The notes beneath the pieces are model-generated. The model was not told where the DNA came from. It searched no databases and saw nothing but the letters and a program-made list of their open reading frames with translations. Of a stretch of 64,000 bases of DNA, positions 1 through 64,000 are shown piece by piece. Each line of letters begins with the position of its first letter. Position 1 is the first letter of the stretch. Source of the DNA: Anaerococcus marasmi. Its GTDB lineage: Bacteria; Bacillota; Clostridia; Tissierellales; Peptoniphilaceae. A program made the position numbers and the translations under genes. Where the stretch lies: contig NZ_OLMF01000004.1 in the NCBI RefSeq assembly GCF_900290195.1, forward strand, positions 485,501 to 549,500, read 5' to 3'.

Positions 1-378
1 TAAATTAAGTAAATCTTCTTCAGGAATACCTTCAATGTCCTTTGACATCAACAAGGATTTATCATATCCTACACTATGCGACAGTAGATGTTTTACTTTA
101 GTTTCCTTTAAATATTTAATATTATCTTTATTTGTTAGAGTTATACAATCTTCTAATAAGGGATAAATATAGGTATCCATATTGAAATCAAATTGACTTT
201 TTTCCATCAGTATTAAGGATCCAATAGCCAAAACACTCTTAGCCACAGATCTTACATTTAAGGGATTATCATTAGCTTTACCTATAATCTCATCCCTATT
301 TCCATCAAAGATTATAAATGAACTGGCCAGAGATTTTTCTAGATTCTCCTTGTAATATTTTTCTAAATTTGATAGCAA
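1..378 (-). CDS. Serine hydrolase of the beta-lactamase/CubicO class, C-terminal part outside the window
   Basis: Only the first 126 codons are inside the window; the gene continues past position 1. I read it from a TTG codon at 378-376, six bases after a clear AAGGAG ribosome binding site at 390-385, and no ATG lies nearby. The protein shows SVAKSV, an S-x-x-K active-site motif, about 50 residues in, and later HLLSHSVGYD, the segment that follows in beta-lactamase-fold esterases, transpeptidase-like proteins and CubicO proteins. There is no signal peptide on the visible part, so a cytoplasmic esterase or amidase-like role is more likely than a secreted beta-lactamase. The substrate cannot be named. 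It is the last visible gene downstream of rlmCD and the helicase on the same strand, after a 109-base gap. Confidence 0.7.
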   Translation of the reverse strand, partial: MLSNLEKYYKENLEKSLASSFIIFDGNRDEIIGKANDNPLNVRSVAKSVLAIGSLILMEKSQFDFNMDTYIYPLLEDCITLTNKDNIKYLKETKVKHLLSHSVGYDKSLLMSKDIEGIPEEDLLNL

Positions 379-487
379 GATTTGCTCCTTAAGAAATATT
401 TATTATCCACATAAAATAATTTCATTATAATTTATTAATAGTTATAATTTTATTTTTAGATAATTGTTATTTAATATAAATCAAGTT

Positions 488-1861
488 CTACTTTTCCCTA
501 GTCAGCAAGGCTATGGCCTCTAAATGACGAGATTTAGGGAATTGGTCATATATTTCGTAATCTTTTATTTCGAATCCTTCTTTTATAAATTCTTTTAAGT
601 TTTCTACTTGTGTTTTTGGATTACATGAAATATAGATGAATTTATCTGTATCAATTTTAAGTATTTTATCGAGAGATTTTGGGCTAATTCCTGCTCTCGG
701 CGGATCTAGTACAATCACATCGTACTTATCTCCTACCTTTTCGATTTCTTCTAAGACATCTCCACACAAGAAATTGATATTTTCAATCTCATTTATTTTA
801 GCGTTCTCCCAAGCCTTATCCACGGCCTCTTCCACTATTTCGATACCTGTAGCAGTCCTTGCTCTTTTTGCCATCACTTGAGTTATTGTCCCTGTTCCCG
901 AATAAAGGTCAAGAACATCCATGCTTTGATTTATATTTGCAAGGTCGAAAGCCTTTTGGTAAAGTTTCTCTGCTGTGTATATATTAGGTTGGAAGAAAGA
1001 AAAAGGTGAGATATTAAAGGATAGACCTAACATTTCTTCTCTAATAAATTCTTTTCCATATATTAGATTGAGTTTTTCTACAACTACAGCGTCTGCTGGC
1101 GAATCATTTATTATATGATAGACTGATACGATTTTACCTACAAGATCAATTGATAAAAGTTTGTTTAAAAATAGATTTATCCTCAAACTATCAAAGCTCT
1201 CGTCACTTGTAGTAACTAGAATTACCATTATCTCGCCAGTTCTATGGGCTTTTCTTATGATTAAATGTCTTAGAAGCCCCTCTCTAGTTCTTTTATGGTA
1301 GAAATCTGTTTTCTTTTCTCTAAAATAAGCCTGGACTTTTTCTCTAATAGTATTAAAATCTTGATCTATTATATTGCAATTTGTAGTATCTACAATTTCA
1401 TAAAATCTGTTTTGTCTATGGAGTCCTAAAACAAGATCTCCACCTTTTTCACTATCTCCAAAAGTATATTCCATTTTATTTCTATAGGCTTTAGTCTTAG
1501 GAGATTGGTTTATTTTAATGTCTCCTGAGTAGTCTATAGAATTGTCCTTAAATAGATTTTTAATCATGTCCACTTTTAGCATGAGTTCAGTCTCGTAGGG
1601 AAGCTTTTGGTATGCACAACCTCCACAAATATCAGGATTATCGCATGTTTTAGTCGAGTTTTCTAGGTCAGATTTTTCGATTGTTTCGATTAATTTCGCC
1701 TTTATCTTATCCTTGCTTCGTTTTTTAGCCTTTACTTTTACTCTTTGGCCTAGTAGACCTCCCTTAAATTCAATTAAGTTTCCATCCTCGTCGTATCCTT
1801 GGCTAATATTAGGGTATTTCATTTTCTCTATTTTAATTTCTTTAATCGCTTTTTTTCTCAT
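488..1861 (-). CDS. rlmCD: 23S rRNA (uracil-C5)-methyltransferase, RlmCD/RumA family
   Basis: SAM-dependent enzyme that makes 5-methyluridine in 23S rRNA. The N-terminal 60 residues form a basic TRAM RNA-binding domain. Cysteines at about 73, 79 and 82 (CDNPDICGGC) and a fourth near 160 (DTTNCNI) match the 4Fe-4S cluster of RumA. The SAM-binding loop is DLYSGTGTITQ, and the catalytic cysteine lies in ISCNPKT after the VLDPPRAG motif. I start at the ATG at 1861 because GGAG at 1870-1867 sits five bases upstream; an in-frame GTG at 1867 overlaps that site and is less likely. The start overlaps the end of the upstream helicase gene by 20 bases, implying co-transcription. Whether one or two uridines are modified cannot be read from sequence. 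Confidence 0.9.
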   Translation of the reverse strand: MRKKAIKEIKIEKMKYPNISQGYDEDGNLIEFKGGLLGQRVKVKAKKRSKDKIKAKLIETIEKSDLENSTKTCDNPDICGGCAYQKLPYETELMLKVDMIKNLFKDNSIDYSGDIKINQSPKTKAYRNKMEYTFGDSEKGGDLVLGLHRQNRFYEIVDTTNCNIIDQDFNTIREKVQAYFREKKTDFYHKRTREGLLRHLIIRKAHRTGEIMVILVTTSDESFDSLRINLFLNKLLSIDLVGKIVSVYHIINDSPADAVVVEKLNLIYGKEFIREEMLGLSFNISPFSFFQPNIYTAEKLYQKAFDLANINQSMDVLDLYSGTGTITQVMAKRARTATGIEIVEEAVDKAWENAKINEIENINFLCGDVLEEIEKVGDKYDVIVLDPPRAGISPKSLDKILKIDTDKFIYISCNPKTQVENLKEFIKEGFEIKDYEIYDQFPKSRHLEAIALLTREK

Positions 1862-4184
1862 TTTCACTCCAAAATTTATCTGTTATATTTTTTAGTTCTT
1901 CAGATTGATTTAAAAATTTTATCCTATTCCAATGTTTAGGAAAAAGCATTTGGTATTGATTCCAAGTATATCTATCGTCAACAAGATAGATTATACCCCT
2001 ATCATCTTCGCTCCTAATAACTCTGCCTGCAGCTTGGAAGACTTTATTAATTCCTGGAAAAGTATAAGAATAATCAAATCCACTTAAGCCTTCCCTATCA
2101 AAATGCTCCCTTATTAGATTCCTATCAAAAGATACTCCTGGCATACCAACCGATATAATCATAGATCCAATAAGCCTATCGCCTATAAGGTCTACTCCCT
2201 CAGAAAAGATTCCCCCAAGAACGACAAAGGCTACTTCCTTACTTTCTTCTGTAAATTTTTTAATAAATTTACTTCTGTCAAGCTGACTCATAGCCCTATC
2301 TTGAATTAAGATGTCATCCTTATATCTTACAGTATAATCGCCAGCGACAGCTTCTAGGTAGGAAAATGAAGGAAAGAATATAAAATAATTGCCTTCTTTA
2401 CTATTTATAAATTCATTTATAAGATCAGATATTAGCGAAACATTTCTTAACCTATCTCTATAACGAGTGCTTATGGATTTTTGTAAAATAAGTAAGTTAT
2501 CTGTAGAAAATGGCATATCAAGACGTAATTTAAGGCTGTCTCTTGCCCCCAACATATCCATAAAAAAAGGCATTGGTGAAAGTGTAGCGGAGAAAAACAC
2601 GGTTGATCTTGCGTAATCGTATTTTTTCTTTAGAATATGGGAAGGATCTACACACTTAATTTCAAATATTTTATCCTCGTTTTCCTCATCGAAACTAATC
2701 ACATTGTAGAATCCTTCCATAAAATAATCAGAAATCTTAAGATAGGAATTGATATTAAAATACATCTCCAAGACATAATCATAATTCCTATCGTCCTTTT
2801 CTTCTATTAAGAACTTCTCCATTTTTTTAGCTAGTTCGAGTAATATCTTATCCAAGCTATCTATGTGATTTTTCGTATAATAGTGAAGCTTTTTGCCATA
2901 TTTTTCGTAATTGTTGTCAAAATTAAGGATGACCTCATCCAAAACTTTAATTATTTTTTTGTGCTTATTAATATCAAAACAAGTCCTTAGTTCTTTGAAA
3001 TCACTATCCCTGAAGGAGAATGAGTACATATCTCTCGCCCTATCTAGGAGATTGTGAGCTTCGTCAATTAAAAATATATATCGCGATGAGATTTCTTCAA
3101 AAAATCTCCTAAGAAATACTGTAGGATCGAAGACATAATTATAATCACAAATTATAAAGTCAGAGTAGCTTGCTATATCAAATTCAAACTCTAAGGGGCA
3201 AACTCTATATCTTTCAGCATATGAAGTTATAATATCATAATCCATTATAGTCTCTTTTGTCAAAATATCTTTAAGAGCATCATTTACCCTATCGAAATGA
3301 CCCTTGGCAAAGGGACAATCATCAGGATTGCACCTAACCTCATCATTTAGGCAGATTCTATCCTTAGATGTTATTTGAACAGCTTTTATCTTAAGTCCAT
3401 TTTCTTCTAATAACTTAAGTGACTTGATAGCTTCTTTTCCAGTTGTAGTCTTAGCTGTTAGGTAAAATATCTTATCTGATAAGTCTTCTCCAATAGATTT
3501 TATAGAAGGAAATATTGATGATATAGTCTTTCCTATTCCTGTAGGAGCATCTACAAAGAGATTTTTCTCCTTAAGAATTGCTGTATACACGACCACTGCC
3601 ATCTTTCTCTGCCCCTTCCTATATTCTCCGTAAGGAAAGTTCAAAGCCTTTGAGCTAGTATTTCTATCTTCGAGATTTTTTGTGATAATCTTTGAAAAAT
3701 CTATATATTTTTTTAATAAATCTATGTAAAATATCTCAAGTTCTTCCCTAGTAAATGATTTTTTAAAAATTTTGGTCTTGTAGTTTTCTGTCGATACATA
3801 GGTTAGGCTTATGTTTATTTCATCTAAATCCTTATCTACTGAAAAGAAATAAGCGTAGCATTTTGCTTGTGCCCAGTGAAGCTTGTTCTTATCATCTATC
3901 TCTTCAAGCTTTCTCTTGGTAGATTTAATCTCATCAATTGTGTAGGAATTCTTATCCTTGATTAGGCCATCCGCTCTTCCTTCAACTTGAAAATCGATTC
4001 CAGAAATACTTGTTAAGTTCTTCAGAGAATATTCTTTGTTGTAATTAAGACCATACGACTTCTGGATCTTTTGGTGGGCCCTAATTCCTTCAATCATCCT
4101 TGTATTATCCCTAAAAGTATTGTCTATATCGCCTGAACGCATTACAAATTCTATTAAATTTCTTACAGATATTTTAACTAACAT
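1842..4184 (-). CDS. DinG/XPD-type Fe-S helicase with N-terminal PD-(D/E)XK nuclease-like domain
   Basis: A 780-residue superfamily 2 DNA helicase. Residues about 30-170 look like a Cas4/RecB-type nuclease domain: GRADG (Asp72), then DEIKST (Asp84, Glu85, Lys87), then QAKCYAY (Gln106). The helicase part follows: Walker A DAPTGIGKT (212-220), four cysteines in CLNDEVRCNPDDC and VCPLEF that match the Fe-S cluster of XPD/DinG, the DEAH box IDEAHNLLDRA, and motif VI QAAGRVIRSEDDRG. The family unwinds DNA 5' to 3' and takes part in repair. The nuclease joined to the helicase suggests end processing, which is inference. The start at 4184 has AGGTGAT just upstream. It diverges from the nitroreductase gene and precedes rlmCD. 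Confidence 0.85.
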   Translation of the reverse strand: MLVKISVRNLIEFVMRSGDIDNTFRDNTRMIEGIRAHQKIQKSYGLNYNKEYSLKNLTSISGIDFQVEGRADGLIKDKNSYTIDEIKSTKRKLEEIDDKNKLHWAQAKCYAYFFSVDKDLDEINISLTYVSTENYKTKIFKKSFTREELEIFYIDLLKKYIDFSKIITKNLEDRNTSSKALNFPYGEYRKGQRKMAVVVYTAILKEKNLFVDAPTGIGKTISSIFPSIKSIGEDLSDKIFYLTAKTTTGKEAIKSLKLLEENGLKIKAVQITSKDRICLNDEVRCNPDDCPFAKGHFDRVNDALKDILTKETIMDYDIITSYAERYRVCPLEFEFDIASYSDFIICDYNYVFDPTVFLRRFFEEISSRYIFLIDEAHNLLDRARDMYSFSFRDSDFKELRTCFDINKHKKIIKVLDEVILNFDNNYEKYGKKLHYYTKNHIDSLDKILLELAKKMEKFLIEEKDDRNYDYVLEMYFNINSYLKISDYFMEGFYNVISFDEENEDKIFEIKCVDPSHILKKKYDYARSTVFFSATLSPMPFFMDMLGARDSLKLRLDMPFSTDNLLILQKSISTRYRDRLRNVSLISDLINEFINSKEGNYFIFFPSFSYLEAVAGDYTVRYKDDILIQDRAMSQLDRSKFIKKFTEESKEVAFVVLGGIFSEGVDLIGDRLIGSMIISVGMPGVSFDRNLIREHFDREGLSGFDYSYTFPGINKVFQAAGRVIRSEDDRGIIYLVDDRYTWNQYQMLFPKHWNRIKFLNQSEELKNITDKFWSENEKKSD

Positions 4185-4246
4185 ATTATCACCTAGCTAA
4201 ATTATAACATATTGGGTATAAGTTTAGAAAGAAGAAAGGAGCTATT

Positions 4247-4999
4247 ATGAAAGATGTAATTGATTTAGCCTTAAATCATAGGACTATAAGGGAATTCACA
4301 GATCAAAAAATAGACGATACAACTATAAAAAAATTATTAGATGTTGCTAATCATTCAGCATCGTCTAATGGTATGCAGATGTTTTCAATAGTTAGAATTA
4401 CTGATCAAAATATTAAAGATCAACTAGCTGATAATGGTAATCAAGAATATATGAGAAGAGCACCAGAGCTATGGATTTTCGTAGCTGATCTATATAGGAA
4501 TTACTCCATAGCCAAGGAAAAAGGAGTAGAAAATGACGAAATGATTAGTTTTGATAAGTTTATTCAAGCCTTCACAGATGCGATTATTGGAGCCCAAAAT
4601 GTCGTTGTCGCCTGCGAATCCTTGGGACTTGGAACAAATTATTTTGGAAATATTCACAATGATACTCAAAGGGTAATAGACTTACTAAATCTCCCTAAAC
4701 TTACCTATCCTGCTGTGGGACTAGGCTTTGGTTACCCTGACCAAAATCCGCAGCTTAAGCCAAGAATGCCGATAGAGCTTAAAGCTTTCGAAAATTCTTA
4801 TAAGGTTTTTGATAATTATAACGAGAAGATTAAAGATTATGATAAGGAGATGACTACTTATTACGATCTTAGAGATGCTAATAGAAGAAGTGATTCCTTC
4901 TCCCTACAAATCCCTAAAAAACAAGGATCTCTTATAAAAAATCGTGGTAAGATGTTCGAAACATTAGAAAAACAAGGATTTCTTGTAAAAAATAAATAA
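4247..4999 (+). CDS. NADPH-dependent FMN nitroreductase, NfsA/FRP-like
   Basis: A 250-residue flavoprotein of the oxygen-insensitive nitroreductase family. The N-terminus has the typical RTIREFTDQ motif, followed by the FMN-contact segment ANHSASSNGMQ, and the centre has GLGFGYPDQNPQLKPRMP, which is characteristic of the NfsA/FMN-reductase branch. These enzymes reduce flavins, quinones or nitro compounds with NAD(P)H. The natural substrate is unknown. AAAGGAG lies just before the ATG at 4247. The gene stands alone on the plus strand, and the next gene, folT, has its own promoter and riboswitch. Confidence 0.85.
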   Translation: MKDVIDLALNHRTIREFTDQKIDDTTIKKLLDVANHSASSNGMQMFSIVRITDQNIKDQLADNGNQEYMRRAPELWIFVADLYRNYSIAKEKGVENDEMISFDKFIQAFTDAIIGAQNVVVACESLGLGTNYFGNIHNDTQRVIDLLNLPKLTYPAVGLGFGYPDQNPQLKPRMPIELKAFENSYKVFDNYNEKIKDYDKEMTTYYDLRDANRRSDSFSLQIPKKQGSLIKNRGKMFETLEKQGFLVKNK

Positions 5000-5032
5000 A
5001 ATAAATCCCTTCTATTTTTCAGCTATTTAGTT

Positions 5033-5038
5033 TATAAT
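5033..5038 (+). promoter_or_regulatory. -10 element of the folT promoter
   Basis: A perfect TATAAT stands six bases before the 5' strand of riboswitch stem P1, so the expected transcript start at about 5045 coincides with the beginning of the aptamer. The -35 region (near 5010-5015, TTCTAT) is weak. Confidence 0.6.
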
Positions 5039-5043
5039 AGAAG

Positions 5044-5142
5044 TATCAGAGTAGATAAAGAGCATTAAGTGTTAAGAAATGGGTTGTCGTTCTTAAACGA
5101 AGCGAATGCATGATTCTTTATCGCAACCGCTGACCTCTGATA
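5044..5142 (+). ncRNA. Tetrahydrofolate (THF) riboswitch controlling folT
   Basis: The conserved THF-I elements appear in order: GAGTAGA, TTAAGTG, a GGGTTGTCG segment, ACGAAGCGA, and GCAACCGCT. The stems pair perfectly: P1 5044-5051 with 5135-5142 (8 bp), P2 5054-5061 with 5115-5122 (8 bp), 5062-5065 with 5106-5109, and the P3 hairpin 5072-5078 with 5090-5096. The pseudoknot pairs GGTTG at 5082-5086 with CAACC at 5124-5128, a compensated variant of the GGATG/CATCC that I recall from the family. No terminator hairpin follows. The 3' strand of P1 ends three bases before the AAGGGG ribosome binding site, so translational control by masking the start region is likely. Confidence 0.95.
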
Positions 5143-5154
5143 GAAAGGGGATTT

Positions 5155-5670
5155 ATGAAAAATAAAATACTAATAAATAATTTAGTTAAGGCAGCGATGT
5201 TAACAGCACTAAGCATAATTTTATCGAGGATACTCGGTATCCAGCTTACGCAGGATATAAAGATATCCTTTGGCACCCTACCTCTTATGCTTTCAGGAGT
5301 ACTATTTGGTCCCTTGCTTGGAGCCCTATCGGGACTTGCAGCCGACATCATAGGAATTATGATTAATTTGGGAGGAGCCTATCATCCTGGCTTTACCTTA
5401 GGTGCCATTCTAACAGGAATGGTGCCAGGTCTCATATTTATGTATGGCAAGAGAAAAGAAATATCTAATAAAGTTTTAATTCTTCTTGTTATAATTTTTG
5501 TATATGGGATTAACCATGGTCTGTTGACACCCTTATGGTTGACACAACTATATGGAACTCCTTACAAAGTTCTTCTTGCAGGCAGGGCCATTAAAGTTAT
5601 ACCAGATGCTATAATAAATTATATATTACTTTTATTAATATATGAAAGACTAATACCAAAAATGAAATAA
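5155..5670 (+). CDS. folT: Folate ECF transporter substrate-binding membrane subunit (FolT)
   Basis: A 171-residue integral membrane protein with about six hydrophobic segments, the size and pattern of an energy-coupling factor S component. The N-terminus (ALSIILSRILG), the GALSGLAADIIG segment and the FTLGAILTGMVPG segment fit the FolT group. It would bind folate outside the cell and work with a shared EcfA/A'/T module that is not in this window. The assignment is strongly supported by the THF riboswitch directly upstream. The ATG at 5155 follows AAAGGGG. A strong hairpin terminator follows the stop codon. Together with folC elsewhere in the window, it suggests folate salvage. Confidence 0.9.
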   Translation: MKNKILINNLVKAAMLTALSIILSRILGIQLTQDIKISFGTLPLMLSGVLFGPLLGALSGLAADIIGIMINLGGAYHPGFTLGAILTGMVPGLIFMYGKRKEISNKVLILLVIIFVYGINHGLLTPLWLTQLYGTPYKVLLAGRAIKVIPDAIINYILLLLIYERLIPKMK

Positions 5671-5673
5671 AGA

Positions 5674-5716
5674 AAAAGGAGTTTGTATTCTCATTAACTT
5701 GAGACAAACTCCTTTT
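5674..5716. terminator. Bidirectional terminator between folT and the TPM gene
   Basis: A perfect 13-bp inverted repeat (AAAAGGAGTTTGT at 5674-5686 with its complement at 5704-5716) separates two convergent genes. A/T runs on both flanks allow it to serve both strands. Confidence 0.9.
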
Positions 5717-5720
5717 AAAA

Positions 5721-6551
5721 TTAGAATTTTCTACTAGCTCCTCCGCCACCGGTGCTTCCACCTCCTCCAGAAAAGCCGCCTCCGGAAAATCCTCCACCAG
5801 AAGACCAACCTGAGAAGGGATCATCATCGTTATCATTCCAGAAACTTCTACCATACCAACCTGGGAAATTTCTCCTCCTTCTTCCTCTATAATATGAAGA
5901 AGGTCCACGACTTATTCTAGTAAACATGTTTGAAATTAATATAAATACTACTAATATAAATAATATCTCAAACATACTAATCCCATCGCTAGCTTCTAGA
6001 CTTTCTTGATAGGCTTCGTAATTACCATCCAGAGTGATGTCGTATTCACTTAAAACTTGACTAACTACTGCATTGAAACCTTCATTAATACCCTCTGAGT
6101 ATTGACCATTTTTAAAATAATCTAACATAAAGTTGTCTATTATTCTACCAACTTTACCATCATTAAGTATTCCTTCTAGGCCATATCCTGGTATAATCGC
6201 GATTTCTCTTTGGTCTGTATTTTTATTTTCTAGAAATAAAATCAAGACTCCATTATCTTTTACCTTATCACCGAGCTTTAGTTCATTAAATAAATCGCTT
6301 CCATAATCCATACCCTCTAGGCCATCTGGATTATCAAGGCTTAGGACTAGTATCTGAGCACCTGTCTTACTTTCTAGTTCTCTATTAGTCTTTCTAATAT
6401 TCTCTTTGGTACTTTCATCTAAAATTGAAAGTTCGTCATAATAATAATCATTTACCTTGCTGGATATATCATCTGCTCGAGCAAGAGTTGGAAAAAGGCA
6501 GAAGATAATCAGCATGATTATATTTAATTTTATTCTTTTGGCCTTTTCCAT
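5721..6551 (-). CDS. Membrane-anchored TPM-domain protein (YgcG family)
   Basis: A 276-residue exported protein. Residues 1-26 form a signal peptide ending in TLARA. Residues about 30-175 form a TPM domain with the usual SKTGAQILVLSL and DNGVLILFL strands. A transmembrane helix near 195-212 follows, then a short basic and aromatic stretch and a glycine/serine-rich tail ending in ASRKF. Such proteins usually neighbour LemA-family proteins, as here, where lemA lies eight bases upstream. Their role in the envelope or in membrane-protein repair is poorly defined. AGGAG precedes the start codon. It is the last gene after nrdD-nrdG-lemA. Confidence 0.8.
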   Translation of the reverse strand: MEKAKRIKLNIIMLIIFCLFPTLARADDISSKVNDYYYDELSILDESTKENIRKTNRELESKTGAQILVLSLDNPDGLEGMDYGSDLFNELKLGDKVKDNGVLILFLENKNTDQREIAIIPGYGLEGILNDGKVGRIIDNFMLDYFKNGQYSEGINEGFNAVVSQVLSEYDITLDGNYEAYQESLEASDGISMFEILFILVVFILISNMFTRISRGPSSYYRGRRRRNFPGWYGRSFWNDNDDDPFSGWSSGGGFSGGGFSGGGGSTGGGGASRKF

Positions 6552-6559
6552 AACATCTC

Positions 6560-7144
6560 CTATTTATTGAAATCTACTGTAGGCGCTTCTTGGGCACTTT
6601 CACTTGCTTGGAAATACTCTGCCTGTTTAAATCCTGTGATCTTTCCTATTATATTAGTTGGAAATCTCACAAGCTTGGTATTAAATTCTTGGCAGGCCTC
6701 GTTATAGTTTTTTCTTTCAACCGAAATCCTATTTTCACTACCAGCAAGCTCATCCATCAAAGCAACAAATTGAGTATCTGCCTTAAGCTCAGGATAAGAT
6801 TCAACTACTACATTAATATCTCCTACAGCTCTTGTTAACTCTTCGTTAGCTTCTGCAAGTTCTTCTGGGCTGTTAGCATTTTGTACTCCAGCTCTTGCAT
6901 TAGTGACCTTGGTTAAGGTATCTTCCTCGTGATCTGTATAGCCTTTAACAGTATTTACAAGGTTAGGTATAAGGTCTGCCCTTCTTTGTACAACATTTTG
7001 AACTTGTGCATAGGCTTTATTTACATTTTCTCTTGATGTAGCTAGATTGTTATATGTTGGCACAATCGCTATTAATAAGATTACAGCTACTGCAATTATA
7101 GCAATTATTGCTGAAAATCCTTTCATTTTTTTGTTTTTATTCAT
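6560..7144 (-). CDS. lemA: LemA family membrane protein
   Basis: A 194-residue protein with one N-terminal transmembrane helix (about 9-28) followed by the helical LemA domain, which contains YNNLATSRENVNKAYAQV, QRRADLIPNLV and a C-terminal RFPTNIIGKITGF segment. LemA proteins expose a short N-terminus outside and a long helical part; their molecular job is not established. AGGAGG precedes the start. It is paired with the TPM protein downstream, a common combination, and sits 17 bases after nrdG. Confidence 0.9.
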   Translation of the reverse strand: MNKNKKMKGFSAIIAIIAVAVILLIAIVPTYNNLATSRENVNKAYAQVQNVVQRRADLIPNLVNTVKGYTDHEEDTLTKVTNARAGVQNANSPEELAEANEELTRAVGDINVVVESYPELKADTQFVALMDELAGSENRISVERKNYNEACQEFNTKLVRFPTNIIGKITGFKQAEYFQASESAQEAPTVDFNK

Positions 7145-7161
7145 AATTCCTCCTCTTTGTA

Positions 7162-7662
7162 TTATATATACCCATCCAGAAGGATAATATCCTTATATTT
7201 TAGGGAGGATTTTACGTCTATTATTCTTTGATTGCTAGATCCTCTAAAATCCAATGTCAAATCTTTATATTCTTCTATAAACTCACCATCGACTAGGACG
7301 TCAATTTGCTCTAGTATTTGTCTTGAAAGTTTCATTTTCTCTAAAACTTCAAATTTAAAGCCGCTATAGATCCAAATAGACTTGTCTGTGTGTTTTCTTA
7401 TATCTATTAAGGCCTGTAGTAGCCCTTCAGGACTTTCAAAAGGTTCCCCTCCTAGAATTGTAAGGCCCTCAACTTCATCAAGCTTAAGATAGGAAATAAC
7501 TTCCCTTAGCGCCTTATCATTCCACTCTTTTCCAAAGTTAAAATCCATATAATCTCTATTAAAGCAATTCTTGCAATTTCTATCGCAACCTGATAGGAAA
7601 AAAGAGGTCCTGATTCCAGGACCATTAGCTACATCATATTTTCTTATTTGCCCATATCTCAT
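7162..7662 (-). CDS. nrdG: Anaerobic ribonucleotide reductase activating protein
   Basis: A 166-residue radical-SAM enzyme. It uses a 4Fe-4S cluster and S-adenosylmethionine to place the glycyl radical on NrdD. The cluster motif C-x3-C-x2-C is visible as CDRNCKNC near residue 26, followed by the glycine-rich LTILGGEPFESPEG. Length is normal for NrdG. Its ATG overlaps the nrdD stop by four bases (ATGA), so the two are translationally coupled. Regulation is through the NrdR boxes in front of nrdD. Confidence 0.95.
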   Translation of the reverse strand: MRYGQIRKYDVANGPGIRTSFFLSGCDRNCKNCFNRDYMDFNFGKEWNDKALREVISYLKLDEVEGLTILGGEPFESPEGLLQALIDIRKHTDKSIWIYSGFKFEVLEKMKLSRQILEQIDVLVDGEFIEEYKDLTLDFRGSSNQRIIDVKSSLKYKDIILLDGYI

Positions 7663-9779
7663 ATGTGAAGCACCCTTGCTTTTATTTCTTTTGTTCTACC
7701 TTCGTTCCAGAAGTTTTCACCTAGGTAACCGCAGGTTCTCCTAACTACAGTAAGAGTGTTTCTATCCTTGTTGCCACAGTTTGGGCAATACCAATTATTA
7801 TCATCATCTAAGAGGATTTCTCCATCATATCCACACTCAGCGCAATAGTCTGACTTTGTGTTAAACTCCGCATATTGTATGTGATCATAAATATATTTTA
7901 CCATGGTCATCACGGCCTTAATATTATTAGTCATGTTAGGGATTTCTGCATAGGAGATACATCCACCTGTCGATAATTGTTGAAATTCTGACTCGAAATC
8001 AAACTTATCAAAGACAGAAATATCTTCTCTAACATCTACATGGAAGGAGTTTGTATAGTAACCCTTGTCGGTAACATTTTCTATACTTCCAAATCTTTCC
8101 TTATCTATTGAAGCAAATCTATGAGTTAAGCTTTCTGCTGGAGTGCCATATACTGCAAAGGCAATACCATATTCCTTCGTCCATTCTTCCTTCTTCTTAT
8201 TTAAAACTTCCATAATCTTCAGAGCAAAGTCGTGACCACGCTTACTAGTATGACTTTCTCCTGTTGTAAGTACGCTTGCTTCGTAGATTCCAATATATCC
8301 AATTGTAACTGTAGCATAACCATTTTCTAAAAGTGGCTTTATAGATTGATGCCTATCTAATCTTGCTATAGCTCCATGTCTAAAGTGGATTGGAGAAGAG
8401 TCACTTGTTACCTTGGATAGGTGTTCATATCTTAGAAGTCCAACCTGCTTTATCAGGTCAAGCCTCTTATCTAGTATTTCAAAGAATTTATCCTCATCTC
8501 CATCAGCAAGGATTCCTATTTGAGGGAGATTTATTGTAGCAACTCCCATATTAAATCTTCCATCAAACTTATACTCACCATTTTCGTCTTTGTATGGAGG
8601 AAGAAAAGCCCTGCAGCCCATAGGAGAGAATACATTTCCTTCATAGTTTTCTCTCATTTTCTTAGCTGAAATATAATCAGGATACATTCTCTTGGCTGTA
8701 CATTTCGCTGCAAGTTCTGTAAGCTTATAATATTTAGAACCTTCGTGAACATTATTCTCATCTAAAACATATATCAACTTAGGAAAGGCTGGTGTAACAT
8801 ATACTCCTTGTTCATTTTTGATTCCCTTAATCCTTTGTCTAAGAATTTCTTCTATGATTTTTACAGTGCTTGAAAGGTATAGGTCATCCTCGTCAGTATG
8901 CATAAACAAGGTTACAAATGGAGATTGGCCATTGCTAGTCATTAGGGTATTTATTTGATATTGGATTGTTTGAATACCGCTTTCTAAGTCTCTCTGAGTC
9001 AAAGCCTCTGCCATTTCTCTTATTTTTTCTTCGTCATCTAAGATAGTTCTACTTAGTTTTAGGTTTTTATCGTAAGATTTTTTGAGATAAGGACTTAGGC
9101 AGGATATATTTATGGATTGGCCTCCGTACTGGTTGCTAGCAATTTGTGCTATAATTTGTGTCATAACATTACAGGCGACTTGAAAAGACTTTGGTGTCTC
9201 AATCATCTTATCATTTACAACTGTTCCATTATCAAGCATATCCTTCATATCGACTAAGCAGCAGTTAAAGATTGGCTGGATTAGGTAATCCAGATCATGA
9301 ATATGTATGGCACCAGAGTTATGAGCTTCTACTAAATCTATCGGTATCAATTTCCTTTTAGCAATGTCTTTTGCGACTTCTCCTGCAATCAAATCTCTTT
9401 GAGTAGATGCTATAATGGGATTCTTGTTGGAATTTTCATCCATCACATCGATATTAGTATGATTTAATAAGCCTAAAATATCATCATCTGATGTATTTTG
9501 CTCTCTCTTATAGGCTTGAACTGACTTATAGCTCTCATAGGATTTGGCAGTAGCTGGATTTTTCCTGTCAATTAACTTATAATAGACCATATCTTCTATC
9601 TTATAGATTGAAATATCATCCTCGCCTAAAGCTTCACTTTCTATTTCATTAGCTATATCCATAGCTTGATTTTCAACATAAACACCACTTGCTGATTTCA
9701 TTGCTTTTTCTATAGCTATAACTATTTTATCTTTTTCAAATTTGGCTTTGCTGCCATCTCTTTTAATTACCTGAATCAT
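7659..9779 (-). CDS. nrdD: Anaerobic (class III) ribonucleoside-triphosphate reductase
   Basis: A 706-residue catalytic subunit that makes deoxyribonucleotides without oxygen. An N-terminal ATP-cone (about 1-90, beginning QVIKRDGSKAKF) gives allosteric control. The C-terminus has a zinc site (CAECGYDGE and WYCPNCGNKD) and the glycyl-radical loop RRTCGYLGENFW. Full length, with no sign of an intein. GGAGG stands just before the ATG at 9779. The promoter carries a pair of NrdR boxes. It is the first gene of a four-gene unit with nrdG, lemA and the TPM gene. Confidence 0.97.
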   Translation of the reverse strand: MIQVIKRDGSKAKFEKDKIVIAIEKAMKSASGVYVENQAMDIANEIESEALGEDDISIYKIEDMVYYKLIDRKNPATAKSYESYKSVQAYKREQNTSDDDILGLLNHTNIDVMDENSNKNPIIASTQRDLIAGEVAKDIAKRKLIPIDLVEAHNSGAIHIHDLDYLIQPIFNCCLVDMKDMLDNGTVVNDKMIETPKSFQVACNVMTQIIAQIASNQYGGQSINISCLSPYLKKSYDKNLKLSRTILDDEEKIREMAEALTQRDLESGIQTIQYQINTLMTSNGQSPFVTLFMHTDEDDLYLSSTVKIIEEILRQRIKGIKNEQGVYVTPAFPKLIYVLDENNVHEGSKYYKLTELAAKCTAKRMYPDYISAKKMRENYEGNVFSPMGCRAFLPPYKDENGEYKFDGRFNMGVATINLPQIGILADGDEDKFFEILDKRLDLIKQVGLLRYEHLSKVTSDSSPIHFRHGAIARLDRHQSIKPLLENGYATVTIGYIGIYEASVLTTGESHTSKRGHDFALKIMEVLNKKKEEWTKEYGIAFAVYGTPAESLTHRFASIDKERFGSIENVTDKGYYTNSFHVDVREDISVFDKFDFESEFQQLSTGGCISYAEIPNMTNNIKAVMTMVKYIYDHIQYAEFNTKSDYCAECGYDGEILLDDDNNWYCPNCGNKDRNTLTVVRRTCGYLGENFWNEGRTKEIKARVLHI

Positions 9780-9802
9780 ATTAACCTCCGAAATCTATGA
9801 TG

Positions 9803-9831
9803 ATTATACCATATATAGTGGTCCTTGTAAA
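9803..9831 (-). promoter_or_regulatory. nrdD promoter with extended -10
   Basis: On the minus strand, TTTACA at 9831-9826 is followed after 17 bases by TATAAT at 9808-9803, preceded by TG (TGGTATAAT). The start point would be near 9796, leaving a short leader with a GGAGG site. Confidence 0.8.
9806..9821. promoter_or_regulatory. NrdR box 1 (proximal)
   Basis: ATACCATATATAGTGG matches the NrdR consensus (acaCwATATATwGtgt) at most positions. It covers the spacer and part of the -10 of the nrdD promoter, so binding of the repressor NrdR would block transcription. Confidence 0.85.
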
Positions 9832-9837
9832 AAATGA

Positions 9838-9853
9838 ATACTATATATAGTAT
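9838..9853. promoter_or_regulatory. NrdR box 2 (distal)
   Basis: ATACTATATATAGTAT is a perfect 16-base palindrome and a close NrdR match. It lies just upstream of the -35, with its centre 32 bp (about three helical turns) from box 1. Such spacing is typical of paired NrdR boxes. Confidence 0.88.
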
Positions 9854-9916
9854 CAAGCCTGTGATTAAGGCAATCGACTTTTATCTTTACCTATCTTTAT
9901 ACATATCAAAATACTT

Positions 9917-9962
9917 AAAAAATCCCCAAGAATCCTAACTAAAAGTTAGAATCTCGGGGATT
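9917..9962 (-). terminator. clpB terminator
   Basis: A long hairpin with arms around AATCCCC and GGGGATT and further pairing inside (CTAACT with AGTTAG) is followed on the minus strand by a T run. It separates clpB from the nrdD promoter. Confidence 0.85.
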
Positions 9963-9977
9963 AAAATAAAGTTTATC

Positions 9978-12557
9978 CTATTTTATTTTAAATATTAATT
10001 TATTATTTTCATCTAAATCTAATAAAGCTGTATCTTTTTCAGAAACTTTTCCTTCGATAATTAACTTACCAAGTTCTGTTTCTACATGAGTTTGTAGGAA
10101 TCTCTTGACAGGTCTTGCACCGTATTCAATATTATATGCATTAGCCAAGATATATTCCTTAGCAGCATTTGAAATCTCTAGATTTATATCTTTATCTTCT
10201 AGCCTAGATCTGATGTCAGCGATTTGAAGGTCGATTATTTCGTAAACTTGTTCGCTTGTAAGTGGAGTAAACATCACTATATCGTCAATTCTGTTTAGAA
10301 ATTCTGGCTTGAAAGAATTTCTTAAGATTACATCTACCTTTTCTTTATTTTCTTCATCAATACTTCCATCATCATTTAGTCCATCTATCAAGTATTCTGA
10401 ACCGATATTACTTGTCATGATGATTATAGTATTTTTAAAATCTACAGTTCTACCTTGAGAATCTGTTAGTCTTCCGTCATCTAAGACTTGTAATAATATA
10501 TTGAATACATCTGGATGTGCTTTTTCAATTTCATCAAAAAGGATTACTGAGTAAGGTTTGCGTCTAACTGCTTCTGTTAATTGGCCGCCTTCTTCGTAGC
10601 CAACATATCCAGGAGCTGCACCGATTAGTCTTGACACAGAATATTTTTCCATATATTCACTCATATCAATTCTAATCATGTTCCTCTCATCATCAAACAT
10701 TGCCTCAGTCAACGCTTTGGCAAGCTCAGTCTTTCCTACACCAGTTGGACCTAGGAAGATAAAGGAACCTATAGGTTTGTTTTGGCTCTTAAGTCCAGAT
10801 CTTGCCCTTATAATAGCATCTGATACTGCTCTTATTGCCTCATCTTGGCCGATTACTCTTTGGTGTAGCTTTTCTGGTAGGTGGAGGATTTTGCTCCTTT
10901 CGCTTTCTACAAGCTTAGTAACTGGTATATTTGTCCAATTGCTTACAACATCTGCTACATCTTCGTCGGTTACTTCCTCTTTGATTGAAGAATCAGTATT
11001 TTCACCAGAATTTTTCTCTTCCAATTTCTTTTTTAGCTCTTCAAGCTTACCATATTTTAATTCAGATAGCTTTTCGAAATCGTAATTTCTTTCAGCATTT
11101 TCAATCTCAACCTTTACCCTATCAATCTCTTCCTTTATATTCTTAACATCATCTATGGCAGATTTTTCATCTTTCCATTTTAGAAATTCTTCGTCATATT
11201 TTTCTGATAGGTTTGCCAAGTCTTCTTCTAATTCCTTAAGTCTCTTCTTAGAATATTCATCATCTTCTTTTTTTAGAGCGGTAATTTCTATTTGTAATTG
11301 TAAAAGTTTTCTCTTTTGCTCATCTAGATAGCTTGGCATGGTGTCAATTTCTGTTCTAACTGTCGCACAAGCTTCGTCCATCAAGTCTATGGCCTTATCT
11401 GGTAAGAACCTATCTGAAATGTACCTATCAGATAATTCTGCTGCTGCAATTACTGCGCTATCTTGGATTCTAATTCCATGGAAGATTTCATATTTGTCCT
11501 TGATACCTCTAAGAATACTTATTGTATCTTCGACAGATGGCTCTTCTACCATAACTTTTTGGAAACGACGTTCCAAGGCTCCATCTTTTTCTATATATTG
11601 TCTATACTCATTAAGGGTAGTAGCTCCTATTACTTTAATCTCTCCACGAGCGAGCATTGGCTTCATTATGTTTGAAGCATCCATTGCCCCCTCAGACTTA
11701 CCAGCTCCCACAATATTATGAATTTCGTCAATAAACATTATTATTTGTCCATCTGACTTTTGGACTTCATCTATTACAGCCTTTAATCTTTCTTCAAATT
11801 GTCCCCTATATTTTGCTCCTGCTACAAGAGATCCCATATCGAGGGAAAATATAGTTCTTCCTTGAATTGGTTCAGGAACATCGTTGTTGACAATCCTTTG
11901 GGCAAGTCCTTCTACAATTGCAGTCTTACCTACACCAGGTTGACCAATTAGGACTGGGTTATTTTTCTTTCTTCTAGAAAGAATCCTTAGAGCGTTTCTA
12001 ATCTCCCTATCTCTACCAATAACTGGATCTATTTTTCCTTCTCTGGCTTCTTGGGTTAGGTTTCTACCGAACTTTTCTAGTGGGTTAGTAGTTTCTTCTG
12101 GATTGTCATTAGTAACTTTTTGACCTTTCCTGACATTTTGGATAGAGTTTTTAAAGCTAACTGCACTTATGCCAAAAGTCTTATTAGTAGAATCTACTTC
12201 GGTTTTTTCCTTCAAGAGACTTAGGAAAATATGTTCAGTTGATACGAAACTATCTCCCATTTCCTTAGCTACATCTTCTGCTTTTAGAAGGATTCTTTGG
12301 AATACTTGACTTGGGTAAGTATTTGAGTTTCCAGACTGACTTGGCATAGAGTCAACCTTTTTGATTAGTTCATTCCTGTAGCCTTGGTAGTCCACATCCA
12401 TTGACTTGATTATTTGGCTAACAATTGAATCTGAATTGTTAACCAAAGCATAAGCCAAATGTATTTCGTTTACTTCTGGGTTTGAATTTTTGATAGCCAT
12501 TGCTTGAGCGTCATTAATGGCTTCTTGAGATTTTTGTGTGAATTTGTTAATGTCCAT
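9978..12557 (-). CDS. clpB: ATP-dependent disaggregase ClpB
   Basis: An 859-residue Hsp100 chaperone that pulls apart protein aggregates with the DnaK system. Order of parts: N-terminal Clp repeat domain (about 1-145), first ATPase domain with Walker [10 protein letters not shown] near 205, the long coiled-coil middle domain (about 400-520) that distinguishes ClpB from ClpC/ClpA, and a second ATPase domain with LGPTGVGKT near 605 and [12 protein letters not shown]. Length is normal. AGGAGG in the end of the upstream J-protein gene precedes the ATG, and the two genes are two bases apart, so they form one unit under the CtsR-type operator. Confidence 0.97.
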
Positions 12558-12558
12558 A

Positions 12559-13494
12559 TTATTCCTCCTCTGCTAGTTTCTTGCATAATTCTTCTTGTTT
12601 GCTGCTGAGATTTTCTGGGTTTTCTATTACTATATTTAAGATTAAATCTCCTATATTGCCCTTCCTATCCTCATATCCTCTCTTCTTTAATCTGATTTTT
12701 CTTCCAGAATTAACTTTTTCTGGGATATTTACCATAAAAGATCCTGATTTAGTATCTATTTTTTTCTTAGTGCCAAAATAAGCTTCCCATGGTTTTAGTT
12801 TAACTTCCTTAATGAAGTCAATCCCATCGAGGGATAAACCCTCTTCGTCTTGGATTATTACCTTAACCATGATATTAGCATTTAAACCGTACTTGGAGCC
12901 ATCTATTCTAATCTTGTTATTATTTTTTATACCTTTTGGGATTGTTACATTTATATCTGTAAGACTTCCTTGATTTTTAACTTTTATCGTTCTTGATGTT
13001 CCTTTGATAGCTTCATCAATGCTGATTTTCATATCGTAATCAAGGCTTTGCTTCTTCTTTTTTCCAAAACCCTGACCTATATTGGAGAACCTACTTCCAC
13101 TTCCAAATCCCCTGTTAGTAGATCTTGAACCTTGTTGGAAGCCTCCAAAAAGTGTATCAAAAAAGTCTGAAAATCCACTATCGCCAGTTGAAGAATATGT
13201 GTAAGAATTTCCTCCAAAATTATTAAAGTCAAAGCCAAAATCTCTAGGATCGAAGTTCTGACCTCCTTGGAAATTGGCATTTTGACCAAACATATCGTAT
13301 TTTTTACGCTTGTCTTCATCTGATAAGACTTCATAAGCTTCATTAATTTCTGTAAATTTCTTTTCTGCTTCCTTGTCGTTCGGATGAAGGTCTGGGTGAT
13401 ATTTCTTGGCTAATTTTCTATATGCTTTTTTTATTTCGCTGGAACTTGCTTTTTTGTCAACTCCCAACACTTCATAATAATCTCTGTATTTCAT
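12559..13494 (-). CDS. Type II J-domain co-chaperone (CbpA-like DnaJ)
   Basis: A 311-residue protein. Residues 1-70 are a J domain with [12 protein letters not shown] and the HPD motif (KYHPDL) that stimulates DnaK ATPase. A Gly/Phe-rich linker (about 75-140) follows, then two beta-sandwich substrate domains. The zinc finger of canonical DnaJ is absent, so this is CbpA-like. I start at the ATG at 13494, which follows GGAGGT at 13504-13499; an in-frame ATG at 13506 overlaps that site. It is cotranscribed with clpB, and the pair would cooperate with DnaK encoded elsewhere. Confidence 0.9.
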
Positions 13495-13510
13495 ATTTAC
13501 CTCCATCTTC

Positions 13511-13527
13511 TTTGACCATCTCTGACC
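13511..13527 (-). promoter_or_regulatory. CtsR operator before the J-protein/clpB unit
   Basis: The minus strand reads GGTCAGAGATGGTCAAA, the CtsR tandem heptad (GGTCAAA-NAN-GGTCAAA) with a single change in the first heptad. It starts about two bases after the predicted transcription start, where a bound repressor would block initiation. One further heptad, GGTCAGA, occurs on the opposite strand at 13545-13551, inside the promoter spacer. Confidence 0.85.
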
Positions 13528-13535
13528 TTAATAGA

Positions 13536-13563
13536 ATTATACTAGGTCAGATTCTTTTTTCAA
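13536..13563 (-). promoter_or_regulatory. Promoter of the J-protein/clpB unit
   Basis: TTGAAA at 13563-13558, a 16-base spacer, then TATAAT at 13541-13536 on the minus strand. Vegetative-type promoter, combined with the CtsR operator downstream. Confidence 0.75.
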
Positions 13564-13577
13564 GATACATTTATTAT

Positions 13578-13613
13578 TTTTATAAAAAAGAATTCCCTAT
13601 TAGCTAGGGAACT
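13578..13613 (-). terminator. apt terminator
   Basis: On the minus strand GTTCCCT pairs with AGGGAAT around a short loop (arms near 13613-13606 and 13598-13591), followed by a T run. It ends the apt transcript before the J-protein promoter. Confidence 0.75.
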
Positions 13614-13620
13614 CATATGT

Positions 13621-14139
13621 TTAATGATTATATTTTATTAATGATATTACATCGTAGTCCTTTAGGTAATCTCTTCCCTTAAGATCAGTAAGCTCTATTA
13701 AAAACTCGAAGCAAGCTACCTTACCTCCTACTGCTTCGACTAGCTTTGCTGCAGCCTTAGCAGATCCACCTGTTGCTATCAAGTCATCTAAGATGACAAC
13801 TCTTTCACCTTCTTCTAAGGCATCTTTGTGCATTTCTAATTCATTGGAACCATATTCTAATTCATAAGAAACTTTTTCTATTTCTCCAGGAAGCTTTCCA
13901 GGTTTTCTTATTGGAATAAAGCCTTTTTTAAGCCTATCAGCAAGGGGTGCTCCAAATATTAATCCTCTTGATTCGATGCCTGCAATATAGTCAAAATCGT
14001 AGTCCTTTAACTTTTCTTCAAGCTGATCTATAGTCTCCTTGAAGGCATCTTTATCCCTAAGTAAGGTAGTAATATCTTTAAAGGAAATTCCTTCTGTTGG
14101 GTAGTCTTCTATCACTCTAATTTTTGATTTTAAATCCAT
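13621..14139 (-). CDS. apt: Adenine phosphoribosyltransferase
   Basis: A 172-residue purine salvage enzyme that makes AMP from adenine and PRPP. It has the PRPP-binding motif VVILDDLIATGGSAKAA and the N-terminal RVIEDYPTEGISFKDITTLL that is typical of Apt. Normal length. GGAGG precedes the ATG. It lies 40 bases after the LytR-type gene and ends at its own terminator. Confidence 0.95.
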   Translation of the reverse strand: MDLKSKIRVIEDYPTEGISFKDITTLLRDKDAFKETIDQLEEKLKDYDFDYIAGIESRGLIFGAPLADRLKKGFIPIRKPGKLPGEIEKVSYELEYGSNELEMHKDALEEGERVVILDDLIATGGSAKAAAKLVEAVGGKVACFEFLIELTDLKGRDYLKDYDVISLIKYNH

Positions 14140-14179
14140 TTAGTCCTCCACATATAAAATCTCTATATAATATAATACC

Positions 14180-15037
14180 CTAATAAGCAAAGTTATATAG
14201 ATAATCACTCCTTATTTCTTCAATTGACTCATCATAGACTTCAAAGTAGCTTATATCATCTTCATAGGTTACGAAACCTTCTAGCCTAACCATATTTATA
14301 TCTGACTTGTCTATAGACCTAAAGGCTAGGGCAAGTTGTGAAAGCTTAGAAAATTTTATATTTGTCTTAATCTTATCCTTCATAGCTAGGTATGCGATAG
14401 GAAGCTTAGGTAAATTTTTTGCCTTAGTCATCTCATTTATGAATTGCATCATAAAGTCTTGCTGGGTTGAAATCCTACCAAGGTCAGCATTTTCATATCC
14501 CTTCCTAAATCTAACGTAGTTTAAGGCTTCTTCTCCAGTGAAATGATGAGTACCAGGGCTTATATCCATAGCGCTTGCTACATAATCATCGACTTCTATG
14601 TCTATGCCCCCTATGGCATCTATTCCCTCAACTACTGCCTCAAAAGGAATAACGCAATAGTAGGTTAGATTAATTCCCAAGAAGTCCCTTATGGTCTGCA
14701 TTGTCAAATCAATACCCCCATAAGAGTGGGCAGCATTTATTTTATCCATATATCCATTAATTTCGACCTTGCTATCTCTAGGGATAGAAATCAAATCCAC
14801 CGACTTATTATCGACATCGGCCTTAACGAGCATCAAGGTATCAGTTCTTGTACCCGTCTCTTCTCCAGTACTATCGACTCCTGCTAAGAGAAAGAGAAAT
14901 TCGTCCCCATTTCCAGATATGCTATCATCAGAATCATTTTTGATAAAATTAATAACTAGAATTATAGCGCTGAACAAAACTACAAACATTAAAAATATAA
15001 GTATAGACTTAAGTATCTTTTTAAAACTATTTTCCAT
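14180..15037 (-). CDS. LytR-CpsA-Psr family cell-wall glycopolymer ligase
   Basis: A 285-residue membrane-anchored protein. One transmembrane helix (about 9-30) is followed by an extracellular LCP domain with FLLAGVDSTGEETGTRTDT, LISIPRDSKVEI, KINAAHSYGG and the C-terminal LNYVRFRKG/DLGRISTQQDFM block containing the conserved arginines and aspartates. Family members transfer undecaprenyl-linked polymers to peptidoglycan. Which polymer is unknown. GGAG precedes the ATG, and a TATAAT lies at 15060-15055 on the same strand. It diverges from the PLP enzyme gene. Confidence 0.9.
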   Translation of the reverse strand: MENSFKKILKSILIFLMFVVLFSAIILVINFIKNDSDDSISGNGDEFLFLLAGVDSTGEETGTRTDTLMLVKADVDNKSVDLISIPRDSKVEINGYMDKINAAHSYGGIDLTMQTIRDFLGINLTYYCVIPFEAVVEGIDAIGGIDIEVDDYVASAMDISPGTHHFTGEEALNYVRFRKGYENADLGRISTQQDFMMQFINEMTKAKNLPKLPIAYLAMKDKIKTNIKFSKLSQLALAFRSIDKSDINMVRLEGFVTYEDDISYFEVYDESIEEIRSDYLYNFAY

Positions 15038-15125
15038 ATTTATCTCCTACTAGGATTATATGCCTTTTTATACAAATTAAAATGGTCCTTTTATAAATAA
15101 ATAGTAAGGTATGGGAGAGGTAATT

Positions 15126-16463
15126 ATGTTAAATGACAAATTAGATTTATATTTAAAAGAAGGATACTATCCTTTCCATATGCCAGGTTCCAAAAGAAGT
15201 GAGCTCCTAAGGTCTGATCTTCCCTACAGAAGGGACTTGACTGAAATCTATGGCTTCGATAATTTAAATGACCCAGAAGATATTTTTGTCGAGATGGAAG
15301 AAAAATTAGCTCGAATTTACGGAGTTAAGAAGGCTATTATATCGACAAATGGTTCAACTTCTGGTATTCTTTCAACGATTAGAGCCTTGTGTAGGAACAA
15401 TAAAAATATATTAATCCAGAGATCTTCACATAAATCAGTATACAATGCTTGTGAATTAAATTCACTTAGTGTTTCATATATAAATATAGTGACTGATGAG
15501 CAATTAGCTATAAAGGATATAGATTATGAAAATCTAGAAGAGAAATTAAAGGAGAAAAATTACCAGGCCCTGGTATTGACTTCCCCTTCCTATGAGGGAT
15601 ACCTCCTTGACCTAAAAAGAATATACAAGATATGTAGGAAAAATAGAACCAAGCTTATACTTGATATGGCTCACGGCAGTCATCTTCCACTAACTAGTCT
15701 TTATGATAATTCATTTGATGTTGCAATTACATCTTTTCATAAAAACTTATCTGCCCTAACTCCCTCAGCCGCAGTTATAATCAATGATATGGAGTATTTT
15801 GATGAGATAAAAAGAAATATGGCAATATTTCAGACATCTTCTCCTTCATATGTGATTTTACAATCTATTGATGAAATGATAGGAAGATTTGAAAGCTTTG
15901 AGAATCTTTATAAAGACCTTGAAAATAATATAGACGATTTGTATAAGTTAAAGTTAGATCACTTAGAACTTGTCGATAATCCCTCAAAAGATAGAACTAA
16001 GATTCTAATATCGACTAAAAATACAAATATTAGTGGTAGTGATTTAGAAAGACTTCTCAGAGAAGATAAAATCGAAATAGAGATGGCCTATCCTGACTAT
16101 GCCTTACTAATTTCTACAATATTCGATACTAAGGAGGGATTCGATAGACTAAAGAAATCTCTTAGAAGGATTGATGGATTATTAGAAGAGAAAAATAAAT
16201 CTTATAGTCTAGATTTACAGGTCCCTCAAAAGAAATTTGAAATATTTGAAGCTATAAATTATAAGAAAAAAAATATTAAGCTAGAAAATTCTTTAGGTCA
16301 TATTGCAGGAGAATTTGTTTACGCCTATCCCCCAGGTAGTCCAATAATAGCTCCTGGAGAGATAATCGATGCAGAAATTCTATCTACTTTTCATTATATG
16401 TTAGACAATAATATCCATTTAAACATCAAAGATGAATATATTTCCGTCATAATTGACAAATAA
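15126..16463 (+). CDS. PLP-dependent Orn/Lys/Arg decarboxylase family protein
   Basis: A 445-residue fold-type I PLP enzyme. The N-terminal FHMPGSKR motif, STNGSTSGI (cofactor phosphate region), LDMAHGSH and TSFHKNLSALTPSAAV (Lys that binds PLP) match the short decarboxylases of the SpeA/YaaO group. The substrate amino acid cannot be decided. I start at the ATG at 15126 because GGGAGAGG at 15113-15120 precedes it; the ATG at 15111 lies just before that site and has none of its own. The promoter of scfA is buried in the last codons of this gene, so scfA can be expressed separately. Confidence 0.82.
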   Translation: MLNDKLDLYLKEGYYPFHMPGSKRSELLRSDLPYRRDLTEIYGFDNLNDPEDIFVEMEEKLARIYGVKKAIISTNGSTSGILSTIRALCRNNKNILIQRSSHKSVYNACELNSLSVSYINIVTDEQLAIKDIDYENLEEKLKEKNYQALVLTSPSYEGYLLDLKRIYKICRKNRTKLILDMAHGSHLPLTSLYDNSFDVAITSFHKNLSALTPSAAVIINDMEYFDEIKRNMAIFQTSSPSYVILQSIDEMIGRFESFENLYKDLENNIDDLYKLKLDHLELVDNPSKDRTKILISTKNTNISGSDLERLLREDKIEIEMAYPDYALLISTIFDTKEGFDRLKKSLRRIDGLLEEKNKSYSLDLQVPQKKFEIFEAINYKKKNIKLENSLGHIAGEFVYAYPPGSPIIAPGEIIDAEILSTFHYMLDNNIHLNIKDEYISVIIDK

Positions 16464-16481
16464 TTAAAAAACTGTTATTAT
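16453..16481 (+). promoter_or_regulatory. scfA promoter
   Basis: TTGACA (16453-16458), 17 bases, TATTAT (16476-16481). A near-consensus promoter whose -35 lies inside the final codons of the upstream gene. It suggests strong independent expression of the SCIFF peptide. Confidence 0.8.
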
Positions 16482-16506
16482 AAAGTTAGAAAAGGAGAAT
16501 ATACAT

Positions 16507-16656
16507 ATGAAAAGAATTGTAACTTTAAATACTAGAAATCTCCACAAGAGCAAAAAACATGGTGGTTGCGGCGAATGTCAAACATCTTGCCAATCAGCAT
16601 GCAAGACAAGTTGTGGTGTAGCTAATCAAGAATGTGTTAGCAAGAAAAATAAATAA
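16507..16656 (+). CDS. scfA: SCIFF peptide: six-cysteine precursor of a modified peptide
   Basis: A 49-residue peptide that starts MKRIVTLNTRNLHKSK and has a core with cysteines at 21, 24, 28, 32, 36 and 43 (GGCGECQTSCQSACKTSC, then NQEC). This is the highly conserved SCIFF (six cysteines in forty-five residues) family of Clostridia. Its partner radical-SAM enzyme ScfB forms thioether links between cysteine and another residue; the mature role is unknown. AAGGAG at 16492-16497 gives a good ribosome site. It has its own strong promoter and is followed by a terminator before scfB, an arrangement that could yield more peptide than enzyme. Confidence 0.95.
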   Translation: MKRIVTLNTRNLHKSKKHGGCGECQTSCQSACKTSCGVANQECVSKKNK

Positions 16657-16666
16657 TTGTTTTTAG

Positions 16667-16698
16667 CTTATCTAGGATAATTCTTAGATAAGTTTTTT
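16667..16698 (+). terminator. Terminator or attenuator between scfA and scfB
   Basis: CTTATCTA (16667-16674) pairs with TAGATAAG (16685-16692), followed directly by six T residues. It should stop much of the transcription from the scfA promoter before scfB. Confidence 0.85.
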
Positions 16699-16766
16699 AT
16701 TGTAGGAATTTTGTTAGATTATTCTCAATTCCTAGTAAAATACTATAGTAAATATAAGGAGTAATA

Positions 16767-18149
16767 ATGATTCATCAATACAAGGCCAAAGGCTTTAATA
16801 TTGTCTTAGATATATATAGCGGTTCCGTCCACGCAGTAGATGATGTGACCTATGATATTATCGAAAAATACGAGACTAAAGATAAAGAAGATATTAAAAA
16901 AGAAATAATTGATAAATATGAAATAAGTAATGATCAATTTGAAGAAGCCTATACTGAGGTAAAAGAGTTAGAAGACGAAGGGCTTCTCTTTACTGATGAC
17001 ATATATGAAGATCTCTCAATTGATATAACAAATAGACCGACAACAATCAAGGCCCTCTGTCTAAACGTCGCCCATACCTGCAATCTATCATGCGAATATT
17101 GTTTTGCAAAAGGAGGTAAATATTCAGGTCCAGATGCTATTATGACAATCGATGTGGCCAAAAAAGCTATTGACTTCCTTTTAGAAAATTCCGGTAGCCA
17201 TTACAACTTGGACATAGACTTCTTTGGAGGAGAACCTCTCCTAAACTTCGATCTAGTAAAAGAAACTGTTGATTATGCAAGAAGTAAGGAAGAAGAGTTT
17301 AACAAGCACTTTAACTTTACTTTAACTACTAATGGTCTTCTTCTAGACGATGATGTGATTGATTATTTAAATGAAAACATGAAAAATGTGGTCCTATCCC
17401 TCGATGGAAGAAAGGAAAAGCACGACCAATTCAGAAAGACCTTAAACGGTAAGGGTTCCTACGATGCTATAGTTCCAAAATTCCAAAACTTCGTAAAAAA
17501 ACGTGGCGATAAGGAATACTATATGAGAGGAACTTTCACTGCAAATAATCTTGATTTTACCGAAGATTTGAAGACATATCTAGACCTAGGCTTTACTAGA
17601 ACTTCCCTTGAACCAGTTGTAGGAAAATCTGATGAGCCATATGCTCTAAAGGAAGAACACCTAGATAAAATCTATGATGAATACGAAAAACTTGCTGATA
17701 TGCTAATTGAAAAAATAGATAAGAATGAAGATTTCATCTTCTACCACTACATGATCGATTTGGAAAATGGACCTTGCGTACACAAAAGAATATCTGGTTG
17801 TGGGTCAGGAACTGAATATATGGCTGTTACTCCAACAGGAGAGCTCTACCCTTGCCATCAATTCGTAGGAAATCCTGATTTTGTTATAGGAGATATAGAT
17901 GATGGAATACAAAACAAGGACTTGGTAAACCAATTTAAAACTTGTAACTGTTATTCCAAAGATGAGTGCAGGTCTTGTTGGGCAAATATGTATTGCTCTG
18001 GCGGTTGTGCTGCTAACTCCTACAATGCTACAGGAGATATAAATAATATCCATGAATATTCTTGTAAGCTTTTTAGAAAAAGAATAGAGATGGCAATTGC
18101 TGTTAAAATATATGAATATATGAAGGAATCTGAAAAAGAATTTGCATAG
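16767..18149 (+). CDS. scfB: SCIFF radical-SAM maturase
   Basis: A 460-residue SPASM-type radical-SAM enzyme that installs thioether crosslinks in the ScfA peptide. Residues about 1-85 form the peptide-recognition domain. The radical-SAM cluster motif is C105-x3-C109-x2-C112 (CNLSCEYC), followed by DFFGGEPLLN. The C-terminal SPASM region has many cysteines (GCGSGTEY, LYPCHQF, CNCYSKDECRSCW, YCSGGC) for auxiliary Fe-S clusters. AAGGAG precedes the ATG. Its own promoter is unclear: TTGTTA at 16711-16716 and TAAAAT at 16736-16741 are 19 bases apart. It may otherwise depend on readthrough from scfA. Confidence 0.95.
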   Translation: MIHQYKAKGFNIVLDIYSGSVHAVDDVTYDIIEKYETKDKEDIKKEIIDKYEISNDQFEEAYTEVKELEDEGLLFTDDIYEDLSIDITNRPTTIKALCLNVAHTCNLSCEYCFAKGGKYSGPDAIMTIDVAKKAIDFLLENSGSHYNLDIDFFGGEPLLNFDLVKETVDYARSKEEEFNKHFNFTLTTNGLLLDDDVIDYLNENMKNVVLSLDGRKEKHDQFRKTLNGKGSYDAIVPKFQNFVKKRGDKEYYMRGTFTANNLDFTEDLKTYLDLGFTRTSLEPVVGKSDEPYALKEEHLDKIYDEYEKLADMLIEKIDKNEDFIFYHYMIDLENGPCVHKRISGCGSGTEYMAVTPTGELYPCHQFVGNPDFVIGDIDDGIQNKDLVNQFKTCNCYSKDECRSCWANMYCSGGCAANSYNATGDINNIHEYSCKLFRKRIEMAIAVKIYEYMKESEKEFA

Positions 18150-18151
18150 AA

Positions 18152-18184
18152 AAATAGCGCCGATTAATACCGGTGCTATTTTTT
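18152..18184. terminator. Shared terminator for scfB and the V-ATPase operon
   Basis: AATAGCGCCG pairs with CGGTGCTATT (one G-T pair) around an 8-base loop, with A and T runs on either side. It serves two convergent genes and contains the stop codon of ntpD. Confidence 0.9.
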
Positions 18185-18814
18185 AGATTCTTCTTTTTTA
18201 ATTTTATTTTCTTTGACAATCTTGGTCTTGGAGAATTCTTCTCTTTCCTTCTCCTCTATACTTTGAGATATAGTCTTAATCATTTCCTTGTATTTTGGAA
18301 TTTGAACCTTATCCAAACTATTTACTTTCTTGCTTGTCTTTTTAATTTCTCTATCTAAAGAGTTAATTGTAGTATCAAGCTCAGCGAGCTTAAATATCTT
18401 AGATCTTAATTGATTAAAAGAAAGTATAGCCTCATCAAAACCAGCATTGGTTTCATAGAATGAATAAGATAAGTTAAGCTTTACATCTTCAAAGTGAATT
18501 TCAGATATTTCTGTCTGCATGAACTTATCAACTTTTAAGCTAATACTATTATCTATTGGCACAGTCTTTGATATAGAATCAAGATCCGATTCACCAATGC
18601 TTACCAAGACTTTTTTGAAATCATGGCTGACCTTTTTGATCGTCTCATTTACCTTTTCATTTAAATCATTACGTTCTTTTATCTTGGAATCATAAGCTCC
18701 AACCAAGGCCTTTCTCTTCTTATCGAGTATGTCGTATCCACCCTCTAAGAGATTTAGTTCTTCTTTTGCCTTGATTAGATTGGCCTTTGTAGCTGCAACA
18801 TTATTTGTTTGCAT
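18176..18814 (-). CDS. ntpD: V-type ATPase subunit D (central stalk)
   Basis: A 212-residue coiled-coil protein that forms the rotating shaft inside the A3B3 head. The N-terminus MQTNNVAATKANLIKAKEEL and LDKKRKALV are characteristic of subunit D, and the C-terminal half returns as a second long helix. I start at the ATG at 18814 because AGGTGA precedes it by five bases; a GTG at 18823 overlaps that site. It is the last gene of the operon, one base after ntpB. Confidence 0.92.
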   Translation of the reverse strand: MQTNNVAATKANLIKAKEELNLLEGGYDILDKKRKALVGAYDSKIKERNDLNEKVNETIKKVSHDFKKVLVSIGESDLDSISKTVPIDNSISLKVDKFMQTEISEIHFEDVKLNLSYSFYETNAGFDEAILSFNQLRSKIFKLAELDTTINSLDREIKKTSKKVNSLDKVQIPKYKEMIKTISQSIEEKEREEFSKTKIVKENKIKKEESKK

Positions 18815-18815
18815 A

Positions 18816-20180
18816 CTATTCACCTATAAACTTATCTAGATTCTCTTTAGAAACTCTGTGAAGCTCATTTCTTGGAAGGATTTTAAGAATTTCCCAACCT
18901 AAATCTAGAGATTCATCGAGTTCTCTATTCTCATCCTTATCTTGGGCTAAGAATCTTCTTTCAAATTCATCTCCGAAACGCAAATATTTCTTATCAACAT
19001 CGGACAAATCATCTTCACCAACAATTTGAGAAATATTTCTAACATCTTGGACTTTAGAATATGATTCATAAAGTTGGTTCATTAGGTCTTCGTGGTCAGC
19101 CCTTGTATAACCTTCACCTATACCGTCCTTCATAAGCCTTGATAAGGAAGGAAGTACATTTATTGGAGGATAGATTCCCTTATTAGAAAGAGATCTATCG
19201 ATTACAATTTGCCCCTCTGTAATATAGCCTGTAAGGTCTGCAACAGGGTGGGTGATATCATCATTAGGCATGGTAAGTATTGGAATAAGAGTTACAGATC
19301 CCTTAACTCCCTCAATCATGCCTGCTCTCTCATATAAAGAAGCAAGGTCTGAGTAAAGATATCCAGGATAGCCCTTCCTTGAAGGAACCTCTCCTCTTAT
19401 AGATGAAACTTCACGTAGGGCTTCTGAATAAGATGTCATATCTGTAACTATTACTAATACGTGATAGCCCTTCTTGTAAGCTAGATATTCAGCTGCTGTT
19501 AGGGCACATTTTGGAGCAACAAGTCTTTCCATTATTGGAGAGTCTGCAAGGTTTTGATACATTACAACCTTATCACGAACACCTGCCTTATTGAAGGCAT
19601 CTTCAAAAAACATTGCTTCGTCTTTCTTAATCCCCATAGCGGCAAAAACAAAGCAAAAGTTCTCATCTGTCTTAAGCTTAGCTTGTCTTACAATCTGTGC
19701 TGCAATCTCGTTGTGTGAAAGACCAGATCCAGAAAATATAGGTAGCTTTTGTCCACGGATAAGGGTTGTTAGTGTATCAATAGAAGAGATTCCTGTTTGG
19801 ATGAAGTCTCTTGGGTACTCACGTGCTACAGGATTTAGTGGAAGTCCTTCCACTGAATATTTATCATCAGAGTAGATATCTCCACCATTATCTATAGGTT
19901 CTCCTATCCCGTTAAAGCTTCTACCAAGTATTGATTCATCGAGAGGAATCTCTAAAGGCTTTTCATGAAAGCTTACTACTATGTCATTTAAGGAGAACTC
20001 TTCTGTATTACCAAAAACTTCAATAGTTACAGTATCTTCATCGATTTTTACAACTTGACCTACAAAGTCCATCCCTAAAGCGTGAACAGATACTACTGCC
20101 TTGTAGGCTACATCTGTAACTTTTTCTATTTCAATCATAGATGATTCAATTTTTCTAATCTTAGTATATTCTTTTCTCAT
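18816..20180 (-). CDS. ntpB: V-type ATPase subunit B (regulatory, nucleotide-binding)
   Basis: A 454-residue non-catalytic head subunit. It has a degenerate nucleotide site ([15 protein letters not shown]) in place of a Walker A motif, as usual for B, and the conserved [24 protein letters not shown] block (positions about 265-290). Length is normal. A GGAAGG site in the final codons of ntpA precedes the ATG, which follows the ntpA stop without a gap. Confidence 0.97.
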
Positions 20181-21929
20181 CTATAAACCTTCCTTCACAG
20201 TTACAAAATGATTGTTGATCTTTGAATTAAGATCAATAAACTTATCCAACTCGTCATTTTTAATATTATATTTCATTTGAGTAATCTCATTAATAAGATT
20301 TGAATCATATATTTCCGCATGACTTAAGCCAGAAGAAATAGCTGCCTTACTCTTTTGGTAATAATTATAAATAATGTCGAGCATCTTGACTTGTTTTTCA
20401 AGTGGGACATACTTATCTATGTCATTGTAAGCATTTTGTTGTAAGAAGCCATTTCTTATAAGACCTGAAACATCTAATATGTTCTTTTGACTATTAGAAA
20501 GTGCATCTTCACCCACTAGCATCATGATAGATCTAACTTCGTCTTCTTCAAGGAGGACATTCATCAATTCATTTCTTATAGCAATTATGTCCTTACCAAG
20601 TCTTTCCTCATAGTAGGCTCTTATTTTTTCAATATAGTTAGAATAAGAAGAAAGCCAGTTTATAGCTGGATAGTGTCTTGAATAAGCAAGCTTTCTATCA
20701 AGCCCTAAAAATACATTTACACATCTTCTAGTATTTTCTGTTACAGGCTCTGAGAAGTCGCCTCCTGAAGGAGATACGGCCCCGATAAGAGTAACAGAAC
20801 CTTCGCTTCCGTTTAAGTTTTTGAAATATCCCGCTCTTTCATAAAATTGTGAAAGTCTTGATCCAAGATATGCAGGATAGCCTTCCTCGGCTGGAATCTC
20901 TTCAAGTCTTCCAGATATTTCACGTAAGGCTTCTGCCCATCTGGATGATGAGTCTGCCATAAGGGCTACATCGTAACCCATGTCTCTAAAGTATTCAGCC
21001 ATAGTTATACCAGTATAAATAGAAGCTTCCCTTGCTGCTACTGGCATGTTTGAAGTATTGGCAATTAATATAGTTCTTTCCATTAGTCCCTTACCTGTGT
21101 TTGGATCTATAAGATCAGGGAACTCCTCAAGAACCTGGGTCATCTCATTTCCACGCTCGCCACATCCAATGTAGATTATTATATCTACGTCAGAATATTG
21201 AGCAAGTTGGTGTTGAAGCATAGTCTTACCTGTACCAAATCCCCCAGGGATGGCAACTGTACCACCCTTAGCAAGAGGGAAGAAGACATCTAGGACTCTT
21301 TGTCCTGTCTCAAATAGCTTCTCTATTGGCATATTGGCCATAACTGGTCTTTGATTTCTAACTGGCCAATATTGGTAGAGTTTCTCCTCCACTACACCTT
21401 TTTCTGTCTTAATCTTAACAACTGTATCCTCAAGTGTATAGGCGCCGTCTTCAACAACTTCTATAACCTCACCACTAACTTGAGTCATAAGTCTATGCTC
21501 AATTGTTTCAGTTTCTTTTATAGTAGCGTAGATATCGCCCCTTTTAACTTTATCTCCGACTTTAACCCTAAGTTTGACATCCCATTTTTTCTCAGTGTCC
21601 AAGTTTTCAAAACCTATACCTGAAGGGATAAAGGCACCGTTTTTGTCCATAATACTCTTTAAGGGTCTTTGGATACCATCAAACATGTTCCCAAGCATTC
21701 CTGGACCAAGTCTTACAGAAAGAGGTCTGCCTGTTGGGATTATTTCTTCATTAACTTTAAGTCCTGACGTATCTTCGTAAACCTGAATTGTCGCAAGATC
21801 TCCCTCTAGTGAAATTACTTCACCTATAAGTTTTAGCTTACCAACTGAAACCATCTCACGAACTGTTAAGATTTTTGCATCTTGTGCAATTACAACAGGA
21901 CCGTTTATTGTTTTAATTTTTGGATTCAT
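20181..21929 (-). CDS. ntpA: V-type ATPase subunit A (catalytic)
   Basis: A 582-residue catalytic head subunit. Walker A is PGGFGTGKT near residue 235. The non-homologous bulge typical of V-type A subunits lies before it, and [20 protein letters not shown] follows. I start at the ATG at 21929 ([13 protein letters not shown]), which matches the family N-terminus; the reading frame could extend upstream to a TTG at 21947. The start lies inside the end of ntpE (17-base overlap). Confidence 0.97.
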
Positions 21930-22518
21930 TAAAACTCTCACTTTCAAGAAGTTGATTTAGTTTCTTACCAACTTCATATTTCTTATCTTTAAGTTTATTC
22001 AAATAAGTATAATTATATCTAAAATCTTTATCAAGATTTGAAATTATAAAACCACCAATGTATTCATTGTCTAAGACTTCTACATTAGGAAAATCTATAA
22101 GATTCTTATCTTTTTCCAAAACGCTTACTATTACTTCGTCCTTACTTAGGTCAAGCTCCTTTAAAGAATTATCTATCATAGAATTTAACTTGTCTTTATA
22201 GTCGTTAGTATTAGTAAAATTTTTGAGATTATCTTTGATTCTTTTTGTCAAATCTTCTAATAAAGATTGTCTATAAAGAAATATATCATTTTTAGATTCA
22301 AATTCTTTCTTAGAAACATTCTCATTCTTTCTAGTTTCAGCAAATATCTGTCTATCTTTGACACTCTCTTCTAAGTGCTTTTCTAATTCCGCCTTTTTAT
22401 CTGAAACTAATTTTGAATTATCCTCTGTTGACTGATATAATTCTTTTTCACTTTTTTCTTTTTCTTCATCCCAAACCATTTTTCTAAAGGATGAAATCTT
22501 CGCTTCTAGGTCTAGCAT
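21913..22518 (-). CDS. ntpE: V-type ATPase subunit E (peripheral stalk)
   Basis: A 201-residue protein, highly charged and helical in residues 1-110, then a compact C-terminal domain with GGFIISNLDKDFRYNYTYL, the pattern of subunit E that caps the head. It forms the outer stalk with subunit G. No separate subunit G gene is present in this operon (see the subunit I entries). GGAGGAA precedes the ATG at 22518; a TTG at 22533 in the same frame overlaps it and the ntpF stop. Sequence is divergent, so the call rests on context and the C-terminal domain. Confidence 0.8.
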   Translation of the reverse strand: MLDLEAKISSFRKMVWDEEKEKSEKELYQSTEDNSKLVSDKKAELEKHLEESVKDRQIFAETRKNENVSKKEFESKNDIFLYRQSLLEDLTKRIKDNLKNFTNTNDYKDKLNSMIDNSLKELDLSKDEVIVSVLEKDKNLIDFPNVEVLDNEYIGGFIISNLDKDFRYNYTYLNKLKDKKYEVGKKLNQLLESESFNESKN

Positions 22519-22529
22519 ATTTCCTCCAA

Positions 22530-22769
22530 TCAACCATCAATAACTACGATTAAAGGCTCACTCTGATTTTCTCTATAATAATCAACATCGTTAGATATAT
22601 GATTATAAATTGTTCTGCTTAAGATAAGAACAGCTAGATTATCATCTTTTACAGAAGCCTTAAACTTATCAAGACTTTCTTCGATTCTATCTACCTGCTC
22701 TATTTCTATGCCTCCAAGCCTAAACATAAGGTTTAAGCTTGGATCATTGCTTATTAATTTTGCCTTCAT
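22530..22769 (-). CDS. V-type ATPase subunit F (central stalk), short form
   Basis: A 79-residue protein in the position of subunit F (NtpG in Enterococcus). It has the Rossmann-like start MKAKLISNDPSLNLMFRLGG and the strands LAVLILSRTIYNHI and PLIVVIDG. Normal F subunits have about 100-105 residues and end in a helix that contacts D and the head. Here the chain stops just after the last strand, and the frame beyond the stop meets another stop within five codons. So the C-terminal helix is missing or encoded elsewhere. It ends 11 bases before ntpE. Confidence 0.75.
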   Translation of the reverse strand: MKAKLISNDPSLNLMFRLGGIEIEQVDRIEESLDKFKASVKDDNLAVLILSRTIYNHISNDVDYYRENQSEPLIVVIDG

Positions 22770-22770
22770 T

Positions 22771-23199
22771 TTATGCGTATAGGATTAAGATTGAGATAAT
22801 TACACCGAAGATAGCAATACCTTCTGCAAGACCTACGAAGATTATTGTTCTACCAAGGATAGATTGATCTTCTGAGATAGCTCCTAGTGCTGCTGAACCA
22901 ACAGTACCTACTGCATATCCTGTACCAATTGTTGCAAGACCTGTTGAAAGGGCTGCACCAATGTATTTTAGTCCATCACTTGCTGCTGCACTAGTACCAG
23001 CTTCTGCAGCTTTAGAGCTTGATGGGAAAAGAAGAACTATCATCATTACCATAATTGGAACGAAAGTAGATAGGTTAAGCTTTAATGCCTTTCTTATCTT
23101 TGCCTTTGAACTATCTTCGTTTGTTTTTAACAAATATAAACCTGAATAAATTGTCATTACGACAACTGCTAATGCTAATAAAGCAATTTTAAAAATCAT
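22771..23199 (-). CDS. ntpK: V-type ATPase subunit K (membrane rotor ring)
   Basis: A 142-residue proteolipid with four hydrophobic segments. The first two (about 4-25 and 45-63) are not c-like. The second pair is a typical c-type hairpin: GLATIGTGYAVGTVGSAALGA and FVGLAEGIAIFGVIISILIL, with the ion-binding glutamate in GLAEG. There is thus one carboxylate per subunit. Whether it carries protons or sodium cannot be settled by eye. It sits between the I gene and F. Confidence 0.9.
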   Translation of the reverse strand: MIFKIALLALAVVVMTIYSGLYLLKTNEDSSKAKIRKALKLNLSTFVPIMVMMIVLLFPSSSKAAEAGTSAAASDGLKYIGAALSTGLATIGTGYAVGTVGSAALGAISEDQSILGRTIIFVGLAEGIAIFGVIISILILYA

Positions 23200-23208
23200 A
23201 TTAACTCC

Positions 23209-24585
23209 TTATTTTTCTGTGATTGGTCTAAATTTACGACCATTTCCTTCATAATACTTACTAAACATCTCGTAAAATTCTAGCCTTAGTCCTTGAATGA
23301 ACACTATCATACCTTCAAGTCCAATTATTAAAATATTACCTAAGATTAGAATGATTATTCCAATTATTCCACCACCTGCTAGTTTTGCCATGACTTCAAA
23401 TGCCATATATAAACCAACGTGGTTAATTGCGAAAGCTCCAACTCTAGTAAAAGATACTAAGTTAGAAAAGACTGACAATAGAGCTTCTACAATTGAGAAT
23501 GAACTTTCTACATAATAGTCACCCTTGGAACTATCGTATAAAGGATATTCTCCATCGATCCTTCTTGCTAGTGGCTGTTTAAATATTATCATCACTATTG
23601 ATAATACAAGCATAACTACAGCTACTGGCATTGGAAGTGGGCTTTTTCCTACTATATTAAGAATAATTAGAATAAAAGATATCATCATCATAAGACCTGC
23701 TAGGCCTTCTTTACCAAAGATTCCTTCTTCTATATTATTTTGTTTTTTGACTTTATTGAAAATTCCTATTATATAAGATATAACCATCAAGACTACACCG
23801 AATGCAACTGATGCTATTAGTACAGTCATTATATTATCAAAAGGCTTAATCAATAATGTAGGAATCAGTGTCTCTATACCAAAGAATGAGCCGTACATCA
23901 ATCCAAATATAGATGAACTTATTCCGATTCTTCTTACTAGGCCGCCAAAGGTCTTGTTTATCTTATCTACATAGAAGCTTAACAAAACAAATACTAATCC
24001 TTGTCCTAAGTCCCCAAACATCATTCCGTATAGTAATAAATATGTTATAGCGAAAAATGGTGTTGGGTCAATCTCGTTGTAATTTGGTGCTCCATACATG
24101 TTCACCAAAAATTCGAAAGGACGAAACAAAGTATTATTCTTTAATTTGGTCGGCGGTTTCGAGGAATAACTCCTATTGTTTATATTTACCTTAGTTTTGT
24201 CGTATTTTTCTTCAAGCTCTTTGAAGTCATCGACTTTTGATTCAGGAACCCAGCCACTAAGGTAGAAGTACTTGTCCCCTTTTGCCATCTTATCCTTTAT
24301 CTCGCTACTTTTTTCATAGTAGTCAATAGTATGCGGAATATCTTCTATAAGATCTTCGTTTTGATTTTTGATAGCTTCGATTTTTTCTTCTAGTTCTTTA
24401 ATTTCTTTGTTAGTTTCTTCTAATTTTTTATCAACAGTTTCTAAATTATAAGACTCTGGAGTCTTTTTATCTATAAAACCCATTGTATTGACAGCTCTTT
24501 TGATATCTTCTTTAACTTGTTTAGGATAAACTAACAAATAATTTTCTTTGCTGTCAATATTTTTATTTTTATTCTTATTTGCCAA
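23209..24585 (-). CDS. ntpI: V-type ATPase subunit I, C-terminal part (membrane stator) after an in-frame stop
   Basis: A 458-residue protein. It starts with a Lys/Asn-rich stretch, then ENYLLVYPKQVKEDIK (a strand from the middle of normal subunit I), a coiled coil, FYLSGWVPESKVDDF, and from about 150 on the seven or so membrane helices with DPTPFFAITYLLLYGMMFGDLGQG. The membrane part carries the ion half-channels. The only start in reach is TTG at 24585, directly after the TAA that ends the preceding gene and in the same frame. An AAGG lies ten bases before it. It may be made by reinitiation, or by reading through the stop. Confidence 0.85.
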   Translation of the reverse strand: MANKNKNKNIDSKENYLLVYPKQVKEDIKRAVNTMGFIDKKTPESYNLETVDKKLEETNKEIKELEEKIEAIKNQNEDLIEDIPHTIDYYEKSSEIKDKMAKGDKYFYLSGWVPESKVDDFKELEEKYDKTKVNINNRSYSSKPPTKLKNNTLFRPFEFLVNMYGAPNYNEIDPTPFFAITYLLLYGMMFGDLGQGLVFVLLSFYVDKINKTFGGLVRRIGISSSIFGLMYGSFFGIETLIPTLLIKPFDNIMTVLIASVAFGVVLMVISYIIGIFNKVKKQNNIEEGIFGKEGLAGLMMMISFILIILNIVGKSPLPMPVAVVMLVLSIVMIIFKQPLARRIDGEYPLYDSSKGDYYVESSFSIVEALLSVFSNLVSFTRVGAFAINHVGLYMAFEVMAKLAGGGIIGIIILILGNILIIGLEGMIVFIQGLRLEFYEMFSKYYEGNGRKFRPITEK

Positions 24586-25470
24586 TTATTTAGTCCCTTC
24601 TTCTAAAATAGATGAGCTAATCTCAGAAACTATGTCTTCACTATGATTTTCATAGATCCTATCGAGATTATCCTTCATTTGTTTATACTCGTTTTCTATA
24701 TCTTTCTTCCTTGATTCGCCCTCAGATAGGATATTTGAGTAAAGCTCGTCTGTTTTATCTTTGGTTAATGAGGAATACTTTTTATCCAACTCGCTTATTA
24801 CATTAAAAGTATTAGCTTTTTCATTCGATATAATCTTATCTGTGTCGGATCTAAGTTTACTTGTTTCCTTATCAAGGGCTATTAATTCGTCAAGATAGCC
24901 TAAAGACATATCGTCAAGACTATTATCTAGGTGTAGAATCAATGAAGGCAAGTTATCGTAGTTATTCTTTAGTATATATCTACCATCCTTGCTTACTTCC
25001 CCAAACCTATGATCAAAATAATTGAGATTTTTGATCTTAGCTATATCTATTCCATATTTGTTAAGGACTTCCAAATTATCCTTATACTCTTGAAGAATAT
25101 TTTTTTCTTCTTCTAATCTGTTTTTCTTATCAATTAATGCGTTCAAGTCGTCGTATAAACTGTCAATTTCACTTTCAGAAATATGTTTGCTTCTTTTAGT
25201 TCCTTGAGAATCTATTTTAAACAAGTCTTTCAGTAAATTCAACTTATCTATAATAGATTTATTTGGCCTTTCAAAGCTCGATATAGTCGATATATCTTCA
25301 GTCAATTCTACATTTTCTTTACTAGCCTTAATTGAGAAAGCTCTTGATGCTACTTGATTAAAGGCATCAACCGGTTCAATATCGCCTAGTTCAATAATAT
25401 CTTCTAGAAAATCGTCGAGATTATTTAATCTAGAAGTAACATTGACAAGGTGCATTTTTTCAACTGCCAT
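24586..25470 (-). CDS. ntpI: V-type ATPase subunit I, N-terminal part, with a C-terminal G-subunit-like coiled coil
   Basis: A 294-residue protein. Residues 1-185 (MAVEKMHLVNVTSRL to SLILHLDNS) match the cytoplasmic N-terminal lobe of subunit I. In a normal subunit I this would continue straight into the YLLVYPK strand found in the next gene. Instead residues about 194-294 form a charged helix of about 100 residues (LDKETSKLRSDTDKII to SEDIVSEISSSIL) that resembles the small peripheral stalk subunit G, absent elsewhere in the operon. A TAA then separates it from the rest of I in the same frame. GAGGT before the ATG is good. Function inferred from context and pattern. Confidence 0.75.
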   Translation of the reverse strand: MAVEKMHLVNVTSRLNNLDDFLEDIIELGDIEPVDAFNQVASRAFSIKASKENVELTEDISTISSFERPNKSIIDKLNLLKDLFKIDSQGTKRSKHISESEIDSLYDDLNALIDKKNRLEEEKNILQEYKDNLEVLNKYGIDIAKIKNLNYFDHRFGEVSKDGRYILKNNYDNLPSLILHLDNSLDDMSLGYLDELIALDKETSKLRSDTDKIISNEKANTFNVISELDKKYSSLTKDKTDELYSNILSEGESRKKDIENEYKQMKDNLDRIYENHSEDIVSEISSSILEEGTK

Positions 25471-25472
25471 AA

Positions 25473-26453
25473 TTACCTCACAATCACTAGTTCATATCTT
25501 TCAGAAAGAGTAAAGCTCTCATCAACCTCTAACAGACTAACTAAATTTTCGATATTTGTGTAGACTTTCGTCATAGCAGAAATAACATAAAGAATAGTAG
25601 ATCTTTCTTTGATTATTTCATCTCTTGAAAGTTTCATCTTCATCTTCATAATCCTAATATGTGAATCCCACGCATTATCAAAAATATTTTTGTACTTAGT
25701 ACCATCAAGGTATTCAAAGAAATCATCCATGGACAAGTTAGATATCATCTTAAGCCTATCGGCATTATAGCCCTTGCCACCTTCAATCAAATAATTAAAT
25801 ATCTCATTATTATTTAGATTAAAGAACTTCTTGAGCCTATAAAGCATTTCAAGGTTAGATAAGTTAATTAACTCACCCACAAAATTTTCAATAAGGACTT
25901 TCTCTTTTGCCTTAAACTTCTTAGCTAATTTCAGAAGATTTCTAAAATAAAATTTCATCAAAGCATTGCTTGACAAAAATATCAATGATTCCTTATCCAT
26001 ATTTTCATTTATAAAGGGCAAAAGAGTTCTGTAATACTTACTATCTCTAAGCCCTTCTATAAATTCTTCTAATGAATAGTCAACATTGATTTTTAAATCT
26101 TTAGAAAACGGATTTTGTTTTAAATTTAAAATATTTTTCTCCAAAGTATTGTTGAGTATACATTGTATTACTTCTTGAATAAGATATATCTCATAAATAC
26201 TGAAATATTCCTTAAAGAACTCACTCTCAATACCTTCTAGAAAAAAATCTAAACTTTGTAGTTCATCATGGAAGTTTCTAAACAATTTTAATTCGACTTC
26301 TTTTTTGCCTATAGCTCCGTCTAGAAAATCATAATGTCTTTTCAATAATCCTATTTTTCTTTCTAAATTGCTCTCATGAATTAATTTATTATAGAGATCG
26401 TCACTGGGTAGCTTTCCCATTTTTGCTTTTGCTTTTACAGTCACATCTCTCAT
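25473..26453 (-). CDS. ntpC: V-type ATPase subunit C (rotor adaptor)
   Basis: A 326-residue helical protein of the V-ATPase C/d family, which links the central stalk to the K ring. The pattern ARMGKL-like start (KAKAKMGKLPSDDLYNKL), repeated helices and the final IVSAMTKVYTNIENL-like end fit. Sequence conservation is low, so the call rests partly on the operon. It is the first gene here, whereas C usually follows E in Enterococcus. AGAGG precedes the ATG, and it ends two bases before the next start. Confidence 0.8.
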   Translation of the reverse strand: MRDVTVKAKAKMGKLPSDDLYNKLIHESNLERKIGLLKRHYDFLDGAIGKKEVELKLFRNFHDELQSLDFFLEGIESEFFKEYFSIYEIYLIQEVIQCILNNTLEKNILNLKQNPFSKDLKINVDYSLEEFIEGLRDSKYYRTLLPFINENMDKESLIFLSSNALMKFYFRNLLKLAKKFKAKEKVLIENFVGELINLSNLEMLYRLKKFFNLNNNEIFNYLIEGGKGYNADRLKMISNLSMDDFFEYLDGTKYKNIFDNAWDSHIRIMKMKMKLSRDEIIKERSTILYVISAMTKVYTNIENLVSLLEVDESFTLSERYELVIVR

Positions 26454-26573
26454 AACAACCTCTTTCTTTGATACATTTCAATTTTATCACTTGTATTTTT
26501 TATTTAAAAGTATGAAAAATATTCTCTATGAAGTATTGATAAATATAAATTTTCAGAAAACTTTTCCAAATAA

Positions 26574-26609
26574 AGACAAAGCTTATATAAAACCGATTAA
26601 ACTTTGTCT
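26574..26609 (-). terminator. miaB terminator
   Basis: AGACAAAG and CTTTGTCT (26574-26581 and 26602-26609) form an 8-bp stem with a 20-base loop, followed on the minus strand by TTTATTT. It separates miaB from the V-ATPase operon. The remaining sequence to 26453 must hold the operon promoter; a TAAAAT at 26486-26481 is a weak candidate. Confidence 0.75.
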
Positions 26610-26617
26610 ATTTTTGT

Positions 26618-27967
26618 CTATTCTACAAGCTCCCCTGAAATTGTAAACGATGTATTCTCTGTAATTTTCACCTTAACAATTTCTCCAATTAATTTTTTGC
26701 TAGCCTTAACATGGACTAACTTAAAAGTATCAGTTCTTCCTGTAAGGATATCCGGGTTATTCTTACTTTCTGATTCTAAGAGAACTTCTACAGTTTTTCC
26801 TATATATTCTTTATTTTTCTCATTAAATATAGGATATATTGTATCTAGCAGTCTATCAAACCTATCTTGAACTATTTCATCATCTATAGGGGTAAGCTTT
26901 GCGGCTCTAGTTTTTGGTCTAGGTGAATATTTAAAGGTAAAAGCAGAGTCAAATTCTATTTCTCTACACACCTTTAGAGTCTCCTGAAAATCCTCTTCTG
27001 TTTCAGTAGGATAACCAACAATAATATCTGTTGAAATCGCAATTCCTGGAATTTCTTCTCTTAATTTTTTTGCTCTTTCAATATATTTTGCTTGATCGTA
27101 CTTTCTATTCATATCCTTTAGGACCTTACTTGAACCTGACTGTAGGGGTAAGTGGAAGTAATTGCATATGTTGTCATTGTTTTTGATTACTTCTATTAGC
27201 TCATCTGATAAATCTTTTGGATGGCTTGTTGTAAATCTCAATCTCCTAAGACCTTCAATCTGACTAATTTTATCCAATAATTCTGGAAAAGTCATATCGA
27301 AATCTGCCTTGTTACCATAGGAGTTTACGTTTTGTCCTAAAAGGGTTATCTCCTTATATCCTTCCTCTACGAGATGCTCTACCTCAGCAAGAATTGCAGA
27401 AGGCCTTCTTGATTCTTCCCTGCCTCTTGATTCGGGAACTATACAATATGAGCAGAAATTATCGCAACCTGTCATGATATTTACAAAAGCTTGGAAGTCA
27501 TTTAGGGTGTTATAGTTTACATAATCATCCTTGACATCATCTGTTGATATATCAATAACTCGCTCATTAGTTTCTAGATATCTAAATATAAGATCTGCTA
27601 AAGAATTGATATTTTTTGTACCGAAGATAATGTCTACTTCCTTATGATCTTTTATAATAACTTCTCTAGCAGTTGAAGTTTGCATCATACAACCTGATAC
27701 TGCAATAATCTTTTCAGGATGTTCTTTTTTTAGCTTCTTAAGGGAAGAAACTTGGCCGTAAAGCTTAAGTTCTGCATTTTCTCTTACTAGACATGTGTTA
27801 AATAAAATAAAATCTGCACTTGATCTATCTTCTGTCTTTTCATATCCCAAATCTTCAAGTATATATGATATTCTTTCAGAGTCGTGCTCATTCATTTGAC
27901 ATCCGAATGTTGTTATATTGTATGTTTTGCCCTTAAAATAATCTTTGTATTTTTCTTTTACTTGCAT
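26618..27967 (-). CDS. miaB: tRNA-2-methylthio-N6-dimethylallyladenosine synthase
   Basis: A 449-residue methylthiotransferase that adds a methylthio group to i6A37 of tRNAs. The N-terminal UPF0004 domain has the cysteines of TTFGCQMNEHDSER, FNTCLVRENAE and VSGCMMQ for an auxiliary cluster. The radical-SAM motif is CDNFCSYCIVP near 160. A TRAM RNA-binding domain ends the protein. AGGAG precedes the ATG. The upstream ispH-S1 terminator leaves only a short space, so its promoter is not clear. Confidence 0.95.
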   Translation of the reverse strand: MQVKEKYKDYFKGKTYNITTFGCQMNEHDSERISYILEDLGYEKTEDRSSADFILFNTCLVRENAELKLYGQVSSLKKLKKEHPEKIIAVSGCMMQTSTAREVIIKDHKEVDIIFGTKNINSLADLIFRYLETNERVIDISTDDVKDDYVNYNTLNDFQAFVNIMTGCDNFCSYCIVPESRGREESRRPSAILAEVEHLVEEGYKEITLLGQNVNSYGNKADFDMTFPELLDKISQIEGLRRLRFTTSHPKDLSDELIEVIKNNDNICNYFHLPLQSGSSKVLKDMNRKYDQAKYIERAKKLREEIPGIAISTDIIVGYPTETEEDFQETLKVCREIEFDSAFTFKYSPRPKTRAAKLTPIDDEIVQDRFDRLLDTIYPIFNEKNKEYIGKTVEVLLESESKNNPDILTGRTDTFKLVHVKASKKLIGEIVKVKITENTSFTISGELVE

Positions 27968-27982
27968 ACTACTCCTATCATC

Positions 27983-28010
27983 AAAAAAGGAGATGATTTA
28001 ATCATCTCCT
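27983..28010 (-). terminator. Terminator after ispH-S1
   Basis: AGGAGATGATT pairs with AATCATCTCCT (near 27988-27998 and 28000-28010), followed on the minus strand by TTTTTT. It ends the long upstream gene series. Confidence 0.9.
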
Positions 28011-28026
28011 CTTAGTTATCTAAGAT

Positions 28027-30087
28027 TTATTCTTCTTCGCCTTCTAGTAATCCATCATTACCTTGTTCAGATAATGCTTGTTCTAGTAGGTTACCTAAAT
28101 TGTTATTTAGATCGTCATCACCAAATGAAGCAGAATTATCTCTTTGTGGTCTTCTTCTTGGTCTATCGTTGTTTCTTGGAGCTCTCTTAGCTCTTCTTTC
28201 TGGTCTTTCTGGAGCTTCCTTAAGAGCTTTAATGCTTAGGCCAACTTTTTCTTCATCTGTATCGATGCTTATGATCTTAACTTCGATTTCATCACCAACG
28301 TTAAGTTCATCAGATGGCTTTTCAACATGTTCCCATGAAATTTCTGAAACGTGAACTAGTCCTTCAACCCCATCTGCTACTTCAACAAAAGCACCAAAGT
28401 CAAGTAAGTTAACAACCTTACCTGTTACAACATCGCCAACTTCATGTTGGTTAACGAATGCTTCAAATGGTTTTTCTAGAAGTTGTTTACGTCCAAGAGA
28501 AATTCTATTCTTTTCTTGATTTAATTTTAGGATTTTAACTTCGATTTCATCACCAACGTTTAGTACATCTGATGGGTGTTCAACCCTGCTCCAAGCAATA
28601 TCTGATACGTGTAGGAGTCCGTCAAGACCGTTAACTTCAACGAAAGCACCGAAGTCTGTGAGTCTTGCAACTTTTCCAGTTACAACTTCTCCTTCTTCAA
28701 GTTCTTCCCAAAGTCCGTCAAGTTCATCTTCCACTACTTCTTTTCTAGAAAGAACTAGTCTATTTTTTCTTTGATCAATGCTGATGATCTTTAAATCCCA
28801 CTCTTCTCCAACGAATTTCTTGAAGTTTTTAACAAAGTATGTTGCGATTTGGCTTGCTGGAACAAATCCATTTATTCCTTCAACATTAACAGTTAGACCA
28901 CCCTTGTTGAATCCACTTACTACACCGTGAACTAACTCGTCGTTTTCAGCCTTTTCTGCTAGGTCTTTCCATACCTTCATTCCTTCAACTCTTCTTGTAG
29001 AAAGTGAAACATTTCCTTCACCGTCATCTAGTTTGATAACGAATACATCTATTTCGTCACCTACATTAAAACTGTTTTTTGGATCTTTTGCTTCTTCTTC
29101 TGTCATTTCGTCTAGTTTGATAATTCCGTCAGCTCTAAATTGAATATCAACGAATACCTCATCATCCTTGACATCAATAACTGTACCATTTACTATTTCC
29201 TTTGGGTAAATCTTCTTTAAACTATCCTCTAGACTGTTCATAAATTCTTCTTTTGTGAATTCATCCATACTACTTACTACCTCCTCGATAATCTCATCAG
29301 GTGTAGAGGCACCTGCGATTATACCAACTTTTTTAAATTTAGAGAGCTTTTGCAAAGGTAGATCTTTAACAGTTTCAATCCTAAAAACATTTTTACAATA
29401 CATATTAGCTACTTGATATAACTTATTTGTATTAGAACTATTAAAACCACCAGCTACAATCATGCAATCAACTTCCTTTGCTAAGGATTTGGCTGCTTGT
29501 TGCCTATTTTCAGTTGCTTTACATATTGTGTTTTCTATTACTACACTATCATTATTTTCTTTTAACTTGTTAGCAATATCATAAAAATAATCAAGCCTAT
29601 TTGTAGTTTGACTAACAACATAGAGCTTGTTATTACATTTTATATTTTTTGCTTCAGTCTCATCTGAAACTATTATACCATTGTTTAGGAAAGAATCCAT
29701 AGCAATTATTTCAGGATGACTTTTATCTCCAACAATAATTACCTGGTATCCATCATTTTCTTTTTCTATAATCTTTTTGTATATATTATTTAAAACTGGA
29801 CAAGTAGTATCTACTACTTCGTTACCATTTGCTAAAAGCTTTTCTTTAAAGTCAGCACTTTCTCCGTGCGCCCTTATAAGAATTGTAGAATCCTTTATCT
29901 TTAGAGCTTCTTGCTTCTCAACAACTTCTAGTCCTTCATTTTCCAATTTCTCGACTAATTGCGGATTATGTATCAAAGGCCCTACGCAGTAGCGCTTACC
30001 TTCTTTTTTTATAGTTTCTTCAGCAAGCTTTACAGACCTTCTTACACCGCCGCAAAATCCTGAATAATTTGCAATAATTATTTCCAT
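28027..30087 (-). CDS. Fusion of IspH (HMBPP reductase) and ribosomal protein S1
   Basis: A 686-residue two-part protein. Residues 1-285 are IspH, the last enzyme of the MEP isoprenoid pathway, with its three cluster cysteines Cys12 (GFCGG), Cys96 (TTCPVLNN) and Cys189 (NTICKATENR). From about 300 on there are four S1 RNA-binding repeats; the last two are the most regular (GKVARLTDFGAFVEV and GKVVNLLDFGAFVEV), followed by an Arg-rich tail. The same fusion is known in other Clostridia. It lies downstream of plsC and cmk, where S1 normally sits. It overlaps plsC by ten bases. Confidence 0.95.
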   Translation of the reverse strand: MEIIIANYSGFCGGVRRSVKLAEETIKKEGKRYCVGPLIHNPQLVEKLENEGLEVVEKQEALKIKDSTILIRAHGESADFKEKLLANGNEVVDTTCPVLNNIYKKIIEKENDGYQVIIVGDKSHPEIIAMDSFLNNGIIVSDETEAKNIKCNNKLYVVSQTTNRLDYFYDIANKLKENNDSVVIENTICKATENRQQAAKSLAKEVDCMIVAGGFNSSNTNKLYQVANMYCKNVFRIETVKDLPLQKLSKFKKVGIIAGASTPDEIIEEVVSSMDEFTKEEFMNSLEDSLKKIYPKEIVNGTVIDVKDDEVFVDIQFRADGIIKLDEMTEEEAKDPKNSFNVGDEIDVFVIKLDDGEGNVSLSTRRVEGMKVWKDLAEKAENDELVHGVVSGFNKGGLTVNVEGINGFVPASQIATYFVKNFKKFVGEEWDLKIISIDQRKNRLVLSRKEVVEDELDGLWEELEEGEVVTGKVARLTDFGAFVEVNGLDGLLHVSDIAWSRVEHPSDVLNVGDEIEVKILKLNQEKNRISLGRKQLLEKPFEAFVNQHEVGDVVTGKVVNLLDFGAFVEVADGVEGLVHVSEISWEHVEKPSDELNVGDEIEVKIISIDTDEEKVGLSIKALKEAPERPERRAKRAPRNNDRPRRRPQRDNSASFGDDDLNNNLGNLLEQALSEQGNDGLLEGEEE

Positions 30088-30680
30088 TGATTCTCACTTT
30101 CCACAATCGTGTGATGCTCATAAATTTTATCATAAACCTTATCTGTCATTTTCTTCATAGCCTCCTTGTTTTTGAAAGAGGCGAATTCCTTGACTGGGAT
30201 AGGTTTTTTTATCAAAATTTCACTTTTTCTAAATGGCTTGTAAGTAGAAATTATTTCTACTGGCATAATATCAGCCTTAGCCTTTAGGGCGATAAATGCC
30301 ACACCATCTTTTACATTTTCTCTCTTAGCTTCTTTAACCCTAGTTCCCTCAGGAAAAATCCCAAGAATCTTATCCTCATTAACCAAGGTTACAGAAGCCC
30401 TCAAAGCTTTTAAGTCACGCCCAGATCTATCTACTGGAAAGGCTCCAAGAGCTCTTAGTAGTCCTCCTAGAAGAGGCTTATCAAAAAGTTCTTTTTTCGC
30501 CATAAAATAGATCCTTTGAGGCATACTTATTGCTAAAAATATCGGATCCAACAAAGATTTATGGTTGGCGCATACGATAACTTTATCAGTTTCTTCCATA
30601 TTTTCAAGGCCCTTTACCCTTATCCTAAAGATTGGTATACAGATTATTTTTAAAAGTACTACTGCAAAATTATATAACAT
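30078..30680 (-). CDS. plsC: 1-acyl-sn-glycerol-3-phosphate acyltransferase
   Basis: A 200-residue membrane-associated enzyme of phospholipid synthesis that makes phosphatidic acid. The catalytic NHKSLLDP motif (H-x4-D) near residue 38, YFMAKKEL and the FPEGTR motif near 115 are present. Overlaps cmk upstream by 11 bases and ispH-S1 downstream by ten, so coupled translation is expected. Confidence 0.93.
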   Translation of the reverse strand: MLYNFAVVLLKIICIPIFRIRVKGLENMEETDKVIVCANHKSLLDPIFLAISMPQRIYFMAKKELFDKPLLGGLLRALGAFPVDRSGRDLKALRASVTLVNEDKILGIFPEGTRVKEAKRENVKDGVAFIALKAKADIMPVEIISTYKPFRKSEILIKKPIPVKEFASFKNKEAMKKMTDKVYDKIYEHHTIVESENQWK

Positions 30681-31320
30681 CTTCTCTATCCATTATAGCT
30701 AAAATCGCATCTATAGTCTCTTCTATATTTAAATCAGAGTTATCGATCAAGTGAGCATCTTCCGCCTTTTTTAAAGGAGATGTCTCTCTGTTAGAATCAT
30801 ATTCATCCCTCTTGATGATAGATTTTTCTAATTCGTCTATGCTTAAATCAGATTCATTTTGATCAAACCTTCTCAAAGCTCTTATCCTTGGGCTTGCTGT
30901 TAAGAAAAACTTGTAGTTAGCATTTGGAAATACAACTGTACCTATATCTCTTCCATCCAAGATGAAGCTTGTATTTTGTGCAATTTGTCTTTGCATATCT
31001 ACAAGTTTCTCCCTAACATTTTTGTTAGCTGAAACCCAAGATACATTTTTAGTAACTAAATCGCTTCTTATTTCCTTACTAACATCTTCTCCATTTAGGA
31101 AAATAGCTCCTTCATTAAAATTAATTTGAATGTTTCCCAAATTTTCAACGATTTTATCCAAGTCACTTTCTTTTATATTTCTGTCCAAGAAATATTTGGT
31201 TACTGCCCTATACATGGAGCCTGTATTTAAATACTCTATTCCTAATCTATCTGACAATTCTTGAGCAATTGTTGATTTTCCTGATCCACTTGGTCCATCA
31301 AGTGCAATTATATATGTCAT
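30670..31320 (-). CDS. cmk: Cytidylate kinase
   Basis: A 216-residue kinase that phosphorylates CMP and dCMP. The P-loop is DGPSGSGKST at residues 6-15, and the CMP-binding segments LDGRDIGTVVFP and KRDEYDSNRETSPL are visible. Normal length. It overlaps baiN by four bases and plsC by 11. Confidence 0.95.
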   Translation of the reverse strand: MTYIIALDGPSGSGKSTIAQELSDRLGIEYLNTGSMYRAVTKYFLDRNIKESDLDKIVENLGNIQINFNEGAIFLNGEDVSKEIRSDLVTKNVSWVSANKNVREKLVDMQRQIAQNTSFILDGRDIGTVVFPNANYKFFLTASPRIRALRRFDQNESDLSIDELEKSIIKRDEYDSNRETSPLKKAEDAHLIDNSDLNIEETIDAILAIMDREDVI

Positions 31321-32528
31321 ATCTTCTCCTTTATATCTAGACTTGCTGCATATGCTGTAGTAAAGGCAATTTGCAAATTAAAACCTCCTGTTAAGGCGTC
31401 AATATCTAGGACTTCTCCTATGAAGTATAAGTCATTAACTAGTTTTGATTCCATTGTTTTAGGATTAATTTCTTTTAGATCCACTCCTCCACTAGTAATT
31501 ACAGCATTGTTAAAATTTTCTTTTTGCCTAATTTTAAAATCAAAATCTTTTATTAATTCCAAGATTCTTTTTCTTTGTTCTCGAGTGATTATACTTGCTT
31601 TAATGTCTCTTTTAATTTTTAGTCTATCAATTACAATTGATGACAATTGATCATTTAGTAGTATATTTAAAACATTTGATATATTCTTTTTACTATTCCT
31701 TTCAAATAAGGATACGAGTTTTGTATCTAACATTTCATATGTTAAGTCAGGAAGAAAATCTATTGACAAGCTCTCTAGCTCATCTCTTGCTGCAAGAGCT
31801 TGAATTTTAAGGGCAGCTGGTCCTGTAATAAAGTTTGGAGTAAGCATTATATCTCCTATAATCTCATAAGATTTTTCTTTCGTCCTTAAGATAAGTTTCT
31901 TATTGGTCAAACTTAGCGCCTTTACATCTAATCTATTCTCTAAATATAATGGCATAAGAGATGCTTTTGCTTTGCTTATCTTATGGCCAAAACTTTGAGC
32001 AAAGTTATACCCATCACCGGTCGACCCTGTTTTGGGATAAGTTAGACCTCCGGTTGCAATAATGAGGCTATCGAATTTATAATTTTTCCTAGCTGTCTTT
32101 ACTACAAAACAATCTGACTTTTCTATATTTTCAACTGTAGTATTAGGAAGATATTTAATTCGTTTTTCTCTAATCAAACTTTCAAATAAAAGAATAATTT
32201 CACTCGACTTTGAAGATTTAGGAAATACCTTCCCATCCTCTTCTACTATCGTTTCTACACCTTGCTTATTTAAGAAATCAATCATTGAGAAATTATCAAA
32301 TCTAGAAAATGAAGAATAAAGGAAATTTCTATTCCTAATGATATTTTCCATAAATTCATCATAGTACTTAGCGTTTGTTACATTACATCTTCCATTACCT
32401 GTAATTTTTAACTTCTCACCGATATTATTGTTTTTGTCTAATAAGTAGACTTCATTATTTTCATTTTTTATATTTATAGCTGCAAAGACTCCCGCTGGCC
32501 CTGCACCTATTATTCCAATCTTTCTCAT
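31317..32528 (-). CDS. Flavoprotein of the BaiN/HI0933 family
   Basis: A 403-residue NAD(P)/FAD-dependent oxidoreductase. The N-terminal FAD motif IGAGPAGVFAAINI starts at residue 5, so the ATG at 32528 is fixed by the fold. GNGRCNVTNA and ATGGLTYPKTGSTGDGY are hallmarks of the family. Substrate is unknown; one homologue acts in bile acid dehydroxylation, but this family is broad. There is no ribosome binding site: a TGGTAAAAT element ends seven bases before the ATG, so the mRNA may be leaderless. An intrinsic terminator after rluB lies just upstream. Confidence 0.85.
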   Translation of the reverse strand: MRKIGIIGAGPAGVFAAINIKNENNEVYLLDKNNNIGEKLKITGNGRCNVTNAKYYDEFMENIIRNRNFLYSSFSRFDNFSMIDFLNKQGVETIVEEDGKVFPKSSKSSEIILLFESLIREKRIKYLPNTTVENIEKSDCFVVKTARKNYKFDSLIIATGGLTYPKTGSTGDGYNFAQSFGHKISKAKASLMPLYLENRLDVKALSLTNKKLILRTKEKSYEIIGDIMLTPNFITGPAALKIQALAARDELESLSIDFLPDLTYEMLDTKLVSLFERNSKKNISNVLNILLNDQLSSIVIDRLKIKRDIKASIITREQRKRILELIKDFDFKIRQKENFNNAVITSGGVDLKEINPKTMESKLVNDLYFIGEVLDIDALTGGFNLQIAFTTAYAASLDIKEKI

Positions 32529-32534
32529 ATATAA

Positions 32535-32543
32535 ATTTTACCA
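32535..32543 (-). promoter_or_regulatory. Extended -10 of the baiN promoter
   Basis: TGGTAAAAT on the minus strand. With the usual spacing of about seven bases, transcription would begin at the A of the baiN start codon. No recognisable -35, which extended -10 promoters can lack. Confidence 0.6.
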
Positions 32544-32544
32544 T

Positions 32545-32570
32545 AAAAAAAGAGATAGACCTCTATCCCC
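32545..32570 (-). terminator. rluB terminator
   Basis: GGGGATAG (32570-32563) and CTATCTCT (32558-32551) pair with two G-T pairs around the loop AGGT, followed by T7 on the minus strand. The stem includes the rluB stop codon. Confidence 0.75.
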
Positions 32571-33264
32571 TTGTTTTTCTTACAAAGTCCATCTCATCTT
32601 GGTCAAACTTTCTTTTCTCGTAAGGCTCCATACCATCAAGTTTAATAGGTCCTATGCTGATTCTTTTAAGCATTGTCACCTCACTTGAAAATTGGGCAAA
32701 CATCCTTCTAATCTGTCTCTTATATCCTTGATGAATCGTAACTTTGTAAGTTTTACTTGCCTTATCAATGAGTTCTATCCTAGAATCAGAAGTTATTTCT
32801 GAATTTCCTATATCAATCCCAGATTCGAATCTTTGACAATCTTTCTTGTTTAGTAATCTAGTAACTCTAACTATGTAAGTCTTATCTAACTTCTTGCTAG
32901 GATGAATTATCTGGTTAGTAAAGGCACCATCATTCGTAATAATTAAAAGACCTTCACTATCCTTATCTAGTCTACCTGCAGCGAAAAATCTTTGATCAGT
33001 TTTTACTAAATCATTAAGATCTCGGTTGTTATAAGGATCGAAGTTACTGGTAATATAGCCTCTTGGTTTATAGAGTTTGATGTAGATTTTTTCTTCTAAT
33101 TGAAGAAGCTTTCCATCAATTTCCACAATATCAGAATCTTTTATATCAAGACCTAGCTCATATGTAAGCTTGCCATTAACTTTAACCTTCCCATTTTTGA
33201 CAAGATCATCGGCTTTTCTCCTTGAAGTGTAACCGCATCTAGCTATATACTTATTAATCCTCAT
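32563..33264 (-). CDS. rluB: 23S rRNA pseudouridine synthase, RluB-type
   Basis: A 233-residue enzyme that converts uridine to pseudouridine in 23S rRNA. Residues 1-60 form an S4 RNA-binding domain (RINKYIARCGYTSRRKADDLV). The catalytic aspartate lies in AAGRLDKDSEGLLIITNDG. I start at the ATG at 33264 because GGAG lies six bases upstream; the ATG at 33276 in the same frame overlaps that site. The start lies within the end of scpB. The uridine target is not defined by sequence. Confidence 0.92.
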   Translation of the reverse strand: MRINKYIARCGYTSRRKADDLVKNGKVKVNGKLTYELGLDIKDSDIVEIDGKLLQLEEKIYIKLYKPRGYITSNFDPYNNRDLNDLVKTDQRFFAAGRLDKDSEGLLIITNDGAFTNQIIHPSKKLDKTYIVRVTRLLNKKDCQRFESGIDIGNSEITSDSRIELIDKASKTYKVTIHQGYKRQIRRMFAQFSSEVTMLKRISIGPIKLDGMEPYEKRKFDQDEMDFVRKTRG

Positions 33265-33784
33265 AATCGTCTCCATCTAAGTTGATTTCTGGCAATTCTT
33301 CTAAGGAAGTTATATTAAAATATTTAAGAAAATCTGTAGTTGTCACATAAATAATAGGCTTTCCAATCTTATCCAACCTTCCATTTTCTTTAATTAGTCC
33401 CCTAGCCATTAAAGAATCGATGGTCGATTGGGAATTTACTCCCCTTATCTTATCAATCTCGGCTCTAGTAATCGGTTGTTTGTAAGCGATAATTGAAAGG
33501 GTCTCCAAAGTTGAAGTTGACAGCTTTTTTTCAGATTTTTTAATTACTTTTTCAAAATACCTGTCATGGCATTCTCTCGTGGTGAATTGATAAGACTTAT
33601 CGAATTTTCTAATAATTAAGCCTGATTCCCTAGAATTTCTCTCCTCAATCATTTCATCTAAAACTCTTTGAATATCTTTTTTATTAAAGTCGTAAATTAT
33701 TGCGGAAAGGTCTTCCAAGTCTATTGGTTCTGCCCATATATATAAAATTTCTTCTATTAGTCCTTTAAGATATTCCTTACCCAT
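33254..33784 (-). CDS. scpB: Segregation and condensation protein B
   Basis: A 176-residue winged-helix protein that binds ScpA and Smc in chromosome condensation. LIEEILYIWAEPIDLEDLS near the start and ETLSIIAYKQPITRAEIDKIRGVNS in the middle are typical. It begins one base after scpA and overlaps rluB. Confidence 0.93.
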   Translation of the reverse strand: MGKEYLKGLIEEILYIWAEPIDLEDLSAIIYDFNKKDIQRVLDEMIEERNSRESGLIIRKFDKSYQFTTRECHDRYFEKVIKKSEKKLSTSTLETLSIIAYKQPITRAEIDKIRGVNSQSTIDSLMARGLIKENGRLDKIGKPIIYVTTTDFLKYFNITSLEELPEINLDGDDYED

Positions 33785-33785
33785 A

Positions 33786-34484
33786 TTACCTCTTTATAAC
33801 TACAAAAGAATTTAGACCCTTAGCCTCTAAGCTTATCTCCTTTAGTTTTACTAATTCTAGAAGTGCCAAGAATGTAGCTATACACTCAGCCTTATTTTTA
33901 ATCCTATCAGTTAGATAAGATAAATTCAGTTTTTTCGTAAAATTTAAAGTCTTTTTGATCTTTTCAACATAATCATTTACATCTTCTTGCTTTATGCTTT
34001 TGACTACAGACTTATCTGACTTTTTCTTTAAATTTGTCATCAATTTTTCAAATTCTTGTGTCAGTATATTAATATCTTTATCTATTTCTACTTCTTCATA
34101 TTTTTCAAATTGACTTAGGTCTTCTTGATACTTACTGTAAATTTTCCTAGCTTCTTCTTCCATGTCCTTAAACTCATCTTCTACTGATTTGATCTTCTTG
34201 TAGTAGATCAAATAAGAAAGAAATTCCTCTTCTAGGTCATCTGTTTCATCTTTAGGTAACAATTTATTGGCCTTAATAGTCAATAGGATAGATGCTATAT
34301 ATATAAACTCTGACAAATTTTCTATATTTTCATCTAGTTTATTAATTTCTTCTAGGTAGGAATTTGTAATCTCTTCAAGCTCTATGTCGTAAATATCTAT
34401 TTTCTTTTTTTTAATTAATTTTAAAAGCAAATCAAAAGGACCTGTGAAGGCAGCAAGTTCAATATTTAATCTAGTCTCGCTCAT
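33786..34484 (-). CDS. scpA: Segregation and condensation protein A (kleisin)
   Basis: A 232-residue kleisin that bridges the Smc heads with ScpB. The N-terminal FTGPFDLLLKLIKKKKIDIYDI and SEFIYIASILLTIKANKLLP blocks identify it, and the C-terminal winged helix ends TFLALLELVKLKEI. It overlaps the Nudix gene by 14 bases. Confidence 0.93.
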   Translation of the reverse strand: MSETRLNIELAAFTGPFDLLLKLIKKKKIDIYDIELEEITNSYLEEINKLDENIENLSEFIYIASILLTIKANKLLPKDETDDLEEEFLSYLIYYKKIKSVEDEFKDMEEEARKIYSKYQEDLSQFEKYEEVEIDKDINILTQEFEKLMTNLKKKSDKSVVKSIKQEDVNDYVEKIKKTLNFTKKLNLSYLTDRIKNKAECIATFLALLELVKLKEISLEAKGLNSFVVIKR

Positions 34485-35022
34485 TTAAGATTTTCTTCGC
34501 ATATAAAACAGCTATAATACTTTTTGCATCTGTAAGTTCTCCATTTTCTATCATATTGTAAAGATCATCGATAGAATAGGAATACGCCATTACATTTTCA
34601 TCTTCATCTTGCTCTAGTTCAGATTGTACCAGATCACTTGCCATAAAAAACGATAGTTTATCATTTGTAAAACCTGGTGATGCATGCATGTCGAATAAGT
34701 AAGAGATATTTTCAGGAAAATATCCAATTTCTTCTTGGAGCTCTCTTTTAGCTGTCTCTATTGGTAGTTCATTGCTTTCTACTAGACCTGCTGGAATCTC
34801 GAGTGTCACTTTATCTATAGCTTTTCTGTATTGTTTGACCATCCACAACTTACCCTCGTCATCAAAAGCTATAATTCCTACACCCTTTTGATGATCTACA
34901 ATTTCTCTTTTAGAATACTTTTTGTTTTCAAGTTCAACGGTATCGACTCTTAACTTAAGAATCTTACCATCATAGATAGTATCAGATTTTATAGACTTTT
35001 CATAAAATTTATCTTCATTCAT
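34471..35022 (-). CDS. Nudix hydrolase, ADP-ribose pyrophosphatase-like
   Basis: A 183-residue enzyme. The Nudix box is GLVESNELPIETAKRELQEEIGY (written here only as its core RELQEEIGY), and the preceding segment VTLEIPAGLVE is typical of ADP-ribose pyrophosphatases (NudF). It would cleave ADP-ribose into AMP and ribose 5-phosphate; substrate range is uncertain. It overlaps recN by eight bases and scpA by 14. Confidence 0.88.
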   Translation of the reverse strand: MNEDKFYEKSIKSDTIYDGKILKLRVDTVELENKKYSKREIVDHQKGVGIIAFDDEGKLWMVKQYRKAIDKVTLEIPAGLVESNELPIETAKRELQEEIGYFPENISYLFDMHASPGFTNDKLSFFMASDLVQSELEQDEDENVMAYSYSIDDLYNMIENGELTDAKSIIAVLYAKKILNERD

Positions 35023-36703
35023 TTCTTAAATCCTCCGCCATTTGTAACATTTCTTCCGCAGATTTTTTGCTTGTAGATGTGATGTCTACTCCGCTTATCA
35101 TCCTTGCAATCTCTAAGACGCGATCATTATTAGATAGCTTTTCTGTTTTACTTATAGTGAAATCTTTAACGTCTTCTTTCTTGATAAGTATATGGTTATT
35201 CGCAAGAGATGCAATCTGAGGTAAGTGGCTTATCGCTATAATTTGTCTCTTATTAGATAAATCTAGGATTTTCTCCCCCACAACTTGAGCAGTTCTGCCA
35301 CTTATTCCAGTATCTATTTCATCGAATATCAAGGTGTCTACACTATCTGCATCAGAAAATACTTCCTTGAAGGCAAGCATAATTCTGGATAACTCTCCAC
35401 CTGAAGCAGTTTTTGATAGAGGTTTTAGACAATCACCTTTGTTAGTACTGATTAGAAAGTCAATATTATCGAATCCATTTGGTCCAAGACTTTTCTTTCT
35501 ATCAATGTCTATCTCGAACTTACCATTTTTGATATCCAATTCTTTTATAGCCTTGTTTATTTCTGCCTCAAGGATTTTACTTTTATTTTTACGAATTTCA
35601 CTTAATTTTGAAGCATAGTCTGATAATTCCTTATCTATTTTTGAGATATCTTTGTCTATGCTAGTCCTCAATTCTTCTATTTCTTCGAGTTCTTTAATCC
35701 TCATGCTTATCTTGTCATAGTATTGTTTAATATCTTCTATAGTAGATCCGTATTTTCTCTTTAAGTTAAAGAGAGTTTGATTTATCATATCTAGTTCATA
35801 CATCCTCTCAGGATCTTGCTCTAGTGATGATTCATAGGAATCTATATCTTGATAAACGTCATTTATTAACTCTGAAATATTTACCAAACTTTTATATATA
35901 TCATCTATCTTTTCATCAACTGAAGTATAGGAATTGATTTCTGAAATGCACTCGTTAATCATACTAGTTAATGATACTTGGCCAAATTCACTTGAATCAA
36001 GATACTCTTTGATTTTATTAGAGGAGTTCATGATAGAGGAAATATTGTTTAGCTTTTGATATTCTCTGTCTAATTTTTCCTCATCTAGGTTGAAAATATC
36101 AACTTCTTCAATCTCATTTATCTGATAATTAATTAAATCTCTTTCTCTAGTAATCTCTTCTTCAGATAAATCCAGTTTATCAAACTTTTCTAACATTTCT
36201 GATTTTCTCTGATAGGAGTCATTTAAGCTTTCTCTTAAAACTTTGCTTTCATTATCCTTAGTAAAATTGTCTATAAGATCTAGATAATTTGTACTATTCA
36301 TAAAAGAATTACTATCGCCTTGTCTATATATATCCATCAAAATATGAGAAATTTCTTTTAAACTTGTAAGATTTGTAATCCTACCATTGACTCTGATGCT
36401 TGATGATTTTTTGCCAATAGTTCTAGTTATTATAAGTTTATCATCATCAAAAGATACATCCATATCGCAAAGTATTGCTTTAGTCTCAGGGTTAACTTCA
36501 AACACTGCCTCTATAATAGTCTTATCAGCAAATCTTCCAATGCTATCCTTATCTGCCCTTGCTCCTAAGCAAAGATTGATTGCTTGTAGAATCAAGCTCT
36601 TTCCAGAACCTGTCTCTCCTGTAAGGACGTTAAAGCCTTCCTCAAAGTATATGTGATTTCTTTTGATTATTACAAAATTATCTATAAATAGCTCTAAAAG
36701 CAT
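35015..36703 (-). CDS. recN: DNA repair protein RecN
   Basis: A 562-residue SMC-like ATPase acting early in double-strand break repair. Walker A is LTGETGSGKSLIL at about 28-40. A long coiled coil fills the middle (about 160-380). The signature SGGELSRIMLAFK and Walker B TLIFDEIDTGISG lie in the C-terminal part. Overlaps argR by one base, an arrangement conserved with Bacillus. Confidence 0.96.
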   Translation of the reverse strand: MLLELFIDNFVIIKRNHIYFEEGFNVLTGETGSGKSLILQAINLCLGARADKDSIGRFADKTIIEAVFEVNPETKAILCDMDVSFDDDKLIITRTIGKKSSSIRVNGRITNLTSLKEISHILMDIYRQGDSNSFMNSTNYLDLIDNFTKDNESKVLRESLNDSYQRKSEMLEKFDKLDLSEEEITRERDLINYQINEIEEVDIFNLDEEKLDREYQKLNNISSIMNSSNKIKEYLDSSEFGQVSLTSMINECISEINSYTSVDEKIDDIYKSLVNISELINDVYQDIDSYESSLEQDPERMYELDMINQTLFNLKRKYGSTIEDIKQYYDKISMRIKELEEIEELRTSIDKDISKIDKELSDYASKLSEIRKNKSKILEAEINKAIKELDIKNGKFEIDIDRKKSLGPNGFDNIDFLISTNKGDCLKPLSKTASGGELSRIMLAFKEVFSDADSVDTLIFDEIDTGISGRTAQVVGEKILDLSNKRQIIAISHLPQIASLANNHILIKKEDVKDFTISKTEKLSNNDRVLEIARMISGVDITSTSKKSAEEMLQMAEDLRNE

Positions 36704-37155
36704 TATTTTATGAGACTCCTCAAATCTTCTATTAATAGGTCAATCGAATCTTCTGACGTAGGAGTAATAAAAATAGTATCGATTCCAGTAACAATCCCAC
36801 CAACATTTTCAAGCTTTTCGTTTGTAATATAGGCTCCGCATACAGTCGCACAATAGGAAATTGTCTTTATTACAATCAGTCCTGAAGTTTTTTCTATTGA
36901 TAAGACGGATTCCTTGAAAATCTTTTCCATTCTTTCTGTGAGTGTATCATAAACTGTATCAACAACTGTATATTTGTATTCATAATCATCAGTTTGAACT
37001 TTGGATATCCTAAGCTCTTTAATATCTCTAGATATAGTAGCTTGTGTTGCATCAACCCCGTGATCTTTTAGCATCTCCGATAATTGACTTTGAGTCTTTA
37101 CGTCGTTATTTTGAATTATATCTAAAATTAATCTTTGTCTTGTATACTTTTTCAT
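36703..37155 (-). CDS. argR: Arginine repressor ArgR/AhrC
   Basis: A 150-residue transcription regulator. Winged-helix DNA-binding domain at 1-70 (RQRLILDIIQNNDVKTQSQL, ATQATISRDIKELRI) and a C-terminal hexamer and arginine-binding domain (GGIVTGIDTIFITPT). The usual GTxAGDDT-like segment is replaced by GGIVTGIDTIF, close to family form. It precedes recN as in Bacillus. No arginine genes are in the window. Confidence 0.93.
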   Translation of the reverse strand: MKKYTRQRLILDIIQNNDVKTQSQLSEMLKDHGVDATQATISRDIKELRISKVQTDDYEYKYTVVDTVYDTLTERMEKIFKESVLSIEKTSGLIVIKTISYCATVCGAYITNEKLENVGGIVTGIDTIFITPTSEDSIDLLIEDLRSLIK

Positions 37156-37163
37156 AATCGCCT

Positions 37164-38000
37164 CTAATATTTTCTATTCGTTAGAAATTCGATTAGAAAT
37201 AAAAGAAAATCATTATTTTCTAAATCTTCAATTTCTTTTTTACATTTACCATTAATTTCAGCTAGAAATTTCTTACTAGAATCGAGATCCTTTAAGTTTA
37301 ATATATTAATCTCATCTTTGAAGTCTTCTTCTAACAGATCATCCTGAATCTGAAATCCTAAGCCTAAATAATATGAATATCTTTCAAGCTTAGCTATAAT
37401 TTCATCATCAAAACCATTAACAAGACCAGCTGCTACAATAGCACCCTTGAAGAAATCTCCTGTTTTCTTATCATATACTTCAACTAAGAAGTCTTCATCA
37501 TAAGATTTTCTTCTCCTAAGGTCTAAGATTTGTCCAGTAATCATCCCATCCTTGCCAACCCTTCTCATTAGATAAGAAGCTGCTTTAAGATAGGCTGGAT
37601 CATCTATAGAAATATCCATCATAAGCATACTTGCTTCACTTAAGAGAGCATCTCCAGTAAGTATTGCCAAATCCTCGCCAAAATGTTTGTGAACACTTTC
37701 CTTTCCACGTCTATAATCATCGTCATCCATAGCTGGCAAATCATCATGAACAAGGGAGTAAGCCTGAATCATCTCTATTGCTAAAGCAAAGAGTAAATCG
37801 TTTTTACTGATTTCATTTGTATGTAGTCTCCTAGTTTCTAAGAATAAGCTTGCACGAATTCTCTTACCAGAATCAGCTGCATAAAGCATAGCTTCATTAA
37901 TTTTAGAATCTTCAGAGAAATACTTGTCCATTTCCTCATCAATAATTCTCTTATTATAGGCTAGTCTATTTTCGTATTTTTCGTAAATCGTATCATTCAT
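37164..38000 (-). CDS. ispA: Short-chain polyprenyl diphosphate synthase (farnesyl/geranyl type)
   Basis: A 278-residue prenyltransferase that extends isoprenoid chains. First Asp-rich motif DDLPAMDDDDYRRGK near 85, second region FQIQDDLLEEDF near 222. The part after the second motif is shorter than in typical IspA and lacks the usual GK..GxD..GKxTYP loop, so activity or product length may be altered. Start at the ATG at 38000; a GTG one codon earlier is possible. Overlaps xseB. In Bacillus dxs follows ispA; here argR follows directly. Confidence 0.85.
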   Translation of the reverse strand: MNDTIYEKYENRLAYNKRIIDEEMDKYFSEDSKINEAMLYAADSGKRIRASLFLETRRLHTNEISKNDLLFALAIEMIQAYSLVHDDLPAMDDDDYRRGKESVHKHFGEDLAILTGDALLSEASMLMMDISIDDPAYLKAASYLMRRVGKDGMITGQILDLRRRKSYDEDFLVEVYDKKTGDFFKGAIVAAGLVNGFDDEIIAKLERYSYYLGLGFQIQDDLLEEDFKDEINILNLKDLDSSKKFLAEINGKCKKEIEDLENNDFLLFLIEFLTNRKY

Positions 38001-38181
38001 CACTTGTTATCGTCTCTACCTTTGCTTTATACTCGTTAAGTCTCTCTTCTAGCTTAATGTATATATCACTAGCTTTTTCATATATCTTAATACTCTCATC
38101 GAGATTATCTTTGCTATTTTCTAACTCTTCTAAGAGCTCTTCCATTTTTTTGAAATTTTCTTCTATTGACTTATCAATCAA
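37993..38181 (-). CDS. xseB: Exodeoxyribonuclease VII small subunit
   Basis: A 62-residue helical protein (NFKKMEELLEELENSKDNLDESIKIYEKA) of normal XseB length. It forms the nuclease with XseA, whose gene overlaps it by eight bases upstream. Confidence 0.92.
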   Translation of the reverse strand: MIDKSIEENFKKMEELLEELENSKDNLDESIKIYEKASDIYIKLEERLNEYKAKVETITSDE

Positions 38182-39358
38182 CTACTTCCACCTTTACTTT
38201 TCCATCGCTAAATTCTATAAAAGCAATATCAGATTCTTTAAGAGAATGCTTAGAAAATATTGTATTACCCATATCATCTTTGATATGAATATTCTTCTTT
38301 CCAATTTCTATTATATCTTTAAATCTCTTTAGTTCTGATGACACAAGTCTTAGTTTTTGCTCATTGTATGATAGGTTTGACCTTAATCTTAAATTTAAAT
38401 CTTTTTTTAGATAAGTAAGACTATTTATTCTCTTATCAATTTCTCTTATAGGACTCTTCCTATCTAGAATTCTTTCTGTCTCACGCAATCTATATTCATA
38501 ATCCCTAATTCTAGATAAGGTTATTTCACCCATCTTAGTGACGATGTTTTTCATCTCTTTAGAAATATCGGAGTAATTCTTAATTACATAAGATCCTGCT
38601 TCTGTTGGAGTTTGTAGGCTTAAATCCGCTACTAAATCCAAAAGGGTCTGATCAATTTTGTGCCCTATGGCCGAAATAATCGGTGTTTTAGCTAGGAATG
38701 CTGCATCTATTACTAAACTATCGTTAAATGAAGATAAATCTTCACTAGATCCTCCACCCCTTGTGATAACAATTAAATCAAGATCCTTTTTATCTAATAT
38801 TTCAATTGCCCTTTTTACCATAGGTGGAGAAGACTCTCCTTGAACCTTTACCGGGGATACAAATATGTGTATATCATTTGGCTTTTGATTGATGACTGAT
38901 AGAAAATCTACAATCGCAGCGCCCTCTTCAGAAGTAATTAAGCCGATTTTTTGAGGTAATTTAGGGATTTCTTTTTTGTTTTCTAGATCAAAATATCCTT
39001 TTTTCCTAAATTCCTCCTTCATTTGAAGAAATTCAAGATATTTTTGAGAAAGTCCTTTCTCTTTTATTTCATTAACTGAAATAACAATTCTAGAAGAGAA
39101 GTTATTAAAAAGAACTGTTCCCTTAACTAGCACATCCTTGCCTATTTCCACAGAAAAATCTATATCCTTATCCTCATAATAATAAATTACACAGTCTATG
39201 ATATCCCTATCTTCTTTTAGAGAAAAATATAAATGGGAATTATTGATCCTAACGTTCGATAATTGCCCATTTATATAAAGATTTTGGAATATAGGATCGT
39301 GTTTTATATTAGATTTAAAATATTCATTAAACTGTTTAACACTAAGCGCTTTTCTCAT
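38174..39358 (-). CDS. xseA: Exodeoxyribonuclease VII large subunit
   Basis: A 394-residue catalytic subunit that degrades single-stranded DNA. An N-terminal OB domain (LYINGQLSNVRINNSHLYFSL) is followed by the nuclease domain with GLITSEEGAAIVDFL, VITRGGGSSEDLSSFND and SAIGHKIDQTLLDLVADLSLQTPTEA (read in parts), and a C-terminal coiled coil. Overlaps nusB by four bases. Confidence 0.95.
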   Translation of the reverse strand: MRKALSVKQFNEYFKSNIKHDPIFQNLYINGQLSNVRINNSHLYFSLKEDRDIIDCVIYYYEDKDIDFSVEIGKDVLVKGTVLFNNFSSRIVISVNEIKEKGLSQKYLEFLQMKEEFRKKGYFDLENKKEIPKLPQKIGLITSEEGAAIVDFLSVINQKPNDIHIFVSPVKVQGESSPPMVKRAIEILDKKDLDLIVITRGGGSSEDLSSFNDSLVIDAAFLAKTPIISAIGHKIDQTLLDLVADLSLQTPTEAGSYVIKNYSDISKEMKNIVTKMGEITLSRIRDYEYRLRETERILDRKSPIREIDKRINSLTYLKKDLNLRLRSNLSYNEQKLRLVSSELKRFKDIIEIGKKNIHIKDDMGNTIFSKHSLKESDIAFIEFSDGKVKVEVVD

Positions 39359-39738
39359 TTTCCATCTTTTCTAACGATTGATCCTAAGATAGAATTTACT
39401 AGCTTATAATCATCTTCATCTGAGTACTTCTTTGCTAGATTTACTGCCTCGTTGATTGAAACCGATACAGGTACATCCATAAAATACATCTCATTGATGC
39501 TCAGATATAGAATTGATCTTACTACCTTAGATAATCTCTTGTGTTTATTGTCGAGATTACTAGTAAGTTTATCATCGATGCTAGAGAAATTGTTTAGAAA
39601 AGATGCTATAGACGTTTTTACAAAATCTTCACCAATAAGGTCTAAGTCTTCTAAGACCTTGTCTATATCTTCAATTTTACTAATACTGTCTTGGTAGATG
39701 AGTTTAAAAACCCACTCTCTTTGCTCAATCCTATTCAT
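39355..39738 (-). CDS. nusB: Transcription antitermination factor NusB
   Basis: A 127-residue helical RNA-binding protein needed for rRNA antitermination. NRIEQREWVFKLIYQ at the start and RSILYLSINEMYFMDVPVSVSINEAVNLAKKY (in parts) near the end are typical. Starts at the last base of the preceding Asp23-family gene. Confidence 0.93.
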   Translation of the reverse strand: MNRIEQREWVFKLIYQDSISKIEDIDKVLEDLDLIGEDFVKTSIASFLNNFSSIDDKLTSNLDNKHKRLSKVVRSILYLSINEMYFMDVPVSVSINEAVNLAKKYSDEDDYKLVNSILGSIVRKDGK

Positions 39739-40064
39739 TATATTTCTAAATTACCGACATTTACATCCACTCTAGTTACGGAAATCCCTGTCATATTTTC
39801 AACTATATTTTTGACATTTTCTTGTATTTTCTTAACTGTCTTTCTAACATTAATATTTCTATCAAAATTAACATCTAGAGTGAAATGTAGGTTTTCTCCG
39901 TGTTTTCTTACTTTACTTTTAGAATTTCTCTTGTGGAATTTGAAAGACTTATCTTGATTATCTTCACAGTAAACACCATACACATCACTAGCTGCTGCTA
40001 CTGCTATTTGATCAAGAATTTCGTCTGCTATCTTGACTGATCCGTTGATGAAACTTCCTGACAT
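39738..40064 (-). CDS. Asp23/Gls24 family protein (YqhY type)
   Basis: A 108-residue protein with the Asp23 fold: GSVKIADEILDQIAVAAASDVYGVY, a basic loop, and VRKTVKKIQENVKNIVENMTG leading to VNVGNLEI. In Bacillus the orthologue YqhY lies in the same place between efp-accBC and nusB and is linked to lipid metabolism. It is one of two paralogues in this window, the other being at 47052. Confidence 0.88.
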   Translation of the reverse strand: MSGSFINGSVKIADEILDQIAVAAASDVYGVYCEDNQDKSFKFHKRNSKSKVRKHGENLHFTLDVNFDRNINVRKTVKKIQENVKNIVENMTGISVTRVDVNVGNLEI

Positions 40065-40074
40065 TATCTGCTCC

Positions 40075-40632
40075 TTATACTCTTGATAGGTAATCCCCAG
40101 TTCTTGTGTCGATTTTGATTACGTCGCCTTCATTTACGAAAACTGGGACTTGTATAACTGCTCCTGTCTCAACTGTTGCAGGTTTTGTTACGTTTGTTGC
40201 TGTATCACCTTTAATAGCTGGCTCTGTTTCTTCTACCTTAAGTTCAACAAAGTTAGGTGCTTCAATTTGGAATGGTTTACCTTCATAGAATTTAATTTGA
40301 ACAGGCTCATTTTCTTTTACATAAATAATTGCATCTTTAACCGCTTCATATTCAATACCGATTTGCTCAAATGTTTCTGGGTCCATAAAATAATATAGCT
40401 GGCCATCATTGTATAAATATGACATTTCTTTAGTTGAAATTACAGCTTGTTCGAACTTTTCATTTGGGTTAAAGGTAACATCCTTAGCCCCACCATTCAT
40501 TACAGATCTAATTTTTGCACGAACAAATGCCGCTCCCTTACCTGGTTTAACATGTTGAAAATCCACTATTTGATAAACATCATTATCATATACAAAAGTT
40601 ACGCCTTTTCTTAAATCATTTGCTGAAATCAT
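40075..40632 (-). CDS. efp: Translation elongation factor P
   Basis: A 185-residue factor that relieves ribosome stalling at proline runs. Three beta-barrel domains; the tip loop carries [13 protein letters not shown] with the conserved lysine near 33. I start at the ATG at 40632 because AGGAGG stands four to five bases before it; an ATG at 40659 in the same frame has no such site. It heads the long series down to rluB and has an extended -10 promoter upstream. Confidence 0.96.
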
Positions 40633-40660
40633 ATATCCTCCTACGCATGTTTCTTCCATT

Positions 40661-40669
40661 ATTATACCA
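40661..40669 (-). promoter_or_regulatory. Extended -10 of the efp promoter
   Basis: TGGTATAAT on the minus strand, with a weak -35 (TTTAAA at 40689-40684, 17-base spacer). Start expected near 40654, giving a leader of about 22 bases. Confidence 0.65.
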
Positions 40670-40740
40670 TATGAACTAATATTTTTAAAACTATTAGCTT
40701 TTTAGCTAACTATATAATTTATTTATTAGTCTCTTTAATG

Positions 40741-40746
40741 TATAAT
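40741..40746 (+). promoter_or_regulatory. -10 of the tmcAL promoter
   Basis: TATAAT 15 bases before the ATG. The leader would be about ten bases and consist almost only of the GGTGAT ribosome site. The -35 region is weak (TTTATT). Confidence 0.5.
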
Positions 40747-40761
40747 TAATATGGTGATATT

Positions 40762-41946
40762 ATGAAAAAACTTGCAATTATTTCTGAATTTAATCCATTT
40801 CATAATGGACATAAATATTTAACAGACAAGGCAAAGGAAATTACAGAAGCAGAGGTATCTATTAGCCTGATGAGTGGCGATTTTGTACAAAGAGGCGAAG
40901 CGAGCCTTATTGATAAGTATTCGAGAGCTGACGCTGCCTTAGATAATGGCTTCGACCTTGTTATAGAGATGCCAAACTTTATATCTTTGCAATCAGCGGA
41001 GTTTTTCTCCTACAAATCAATCGAGCTTTTAAACAAATTAAAGATAGACTATCTTGCTTTTGGAATAGAGAATTTAGATAGTAAAAAATTCTTAGACACT
41101 TCATATAGAATAATAAATAATAATGGAAAATTAGAAGAATTAACTAAGCATTATCTAAATAATAAACATTCATTCACAGAAGCAAGGTACCTTGCCCTAA
41201 AAAGTTTCTTAGGAGGAAATGATTTCATTAGCTCTAACAATATTCTAGCTCTTGAATATATGAGGTCTATTAGTAAAATTAACCAAAATATCAAGCCAAT
41301 TCCGATCAGAAGGATAGGAGCCAATAACCAGGATCTTGATATAAAAGATGAAAAATTTGCCTCATCTACATCCATAAGGAGGAATCTATCTGGCGAGATT
41401 AAAAATCTTATGCCTTATTCATCATACCAAAAATTACAAGACTTCCAAAAGAATTATAAACAAGCAAACAAGGAAAAGCTTTTTGATATTTTTAAATATA
41501 AATTAATGATCGAAGAATCTCCGATTAGAGACTCCTTATGCTATGAAGAGGGTTTAGATAACTATTTTAGAGATTTGTTAAAAGATAATCCTAGCTACGA
41601 TGAGTTCATTGATCTTGCTATATCAAAACGCAATACTAAGGCAAGAATTAACAGACTCATCCTAAATTATATACTAAACAATGATAAATGTCTTAATGAA
41701 ATTGATTTTGATTTCATTAAAGTGCTTGCATTTAACGAAAATGCTACAAGAGTTTTTAAAGAGATAAAGGGAGATTTACAAATTGTAATAAGAAAGTCTG
41801 ATATTATAAAATTAAGTACAGATGATCTTCTTATATATGAAAATATGATAAGAGCAAGCAAGCTCTACTCCCTTCTAATAGATAGAAAGCTCAACTCAGA
41901 TTTTACGAGAAATATTACAATTAAAAAAACCTATGAGGCCAATTAG
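40762..41946 (+). CDS. tmcAL: tRNA(Met) cytidine acetate ligase
   Basis: A 394-residue enzyme (YlbM family) that forms N4-acetylcytidine at the wobble base of elongator tRNA-Met from acetate and ATP. The nucleotidyltransferase-like N-terminus has ISEFNPFHNGHKYL, then SGDFVQRGEASLIDKYSRA and SSTSIRRNL. Normal length. GGTGAT precedes the ATG. It converges on the coiled-coil gene and shares a terminator with it. In Bacillus ylbM is near coaD and ylbH (rsmD), which also lie close by here. Confidence 0.93.
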   Translation: MKKLAIISEFNPFHNGHKYLTDKAKEITEAEVSISLMSGDFVQRGEASLIDKYSRADAALDNGFDLVIEMPNFISLQSAEFFSYKSIELLNKLKIDYLAFGIENLDSKKFLDTSYRIINNNGKLEELTKHYLNNKHSFTEARYLALKSFLGGNDFISSNNILALEYMRSISKINQNIKPIPIRRIGANNQDLDIKDEKFASSTSIRRNLSGEIKNLMPYSSYQKLQDFQKNYKQANKEKLFDIFKYKLMIEESPIRDSLCYEEGLDNYFRDLLKDNPSYDEFIDLAISKRNTKARINRLILNYILNNDKCLNEIDFDFIKVLAFNENATRVFKEIKGDLQIVIRKSDIIKLSTDDLLIYENMIRASKLYSLLIDRKLNSDFTRNITIKKTYEAN

Positions 41947-41964
41947 CTTCATAGGTTAAGTTTT
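41921..41964. terminator. Bidirectional terminator between tmcAL and the coiled-coil gene
   Basis: AACCTATGA (41928-41936) pairs with TCATAGGTT (41949-41957), extended by three inner pairs, with A and T runs outside. It spans the tmcAL stop codon. Confidence 0.85.
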
Positions 41965-42451
41965 ATTTATTTTCTAGTATTGTTCTTCTATTCTTCTCTA
42001 GTTGGTTAGCGAGTTGACTGAAGTTTTCAACAGAGCCTTGGAATAATCTATCTACGTAAGCATAAGATTGTTGCCTAATCTTATCAGCTTCAATATTAGC
42101 TTCTTCGATTATTCTTTCTGCTTCATTTCTAGCTTCTCTAGTTATTTCATTTTCTGAAACTAATTGTCTAAATTTATTTCTAGCTTGCTCTTTGATATTA
42201 TTAATTTCATTTTCTGCTTCATTTAATCTGCTGTCAGCTTCACTCTTGGCCTCACCAATAATCCTATCTTTCTCATCAGTTACCCATTGAGCTTGCTTGA
42301 TTTCTTCTGGTAGAGCATCTTTCATCTCATTTAATAATTCATAGATTTCATCTGGATCTACAGAAACTTTTCTTGAAAATGGTACAGACGATGATTCATC
42401 CATCACATCTTCCATCTCATTAATCAAGTTAATCAATTTATTTTGTGCCAT
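41963..42451 (-). CDS. Coiled-coil protein of unknown function (DivIVA/AtpH-like helix)
   Basis: A 162-residue acidic, almost wholly helical protein without signal peptide or membrane helix. After a short N-terminal part, residues about 60-130 contain heptad-like repeats rich in Glu, Ala and Arg (AKSEADSRLNEAENEINNIK, AERIIEEANIEADKIRQQ). That pattern is shared by DivIVA-related and ATPase stalk proteins, and resemblance may be compositional. It is the last gene of yloU-fakA-recG-rsmD-coaD, nine bases after coaD. I do not assign a function. Confidence 0.6.
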   Translation of the reverse strand: MAQNKLINLINEMEDVMDESSSVPFSRKVSVDPDEIYELLNEMKDALPEEIKQAQWVTDEKDRIIGEAKSEADSRLNEAENEINNIKEQARNKFRQLVSENEITREARNEAERIIEEANIEADKIRQQSYAYVDRLFQGSVENFSQLANQLEKNRRTILENK

Positions 42452-42460
42452 AACATCCCC

Positions 42461-42943
42461 CTAATATTGAAACTTCTCTTTGATTCTCTCTTCTACTTCT
42501 TTGCTTACAAAAGAAGAAACATCCCCCTTAAATGCTGCAACTTCCCTCACTCCACTTGAACTTATGAAGGAATAGTTAGGATCGCTTAAAAGAAATATAG
42601 TCTCTAGACCGTCCATAAGTTTTGAATTAAACATAGCTATGTTTTTCTCATACTCATAGTCAGTAACTTCTCTTAAACCTCTTGCAACTATCTTAATGTC
42701 GTTTTCTTTTGCAAAATTTACTAACAAGCCATCAAAAGATGAAATACTTACATTATCAATTCCATCTTTAATCATTTGCTCTTTTATAATTGCTTCTCTT
42801 TCTTCTAAAGAAAAGACTGATTTTTTATGTTCATTAATTAATACAGCTACGACAACTTCATCGAACATCTTTGATAATCTTTTGATTATATCAATATGAC
42901 CAAGAGTCAATGGGTCGAAGCTACCTGGATAAATAACTTTCAT
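42461..42943 (-). CDS. coaD: Phosphopantetheine adenylyltransferase
   Basis: A 160-residue coenzyme A synthesis enzyme. YPGSFDPLTLGHIDII at the start contains the T-x-G-H nucleotide-binding motif, and the SSSGVREVA motif is near 130. Normal length. It overlaps rsmD by 23 bases, a conserved neighbour. Confidence 0.96.
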   Translation of the reverse strand: MKVIYPGSFDPLTLGHIDIIKRLSKMFDEVVVAVLINEHKKSVFSLEEREAIIKEQMIKDGIDNVSISSFDGLLVNFAKENDIKIVARGLREVTDYEYEKNIAMFNSKLMDGLETIFLLSDPNYSFISSSGVREVAAFKGDVSSFVSKEVEERIKEKFQY

Positions 42944-43484
42944 TTGTTTTATATATGTTTACTTGTTTCCTTCCATAAGATTTTGCCTTAATAAGAGTCA
43001 ATTCTCTTATATAAGAAAAATCTAATTCTCTATCAGATTCTGTTATTACTATACCTTCATCGGCCAATAATTCATATTCTAATATCAGCTTAATAGATTG
43101 CTCTACTAAACCACCCTCGTAAGGAGGGTCTAGAAATATGTAGTCAAAGCTACACCCACAATCCTTATATTTTTTCAAAGCTTTTTTAAAATCAAGCCTA
43201 TCTACCCTTACATTAGAAGCCTTAACTTTCTCTATATTTTTATTTAGGATAGAAAAAGTGGAGGAGTTTCTTTCGTTAAAGAAAACTTCACGAGCTCCTC
43301 TAGATAGAAACTCTATTCCCATCTGCCCAGTTCCAGAAAATAGGTCCAAGGCAGTATATTCTTTCCTAAATGGGTAAAGCATATCAAATATAGCTTCTTT
43401 TACTTTATTATCAGTGGGTCTTGATGAACTTGACTTTGGGGATTGCAAGATAAAGCCCTTATATTTTCCTGCTACAACTCTCAT
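42921..43484 (-). CDS. rsmD: 16S rRNA (guanine966-N2)-methyltransferase
   Basis: A 187-residue SAM-dependent methyltransferase. RVVAGKYKGFILQSP start, RPTDNKVKEAIFDML, SAM loop LDLFSGTGQMGIEFLSRGA and catalytic FLDPPY. Starts at the recG stop. Confidence 0.94.
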   Translation of the reverse strand: MRVVAGKYKGFILQSPKSSSSRPTDNKVKEAIFDMLYPFRKEYTALDLFSGTGQMGIEFLSRGAREVFFNERNSSTFSILNKNIEKVKASNVRVDRLDFKKALKKYKDCGCSFDYIFLDPPYEGGLVEQSIKLILEYELLADEGIVITESDRELDFSYIRELTLIKAKSYGRKQVNIYKTNESYLSR

Positions 43485-45475
43485 TAGTTTAAAATAATCC
43501 TTTTATTTTCTCTAAAATATTCTTCGACATATGTAAGATCGATTCCTTGGTAGTTACCATCTTTGAGCCTCTCATATATCTTAAAACATTTCTCAATTTC
43601 ATCCTTACTCATATTTAAAAAATCAACAGTCGATAGATTCTTGCCATGTTGTAAATAAGATAAGATCTTGCCACCACCTCTTTTTTCATAGTCCTTCTTA
43701 GCTATTTCAAATCCATCATTGCTTTCTACTAATATATTTAATTTATTTGATGGTGATGGGTTATCAGAAATTAAGTAGCAGTATGATTCATACTCTCCCC
43801 TACCTACTCTTCCCCTAAGCTGGTGAAGTGTTGAAAGTCCGAAATTATTAGCGTTATAAATAATCATTGTGTTCGCATTAGCTACGTCTATACCAACTTC
43901 TATGACCGTAGTAGCAAGCAATATATCGATTTTCCCATCATTGAAATCTCCTAAAATATCTTCCTTATCCTTAGCCTTCATCTTTCCATGGAGGATAGAT
44001 ATTTTAAATTGAGGAAATCTTTTTTTATAAATTCCATATAAATTTTCCAAAGAATTCTTATCATCTGAGTCTATATTATTAGTTACCACATATATTTGTC
44101 TATTTTCTTTTATAGTACGCTCTATATTTTCATACAAAATTTCAATCTTATCAGATCCTAAAAGTTTAGTTTCTATAGGTTTTCTTCCCTTAGGAAGCTC
44201 ATTTATTATAGACAAATCGATAATTTCTGATATTTTAAGAGATAGGGTCCTAGGGATAGGGGTCGCTGTCATTGTAAGATAATTTACAACCTCTCCCTTT
44301 AGGGCTAGCATTTGTCTTTGACTTACACCAAACCTGTGTTGCTCATCATTAACAACAAATTTTAAATTATAAAATTCAACATCTTCGACTATGAGAGCAT
44401 GAGTACCTATAAGGATATCAATTTCTCCATTTTTTATAGCTTTCTTAATTTCTTCCTTATCCTTACTGCTTCCAGTGAGTAAGGCTGCTTTTACATTAAA
44501 TTTATCAAAAAGCTCAATATTTTTTTCAAATTGCTGAATAGCCAAAAGCTCAGTTGGTACCATCATAGCAGACTGATATCCGTTTAGGGCAAAAATTATC
44601 ATAACTACTATAGCAACTATTGTCTTTCCACTTCCTACATCACCCACCAATAGTCTATTAGCAGTGTAAGGACTATTGCAATCATCTAAGATTTCTTCTA
44701 AAACCTTCCTTTGACTCCTGGTAAGTGTGAAAGAAAGCTCAGACAAAATATTATCTATCTTATAAGATAGATGGGTATCTTGGCTAAACTTAGTCATTTT
44801 TTTGAGAAAATCCAAGAAACACAAATCCTTTAGTAAGTCAACTAATTTAATCTGACTCTTTGCCTCAGTTAAATTTGCAATAGAAGTAGGAAAATGTATC
44901 TCTCTGAGATTTTCACATCTTTTATTTAAACTGAATTCTTCTAAGATATTATCAGACAAGATTTCTTCTCTTTTATCAAAGTATGCCAGAGCTTGCCCCA
45001 TAAATTGTCTAATTTGTTTATTGCTAATTCCTCTTGTAAGAGGGTAAATTGATACAATAGAGCCTATTTCATCATCATCTATATCACAAAATAAAGGATT
45101 CCCAGCTTCATAAAAAGCGTTCTTCTTAGAAACTGATGTATAAAACTTATACTCTCTTCCCCTAACAAGCCTTCTAGGTGTGAATCTATCGTTAAACCAG
45201 ATAAGCCTTATCTTACCGAACTCAGATTTTTCTTCGTAGACATAGACATAAGAAATGGTCATTTTACCAAAATTCTTCTGGTATAGCCTGCTGGATATCC
45301 TCCAGATAAAAAAATGTTTATTATTATCAGCTATATCTACTATATTTTTAAGTTTACTCCTATCCTCATATTCACGTGGATAGTAGTTATACAGGTCTGA
45401 TACAGAAGATATTCCAAGCCTCTTGAAATCCTTACTCTTCTTATCTCCTATGCCCCTTAGAGCTGTTAAATCCAT
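43484..45475 (-). CDS. recG: ATP-dependent DNA helicase RecG
   Basis: A 663-residue helicase that remodels stalled forks and Holliday junctions. N-terminal wedge/OB domain (about 1-200), then Walker A LLVGDVGSGKTIVA near 275, DEQHRFGVSQR in place of the DEAD box, and QLRGRVGRGEYESYCYL near 560. Normal length. Starts at the last base of fakA. Confidence 0.96.
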   Translation of the reverse strand: MDLTALRGIGDKKSKDFKRLGISSVSDLYNYYPREYEDRSKLKNIVDIADNNKHFFIWRISSRLYQKNFGKMTISYVYVYEEKSEFGKIRLIWFNDRFTPRRLVRGREYKFYTSVSKKNAFYEAGNPLFCDIDDDEIGSIVSIYPLTRGISNKQIRQFMGQALAYFDKREEILSDNILEEFSLNKRCENLREIHFPTSIANLTEAKSQIKLVDLLKDLCFLDFLKKMTKFSQDTHLSYKIDNILSELSFTLTRSQRKVLEEILDDCNSPYTANRLLVGDVGSGKTIVAIVVMIIFALNGYQSAMMVPTELLAIQQFEKNIELFDKFNVKAALLTGSSKDKEEIKKAIKNGEIDILIGTHALIVEDVEFYNLKFVVNDEQHRFGVSQRQMLALKGEVVNYLTMTATPIPRTLSLKISEIIDLSIINELPKGRKPIETKLLGSDKIEILYENIERTIKENRQIYVVTNNIDSDDKNSLENLYGIYKKRFPQFKISILHGKMKAKDKEDILGDFNDGKIDILLATTVIEVGIDVANANTMIIYNANNFGLSTLHQLRGRVGRGEYESYCYLISDNPSPSNKLNILVESNDGFEIAKKDYEKRGGGKILSYLQHGKNLSTVDFLNMSKDEIEKCFKIYERLKDGNYQGIDLTYVEEYFRENKRIILN

Positions 45476-47043
45476 TATTCAAGTGTGATCGTATAGTAGT
45501 AAACTGGTTGTCCACCATAGACTAATTCACAGTCTACATCCTTGAACTTTTTAGCTAATTTTTTGGAGAACTCCTTAGCTTTCCTTTTTTCTATATCTTC
45601 ACCATAATAAATAGTTATCAAGGAAATATCGTCTTCATCTATAATGTCTGCTATAGTTTCCTCACAAGTTTTTTCTATTGATGAATCAGTAGCGACAATT
45701 TTTCCATCAAGTATCCCAATATAATCGTCTTTTCTTATCTTTATGTCGTTGACGCTTGTATCTCTAATAGATATTGAAACTTCCGCAACATGAATATCTT
45801 CTATAATTTCATTCATATTTTCTAGATTTTCTTCAGGACTTATAGCTTCATCAAATTCAAGAATAGCACTAAAGGACTCAGGTATTGATCTTGTCTCAAC
45901 AACGAATACATTCTTATCTGAAACTTCAGCAGCTTGCTTTGCAGACATAATAATATTCTTATTATTTGGGAAGATAAAAATATTTTCAGCCTTTATTTCT
46001 TCAACTGCCTTATATAAGTCTTCGGTAGATGGATTCATTGTCTGACCACCGGCTATAACCTTATCTATGTTCATGCTTTCCATAATAGCATTATAGCCTT
46101 CTCCCCTAGATACAGCTATAAATCCATATTTCTTTTCAGCAATATCATTATTTTTTTCGATTATTTCTACTTCAGGATTTAAATTTTCCACTGTGATTTT
46201 TAGTATCACACCTTCCATCAAAATCATCTGAACAATATTTTGAGGACTGTCAGTCTTAAAAGATGATTTTAATGTGTCTTTATTTAAATCAGATTCATAG
46301 TCTATAGTAATTCTTTTAAGGTTTTCATCTAAAGAAATAAGGTTAGCTTCATTGCCTGCAAGTTCAAATTCAACCTTATAGGTAAAGTCGTCATCATTTT
46401 TTTCTTTAGATAAATTAATATCCCTATCTATATTTGAATTTAGGGCATTTAATGCACCTCTTAGTAGGAAAATTAATCCTTGTCCACCAGAATCCACTAC
46501 CCCAGCTTCTTTTAGAACAGGTAATTGGTTAGGGGTGTTATCTAAAGCTACTTGGCCCGCTCCAATAATTTCTATAAGATAATCGTCCAATTCTATTTCT
46601 TCTTCGAATACTTCATTAGCTTTTTCAGCCATTTTATTGGCTACAGTAAGGATTGTTCCCTCTGTTGGTTGCATAACAGCCTTGTAAGCTGTGTTACTTG
46701 CATTTATAAATATCTCTCTAATATCAGTTGCATAGATTATATCCTTACCCTTTAGAGTCTTTGACATTCCTCTAACTAGCTGAGATAGGATAACACCAGA
46801 GTTTCCCCTAGCTCCCATTAGTGTTCCTTGGCTAAGTGACTTAGACACTTCTTCAACAGAAGTCAGCCCAGACTTATTAACTTTATCAAGACCTGATTTA
46901 ATAGTCATAAACATATTGGTACCAGTATCTCCATCTGGTACTGGAAATACATTTAGCTCATTAACTAAATCTTTGTTTTCATCTAAATATTCATAAGCTC
47001 CAATAATCATTTGTTGGAGTTTATTTGCATCAATACTTTTCAT
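45475..47043 (-). CDS. fakA: Fatty acid kinase catalytic subunit FakA (DAK2 domain)
   Basis: A 522-residue protein. An N-terminal DAK2 ATP-binding domain has FPVPDGDTGTNMFMTI and GARGNSGVILSQLVRG; a C-terminal domain (about 330-522) ends with VYGGQPVYYYTITLE. FakA phosphorylates fatty acids carried by a FakB (DegV-type) partner not seen here. Nine bases after the yloU-type gene, as in Bacillus (yloU-yloV), and followed by recG. Confidence 0.93.
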   Translation of the reverse strand: MKSIDANKLQQMIIGAYEYLDENKDLVNELNVFPVPDGDTGTNMFMTIKSGLDKVNKSGLTSVEEVSKSLSQGTLMGARGNSGVILSQLVRGMSKTLKGKDIIYATDIREIFINASNTAYKAVMQPTEGTILTVANKMAEKANEVFEEEIELDDYLIEIIGAGQVALDNTPNQLPVLKEAGVVDSGGQGLIFLLRGALNALNSNIDRDINLSKEKNDDDFTYKVEFELAGNEANLISLDENLKRITIDYESDLNKDTLKSSFKTDSPQNIVQMILMEGVILKITVENLNPEVEIIEKNNDIAEKKYGFIAVSRGEGYNAIMESMNIDKVIAGGQTMNPSTEDLYKAVEEIKAENIFIFPNNKNIIMSAKQAAEVSDKNVFVVETRSIPESFSAILEFDEAISPEENLENMNEIIEDIHVAEVSISIRDTSVNDIKIRKDDYIGILDGKIVATDSSIEKTCEETIADIIDEDDISLITIYYGEDIEKRKAKEFSKKLAKKFKDVDCELVYGGQPVYYYTITLE

Positions 47044-47051
47044 TTATACTC

Positions 47052-47405
47052 CTATTTGTTGATCCCTTGAACATAAATATTTACTTCGGCAACTCTTACC
47101 TTAAGGGATTTTTCAACATTATACTTTACATTCTCAATTATATTTTGACAAACTACAGGAATCCTAACACCATATTTCAAGAACAAAGAAATATTGATAG
47201 ATATTGTACCATTGTCAAGTCTTTTGATATGAACTCCTTTTTGCATATTGTTTACTCTCAAAAGCTCATATATTCCATCTTTTGCAGATTGGCTAGCAAG
47301 ACCTACAACCCCATAAGATTGCATTACACTTGCTACAGTAATATTGGTTATAAGTGAATCATCAATGGTTACTTTTCCTAAATTATTAACATACTTAATA
47401 GTCAT
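47052..47405 (-). CDS. Asp23/Gls24 family protein (YloU type)
   Basis: A 117-residue protein: LGKVTIDDSLITNITVASVMQSYGVVGL at the start, then VHIKRLDNGTISINISLFLKYGV and a C-terminal VRVAEVNIYVQGI. It is the usual gene before fakA. Paralogue of the protein at 39738. GGAGG precedes the ATG, and an extended -10 is at 47450-47458. Confidence 0.9.
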   Translation of the reverse strand: MTIKYVNNLGKVTIDDSLITNITVASVMQSYGVVGLASQSAKDGIYELLRVNNMQKGVHIKRLDNGTISINISLFLKYGVRIPVVCQNIIENVKYNVEKSLKVRVAEVNIYVQGINK

Positions 47406-47449
47406 GATACCTCCAGTATGATCAGTAAGTCTATTACCTTTTTATTATG

Positions 47450-47458
47450 ATTATACCA
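47450..47458 (-). promoter_or_regulatory. Extended -10 of the yloU-fakA promoter
   Basis: TGGTATAAT on the minus strand, with no convincing -35. Expected start near 47443, leaving a leader of about 38 bases. Confidence 0.6.
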
Positions 47459-47508
47459 TAAACGATACATTAATTATAATAAAATTGGTAAAGATTTTTG
47501 AACAATAG

Positions 47509-47538
47509 AAAAAAACCGTCAAATTAATGACGGTTTTT
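47509..47538 (-). terminator. Terminator after pyruvate:ferredoxin oxidoreductase
   Basis: AAAAACCGTC (47511-47520) pairs perfectly with GACGGTTTTT (47529-47538) around AAATTAAT. The T run follows on the minus strand. Confidence 0.9.
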
Positions 47539-47551
47539 GAAAATTTTATTC

Positions 47552-50500
47552 TTATTTTCCAGCTAATCTCTTATATGTTTCATATCTTTCTTTAGCAGCT
47601 TTTTCTGCTTCAGCATATAGCTCGTCAGCTGTTTCAGGGAAGGATCTCTTTAGTGATGAGTATCTTACTTCACCTTGAATAAATTCTTGGAATGATTCTT
47701 TTGGTTCTCTAGAATCAAGTTGGAATGGATTTTTGCCCTCGTCAGCAAGTCTTGGGTCAAATCTCCATAAGTGCCAGTAACCAGCATCAACAGCTTGTTT
47801 TTCTCTGTATTGTGATTTACCCATACCGATTCTGATACCATGGTTGATACATGGTGCATAAGCTATAACTAGTGATGGACCATTGTAGCTTTCAGCTTCT
47901 TTTAGAGCTTTAAGTGTTTGGTTTTGGTTAGCACCCATAGCTACTTGTGCACAGTATACATAACCGTAAGAAGTCATCATTAGACCAAGGTCTTTCTTTC
48001 TAACCTTTTTACCAGCTGCAGCAAATTGTGCTACTGCAGATAATGGTGTAGCTTTAGAAGATTGTCCACCTGTGTTAGAGTAAACTTCTGTATCGAATAC
48101 AAGAATGTTGATGTCTTCACCACTTGCAAGTACGTGGTCAACTCCACCGAATCCGATATCGTAGCTCCATCCGTCACCACCAAAGATCCAGATTGATTTC
48201 TTAATCATGTAATCTTTAAGTTGGAAAATCTTATCAAGTAGGTCTTTACCTTCTTCGCTATCTACTGTTTCTTCTTTAAGTTTCATGATCTTAGCTGTTG
48301 CTTCTTTAGAAGTATTAACAGTTTCTTTTCCTTCTAACCAAGCCTTGAATGCTTCGTTAAATGGTGTATCAAGACCAAGTTCTAGGAAGTCATTCATGTA
48401 TGTTTCTAGTAATGACTTGTTAGCATCTGCTGCAAGTTTCATACCATAACCGTATTCAGCAGCATCTTCAAATAGTGAGTTACCCCAAGCTGGACCTTGT
48501 CCACAAGAGTTCTTTGTGTAAGACATAGCTGGTGCACTTGCTCCCCAGATTGATGAACATCCTGTAGCGTTTGCAATGTACATTCTATCACCAAATAGTT
48601 GTGTTACAAGCTTAGCATATGGTGTTTCACCACAACCTGCACAAGCACCTGAGAACTCAAGTAATGGTTGTTTGAATTGGCTGCCCTTTAGAGTCATTGG
48701 ATCCATAACGTCTTCTTTGTATCCAACTTCTTCGTGAGCGTAATACCAATTTTCTTTTTCTTTTTCAACTTCATCTTCGAATGGTTTCATTAGAAGAGCT
48801 TTTTCTGGAGCTGGACATACATCTGCACAGTTTCCACATCCAGTACAGTCTAATGGAGAAACTTGGATTCTAAATTCGTATCCTTCCATGCCCTTACCAA
48901 TAGCTTTTTTAGTTTCAAAACCTTCTGGTGCGTTTGCCTTTTCTTCTTCTGTTACTAAGAAAGGTCTAATTACTGCGTGAGGACAAACGTATGAACATTG
49001 GTTACATTGGATACAGTTATCTATTTGCCACTCTGGAACGTTAAGAGCGATACCTCTCTTTTCGTATTGAGTTGTACCTGATTCGAAAGCTCCATCTTCT
49101 CTACCAACGAATGCTGATACAGGGATGTCGTCTTCTTTTTGTTCAAGCATTGGTTTAACAATTTCTCTGATGAATTCTGGAAGTTCTCTTTCTTCTTTCT
49201 TTTCATCAACAGCATCTTTCCATGCTTCTGGTACTTCTACTTTATGGATTGCGTCGATTCCGCTATCAACTGCCTTGTAGTTCATGTTTACAATGTCATC
49301 ACCCTTGTGACCATAAGATTTAACTATAGAGTCTTTTAGGTAATTAACGGCATCTTCTAACGGAATTACGTCAGCTAGTTTAAAGAATGCAGATTGCATG
49401 ATCATGTTTGTTCTAGAACCTAGACCAATTTCAGCTGCTAAGTGAGAAGCGTCAATTGTGTAGAATTCTACATCATGTTCAGCAATGTAGCGTTTCATGT
49501 TTGCTGGTAGGTGTTCTTCTAATTCTTCATCTGTCCATGCACAGTTTAGTAAGAACTTACCACCATCTTTAAGGCCTTTGAGTAGGTCGTATTGGTTAAC
49601 ATAAGCTACCTTTGAACAAGACATGAAGTCTGCTTCATCAAGTAGGTATGTTGATCTGATTGGGTCTTTACCAAATCTTAAGTGAGAAACTGTTAGACCA
49701 CCTGATTTCTTTGAGTCATAGTCAAAGTAACCTTGTGCGTACATGTCAGTATTATCACCGATGATCTTGATAGCTTGTTTGTTAGCTCCAACAGTACCGT
49801 CAGATCCGAATCCCCAGAATTTACATCTTGTTGTACCTTCTTGTCTAATCTTAAGGTCTGTTCTTTCAAGTGATTTGTGTGTTACATCATCGTTGATAGA
49901 GATTGTGAAGTCTTCTTTTGGTTCATCTTTAGCAAGGTTTTCAAATACTGCTTCGATATCAGCTGGAACTGTATCTTTAGATGAAAGACCGTATCTACCA
50001 CCGATAATTAGTGGTTTATCTTCTTGATCATAGTAAGCAGATTTAACATCTAGTAGTAGTGGCTCACCGATTGATCCTTTTTCTTTTGTTCTGTCAAGAA
50101 CAGCAATTTTCTTAACTGTTTTTGGAATTGCTTTTAGTAGGTGTTCTTTAGAGAATGGTCTATATAGGTGAACTTCAATCATACCTACTTTTTTGCCTTC
50201 AGCTAGGAGGGCATCGATTGTCTCTTCTGCTGCTTGACATACAGAACCCATAGCTACTATGATTTCTTCAGCATCATCTGCACCGTAGTAGTTGAATAAT
50301 TCGTAGTTTGTACCAATTAATTCATTGATTTGGTGCATGTAATCTTCAGCTATACCAACGATATCTTCATAAGCATTGTTGCTTGATTCCATTCTTTGGA
50401 AGAAGATGTTCTTTTCAGCTGTACCAATTGTTTTTGGTCTTTCTGGGTTTAGTGAATTGTTTTTAAATCTATTTACAGCTTCCATATCAACAAGTGGAGC

Positions 50501-51079
50501 TAGGTCTTTGTAGTCCCAAACTTCTATTTTTTGGATTTCGTGACTTGTTCTGAATCCATCAAAGAAGTTTACAAATGGGATGCTTCCTTTGATTGCTGAT
50601 AAGTGAGCAACTGGAGATAAGTCCATTACTTCTTGAACTGATGATGATGCAAGCATAGCAAAACCTGTTTGTCTTGCTGACATTACATCTGAGTGGTCTC
50701 CGTAGATTGAAAGTGCGTGTGTTGCAAGTGTTCTTGCTGCAACGTGGAATACACCTGGTAATCTTTCACCTGCAATTTTGTACATATTTGGGATCATTAG
50801 TAATAATCCTTGACTTGCAGTATATGTAGTAGTTAGTGCTCCTGCTGCTAATGCTCCGTGAACTGCTCCTGCAGCACCTGCTTCAGATTGCATTTCTTTT
50901 ACTTCAACTGGTCTACCAAAAATATTTTTTCTACCGTTAGCAGCCCAAACATCTACTGCTTCTGGCATTGGTGATGAAGGTGTGATTGGATAGATTGTTG
51001 CAACATCAGTGAACGCATATGATACGTGAGCTGCTGCTGTGTTACCATCCATAGTCTTCATAGCTCTTTTAACTGTCAT
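47552..51079 (-). CDS. nifJ: Pyruvate:ferredoxin (flavodoxin) oxidoreductase
   Basis: A 1175-residue single-chain enzyme that turns pyruvate and CoA into acetyl-CoA, CO2 and reduced ferredoxin. Order: N-terminal pyrimidine-binding domain (ATIYPITPSSPMPEAVD), domain II and III, then two 4Fe-4S sites (CIQCNQCSYVCPHAV near 690 and CTGCGNCADVCPAPE near 745), then the TPP-binding part with CAGCGET, GCSSIWGASAP and GGDGWSYDIGFGG. It is the central catabolic enzyme of the anaerobe. Near-consensus promoter and own terminator; stands alone. Confidence 0.97.
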   Translation of the reverse strand: MTVKRAMKTMDGNTAAAHVSYAFTDVATIYPITPSSPMPEAVDVWAANGRKNIFGRPVEVKEMQSEAGAAGAVHGALAAGALTTTYTASQGLLLMIPNMYKIAGERLPGVFHVAARTLATHALSIYGDHSDVMSARQTGFAMLASSSVQEVMDLSPVAHLSAIKGSIPFVNFFDGFRTSHEIQKIEVWDYKDLAPLVDMEAVNRFKNNSLNPERPKTIGTAEKNIFFQRMESSNNAYEDIVGIAEDYMHQINELIGTNYELFNYYGADDAEEIIVAMGSVCQAAEETIDALLAEGKKVGMIEVHLYRPFSKEHLLKAIPKTVKKIAVLDRTKEKGSIGEPLLLDVKSAYYDQEDKPLIIGGRYGLSSKDTVPADIEAVFENLAKDEPKEDFTISINDDVTHKSLERTDLKIRQEGTTRCKFWGFGSDGTVGANKQAIKIIGDNTDMYAQGYFDYDSKKSGGLTVSHLRFGKDPIRSTYLLDEADFMSCSKVAYVNQYDLLKGLKDGGKFLLNCAWTDEELEEHLPANMKRYIAEHDVEFYTIDASHLAAEIGLGSRTNMIMQSAFFKLADVIPLEDAVNYLKDSIVKSYGHKGDDIVNMNYKAVDSGIDAIHKVEVPEAWKDAVDEKKEERELPEFIREIVKPMLEQKEDDIPVSAFVGREDGAFESGTTQYEKRGIALNVPEWQIDNCIQCNQCSYVCPHAVIRPFLVTEEEKANAPEGFETKKAIGKGMEGYEFRIQVSPLDCTGCGNCADVCPAPEKALLMKPFEDEVEKEKENWYYAHEEVGYKEDVMDPMTLKGSQFKQPLLEFSGACAGCGETPYAKLVTQLFGDRMYIANATGCSSIWGASAPAMSYTKNSCGQGPAWGNSLFEDAAEYGYGMKLAADANKSLLETYMNDFLELGLDTPFNEAFKAWLEGKETVNTSKEATAKIMKLKEETVDSEEGKDLLDKIFQLKDYMIKKSIWIFGGDGWSYDIGFGGVDHVLASGEDINILVFDTEVYSNTGGQSSKATPLSAVAQFAAAGKKVRKKDLGLMMTSYGYVYCAQVAMGANQNQTLKALKEAESYNGPSLVIAYAPCINHGIRIGMGKSQYREKQAVDAGYWHLWRFDPRLADEGKNPFQLDSREPKESFQEFIQGEVRYSSLKRSFPETADELYAEAEKAAKERYETYKRLAGK

Positions 51080-51127
51080 TTAAGACCTCCTATAATATTA
51101 GTAACAAATATCGTTAACACTATTTAA

Positions 51128-51156
51128 AGTATAAAGTTTATTGAAAGAATTGTCAA
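51128..51156 (-). promoter_or_regulatory. Promoter of pyruvate:ferredoxin oxidoreductase
   Basis: TTGACA (51156-51151), 17 bases, TATACT (51133-51128) on the minus strand. One of the strongest promoters in the window, consistent with an abundant enzyme. The leader is about 40 bases with an AGGAGG site. Confidence 0.85.
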
Positions 51157-51275
51157 GGGATATTTGGAAATTTTATGATTTTAGCTAAGATGATTTATTC
51201 TACATCATAATTTTCTAAATTGTCCTAATCTTAACATTTACCTTAGTTATTATTCATGCTTTGTGGAAAATCAAA

Positions 51276-52316
51276 TCAAAAATTATTATAATCCTCTATT
51301 ATTGAATTGTTTACAGGATTATCCGGATCTCTACCTGCAGCTTGTCTAAATATATTGTCAGTCATAACCTTTGCAGCATTATATCCTAGATTTTTTTCCC
51401 TCTGATTCATTGCGGCAACTTCAACAATCATAGCAAGATTTCTTCCAGCCCTAACTGGTACTACTAGATGAGGAACTTTGACACCTAGAATCTCTATGAA
51501 GTGATCGTCTAGACCAAGCCTATCGTATTCGTAATCTTCCTTCCATTGTTCTAATTCTATTACCAAATCAATTCCTGTAGTTGTCTTTACAGAACCTGAA
51601 CCATATAGCCTTCTTACATTAATTATTCCAAGCCCCCTTATTTCCATATAATGCCTTATGTTTTCTGGTGAAGTTCCAGAAAGTTTATTATTTACGGAAA
51701 TGATGTCGACCATATCATCTGCTATAAGTCTGTGGCCTCTGTTTACAAGATCAAGGGCAGTTTCACTCTTTCCTACAGATGATTTTCCCATTATTAGGAC
51801 TCCAACACCATATACTTCTAAAAGCTCCCCATGTACATTACTGGTTTTAGCTAGTTGGTATTCTAGTTCATCTGATAGCTTGGATATCAATCTTGTAGAC
51901 TTTAGTGGAGATCTTAATAGAGTAACATCATAGTAGTCGCACAAATCCTCTATATCTTGATTGATTTCCTTGTCATAGGTAAAGATGACTGCTGGAATTT
52001 TATATGATAGGATTCCCCTAAATCTTTCATACTGCATCCTTGAATCTAGACTTGTCAGATAAGTGTATTCTACTGAACCAATCAATTGAAGCCTCTTGTG
52101 GGGAAATTTTTCTAGATATCCTGTAAGTTGAAGTCCGGGTCTATTAACTTCCGCACTTTCAAGCTCTATTTCTTCAAAATCACTTGACTTATGAACTATC
52201 TCTAGATTTAAGGTTTCTACAATTTTACTTAGTTTAACAGTCTTATCATCTATTCCGCTTGTAATTTCTTTGTCTATGTGTTCGCTAAAATCGCTTATAC
52301 TTGTACTATTTGCCAT
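51276..52316 (-). CDS. hprK: HPr kinase/phosphorylase
   Basis: A 346-residue regulator that phosphorylates and dephosphorylates Ser46 of HPr in carbon catabolite control. The P-loop is MGKSSVGKSETALDL near 180, and the signature VAAMNQREKNLGYNAA lies near the C-terminus. It is about 35 residues longer than the Bacillus enzyme, mainly through an N-terminal extension (residues 1-30) rich in Ser, Asp and Glu. AAGGAT precedes the ATG. Two bases after uvrC. The 196 bases to the nifJ start downstream hold the nifJ promoter. Confidence 0.94.
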   Translation of the reverse strand: MANSTSISDFSEHIDKEITSGIDDKTVKLSKIVETLNLEIVHKSSDFEEIELESAEVNRPGLQLTGYLEKFPHKRLQLIGSVEYTYLTSLDSRMQYERFRGILSYKIPAVIFTYDKEINQDIEDLCDYYDVTLLRSPLKSTRLISKLSDELEYQLAKTSNVHGELLEVYGVGVLIMGKSSVGKSETALDLVNRGHRLIADDMVDIISVNNKLSGTSPENIRHYMEIRGLGIINVRRLYGSGSVKTTTGIDLVIELEQWKEDYEYDRLGLDDHFIEILGVKVPHLVVPVRAGRNLAMIVEVAAMNQREKNLGYNAAKVMTDNIFRQAAGRDPDNPVNNSIIEDYNNF

Positions 52317-52318
52317 AT

Positions 52319-54169
52319 CTATCCTTTCAGTCTAAAGTATTTGTATATTTCTAAGGCCTGGACTTTTCCTACCAAGTCAACTTCCATTAACTCTTCAACA
52401 CTTGCCTTTTTTATATTTGAAATAGTCCCAAAATGCTTGTATAGATTTTTCCTAGTCTTTTCGCCAACTCCTTTTATATTATCAAGCTCTGACGTCTTCA
52501 TTGTATTTTGCATCAGCTTTCTATGATAGTTAATTGCAAATCTATGAGCCTCTTCTTGGATTTCATAGATAAGCTTATAGACAGGATCTCTCCTGTTTAT
52601 GGCGATTTCTTCGTTGTTGTAGACTATAGCCCTTGTAGTATGCTTATCATCCTTTACAAGTCCTGCAACTTCTATAGATAGCCCCAAGCTATCTATAACT
52701 TCTTTTGCTATGGAAACTTGTCCCTTTCCTCCATCCATCAAAATCAAATCAGGTAGGGATCCAAATCCAGTTTGAGTATTCCCCTTTTCTTTCTCCTCTA
52801 AGCCTCTTTTTAGCCTTCTCGTAAGAACTTCTCTATGGGAAGCATAATCATCGCTACCTACAACAGTCTTTATCTTAAACTTCCTATATTCTTTGGGAAT
52901 TGGAATCCCTCCCTCAAAGACCACCATCGATCCAACCGAAAGGACTCCCGAAGTATTGGATATATCATAACATTCAAGTCTAAATACATCTTTGAGATTA
53001 AGTATATCCATGAGCTGATTTATACCAGAAGATTTTTTCCTTTCTTTTCTTTCAACCCTTTTATCATACTTAATCCTCATATCAAGAGCGTTACGGCTTG
53101 CCATATCAACTAGTTCTTTTTTCTTTCCGAGTTTTGGATTGTGAATATTAACCTTGGATTTTTTCTTTCTAGATAAGAACTCGCTAATAGAGTCAAGATC
53201 ATCTGGCATATATTGAACTAGAATTTCTTTAGGGACATACATTATATCTAGGTAAAACTGTTTGATGAAGGAAGACATAATGTCTGAATCAGTTTCCATA
53301 AAATCATTTTTGATTATGAAGTGTTCCCTATCGACGATTTTACCCATACGCATAAAGAAAACCTGGATAATAATAGAATTCATTCCCTTACTCATGGCTA
53401 TGATATCTAGGTCATCTCCACCAGTTTCTGTAACGTTCTGTCTTTCAGAAATCACAGATAAGGCCCTATAATAGTCCCTGTATTTCGCAGCCATCTCGAA
53501 ATTTAATTCCTTGCTTGACTCTTCCATCTTAGCTAAGACCCAATTCGGGATTTTCTCTGATTTATTCTCTAAAAACTTCACAACGTCGTCTATATGATCT
53601 AAGTATCTTTCCTCATCTTCCTTGTCTATACAAGGTCCTTTGCACTTATGGATGAAATAATTTAGACAGGGCCTATCAAGCCTTGCCCCTTTATCGAAGT
53701 TTAGATTGCAAGTTCTAAAAGGATAATATAGGTGAAATAAGTCGATAGCATCGTTTACCGCATAAGCGTCAGGAAAGGGTCCGAAGTATCGTCCCCCATC
53801 CTTTACAACTTGCCTAACCTTTTTTATTCTAGGATATTTCTCCTTACAGATTTTAATATAAGGATATTGCTTATCATCTCTTAGAACTATGTTATATCTA
53901 GGTCTGTTTTTTTTGATTAAATTGCTCTCAAGAACTAAGGCTTCTACCTCATTTTGAACAATAATATATTCGAAATGGTCGATATTTTTGACCATGGCAA
54001 GGACCTTAGCCCCCTTGTTTTTATTATTGTCAAAGTATTGGCGTACTCTTCTTTTTAGGGAAATGGCCTTGCCTACATAAATAATTTCATTTTCGGCATT
54101 TCTCATTATATAAACGCCAGGTAGGTCTGGAAGTTCTTTTAACTTATCTTTAATCTGTTTTTTCGTCAA
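52319..54169 (-). CDS. uvrC: Excinuclease ABC subunit C
   Basis: A 616-residue nuclease that makes both incisions in nucleotide excision repair. GIY-YIG domain at the start (LPGVYIMRNAENEIIYVGKA), a UVR motif near 205 (KEDEERYLD region to EMAAKYRDYYRAL), the RNase H-like C-terminal domain with LECYDISNTSG and DLILMDGGKGQ, and helix-hairpin-helix motifs at the end. Overlaps pepP by four bases. Confidence 0.96.
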   Translation of the reverse strand: MTKKQIKDKLKELPDLPGVYIMRNAENEIIYVGKAISLKRRVRQYFDNNKNKGAKVLAMVKNIDHFEYIIVQNEVEALVLESNLIKKNRPRYNIVLRDDKQYPYIKICKEKYPRIKKVRQVVKDGGRYFGPFPDAYAVNDAIDLFHLYYPFRTCNLNFDKGARLDRPCLNYFIHKCKGPCIDKEDEERYLDHIDDVVKFLENKSEKIPNWVLAKMEESSKELNFEMAAKYRDYYRALSVISERQNVTETGGDDLDIIAMSKGMNSIIIQVFFMRMGKIVDREHFIIKNDFMETDSDIMSSFIKQFYLDIMYVPKEILVQYMPDDLDSISEFLSRKKKSKVNIHNPKLGKKKELVDMASRNALDMRIKYDKRVERKERKKSSGINQLMDILNLKDVFRLECYDISNTSGVLSVGSMVVFEGGIPIPKEYRKFKIKTVVGSDDYASHREVLTRRLKRGLEEKEKGNTQTGFGSLPDLILMDGGKGQVSIAKEVIDSLGLSIEVAGLVKDDKHTTRAIVYNNEEIAINRRDPVYKLIYEIQEEAHRFAINYHRKLMQNTMKTSELDNIKGVGEKTRKNLYKHFGTISNIKKASVEELMEVDLVGKVQALEIYKYFRLKG

Positions 54170-55935
54170 ATTGCTTTACAACTCTCTTTCAAATATTCTA
54201 ATTCCGCACCTTCAAGATATGGACTTAACTTTTCAAAACAGGTCTTGTTATATTCGTTTAACCAATCAATCTCGTCTCTGTTTAGCATTTCAGTCTTAAT
54301 TGGTCGTATATCTATTGGAACATATGTTAAACTTTCAAATTGATTAAACTTTCCAAATTCATTTTCCATGGCTCTTTTTACGTAAGCCTCATTTTCAATT
54401 CTTATTCCATGAGAATTTTCTATATAAAGACCTGGTTCGATTGATGTAGTCATGTTTTCAACAAACTCGCTATCATCTCTTTCTGAAATTCTTTGTGGAC
54501 CCTCATGTACAGTAAGTACAAAGCCTACCCCGTGGCCTGTTCCATGGAAGAAGTCCTTTCCTGCATGCCATAAAGGATATTTTGCTATAGCATCTAGTCT
54601 CTGACCGTTAATCTTATCCTTAAACCTTGCCAAAAATAGGCTTAAGAATGATTTTAAAACTAGGGTATAATCAGTTTTTTCCTGATCGGTAAGCCTTCCT
54701 AGTGCTACAGTTCTTGTGATATCTGTAGTTCCTTCTTTATAGTGGGCACCAGAATCAACTAAGATCATCCCCTCATTTTTGATTGTCTTAGATCCTGTAG
54801 CCTGTGGCGCATAGTGAACTATAGCTGCATTTTCCCTATAACCTGCTATTGTTTCGAAGGAATCTTCAATGTAGGATTCATCTTCCTTTCTTAAGTCTTG
54901 GAGTTTCTTGCTTGCCAAAAGCTCATTTAAATTTCCAGTCTTTGCCCCAACTTCAAGCCAAGCGAAAAACTTAGTCAAGGCAATACCGTCTTTAATATAG
55001 GCCTTTTTGATATTTTCTATTTCGACATCAGTTTTTATTGCCTTCATATCAGTTGTTATATTTGTGCCGAGGCTTACCTTAACATTAGAATTTATGCTAT
55101 CATATATAGCAACATTTGTTCTTTCAGGATCGAGAAAGATTCTATTCTTACCTGGTATATTATTTAATAGCTTAAAGATAGATTCATAGGCATATAATTT
55201 AACACCATTATCTTCAAGATAATCTCTAACTTCTCCAGGAATTTTTTCTTCATCTATGCACAAATATGCTTCATCTTTCGATATTAAAGAATATGACAAA
55301 AGAACAGGATTGTAATCAATATCGTTACCTCTAATATTTAAAAAATAGCAAATATCTTCAGGTGATCCTATAAATGTATAATCATAACCATTGTCTGCCA
55401 TTATATTTCTAAGACGAAGAAGCTTTTCAGAGATACTTTCACCTGCATATTTATCTTCCATAAGCCAAGCTTTATCTTTTCTTAAGCCTGGTCTATCAGT
55501 CCAGATTTGGGAGATGTAATCAACATCAGAGATTAAAATCCTTGCACCCATACTTTCGCTTAGGTCCTTGTAGGCTTTTACTGAGAAGTTTTCGCCATCA
55601 AAGGCTATCTTTCCAAATTCTCCTATATTTTCATCTAAGTATTCGATTAGATTAGGAACACCTTCTACTCCCATTTTCATCAATTTATACTCAGAATGTT
55701 TAAGTTCCTTAGCAGCTTGTAGGAAATACCTGCTATCAGTCCATAAAAGTGCCTCATCCATAGTTATAAGAGCTGTTCCAGCTGATCCTGTAAAGCCTGA
55801 TATAAATTCACGAGTCCTGTAATAATCAGATAAATATTCTGACTGGTGCGGATCAGAAGTTGGAACTATATAAGCATCTATATTTCTTTCTCTCATTAGA
55901 TTTCTAAGTTTTTCTAATCGTTCGTTGATATTCAT
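54166..55935 (-). CDS. Xaa-Pro aminopeptidase (M24B, large form)
   Basis: A 589-residue cytosolic metalloprotease that removes an N-terminal residue before proline. Two creatinase-like N-terminal domains (IDAYIVPTSDPHQSEYL, FISGFTGSAGTALITMDEALLWTDSRYF in parts), then the pita-bread domain with ligands in LVDSGAHYKEGTTDITR, HGTGHGVGF, SIEPGLY and IRIENEAYV. Matches the large aminopeptidase P group. First gene of pepP-uvrC-hprK. A TATAAT at 55980-55975 on the minus strand is the likely -10. Confidence 0.95.
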   Translation of the reverse strand: MNINERLEKLRNLMRERNIDAYIVPTSDPHQSEYLSDYYRTREFISGFTGSAGTALITMDEALLWTDSRYFLQAAKELKHSEYKLMKMGVEGVPNLIEYLDENIGEFGKIAFDGENFSVKAYKDLSESMGARILISDVDYISQIWTDRPGLRKDKAWLMEDKYAGESISEKLLRLRNIMADNGYDYTFIGSPEDICYFLNIRGNDIDYNPVLLSYSLISKDEAYLCIDEEKIPGEVRDYLEDNGVKLYAYESIFKLLNNIPGKNRIFLDPERTNVAIYDSINSNVKVSLGTNITTDMKAIKTDVEIENIKKAYIKDGIALTKFFAWLEVGAKTGNLNELLASKKLQDLRKEDESYIEDSFETIAGYRENAAIVHYAPQATGSKTIKNEGMILVDSGAHYKEGTTDITRTVALGRLTDQEKTDYTLVLKSFLSLFLARFKDKINGQRLDAIAKYPLWHAGKDFFHGTGHGVGFVLTVHEGPQRISERDDSEFVENMTTSIEPGLYIENSHGIRIENEAYVKRAMENEFGKFNQFESLTYVPIDIRPIKTEMLNRDEIDWLNEYNKTCFEKLSPYLEGAELEYLKESCKAI

Positions 55936-55974
55936 TTTTTTCTCCTTAAAATCTTTTAGTAATCATCTAAATAT

Positions 55975-55980
55975 ATTATA
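55975..55980 (-). promoter_or_regulatory. -10 of the pepP-uvrC-hprK promoter
   Basis: TATAAT on the minus strand, 40 bases before the pepP ATG. No clear -35; an inverted repeat (55988-55997 with 56015-56024) covers that region. Confidence 0.5.
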
Positions 55981-56063
55981 CTAATAATAATCTCTTTACA
56001 TAATTAATTTCAAAAAAGAGATTAAACAAGCGACTGTTTACGATAAGCCATCCTATATTCTGA

Positions 56064-56091
56064 TTGATATTTCTCTTAAAACAATTATAAT
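56064..56091 (+). promoter_or_regulatory. ychF promoter
   Basis: TTGATA (56064-56069), 16 bases, TATAAT (56086-56091) on the plus strand. Leader of about 33 bases with a GGAGTGAT site. Confidence 0.75.
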
Positions 56092-56131
56092 ATAATCATT
56101 GCAAAAATAAAAAAGTGGATGGAGTGATTAA

Positions 56132-57229
56132 ATGAAATTAGGAATAGTAGGCTTGCCTAATGTTGGAAAATCAACATTATTCAACGCCATTACCAAAGCA
56201 GGTGCTCTTATTGCCAACTATCCATTTGCGACTATAGATCCAAATGTTGGTCTTGTAAATGTGCCTGATCAAAGACTAGAAGTTCTATCAGAAATGAGCT
56301 CTAGCAAAAAGATAGTTCCAGCAGTTGTAGAGTTTTATGATATAGCAGGACTAGTAAAGGGTGCTTCCAAGGGTGAAGGACTTGGAAATAAGTTCTTATC
56401 TAATATTAGAGAAACAGAAGCAATAGTTGAAGTCTTAAGATGCTTTGACGACGCTAATGTAACCCACGTAGATGGATCAGTTGACCCATTAAGAGATATT
56501 GAAACTATAAATCTTGAATTGATTTTCTCTGATCTTGAACTAGTATATAAGGTCTTAGAGAAAAAGAAAAAGGTCGCAAGAAGTGATAAAAGCGTAAGAA
56601 GTGAAGTTGAGCTTCTAGAAAGAATCAAGGAAGTTCTAGAAGAAGGCAAATCCGCAAGAATATTAGACTTAAATGAAGAAGAAAATAAAATGCTCAGAGC
56701 TTATCAGCTTCTTTCTACCAAACCAATCATATATGTATGTAATGTAAACGAAGAAGACGCTGCAAATGATGGTGAGGGAAATCCTTATGTAGATAAGGTT
56801 CGCGAGTTTGCCAAAAGCGAAGGAGCTGAAGTTTCTGTAGTTTCTGCTAAAATTGAGCAAGAAATTTCCGAAATCGAAGATGAAGAAGAAAGAGCGGAGT
56901 TCTTAGCTATGCTTGGCCTTGAAGAATCTGGTACAGATAAGGTAATCAAGGATTCATATAAGACACTAAACCTAATGTCCTTTTTGACAACTGGAGAAAT
57001 GGAAACAAGAGCTTGGACTATCACAAATGGAACAAAGGCAGTAGATGCTGCTGGTAAAATCCACTCTGATATATCAAGGGGATTTATCAAGGCAGAAATA
57101 GTCTCATATGAAGACTTAGTAGAATCCGGTTCAATCCATAAGGCACAAGAAAAGGGTCTATTAAGGCAAGAAGGAAAAGATTACATCATGCAAGATGGAG
57201 ATGTAGTCAACTTTAAGTTTAATGTATAG
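56132..57229 (+). CDS. ychF: Redox- and stress-linked ATPase/GTPase YchF (OLA1)
   Basis: A 365-residue Obg-family P-loop protein. G1 is GLPNVGKSTLFNAIT at 6-20, with NYPFATIDPNVG and DIAGLVKGASKGEGLGNKFL following, a coiled coil at 130-170 and a C-terminal TGS domain. YchF prefers ATP and binds the ribosome. Preceded by its own promoter; tdk follows with the start region adjoining the stop. Confidence 0.96.
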   Translation: MKLGIVGLPNVGKSTLFNAITKAGALIANYPFATIDPNVGLVNVPDQRLEVLSEMSSSKKIVPAVVEFYDIAGLVKGASKGEGLGNKFLSNIRETEAIVEVLRCFDDANVTHVDGSVDPLRDIETINLELIFSDLELVYKVLEKKKKVARSDKSVRSEVELLERIKEVLEEGKSARILDLNEEENKMLRAYQLLSTKPIIYVCNVNEEDAANDGEGNPYVDKVREFAKSEGAEVSVVSAKIEQEISEIEDEEERAEFLAMLGLEESGTDKVIKDSYKTLNLMSFLTTGEMETRAWTITNGTKAVDAAGKIHSDISRGFIKAEIVSYEDLVESGSIHKAQEKGLLRQEGKDYIMQDGDVVNFKFNV

Positions 57230-57236
57230 GGATACT

Positions 57237-57842
57237 ATGAAAAAGCAAGGAAGATTAATAGTCCACACAGGCTCCATGTTTTCAGGAAAAACTACCTCTC
57301 TTTGGAGAGAGCTTTATAGGATGAGGATAGCGAATTATAAAATCGTAGCCTTTAAACCATCGATTGATAACAGAGATGACGAGAGGAAAATTGTAAGCCA
57401 CGATAACCTAGAATTGGACGCTCATAAGGTCGAAAACCTAAAAGAAATCTTAACATACGCTAAAAATAACGATATAGATTGTATAGGAATTGATGAATTA
57501 CAATTCTTCCCTAATAATCCAAGTGAAGTTATAGATATATTTAACGAACTAATGGCGATGAAGATAACTATAGTTGTATCAGGACTTGATATGGACTATA
57601 AGACCCAACCGTTTGAGATTATTAAAGAAATCATGCCTATAGCTGACGAGCTAGTAAAGCACCACGCAATTTGCGCTTCATGTGGTGAAGATGCTTGGGC
57701 CTCTTACAGAAAGACCACGGATGAATCTCGTATCCAAATTGGTTCAAAAGACTTATACGAGCCCTTGTGCAGATCTTGTTATAACAAAAAAATGAAAGAA
57801 AAAGAAAAATACAAAAACCAAATATCTTTAGAAGATATGTAA
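57237..57842 (+). CDS. tdk: Thymidine kinase
   Basis: A 201-residue type II thymidine kinase of nucleotide salvage. P-loop HTGSMFSGKTTSL at 9-21, IGIDELQFFP, SGLDMDYKTQPF, and a zinc site from CASCGED and CRSCYNKK. I use the ATG at 57237; an ATG at 57222 in the same frame would overlap ychF by eight bases and cannot be excluded, because neither has a strong ribosome site. Ends at a hairpin terminator. Confidence 0.93.
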   Translation: MKKQGRLIVHTGSMFSGKTTSLWRELYRMRIANYKIVAFKPSIDNRDDERKIVSHDNLELDAHKVENLKEILTYAKNNDIDCIGIDELQFFPNNPSEVIDIFNELMAMKITIVVSGLDMDYKTQPFEIIKEIMPIADELVKHHAICASCGEDAWASYRKTTDESRIQIGSKDLYEPLCRSCYNKKMKEKEKYKNQISLEDM

Positions 57843-57867
57843 AAGCACGGCCCTATGCCGTGCTTTT
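57841..57867. terminator. Bidirectional terminator between tdk and map
   Basis: AAAAGCACGGC pairs perfectly with GCCGTGCTTTT around a five-base loop; A and T runs on either side of the stem serve both strands. Confidence 0.9.
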
Positions 57868-57868
57868 C

Positions 57869-58687
57869 CTATATATTATTTCTTTTCTTATAAGATTCTA
57901 TAAAGTCCAGGTCCTCTTCTGTTAACTTGTACTTATCTTGATCAGTTATTATTTCTGGACCGTCTTCATGGATTATTAGTTGGTGTTCGAATTGTGAACA
58001 TTTGGACCCATCTCTTGTTCTCGCTGTCCAACCGTTATCGTCAACTTTCATCTTCCAATCACCAGCTGCAATCATTGGCTCAATAGTAAATACCATGCCA
58101 GCTTCGATTCTAGGTCCTCTTCCTGCCTTGCCGTAGTGGGGAACTTGTGGATCTTCGTGCATTTCCTTGCCTATTCCGTGACCTATAAAATCTCTTATAA
58201 CAGAAAATCCATTTTCATCTTCAACATATTCTTGAATAGCAGCTCCGATATCTCCTATTCTATTTCCAACAACAGCAGCCTCTATTCCTCTTTTTAGACA
58301 TTCTAGATCCACGTCGACTAATCTTTGATCTTCTTCACTCATCTTTCCAATTGTATAAGTCCAGCAAGAATCAGCAAGACCGCCATCAAGGTCTATTACA
58401 TTATCTATTGAAACAATATCTCCTTCTTGTAGGACATAGTCTGTTGGGTAGCCGTGGCATATTTCATCATTTACTGAAATACATAGGGTAAATGGAAAAC
58501 CACCATAACCTAATTGGGCAGGGATTGCCCTTTTGTGTTTTGTAATAAACTCATTGGCAAATTTATCAAGGTCAAGAGTCGTTATTCCTTCTCTAATAAC
58601 TTCTCTTATAGCTAAATGAGTTTGGCAGAGAATTTCTGCTGCAGCTCTCATCTTTTCAAAATCTTTTTCTGTATATAATCTTATCAA
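57869..58687 (-). CDS. map: Methionine aminopeptidase, type I
   Basis: A 272-residue metalloprotease that removes the initiator methionine. Metal ligands are visible: Asp in SIDNVIDLDGGLADS (two, 11 apart), His in GHGIGKEMHEDP, Glu in FTIEPMIAAG and Glu in SQFEHQLII. I start at the TTG at 58687, which is six bases after AAGGAG and gives the family-like MIRLYTEKDFEKMRAAA; an ATG at 58702 lacks an upstream ribosome site and its own first codons contain the AAGGAG. Stands alone between two terminators. Confidence 0.94.
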   Translation of the reverse strand: MIRLYTEKDFEKMRAAAEILCQTHLAIREVIREGITTLDLDKFANEFITKHKRAIPAQLGYGGFPFTLCISVNDEICHGYPTDYVLQEGDIVSIDNVIDLDGGLADSCWTYTIGKMSEEDQRLVDVDLECLKRGIEAAVVGNRIGDIGAAIQEYVEDENGFSVIRDFIGHGIGKEMHEDPQVPHYGKAGRGPRIEAGMVFTIEPMIAAGDWKMKVDDNGWTARTRDGSKCSQFEHQLIIHEDGPEIITDQDKYKLTEEDLDFIESYKKRNNI

Positions 58688-58701
58688 TTCTAACTCCTTC
58701 A

Positions 58702-58726
58702 TTAAAATAAGGACGCTTGAGCGCCC
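58702..58726 (-). terminator. Terminator after the second nitroreductase
   Basis: On the minus strand GGGCGC and GCGTCC (one G-T pair) form a stem with a TCAA loop at 58726-58711, followed by TTATTTTA. Confidence 0.65.
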
Positions 58727-58732
58727 ATTATT

Positions 58733-59530
58733 CTATAAATTCTTACTTGCGATATAGGTATATTCCTTCCCATCAACAACTGGTTTGATGTCCCACTTGC
58801 TATTAGATGAAATTGTCTTTCCTAATTCGTCAATATAATACATTATTATACCAGCATCTATTAAATTTACATTGCCTGCATAGTCTTTGATATAGATTGA
58901 AAGTTTATCATCTTCTATTAGGAATCTCCATGGTTGGGAATTGTATGCTGATGGAGCATATTTCGCATAATCGAAGATACTATTAAGGCCTCTTTGCTCA
59001 AGATCCTCATCACTTGCAGGATTTTCAAAGCTATCTATATATACCAAGTCTGAGTTTGCAAGTCTGTCGTAGTACTTGTGCTCTCTTACTGTATCATCTA
59101 TTGGATAGCCGATGGCTAAAAGTATTGAAACATCACCTTCTGTATAGTTGAAGGCAGATTTTTTGATATCTTCTTCTACCTCACTTACTGTAATCCAGCA
59201 ATTGCCAAGCTTAAGTTCATTTAATTTAGTGATGAGCTCTTCTGTTGCGTAAGCGGCCTTGACATAGGTCTCTTTTTTGTCATTTAGGGTATTCAAAGCA
59301 ATATAGCTTGGTGCCTTGATCATAACTCCCTTGTAGCCTGCTAGACCCTGGAGTTTTTGATAGACTTCATCACCATCTGTTAATAGTAAGAATTTGATGT
59401 CTTCTTTTCCATGTTCTGCAGCAGAAGCTTCCATTTCCTTATTTAATTCTTCTACTACTTTGCTTGATAAATTATCTTCTTTAAAGTCTCTAGTTGATGT
59501 TCTTGATTTCAAAAAATTTTGTGTAAGCAT
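58733..59530 (-). CDS. Nitroreductase-family protein (putative TM nitroreductase group)
   Basis: A 265-residue protein made of two nitroreductase-like halves: residues 1-130 with the RTSTRDFKED motif, and residues about 160-265 with FDYAKYAPSAYNSQPWRFLI, an FMN-contact segment. This resembles the single-chain TM1586-like group rather than NfsA. Substrate unknown. I start at the ATG at 59530 after GGGGGAA; the ATG at 59542 in the same frame overlaps that site. It diverges from the UvrD-like gene. Confidence 0.8.
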   Translation of the reverse strand: MLTQNFLKSRTSTRDFKEDNLSSKVVEELNKEMEASAAEHGKEDIKFLLLTDGDEVYQKLQGLAGYKGVMIKAPSYIALNTLNDKKETYVKAAYATEELITKLNELKLGNCWITVSEVEEDIKKSAFNYTEGDVSILLAIGYPIDDTVREHKYYDRLANSDLVYIDSFENPASDEDLEQRGLNSIFDYAKYAPSAYNSQPWRFLIEDDKLSIYIKDYAGNVNLIDAGIIMYYIDELGKTISSNSKWDIKPVVDGKEYTYIASKNL

Positions 59531-59591
59531 TATTTCCCCCATCTATTTTTTCTTCTTCTTATATTTTAACATATATTTAAAGAAATTAATA

Positions 59592-59600
59592 TGATAAAAT
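59592..59600 (+). promoter_or_regulatory. Extended -10 of the UvrD-like helicase promoter
   Basis: TGATAAAAT ends seven bases before the ATG, so the transcript would start at the A of the start codon. The six bases between (ATAGAT) hold no ribosome binding site. Confidence 0.6.
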
Positions 59601-59606
59601 ATAGAT

Positions 59607-61400
59607 ATGAAACTAACTAGCCAACAAAATTTAGCCTTAAGGCACAAAGATGGTCCGATTTTGGTCCTTGCTGGCCCTGGAGCAGGAAAAACCACCATGC
59701 TTTTGGAAAGAATTAAATTCTTATCAGGAACAGTTGATCCAAAGCATATCCTTACCATAACCTTCTCTAAATCCCAGGCCCTAGATATGAAGGATAGATA
59801 CAATTCATCTGATGCAAATTTTATGACCATTCACGCCTTTTGCTATCTCATTATTAGAAATTATCTCAAACAAAATAATAGAAATCTAAGATTATTGGAA
59901 TCAGATGACCTTTATAATAAATATGATTTAATAGGTAAGATTTATTTTAAGATTAATAATAAAAAAATATCAAAAGAAGATCTCAGTGAATTTTTTAGAT
60001 TAACTTCTTATATGAAAAATGCCATGATAGATGATACTTATCTAGAAGACACCAAGGTCAAAAACTGTCTTCAAATCTATAGGGCTTACGAGAATTTTAA
60101 AATAAGAAATTACTATATAGATTTCGACGATATGCAAGTTATGGCCCTTAGGTTAATTGAAAATGACCCTAGGCTTTTAAATTCTATTAGAAAAAAATAT
60201 AGATATATACAAGTAGACGAAGGCCAAGATACTTCTCTAATTCAATTTAAAATTATAGAAAAAATCGCAGCTCCCTTAAATAACTTGATGATAGTAGCAG
60301 ATGATGACCAGTCTATATACTCATTTAGAGCTGCAGATGTATCCTACTTACTCAATTTAAAAAGCAAATACCCAAATTTAAAAATCATAGAGATGACAGA
60401 AAATCACAGGTCTTCAAACAATATCGTAAATTTATCCAAGGCCTTTATTGATATCAATAAGAATCGTTATCTTAAAGATTTGTTCACTAAAAACGATTTT
60501 CAAGGAATTATTTCCATAAAAAGTCTAAGAAACGTCAGGGACCAATACAAATTTATTATTGATAATATAAAAAAAGGAGAAAAAAACGCAATTTTATTTA
60601 GGAATAATATCCAAGCAGTAAATATTATTTCTTTTCTAATGGAAGATGATATCGACTTTTCTATTAATATTTCTAGTCTCGACTTCTTTGAGTCAAGAAT
60701 TATAGATGATTTATTTAATATTATTGAATTTTCTGATGATTTTGATAGACTCGACCTTTTTTGCGAGATTTATTATAAGATAGGGACTTTTCTTAAGAAA
60801 AAAGAAGTAGATAGGCTATCCTTTAAGTCTATTAATAAAAATGTCTTTGAAGCTCTCTATGAAACGGACCTAGAAGATTACAAGATAGAAACCCTAGTCC
60901 AAAAGGAAAAACAATTAAAACATATAAGAAAGCTAAGTCTTGATAAGAAGATATCCTATATCTATAAATATATGGACTACAAGTCCTATATATCAAATTT
61001 CAGTAAGAAGTACAGAGAAGAAGTCGTAAATAAAGATCTCTTCGTTGAATCAATGGTTAATTTTACAAAAAATTTAAAGACTATAGAAGACTTTTATAAC
61101 AAGAAAGACAAGCTAGAAAAGAAGCTCTCATCTTCTAATTCTGACTTGATCCTTTCAAGCATCCATAAGTCTAAGGGCTTGGAATATGATAATGTCTTTG
61201 TAATCAACATGGTAAAAAACGAGTTTCCTATAATTGTAGATAATGAAGACATAGAAAAGAAAATCGAGGAAGAAAGGCGAGTAATGTATGTTGCAATGAC
61301 CAGAGCTAAGAAGAATCTCCATATTCTATCAATAAAAAAGAGAGGATCAGAAAAACTTAGCCCCTCTATGTTCTTTACTCAAATCAAAGATTTACTCTAG
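59607..61400 (+). CDS. UvrD/Rep/PcrA-like superfamily 1 DNA helicase
   Basis: A 597-residue ATP-dependent helicase. Q-motif TSQQNLALRH at 4-13, Walker A AGPGAGKTT at 22-30, motif Ia ITFSKSQALDMKDR, motif II QVDEGQDTS, motif III VADDDQSIYSFRAAD, and near the end SIHKSKGLEYDNVFVI and RVMYVAMTRAKKNLHIL. It is shorter than UvrD/PcrA (about 720) and lacks the C-terminal tail. The start is fixed by the Q-motif. There is no ribosome site upstream; the message may be leaderless. Ends nine bases inside the convergent folC. Confidence 0.92.
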   Translation: MKLTSQQNLALRHKDGPILVLAGPGAGKTTMLLERIKFLSGTVDPKHILTITFSKSQALDMKDRYNSSDANFMTIHAFCYLIIRNYLKQNNRNLRLLESDDLYNKYDLIGKIYFKINNKKISKEDLSEFFRLTSYMKNAMIDDTYLEDTKVKNCLQIYRAYENFKIRNYYIDFDDMQVMALRLIENDPRLLNSIRKKYRYIQVDEGQDTSLIQFKIIEKIAAPLNNLMIVADDDQSIYSFRAADVSYLLNLKSKYPNLKIIEMTENHRSSNNIVNLSKAFIDINKNRYLKDLFTKNDFQGIISIKSLRNVRDQYKFIIDNIKKGEKNAILFRNNIQAVNIISFLMEDDIDFSINISSLDFFESRIIDDLFNIIEFSDDFDRLDLFCEIYYKIGTFLKKKEVDRLSFKSINKNVFEALYETDLEDYKIETLVQKEKQLKHIRKLSLDKKISYIYKYMDYKSYISNFSKKYREEVVNKDLFVESMVNFTKNLKTIEDFYNKKDKLEKKLSSSNSDLILSSIHKSKGLEYDNVFVINMVKNEFPIIVDNEDIEKKIEEERRVMYVAMTRAKKNLHILSIKKRGSEKLSPSMFFTQIKDLL

Positions 61401-62684
61401 GCTCCCTTTTAAGGAGCTTTTTTCGTGTTTTAATATATCTCCCACCAAATATAAGGAACCACACCAAATAACCAAGTCGTCTTCACTCGCTGTTTTTTTG
61501 GAGTACTCATAAGCTTCTATTGGATCTTTGATCTCTATTGACCTTTTTGCTTTATCCTTTACTAAGCTATAAAGTTCATCAGTGTCAAAGGCTCTAGGAT
61601 TATCTTTTATTCCTGTAACTATGATTTCATCAGCGATTTTAGCCAAGGAGTTAATTACATAATCATAATCCTTATCCTTCAATATGGAAAATCCTACGAT
61701 AAGCTTTCTATATTTGTAAGAAGATATGGAATCAATCAAGGCATCTATGGCTTCTCTATTATGAGATCCGTCGACTAAAACTCTTGGATTCTTATTTATA
61801 AGTTCAAGCCTGCCAGGATTTCTCGTAGTTAATAAGCCTTCATAAATATCTTTTTCACAGATAGAAAACTCATCTTTTAGGAAATCCAAAGTTATAAGAG
61901 CTGTTACCGCATTATATATCTGATGGATTCCAACAAGTCTTGTCCTAATATTCTTATAAGACCTAAAAGAAAACTCATTGTAATCAGGTCCTGTCTTTAT
62001 AATTTCTACCTCTGTCTTATCAAAAGTATGGATCCTGCTTTCTGTATTTCGTGCTTTTTCTATAAAAACTTCCTCTACAGCACCCTCCTTAGGATATAGA
62101 AAAACTTCTGACTTATCTTTTATAATTCCCGCCTTGTTTTGGGCTATTTCTTCTAGGCTATCTCCTAGGATTTGGATGTGATCTTTTGAGATAGTGGTAA
62201 TGACACAGGCTATCGGATTTTTTATGATATTGGTTGAATCAAGACTTCCTCCTAGTCCAACTTCTACCACAGCGACATCTACCTTTTTTTCATAGAAATA
62301 AATATACATTATAGCAGTCAAGACTTCAAAATAAGAATTGTGGAGGCCTTTTTCATCTAGTTCTTCCAAAGGCTTCTTCAACCTATCAATAATTTCTGCA
62401 AAATCCTCATCACTTATATCAACTCCAGAAATTGATATAGCTTCATTTATCTTGGTCATATATGGCGAAGTAAATAGGCCGACCGTATTTTTCATTGAAA
62501 GTGTATTGGCGATCATATTGGCAGTAGATCCCTTGCCATTAGTTCCTCCAATATGTATTACTTTTATCTTATCTTGAGGGTTATCAAAATATTCTAAGAG
62601 ACTTTTTATTTTCTCTAAACTATGACCCCCGTTTGTACTTCCCCTATTTAATATAAATTCGTAGTATTGATCAAAATTTTCCAT
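61392..62684 (-). CDS. folC: Folylpolyglutamate/dihydrofolate synthase
   Basis: A 430-residue ligase that adds glutamate to folates and so retains them in the cell. ATP site HIGGTNGKGSTANMIA near 43, VEVGLGGSLDSTN, and RLELINKNPRVLVDGSHNREA (in parts) near 300. I start at the ATG at 62684, five bases after GGAGG; an ATG at 62702 in the same frame has its first codons in that site. It links to folT earlier in the window. The end overlaps the helicase gene, whose terminator lies within folC. Confidence 0.95.
   Translation of the reverse strand: MENFDQYYEFILNRGSTNGGHSLEKIKSLLEYFDNPQDKIKVIHIGGTNGKGSTANMIANTLSMKNTVGLFTSPYMTKINEAISISGVDISDEDFAEIIDRLKKPLEELDEKGLHNSYFEVLTAIMYIYFYEKKVDVAVVEVGLGGSLDSTNIIKNPIACVITTISKDHIQILGDSLEEIAQNKAGIIKDKSEVFLYPKEGAVEEVFIEKARNTESRIHTFDKTEVEIIKTGPDYNEFSFRSYKNIRTRLVGIHQIYNAVTALITLDFLKDEFSICEKDIYEGLLTTRNPGRLELINKNPRVLVDGSHNREAIDALIDSISSYKYRKLIVGFSILKDKDYDYVINSLAKIADEIIVTGIKDNPRAFDTDELYSLVKDKAKRSIEIKDPIEAYEYSKKTASEDDLVIWCGSLYLVGDILKHEKSSLKGSLE
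61402..61423 (+). terminator. Terminator of the UvrD-like gene, inside folC
   Basis: GCTCC (61402-61406) pairs with GGAGC (61413-61417) and is followed by T6 on the plus strand. It is encoded in the last codons of the convergent folC gene. Confidence 0.75.
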
Positions 62685-62702
62685 TACTCCCTCCATTTTC
62701 AT

Positions 62703-62731
62703 ATTATAATTAATATTGAGTTTTATGGCAA
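62703..62731 (-). promoter_or_regulatory. folC promoter
   Basis: TTGCCA (62731-62726), 17 bases, TATAAT (62708-62703) on the minus strand. Start expected near 62696, giving a leader of about 12 bases that holds the GGAGG site. Confidence 0.78.
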
Positions 62732-62734
62732 GAG

Positions 62735-62768
62735 AAAACCCCTAGTCTTCTTTCGAAGATTTCGGGGC
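62735..62768 (-). terminator. Terminator of the PfpI-family gene
   Basis: CCCC (62739-62742) with GGGG (62764-62767), and GTCTTC (62745-62750) with GAAGAT (62755-62760) form a bulged stem with a TTTC loop; a T run follows on the minus strand, just before the folC -35. Confidence 0.8.
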
Positions 62769-62779
62769 TTATCCTAAAA

Positions 62780-63283
62780 CTATTTAATTGCTTCAACAAA
62801 TGCCTTTACGTGGGCTGGTAGATCTTCAGGAGATCTGCTTGTAATTACCTTATTATCTATAACTACTTCCCTATCCTCCCATTTTGCTCCAGCATTTATT
62901 ATATCATTTTTGATAGTAGGAGTTGATGTCGCCTTTATTCCATCCAAAAGTCCTGCATCAGCAACAACCCATGGACCGTGGCATACAGCAGCGATTGGCT
63001 TGCCATTTTCGTGAACTTTTTTAACAAAATCAATAGTAGCCTCGTGCTGTCTCATTCCATCTGGTGAGTAGCCACCTGGTATATATACTCCATCGAATTC
63101 ATTTGGATCAGCTTCCTTGCTTGAGATGTCTGATTTCACTTTGTATCCAGACTTAGATGGATACTCTACATCTTTCTCGCTTCCTACAAGGACAACGTCG
63201 AAATCCTCTCTTAGTCTGTGGTATGGATATATTAATTCACTTTCTTCAAATAGTGATTCTACTAGTAATGCTATTTTTTTCAT
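62780..63283 (-). CDS. DJ-1/PfpI family protein
   Basis: A 167-residue protein of the class I glutamine amidotransferase-like fold. FDGVYIPGGYSPDGMR and the nucleophile elbow AAVCHGPWVVADAGLL carry the conserved Glu/His/Cys pattern of the PfpI/YhbO group, which includes deglycase or glyoxalase-like and stress proteins. Activity is not certain. I start at the ATG at 63283 because AAGGAG stands six bases upstream; a start at 63307 would overlap nothing useful and has no site. Confidence 0.88.
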   Translation of the reverse strand: MKKIALLVESLFEESELIYPYHRLREDFDVVLVGSEKDVEYPSKSGYKVKSDISSKEADPNEFDGVYIPGGYSPDGMRQHEATIDFVKKVHENGKPIAAVCHGPWVVADAGLLDGIKATSTPTIKNDIINAGAKWEDREVVIDNKVITSRSPEDLPAHVKAFVEAIK

Positions 63284-63329
63284 ATAAACTCCTTTCACTT
63301 CTATCAACTTATTACATTACTACCCTTTG

Positions 63330-63338
63330 TGGTATAAT
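63330..63338 (+). promoter_or_regulatory. Extended -10 of the DUF1624-like gene
   Basis: TGGTATAAT on the plus strand, 17 bases before the ATG. No clear -35. The leader is about ten bases with AAGGAG. Confidence 0.6.
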
Positions 63339-63355
63339 TTAAACAAGGAGTTTAT

Positions 63356-64000
63356 ATGAAGAGAAATTATTATTTGGATAGCTTTAGAGGATTTACTATT
63401 ATATCGATGGTCCTTTTCCACCTCGCCTATAATATTAATTACTATAGACCCATAGGCTGGTATGACGGAACTACATTCAATAGAATACGGCAGCTATCAA
63501 TAGCTATATCGTTTTTTTTAATCTCGGGATTTACATCAAGCCTTCTTCCATATGATAAGAATATCAAAAGAGGTATAAAGACTTCGATGCTAGGCTTTGC
63601 TATTACCCTAAGTACTTATATTTTTGCAAAGGATCAACTAATTGTATGGGGAGTCCTAAACGGATTGGGCCTTTCTATGATTGTTTCAGGACTTATCCAA
63701 AGATTTTGGAAGATCCCTCCATACTTTGCTATTATTTTTATCCTAATTTTTATAGGAACTTATAATGTTCCAAGAGCTTCCTTGACTGGCTTTAAATTAT
63801 TTGATGATTTATATGAAAATAATATCTTTATATTAGGTTTTCCTTCATCAAGCTTTACTTCAACAGATTATTTTCCTTTAATACCTTGGATTTTCGCTTA
63901 TCTTACTGGCCTAAGTGCAGGGAATTATCGTAACAATAAGAATTTAGTCAAGGGAAATGATAATATCCTCGCAAAGATAGGAAGACTTTCAATGCCAATT
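63356..64000 (+). CDS. Membrane acyltransferase-like protein (DUF1624/HGSNAT type), 3' part outside the window
   Basis: The first 215 codons of a gene that runs past the window edge. The N-terminus RNYYLDSFRGFTIISMVLFH, with the D-x-x-RG pattern in the first membrane helix, and at least five further hydrophobic segments (for example ISFFLISGFTSS and IPWIFAYLTGLSAG) match heparan-alpha-glucosaminide acetyltransferase-like membrane proteins. These transfer acyl groups to sugars or cell-envelope polymers; the substrate is unknown here. AAGGAG is five bases before the ATG. Divergent from the PfpI gene. Confidence 0.8.
   Translation, partial: MKRNYYLDSFRGFTIISMVLFHLAYNINYYRPIGWYDGTTFNRIRQLSIAISFFLISGFTSSLLPYDKNIKRGIKTSMLGFAITLSTYIFAKDQLIVWGVLNGLGLSMIVSGLIQRFWKIPPYFAIIFILIFIGTYNVPRASLTGFKLFDDLYENNIFILGFPSSSFTSTDYFPLIPWIFAYLTGLSAGNYRNNKNLVKGNDNILAKIGRLSMPI

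Follow-up and report, generated by a model that had tools for sequence, protein, structure and literature searches.

To our knowledge, the stators of A/V-type ATPases are built from separate E–G rods that stand on a subunit I made in one piece. For the V/A-type enzyme of Thermus thermophilus the stator composition is given as a1E2G2 in the available part of PMC7367684. The operon analysed here has its set of subunits and the fold of subunit I in common with that enzyme (PDB 6r0z); however, I is one chain in T. thermophilus and G is free, with two copies per complex, whereas in Anaerococcus I would be two chains, with G as the tail of the first. Some N-type ATPases carry b–delta fusions, which likewise join a peripheral-stalk rod covalently to another stator part, but both the ATPase type and the partner are different, and the available part of PMC11738941 does not mention splitting of a membrane stator subunit. 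The nearest counterpart is the orthologous operon found in other members of the family and order, as at loci L067 and L071; it runs G–C–I–K–F–E–A–B–D. It has the same gene order and a homologous free G, and differs in that G lies free upstream of C and I is unsplit. Neither a split I nor a G–I fusion is described in the titles and abstract beginnings among the matches listed from the open-access literature.

Anaerococcus species are human-associated bacteria. In this genus and a sister genus the stator of a V/A-type ATPase appears to have been rewired, with G fused to the N-terminal half of subunit I (I_N) and I itself made as two chains (probability about 0.85). Evolution seems to have joined the rod to its anchor, at the cost of cutting the anchor in two.

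Subunit I in two genes

The window, which is the whole 64,000-nucleotide stretch of Anaerococcus marasmi DNA that was analysed, contains a V/A-type ATPase operon with the order C–[I_N–G]–I_C–K–F–E–A–B–D, preceded in minus-strand gene order by MiaB. Its features are as follows.

25473..26453, minus strand: subunit C (AC39/d type; Pfam vATP-synt_AC39, E 3.3e-28)
24586–25470, minus strand: ORF1, 294 aa, ending in TAA (ORF call)
24916..25470, minus strand: ORF1 residues 1–185, outgoing, N-terminal half of the subunit I cytoplasmic arm (profile, AlphaFold)
24601..24903, minus strand: ORF1 residues 190–290, putative G-type peripheral-stalk helix fused to I_N (free-G profile, hhalign, AlphaFold, dN/dS)
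24586..24588, minus strand: TAA stop of ORF1
24583..24585, minus strand: TTG start of ORF2, directly 3' of the stop
23209–24585, minus strand: ORF2, 458 aa, second part of V-ATPase subunit I
24184..24552, minus strand: ORF2 residues 12–134, returning half of the arm (RH), opening with the strand after the break (RH profile)
23212..24183, minus strand: ORF2 residues 135–458, last part of the subunit I arm, and the membrane domain (Pfam V_ATPase_I, NCBIfam)
22771..23199, minus strand: subunit K, proteolipid (Pfam ATP-synt_C, E 9.9e-16)
22530..22769, minus strand: subunit F, 79 aa (Pfam ATP-synt_F, E 2.2e-10)
21913..22533, minus strand: subunit E, expected coiled-coil partner of G (Pfam vATP-synt_E, E 3.1e-9)
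20181..21947, minus strand: subunit A, catalytic (Pfam ATP-synt_ab, E 3.2e-77)
18816..20180, minus strand: subunit B (Pfam ATP-synt_ab, E 7.2e-77)
18176..18823, minus strand: subunit D (Pfam ATP-synt_D, E 4e-42)

An earlier note on this DNA had read ORF1 as the N-terminal part of subunit I up to residue 185, ending in TAA, with the TTG of ORF2 following immediately and in frame. Both observations hold. ORF1 profiles match the first ∼185 residues (about 1–186) of unsplit I in relatives, and residues 1–185 taken alone do so with E values down to 6.1e-36. For annotation it matters that Pfam gives no significant match to ORF1, and NCBIfam a marginal one (E 0.014). The match of ORF2 to Pfam V_ATPase_I starts at model position 207 (E 7.8e-27), and its residues 135–458 match the NCBIfam V-type ATP synthase subunit I with E 2e-58, which is below that model's curated cut-off. 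Together, ORF1 and ORF2 supply the fold of subunit I, with two α/β lobes, a helical bundle and the membrane domain, as judged from Pfam, arm homology and a model of the read-through chain. Subunit F, called at 79 aa in the window and at 76–99 aa across both genera, does not have the C-terminal stretch; in relatives it is 101–109 aa in seven of the eight examined and 83 aa in L077.

The tail of ORF1 and the free gene of related operons

Thirty-one related loci, picked from the family and order match lists rather than comprising all matches, were read. In the 30 of these that contain I it is one gene of 641–663 aa, and all 31 have a free gene of 102–131 aa (one called at 171 aa) that adjoins C on its upstream side wherever the order was read. 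A profile of the fused tail matched exactly one ORF per related locus; among ORFs of 60 aa or more, nothing else reached E<0.01. In the reverse direction, the profile of the 31 free genes matches window ORF1 residues 194–290 (57.9 bits, E 5e-17) and the ORF1 tail, about residues 190–290, in 33/33 genomes. The weakest of these matches are L085 (E 5.8e-7) and L112 of G002 (E 4.8e-7, only half the tail being in frame). Comparison of the two families by hhalign gave 98.9 % and E 3.6e-17 over 105 columns, and the near-invariant D12 and T15 of the free gene align without gaps to D200 and T203, which are invariant in ORF1. By blastp alone, ORF1 is connected with the free gene in three of the nine related loci compared.

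Generic coiled-coil similarity was rejected as the source of the match. The highest score among 4000 shuffled tails (2000 shuffled freely, 2000 within the heptad register) was 16.8 bits, versus 62.0 for the real tail; one ORF matches per related locus; and the best match of the free-gene profile other than ORF1, a subunit E, scores far lower (E 1.4e-3). The tail is identified as the G-slot gene, because relatives keep a homologous free gene beside an unsplit I. The earlier note's claim that a G-type coil is joined on where I breaks, within the N-terminal arm, is supported by homology to the free gene, by that gene's fixed place in the operon of relatives and by the presence of the tail in 33 of 33 genomes. 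Relatives with an unsplit I and a separate G had been named there as telling against the proposal; such relatives do exist, yet their layout looks ancestral, and it is they that identify the coil.

The slot upstream of C is empty where the ORF1 tail is present. Among window ORFs of at least 60 aa, the free-gene profile found no other G candidate (best other ORF, outside the operon, E 0.024). A six-frame whole-genome search with the ORF1 profile gave a single match in 30 of the 31 Anaerococcus genomes and two overlapping pieces at one place in G002; as this is one place per genome, no further copy of ORF1 or the free gene was found in Anaerococcus.

Every one of the 31 Anaerococcus genomes does carry a second V-ATPase G, found in part in G002, and each also has a second I-type match. 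The absence of another G therefore applies to the operon, as originally claimed, and to the window, but not to the genome. In A. marasmi the second operon has an ordinary layout (L005:6525–14964, C2 at about 1.50 Mb), with a free G of 107 aa, an unsplit I of 646 aa, a K of 156 aa, and E, C, F, A, B and D. Its two stator genes of interest are listed here.

L005:6525–6848: second-operon G
L005:6835–8775: second-operon unsplit I

The tail might accordingly be a coiled-coil extension of I rather than a working G, with the stalk G coming from the second operon, whose G could serve the fused-type enzyme. The curated G models are in keeping with this: the earlier note had put forward a profile search against those families, but Pfam and NCBIfam G models barely recognise the ORF1 tail, and its free relatives fare little better. 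Of the 26 free sequences, eight match NCBIfam V-type subunit H (best E 1.5e-4) and two match Pfam V-ATPase_G (best E 0.011), and in single free sequences unrelated families score higher than the G models (a transposase family, 2.2e-5; OmpH, 4.2e-4). When compared as profiles, the free gene and the second-operon G align weakly (34.5 % over 29 columns), and a sequence search of solved structures with the ORF1 and free-G profiles found no V-ATPase G. Nevertheless, no homologue of the relatives' G-slot gene other than the tail was found in these genomes, and that slot is empty wherever the tail is present, so that an extension served by a foreign G is considered unlikely. The tail is most likely a G, a name which rests on the operon slot, the size, the predicted helix geometry and the lack of another candidate in the operon. 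It is homologous to the G-slot gene of an orthologous operon, and prediction gives it, with middling confidence, a helix of ∼100 residues able to span the distance from the I arm to the head.

Alignments comprised 30 of the 31 Anaerococcus genomes (A1, without G002), 26 of the 31 free G sequences (A2; the free-gene profile used all 31), 21 of the 31 second-operon G sequences (A3), and 18 of the 21 in-frame genomes with 30 unsplit I sequences (A4). Values of dN/dS were computed on seven of the 33 genomes. The two closest pairs give a tail dN/dS of 0.06, a rough figure because dS is already 1.3–1.5 there; two distant pairs give 0.18 and 0.31, and two pairs were not computable. Where computable, I_N gave 0.10–0.14 and ORF2 0.04–0.05. 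These values indicate that the tail is under constraint.

Distribution of the fused layout and its junctions

ORF1 is present in 31/31 Anaerococcus genomes (matches to P0001) and in two genomes of the sister genus (G068 and G069). In the collection of named genomes, the relatives fall in Anaerococcus (13 loci, for example A. tetradius ATCC 35098). The ORF1 profile finds a match in 89 of 130 genomes of the family and 134 of 249 of the order, and among the matches listed the fused layout is limited to Anaerococcus and genus g17. From the class, 391 genomes were sampled, with at most six candidates scored in each; 58 had a match, and no further fused case was seen among them. One match, in G528, sits at a contig edge. 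The contigs of G065 (genus g14; L166 and L167) break inside the I gene, so this genome was left out of the counts, and free G was not found near C in the 6 kb read upstream from the contig end. G065 possibly carries the same fusion.

The junction could be read in 32 of the 33 genomes (31 of the genus and two of the sister genus), the exception being the frameshift-disrupted G002, and ORF1 and ORF2 are separate genes in all 32, rather than encoding the continuous polypeptide that subunit I is elsewhere. An 879-aa open frame found by the six-frame search in G068 turned out on checking to be two ORFs of 291 and 585 aa. When junctions are classed by the first start codon after the ORF1 stop, TTG follows at once in eight of the 33 genomes, the window included, and ATG in three. 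Ten have other in-frame starts 0–15 bases past the stop, among them G004 with GTG at once and ATG 15 bases further. Out-of-frame junctions total ten, of which eight have starts 5–17 bases past the stop and two are overlaps of ORF1 and ORF2. In G022 the ORF2 start lies 102 bases past the ORF1 stop, with further stops between the genes. Stop codons, spacings and frames thus vary between genomes. The split of subunit I is real and old, and it is found throughout the genus.

The earlier note had left open whether the product is two chains, by reinitiation, or one chain, by readthrough of the stop. Of the two, only separate chains fit, because the junctions differ so much between species, being in frame directly after the stop, spaced, out of frame or overlapping. 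Programmed readthrough to a single polypeptide, with the two chains as a by-product, would suit the window and ten other genomes in which the genes abut in frame (TTG or ATG), and one more with GTG. However, with ten of 33 junctions out of frame and additional stops in G022, readthrough cannot be the shared mechanism and was rejected as a conserved device. Several species also have a Shine–Dalgarno-like site of the AAAGGAGG type ahead of ORF2, together with an ATG for ORF2, and in the predicted structure a straight helix of ∼100 residues could hardly return to the lobe via a disordered linker of ∼23 residues. One-chain synthesis is thus held to be very improbable.

Frameshifts in ORF1 or ORF2 occur at L118 (G016), L126 (G028) and L112 (G002), two of them at a homopolymer, and are likely assembly errors because other genomes have intact copies.

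The three frameshifted genomes, an E in two pieces in G016, a D in two pieces in G003 and the short F might be taken to imply a decaying operon that no longer yields an enzyme, which is about as improbable as one-chain synthesis. ORF1 and ORF2 are nonetheless intact in 30 of 33 genomes, and the dN/dS of ORF2 and I_N is well below 1. Of the 32 loci compared, all have C, K and F, 31 have E and A, and 29 have B and D; the genes that are missing lie past the end of the stretch read (L112, L065 and L066). A recent nonsense mutation or a sequencing error in an intact I with an ordinary insert, raised at the outset as the competing explanation, is consistent with the single in-frame stop between the halves in the window and 20 other genomes (G028 included) but was rejected and retains a negligible probability, since stops part the halves in all 32 readable genomes, with varied stop codons, spacings and frames and two overlaps, A. 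tetradius ATCC 35098 and other named isolates are among the species concerned, and the tail is under constraint as judged from dN/dS.

Predicted stalk geometry and half-arm duplication

The favoured reading is that of a G fused to I_N, with I_C as a separate chain. The read-through chain (ORF1 and ORF2 as one) was modelled with AlphaFold solely so as to fold both halves together. The model has a strand at residues 177–180, a single helix at 187–284, disorder at 285–307 and a strand at 309–316; its mean pLDDT is 74.4 and its pTM 0.44, with pLDDT dropping from 86 to 47 in the helix block. In the model of ORF1 alone the helix spans 187–293 (block pLDDT 80–94 over 191–280; pTM 0.34), while the first ∼70 residues are poor and the first strand is drawn as a helix, as might be expected of a half that depends on ORF2. 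Foldseek aligned the read-through model to T. thermophilus I with E 4.3e-19 and TM 0.52, and the sequence profile matches E. hirae I over its full length (E 2.2e-56).

Position 185 of T. thermophilus I aligns, by sequence profile, just beyond the break. Residues 144 and 196–201 of that protein are assigned to the distal subdomain in the available part of PMC7367684, and the break is placed in the distal lobe of I because position 185 falls between them. The tail helix has a predicted length of ∼147–160 Å, at 1.5 Å per residue, and the EG coil is given as 140 Å (PMC6131620, available part). Stalk direction is not stated uniformly in the available parts of these two papers, and some statements sit uneasily with the direction used here: in PMC6131620 a C-terminal globular part meets B, yet E is also said to contact the catalytic core through its N-terminus, and PMC7367684 also mentions a C-terminal EG region on the distal side. 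On the reading used, attachment to the distal lobe through its N-terminus would put G in the right place and point it in the right direction.

On sequence evidence the genus-wide rewiring is genuine at the level of genes: the free G gene has left the slot upstream of C and become the 3' part of the I_N gene, and the rest of I, comprising the returning half of the arm and the membrane domain, is encoded by a second gene. At the level of proteins the following design may be proposed. The two chains would be translated separately from these adjacent or overlapping genes. The I_N and I_C chains would then fold together into one I arm, from the distal lobe of which the G helix would run alongside E up to the head, so that one stalk would be covalently hard-wired to its anchor. 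As a helix of ∼100 residues ends far from the lobe, its far end could not return there; splitting I would solve this problem, which would explain why the subunit is split. Such an enzyme is a natural test of the attachment site, the direction and the number of stalks that a V-type motor needs. Where the half-arm is single, one I_N–G per I_C would supply one G, against the two of a1E2G2 in T. thermophilus.

The returning half (ORF2 residues 12–134) is single in the window and double in ten of the 33 genomes, namely G007, G010, G011, G012, G015, G022, G023, G024, G026 and G068; the unsplit I sequences (n=30) have one copy each at E<1e-5. The nine Anaerococcus species with the duplication form one clade (99/100) in the membrane-domain tree, from which rows of <300 aa were left out and in which six unsplit I sequences served as outgroup. 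In the half-arm tree (without G002; outgroup 8 of the 30 unsplit I) the copies of G068 group with each other (95/73), and so do all 18 of Anaerococcus (100/99); long branches, including that of G068, are flagged by the tool. This grouping favours two independent duplications, and the half-arm was probably duplicated twice. Where columns are conserved among single-copy half-arms, 61 % of the cells are kept in the extra copy, compared with 28 % in the remaining columns; for the other copy the figures are 76 % and 36 %. The extra copy retains the strand and helix E-YLLVYPK ... GF-DK, and its GWVP motif is altered.

The duplicated half suggests docking room for a second I_N–G, which would match two stalks per motor. 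A tentative extension, put forward as a possibility somewhat short of an even chance, is a two-armed hard-wired stator with one I_N–G per stalk and one docking half of I_C per stalk. The duplicated half of the nine-species clade and of G068 would bind two I_N–G and so restore two stalks, and species with a single half would have one hard-wired stalk with a second stalk of other origin, or one stalk. The series of species with a single half-arm, species with a duplicated half-arm and relatives with an intact I makes stalk number and coupling testable by comparison.

A different rearrangement of the stator anchor is seen in G232 and G233, where an extra 344-aa gene between C and the normal I (L073:4703–5737 and L074:3964–4998) encodes a soluble I arm without the membrane domain; G234 is a third case, known from the search table only. 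In these genomes too an extra anchor is encoded beside I; unlike in Anaerococcus, the whole arm is duplicated as a free protein and G stays free. Within the nine-species clade, ORF2 of G007 and G023 has ∼55–75 more N-terminal residues than that of the other seven.
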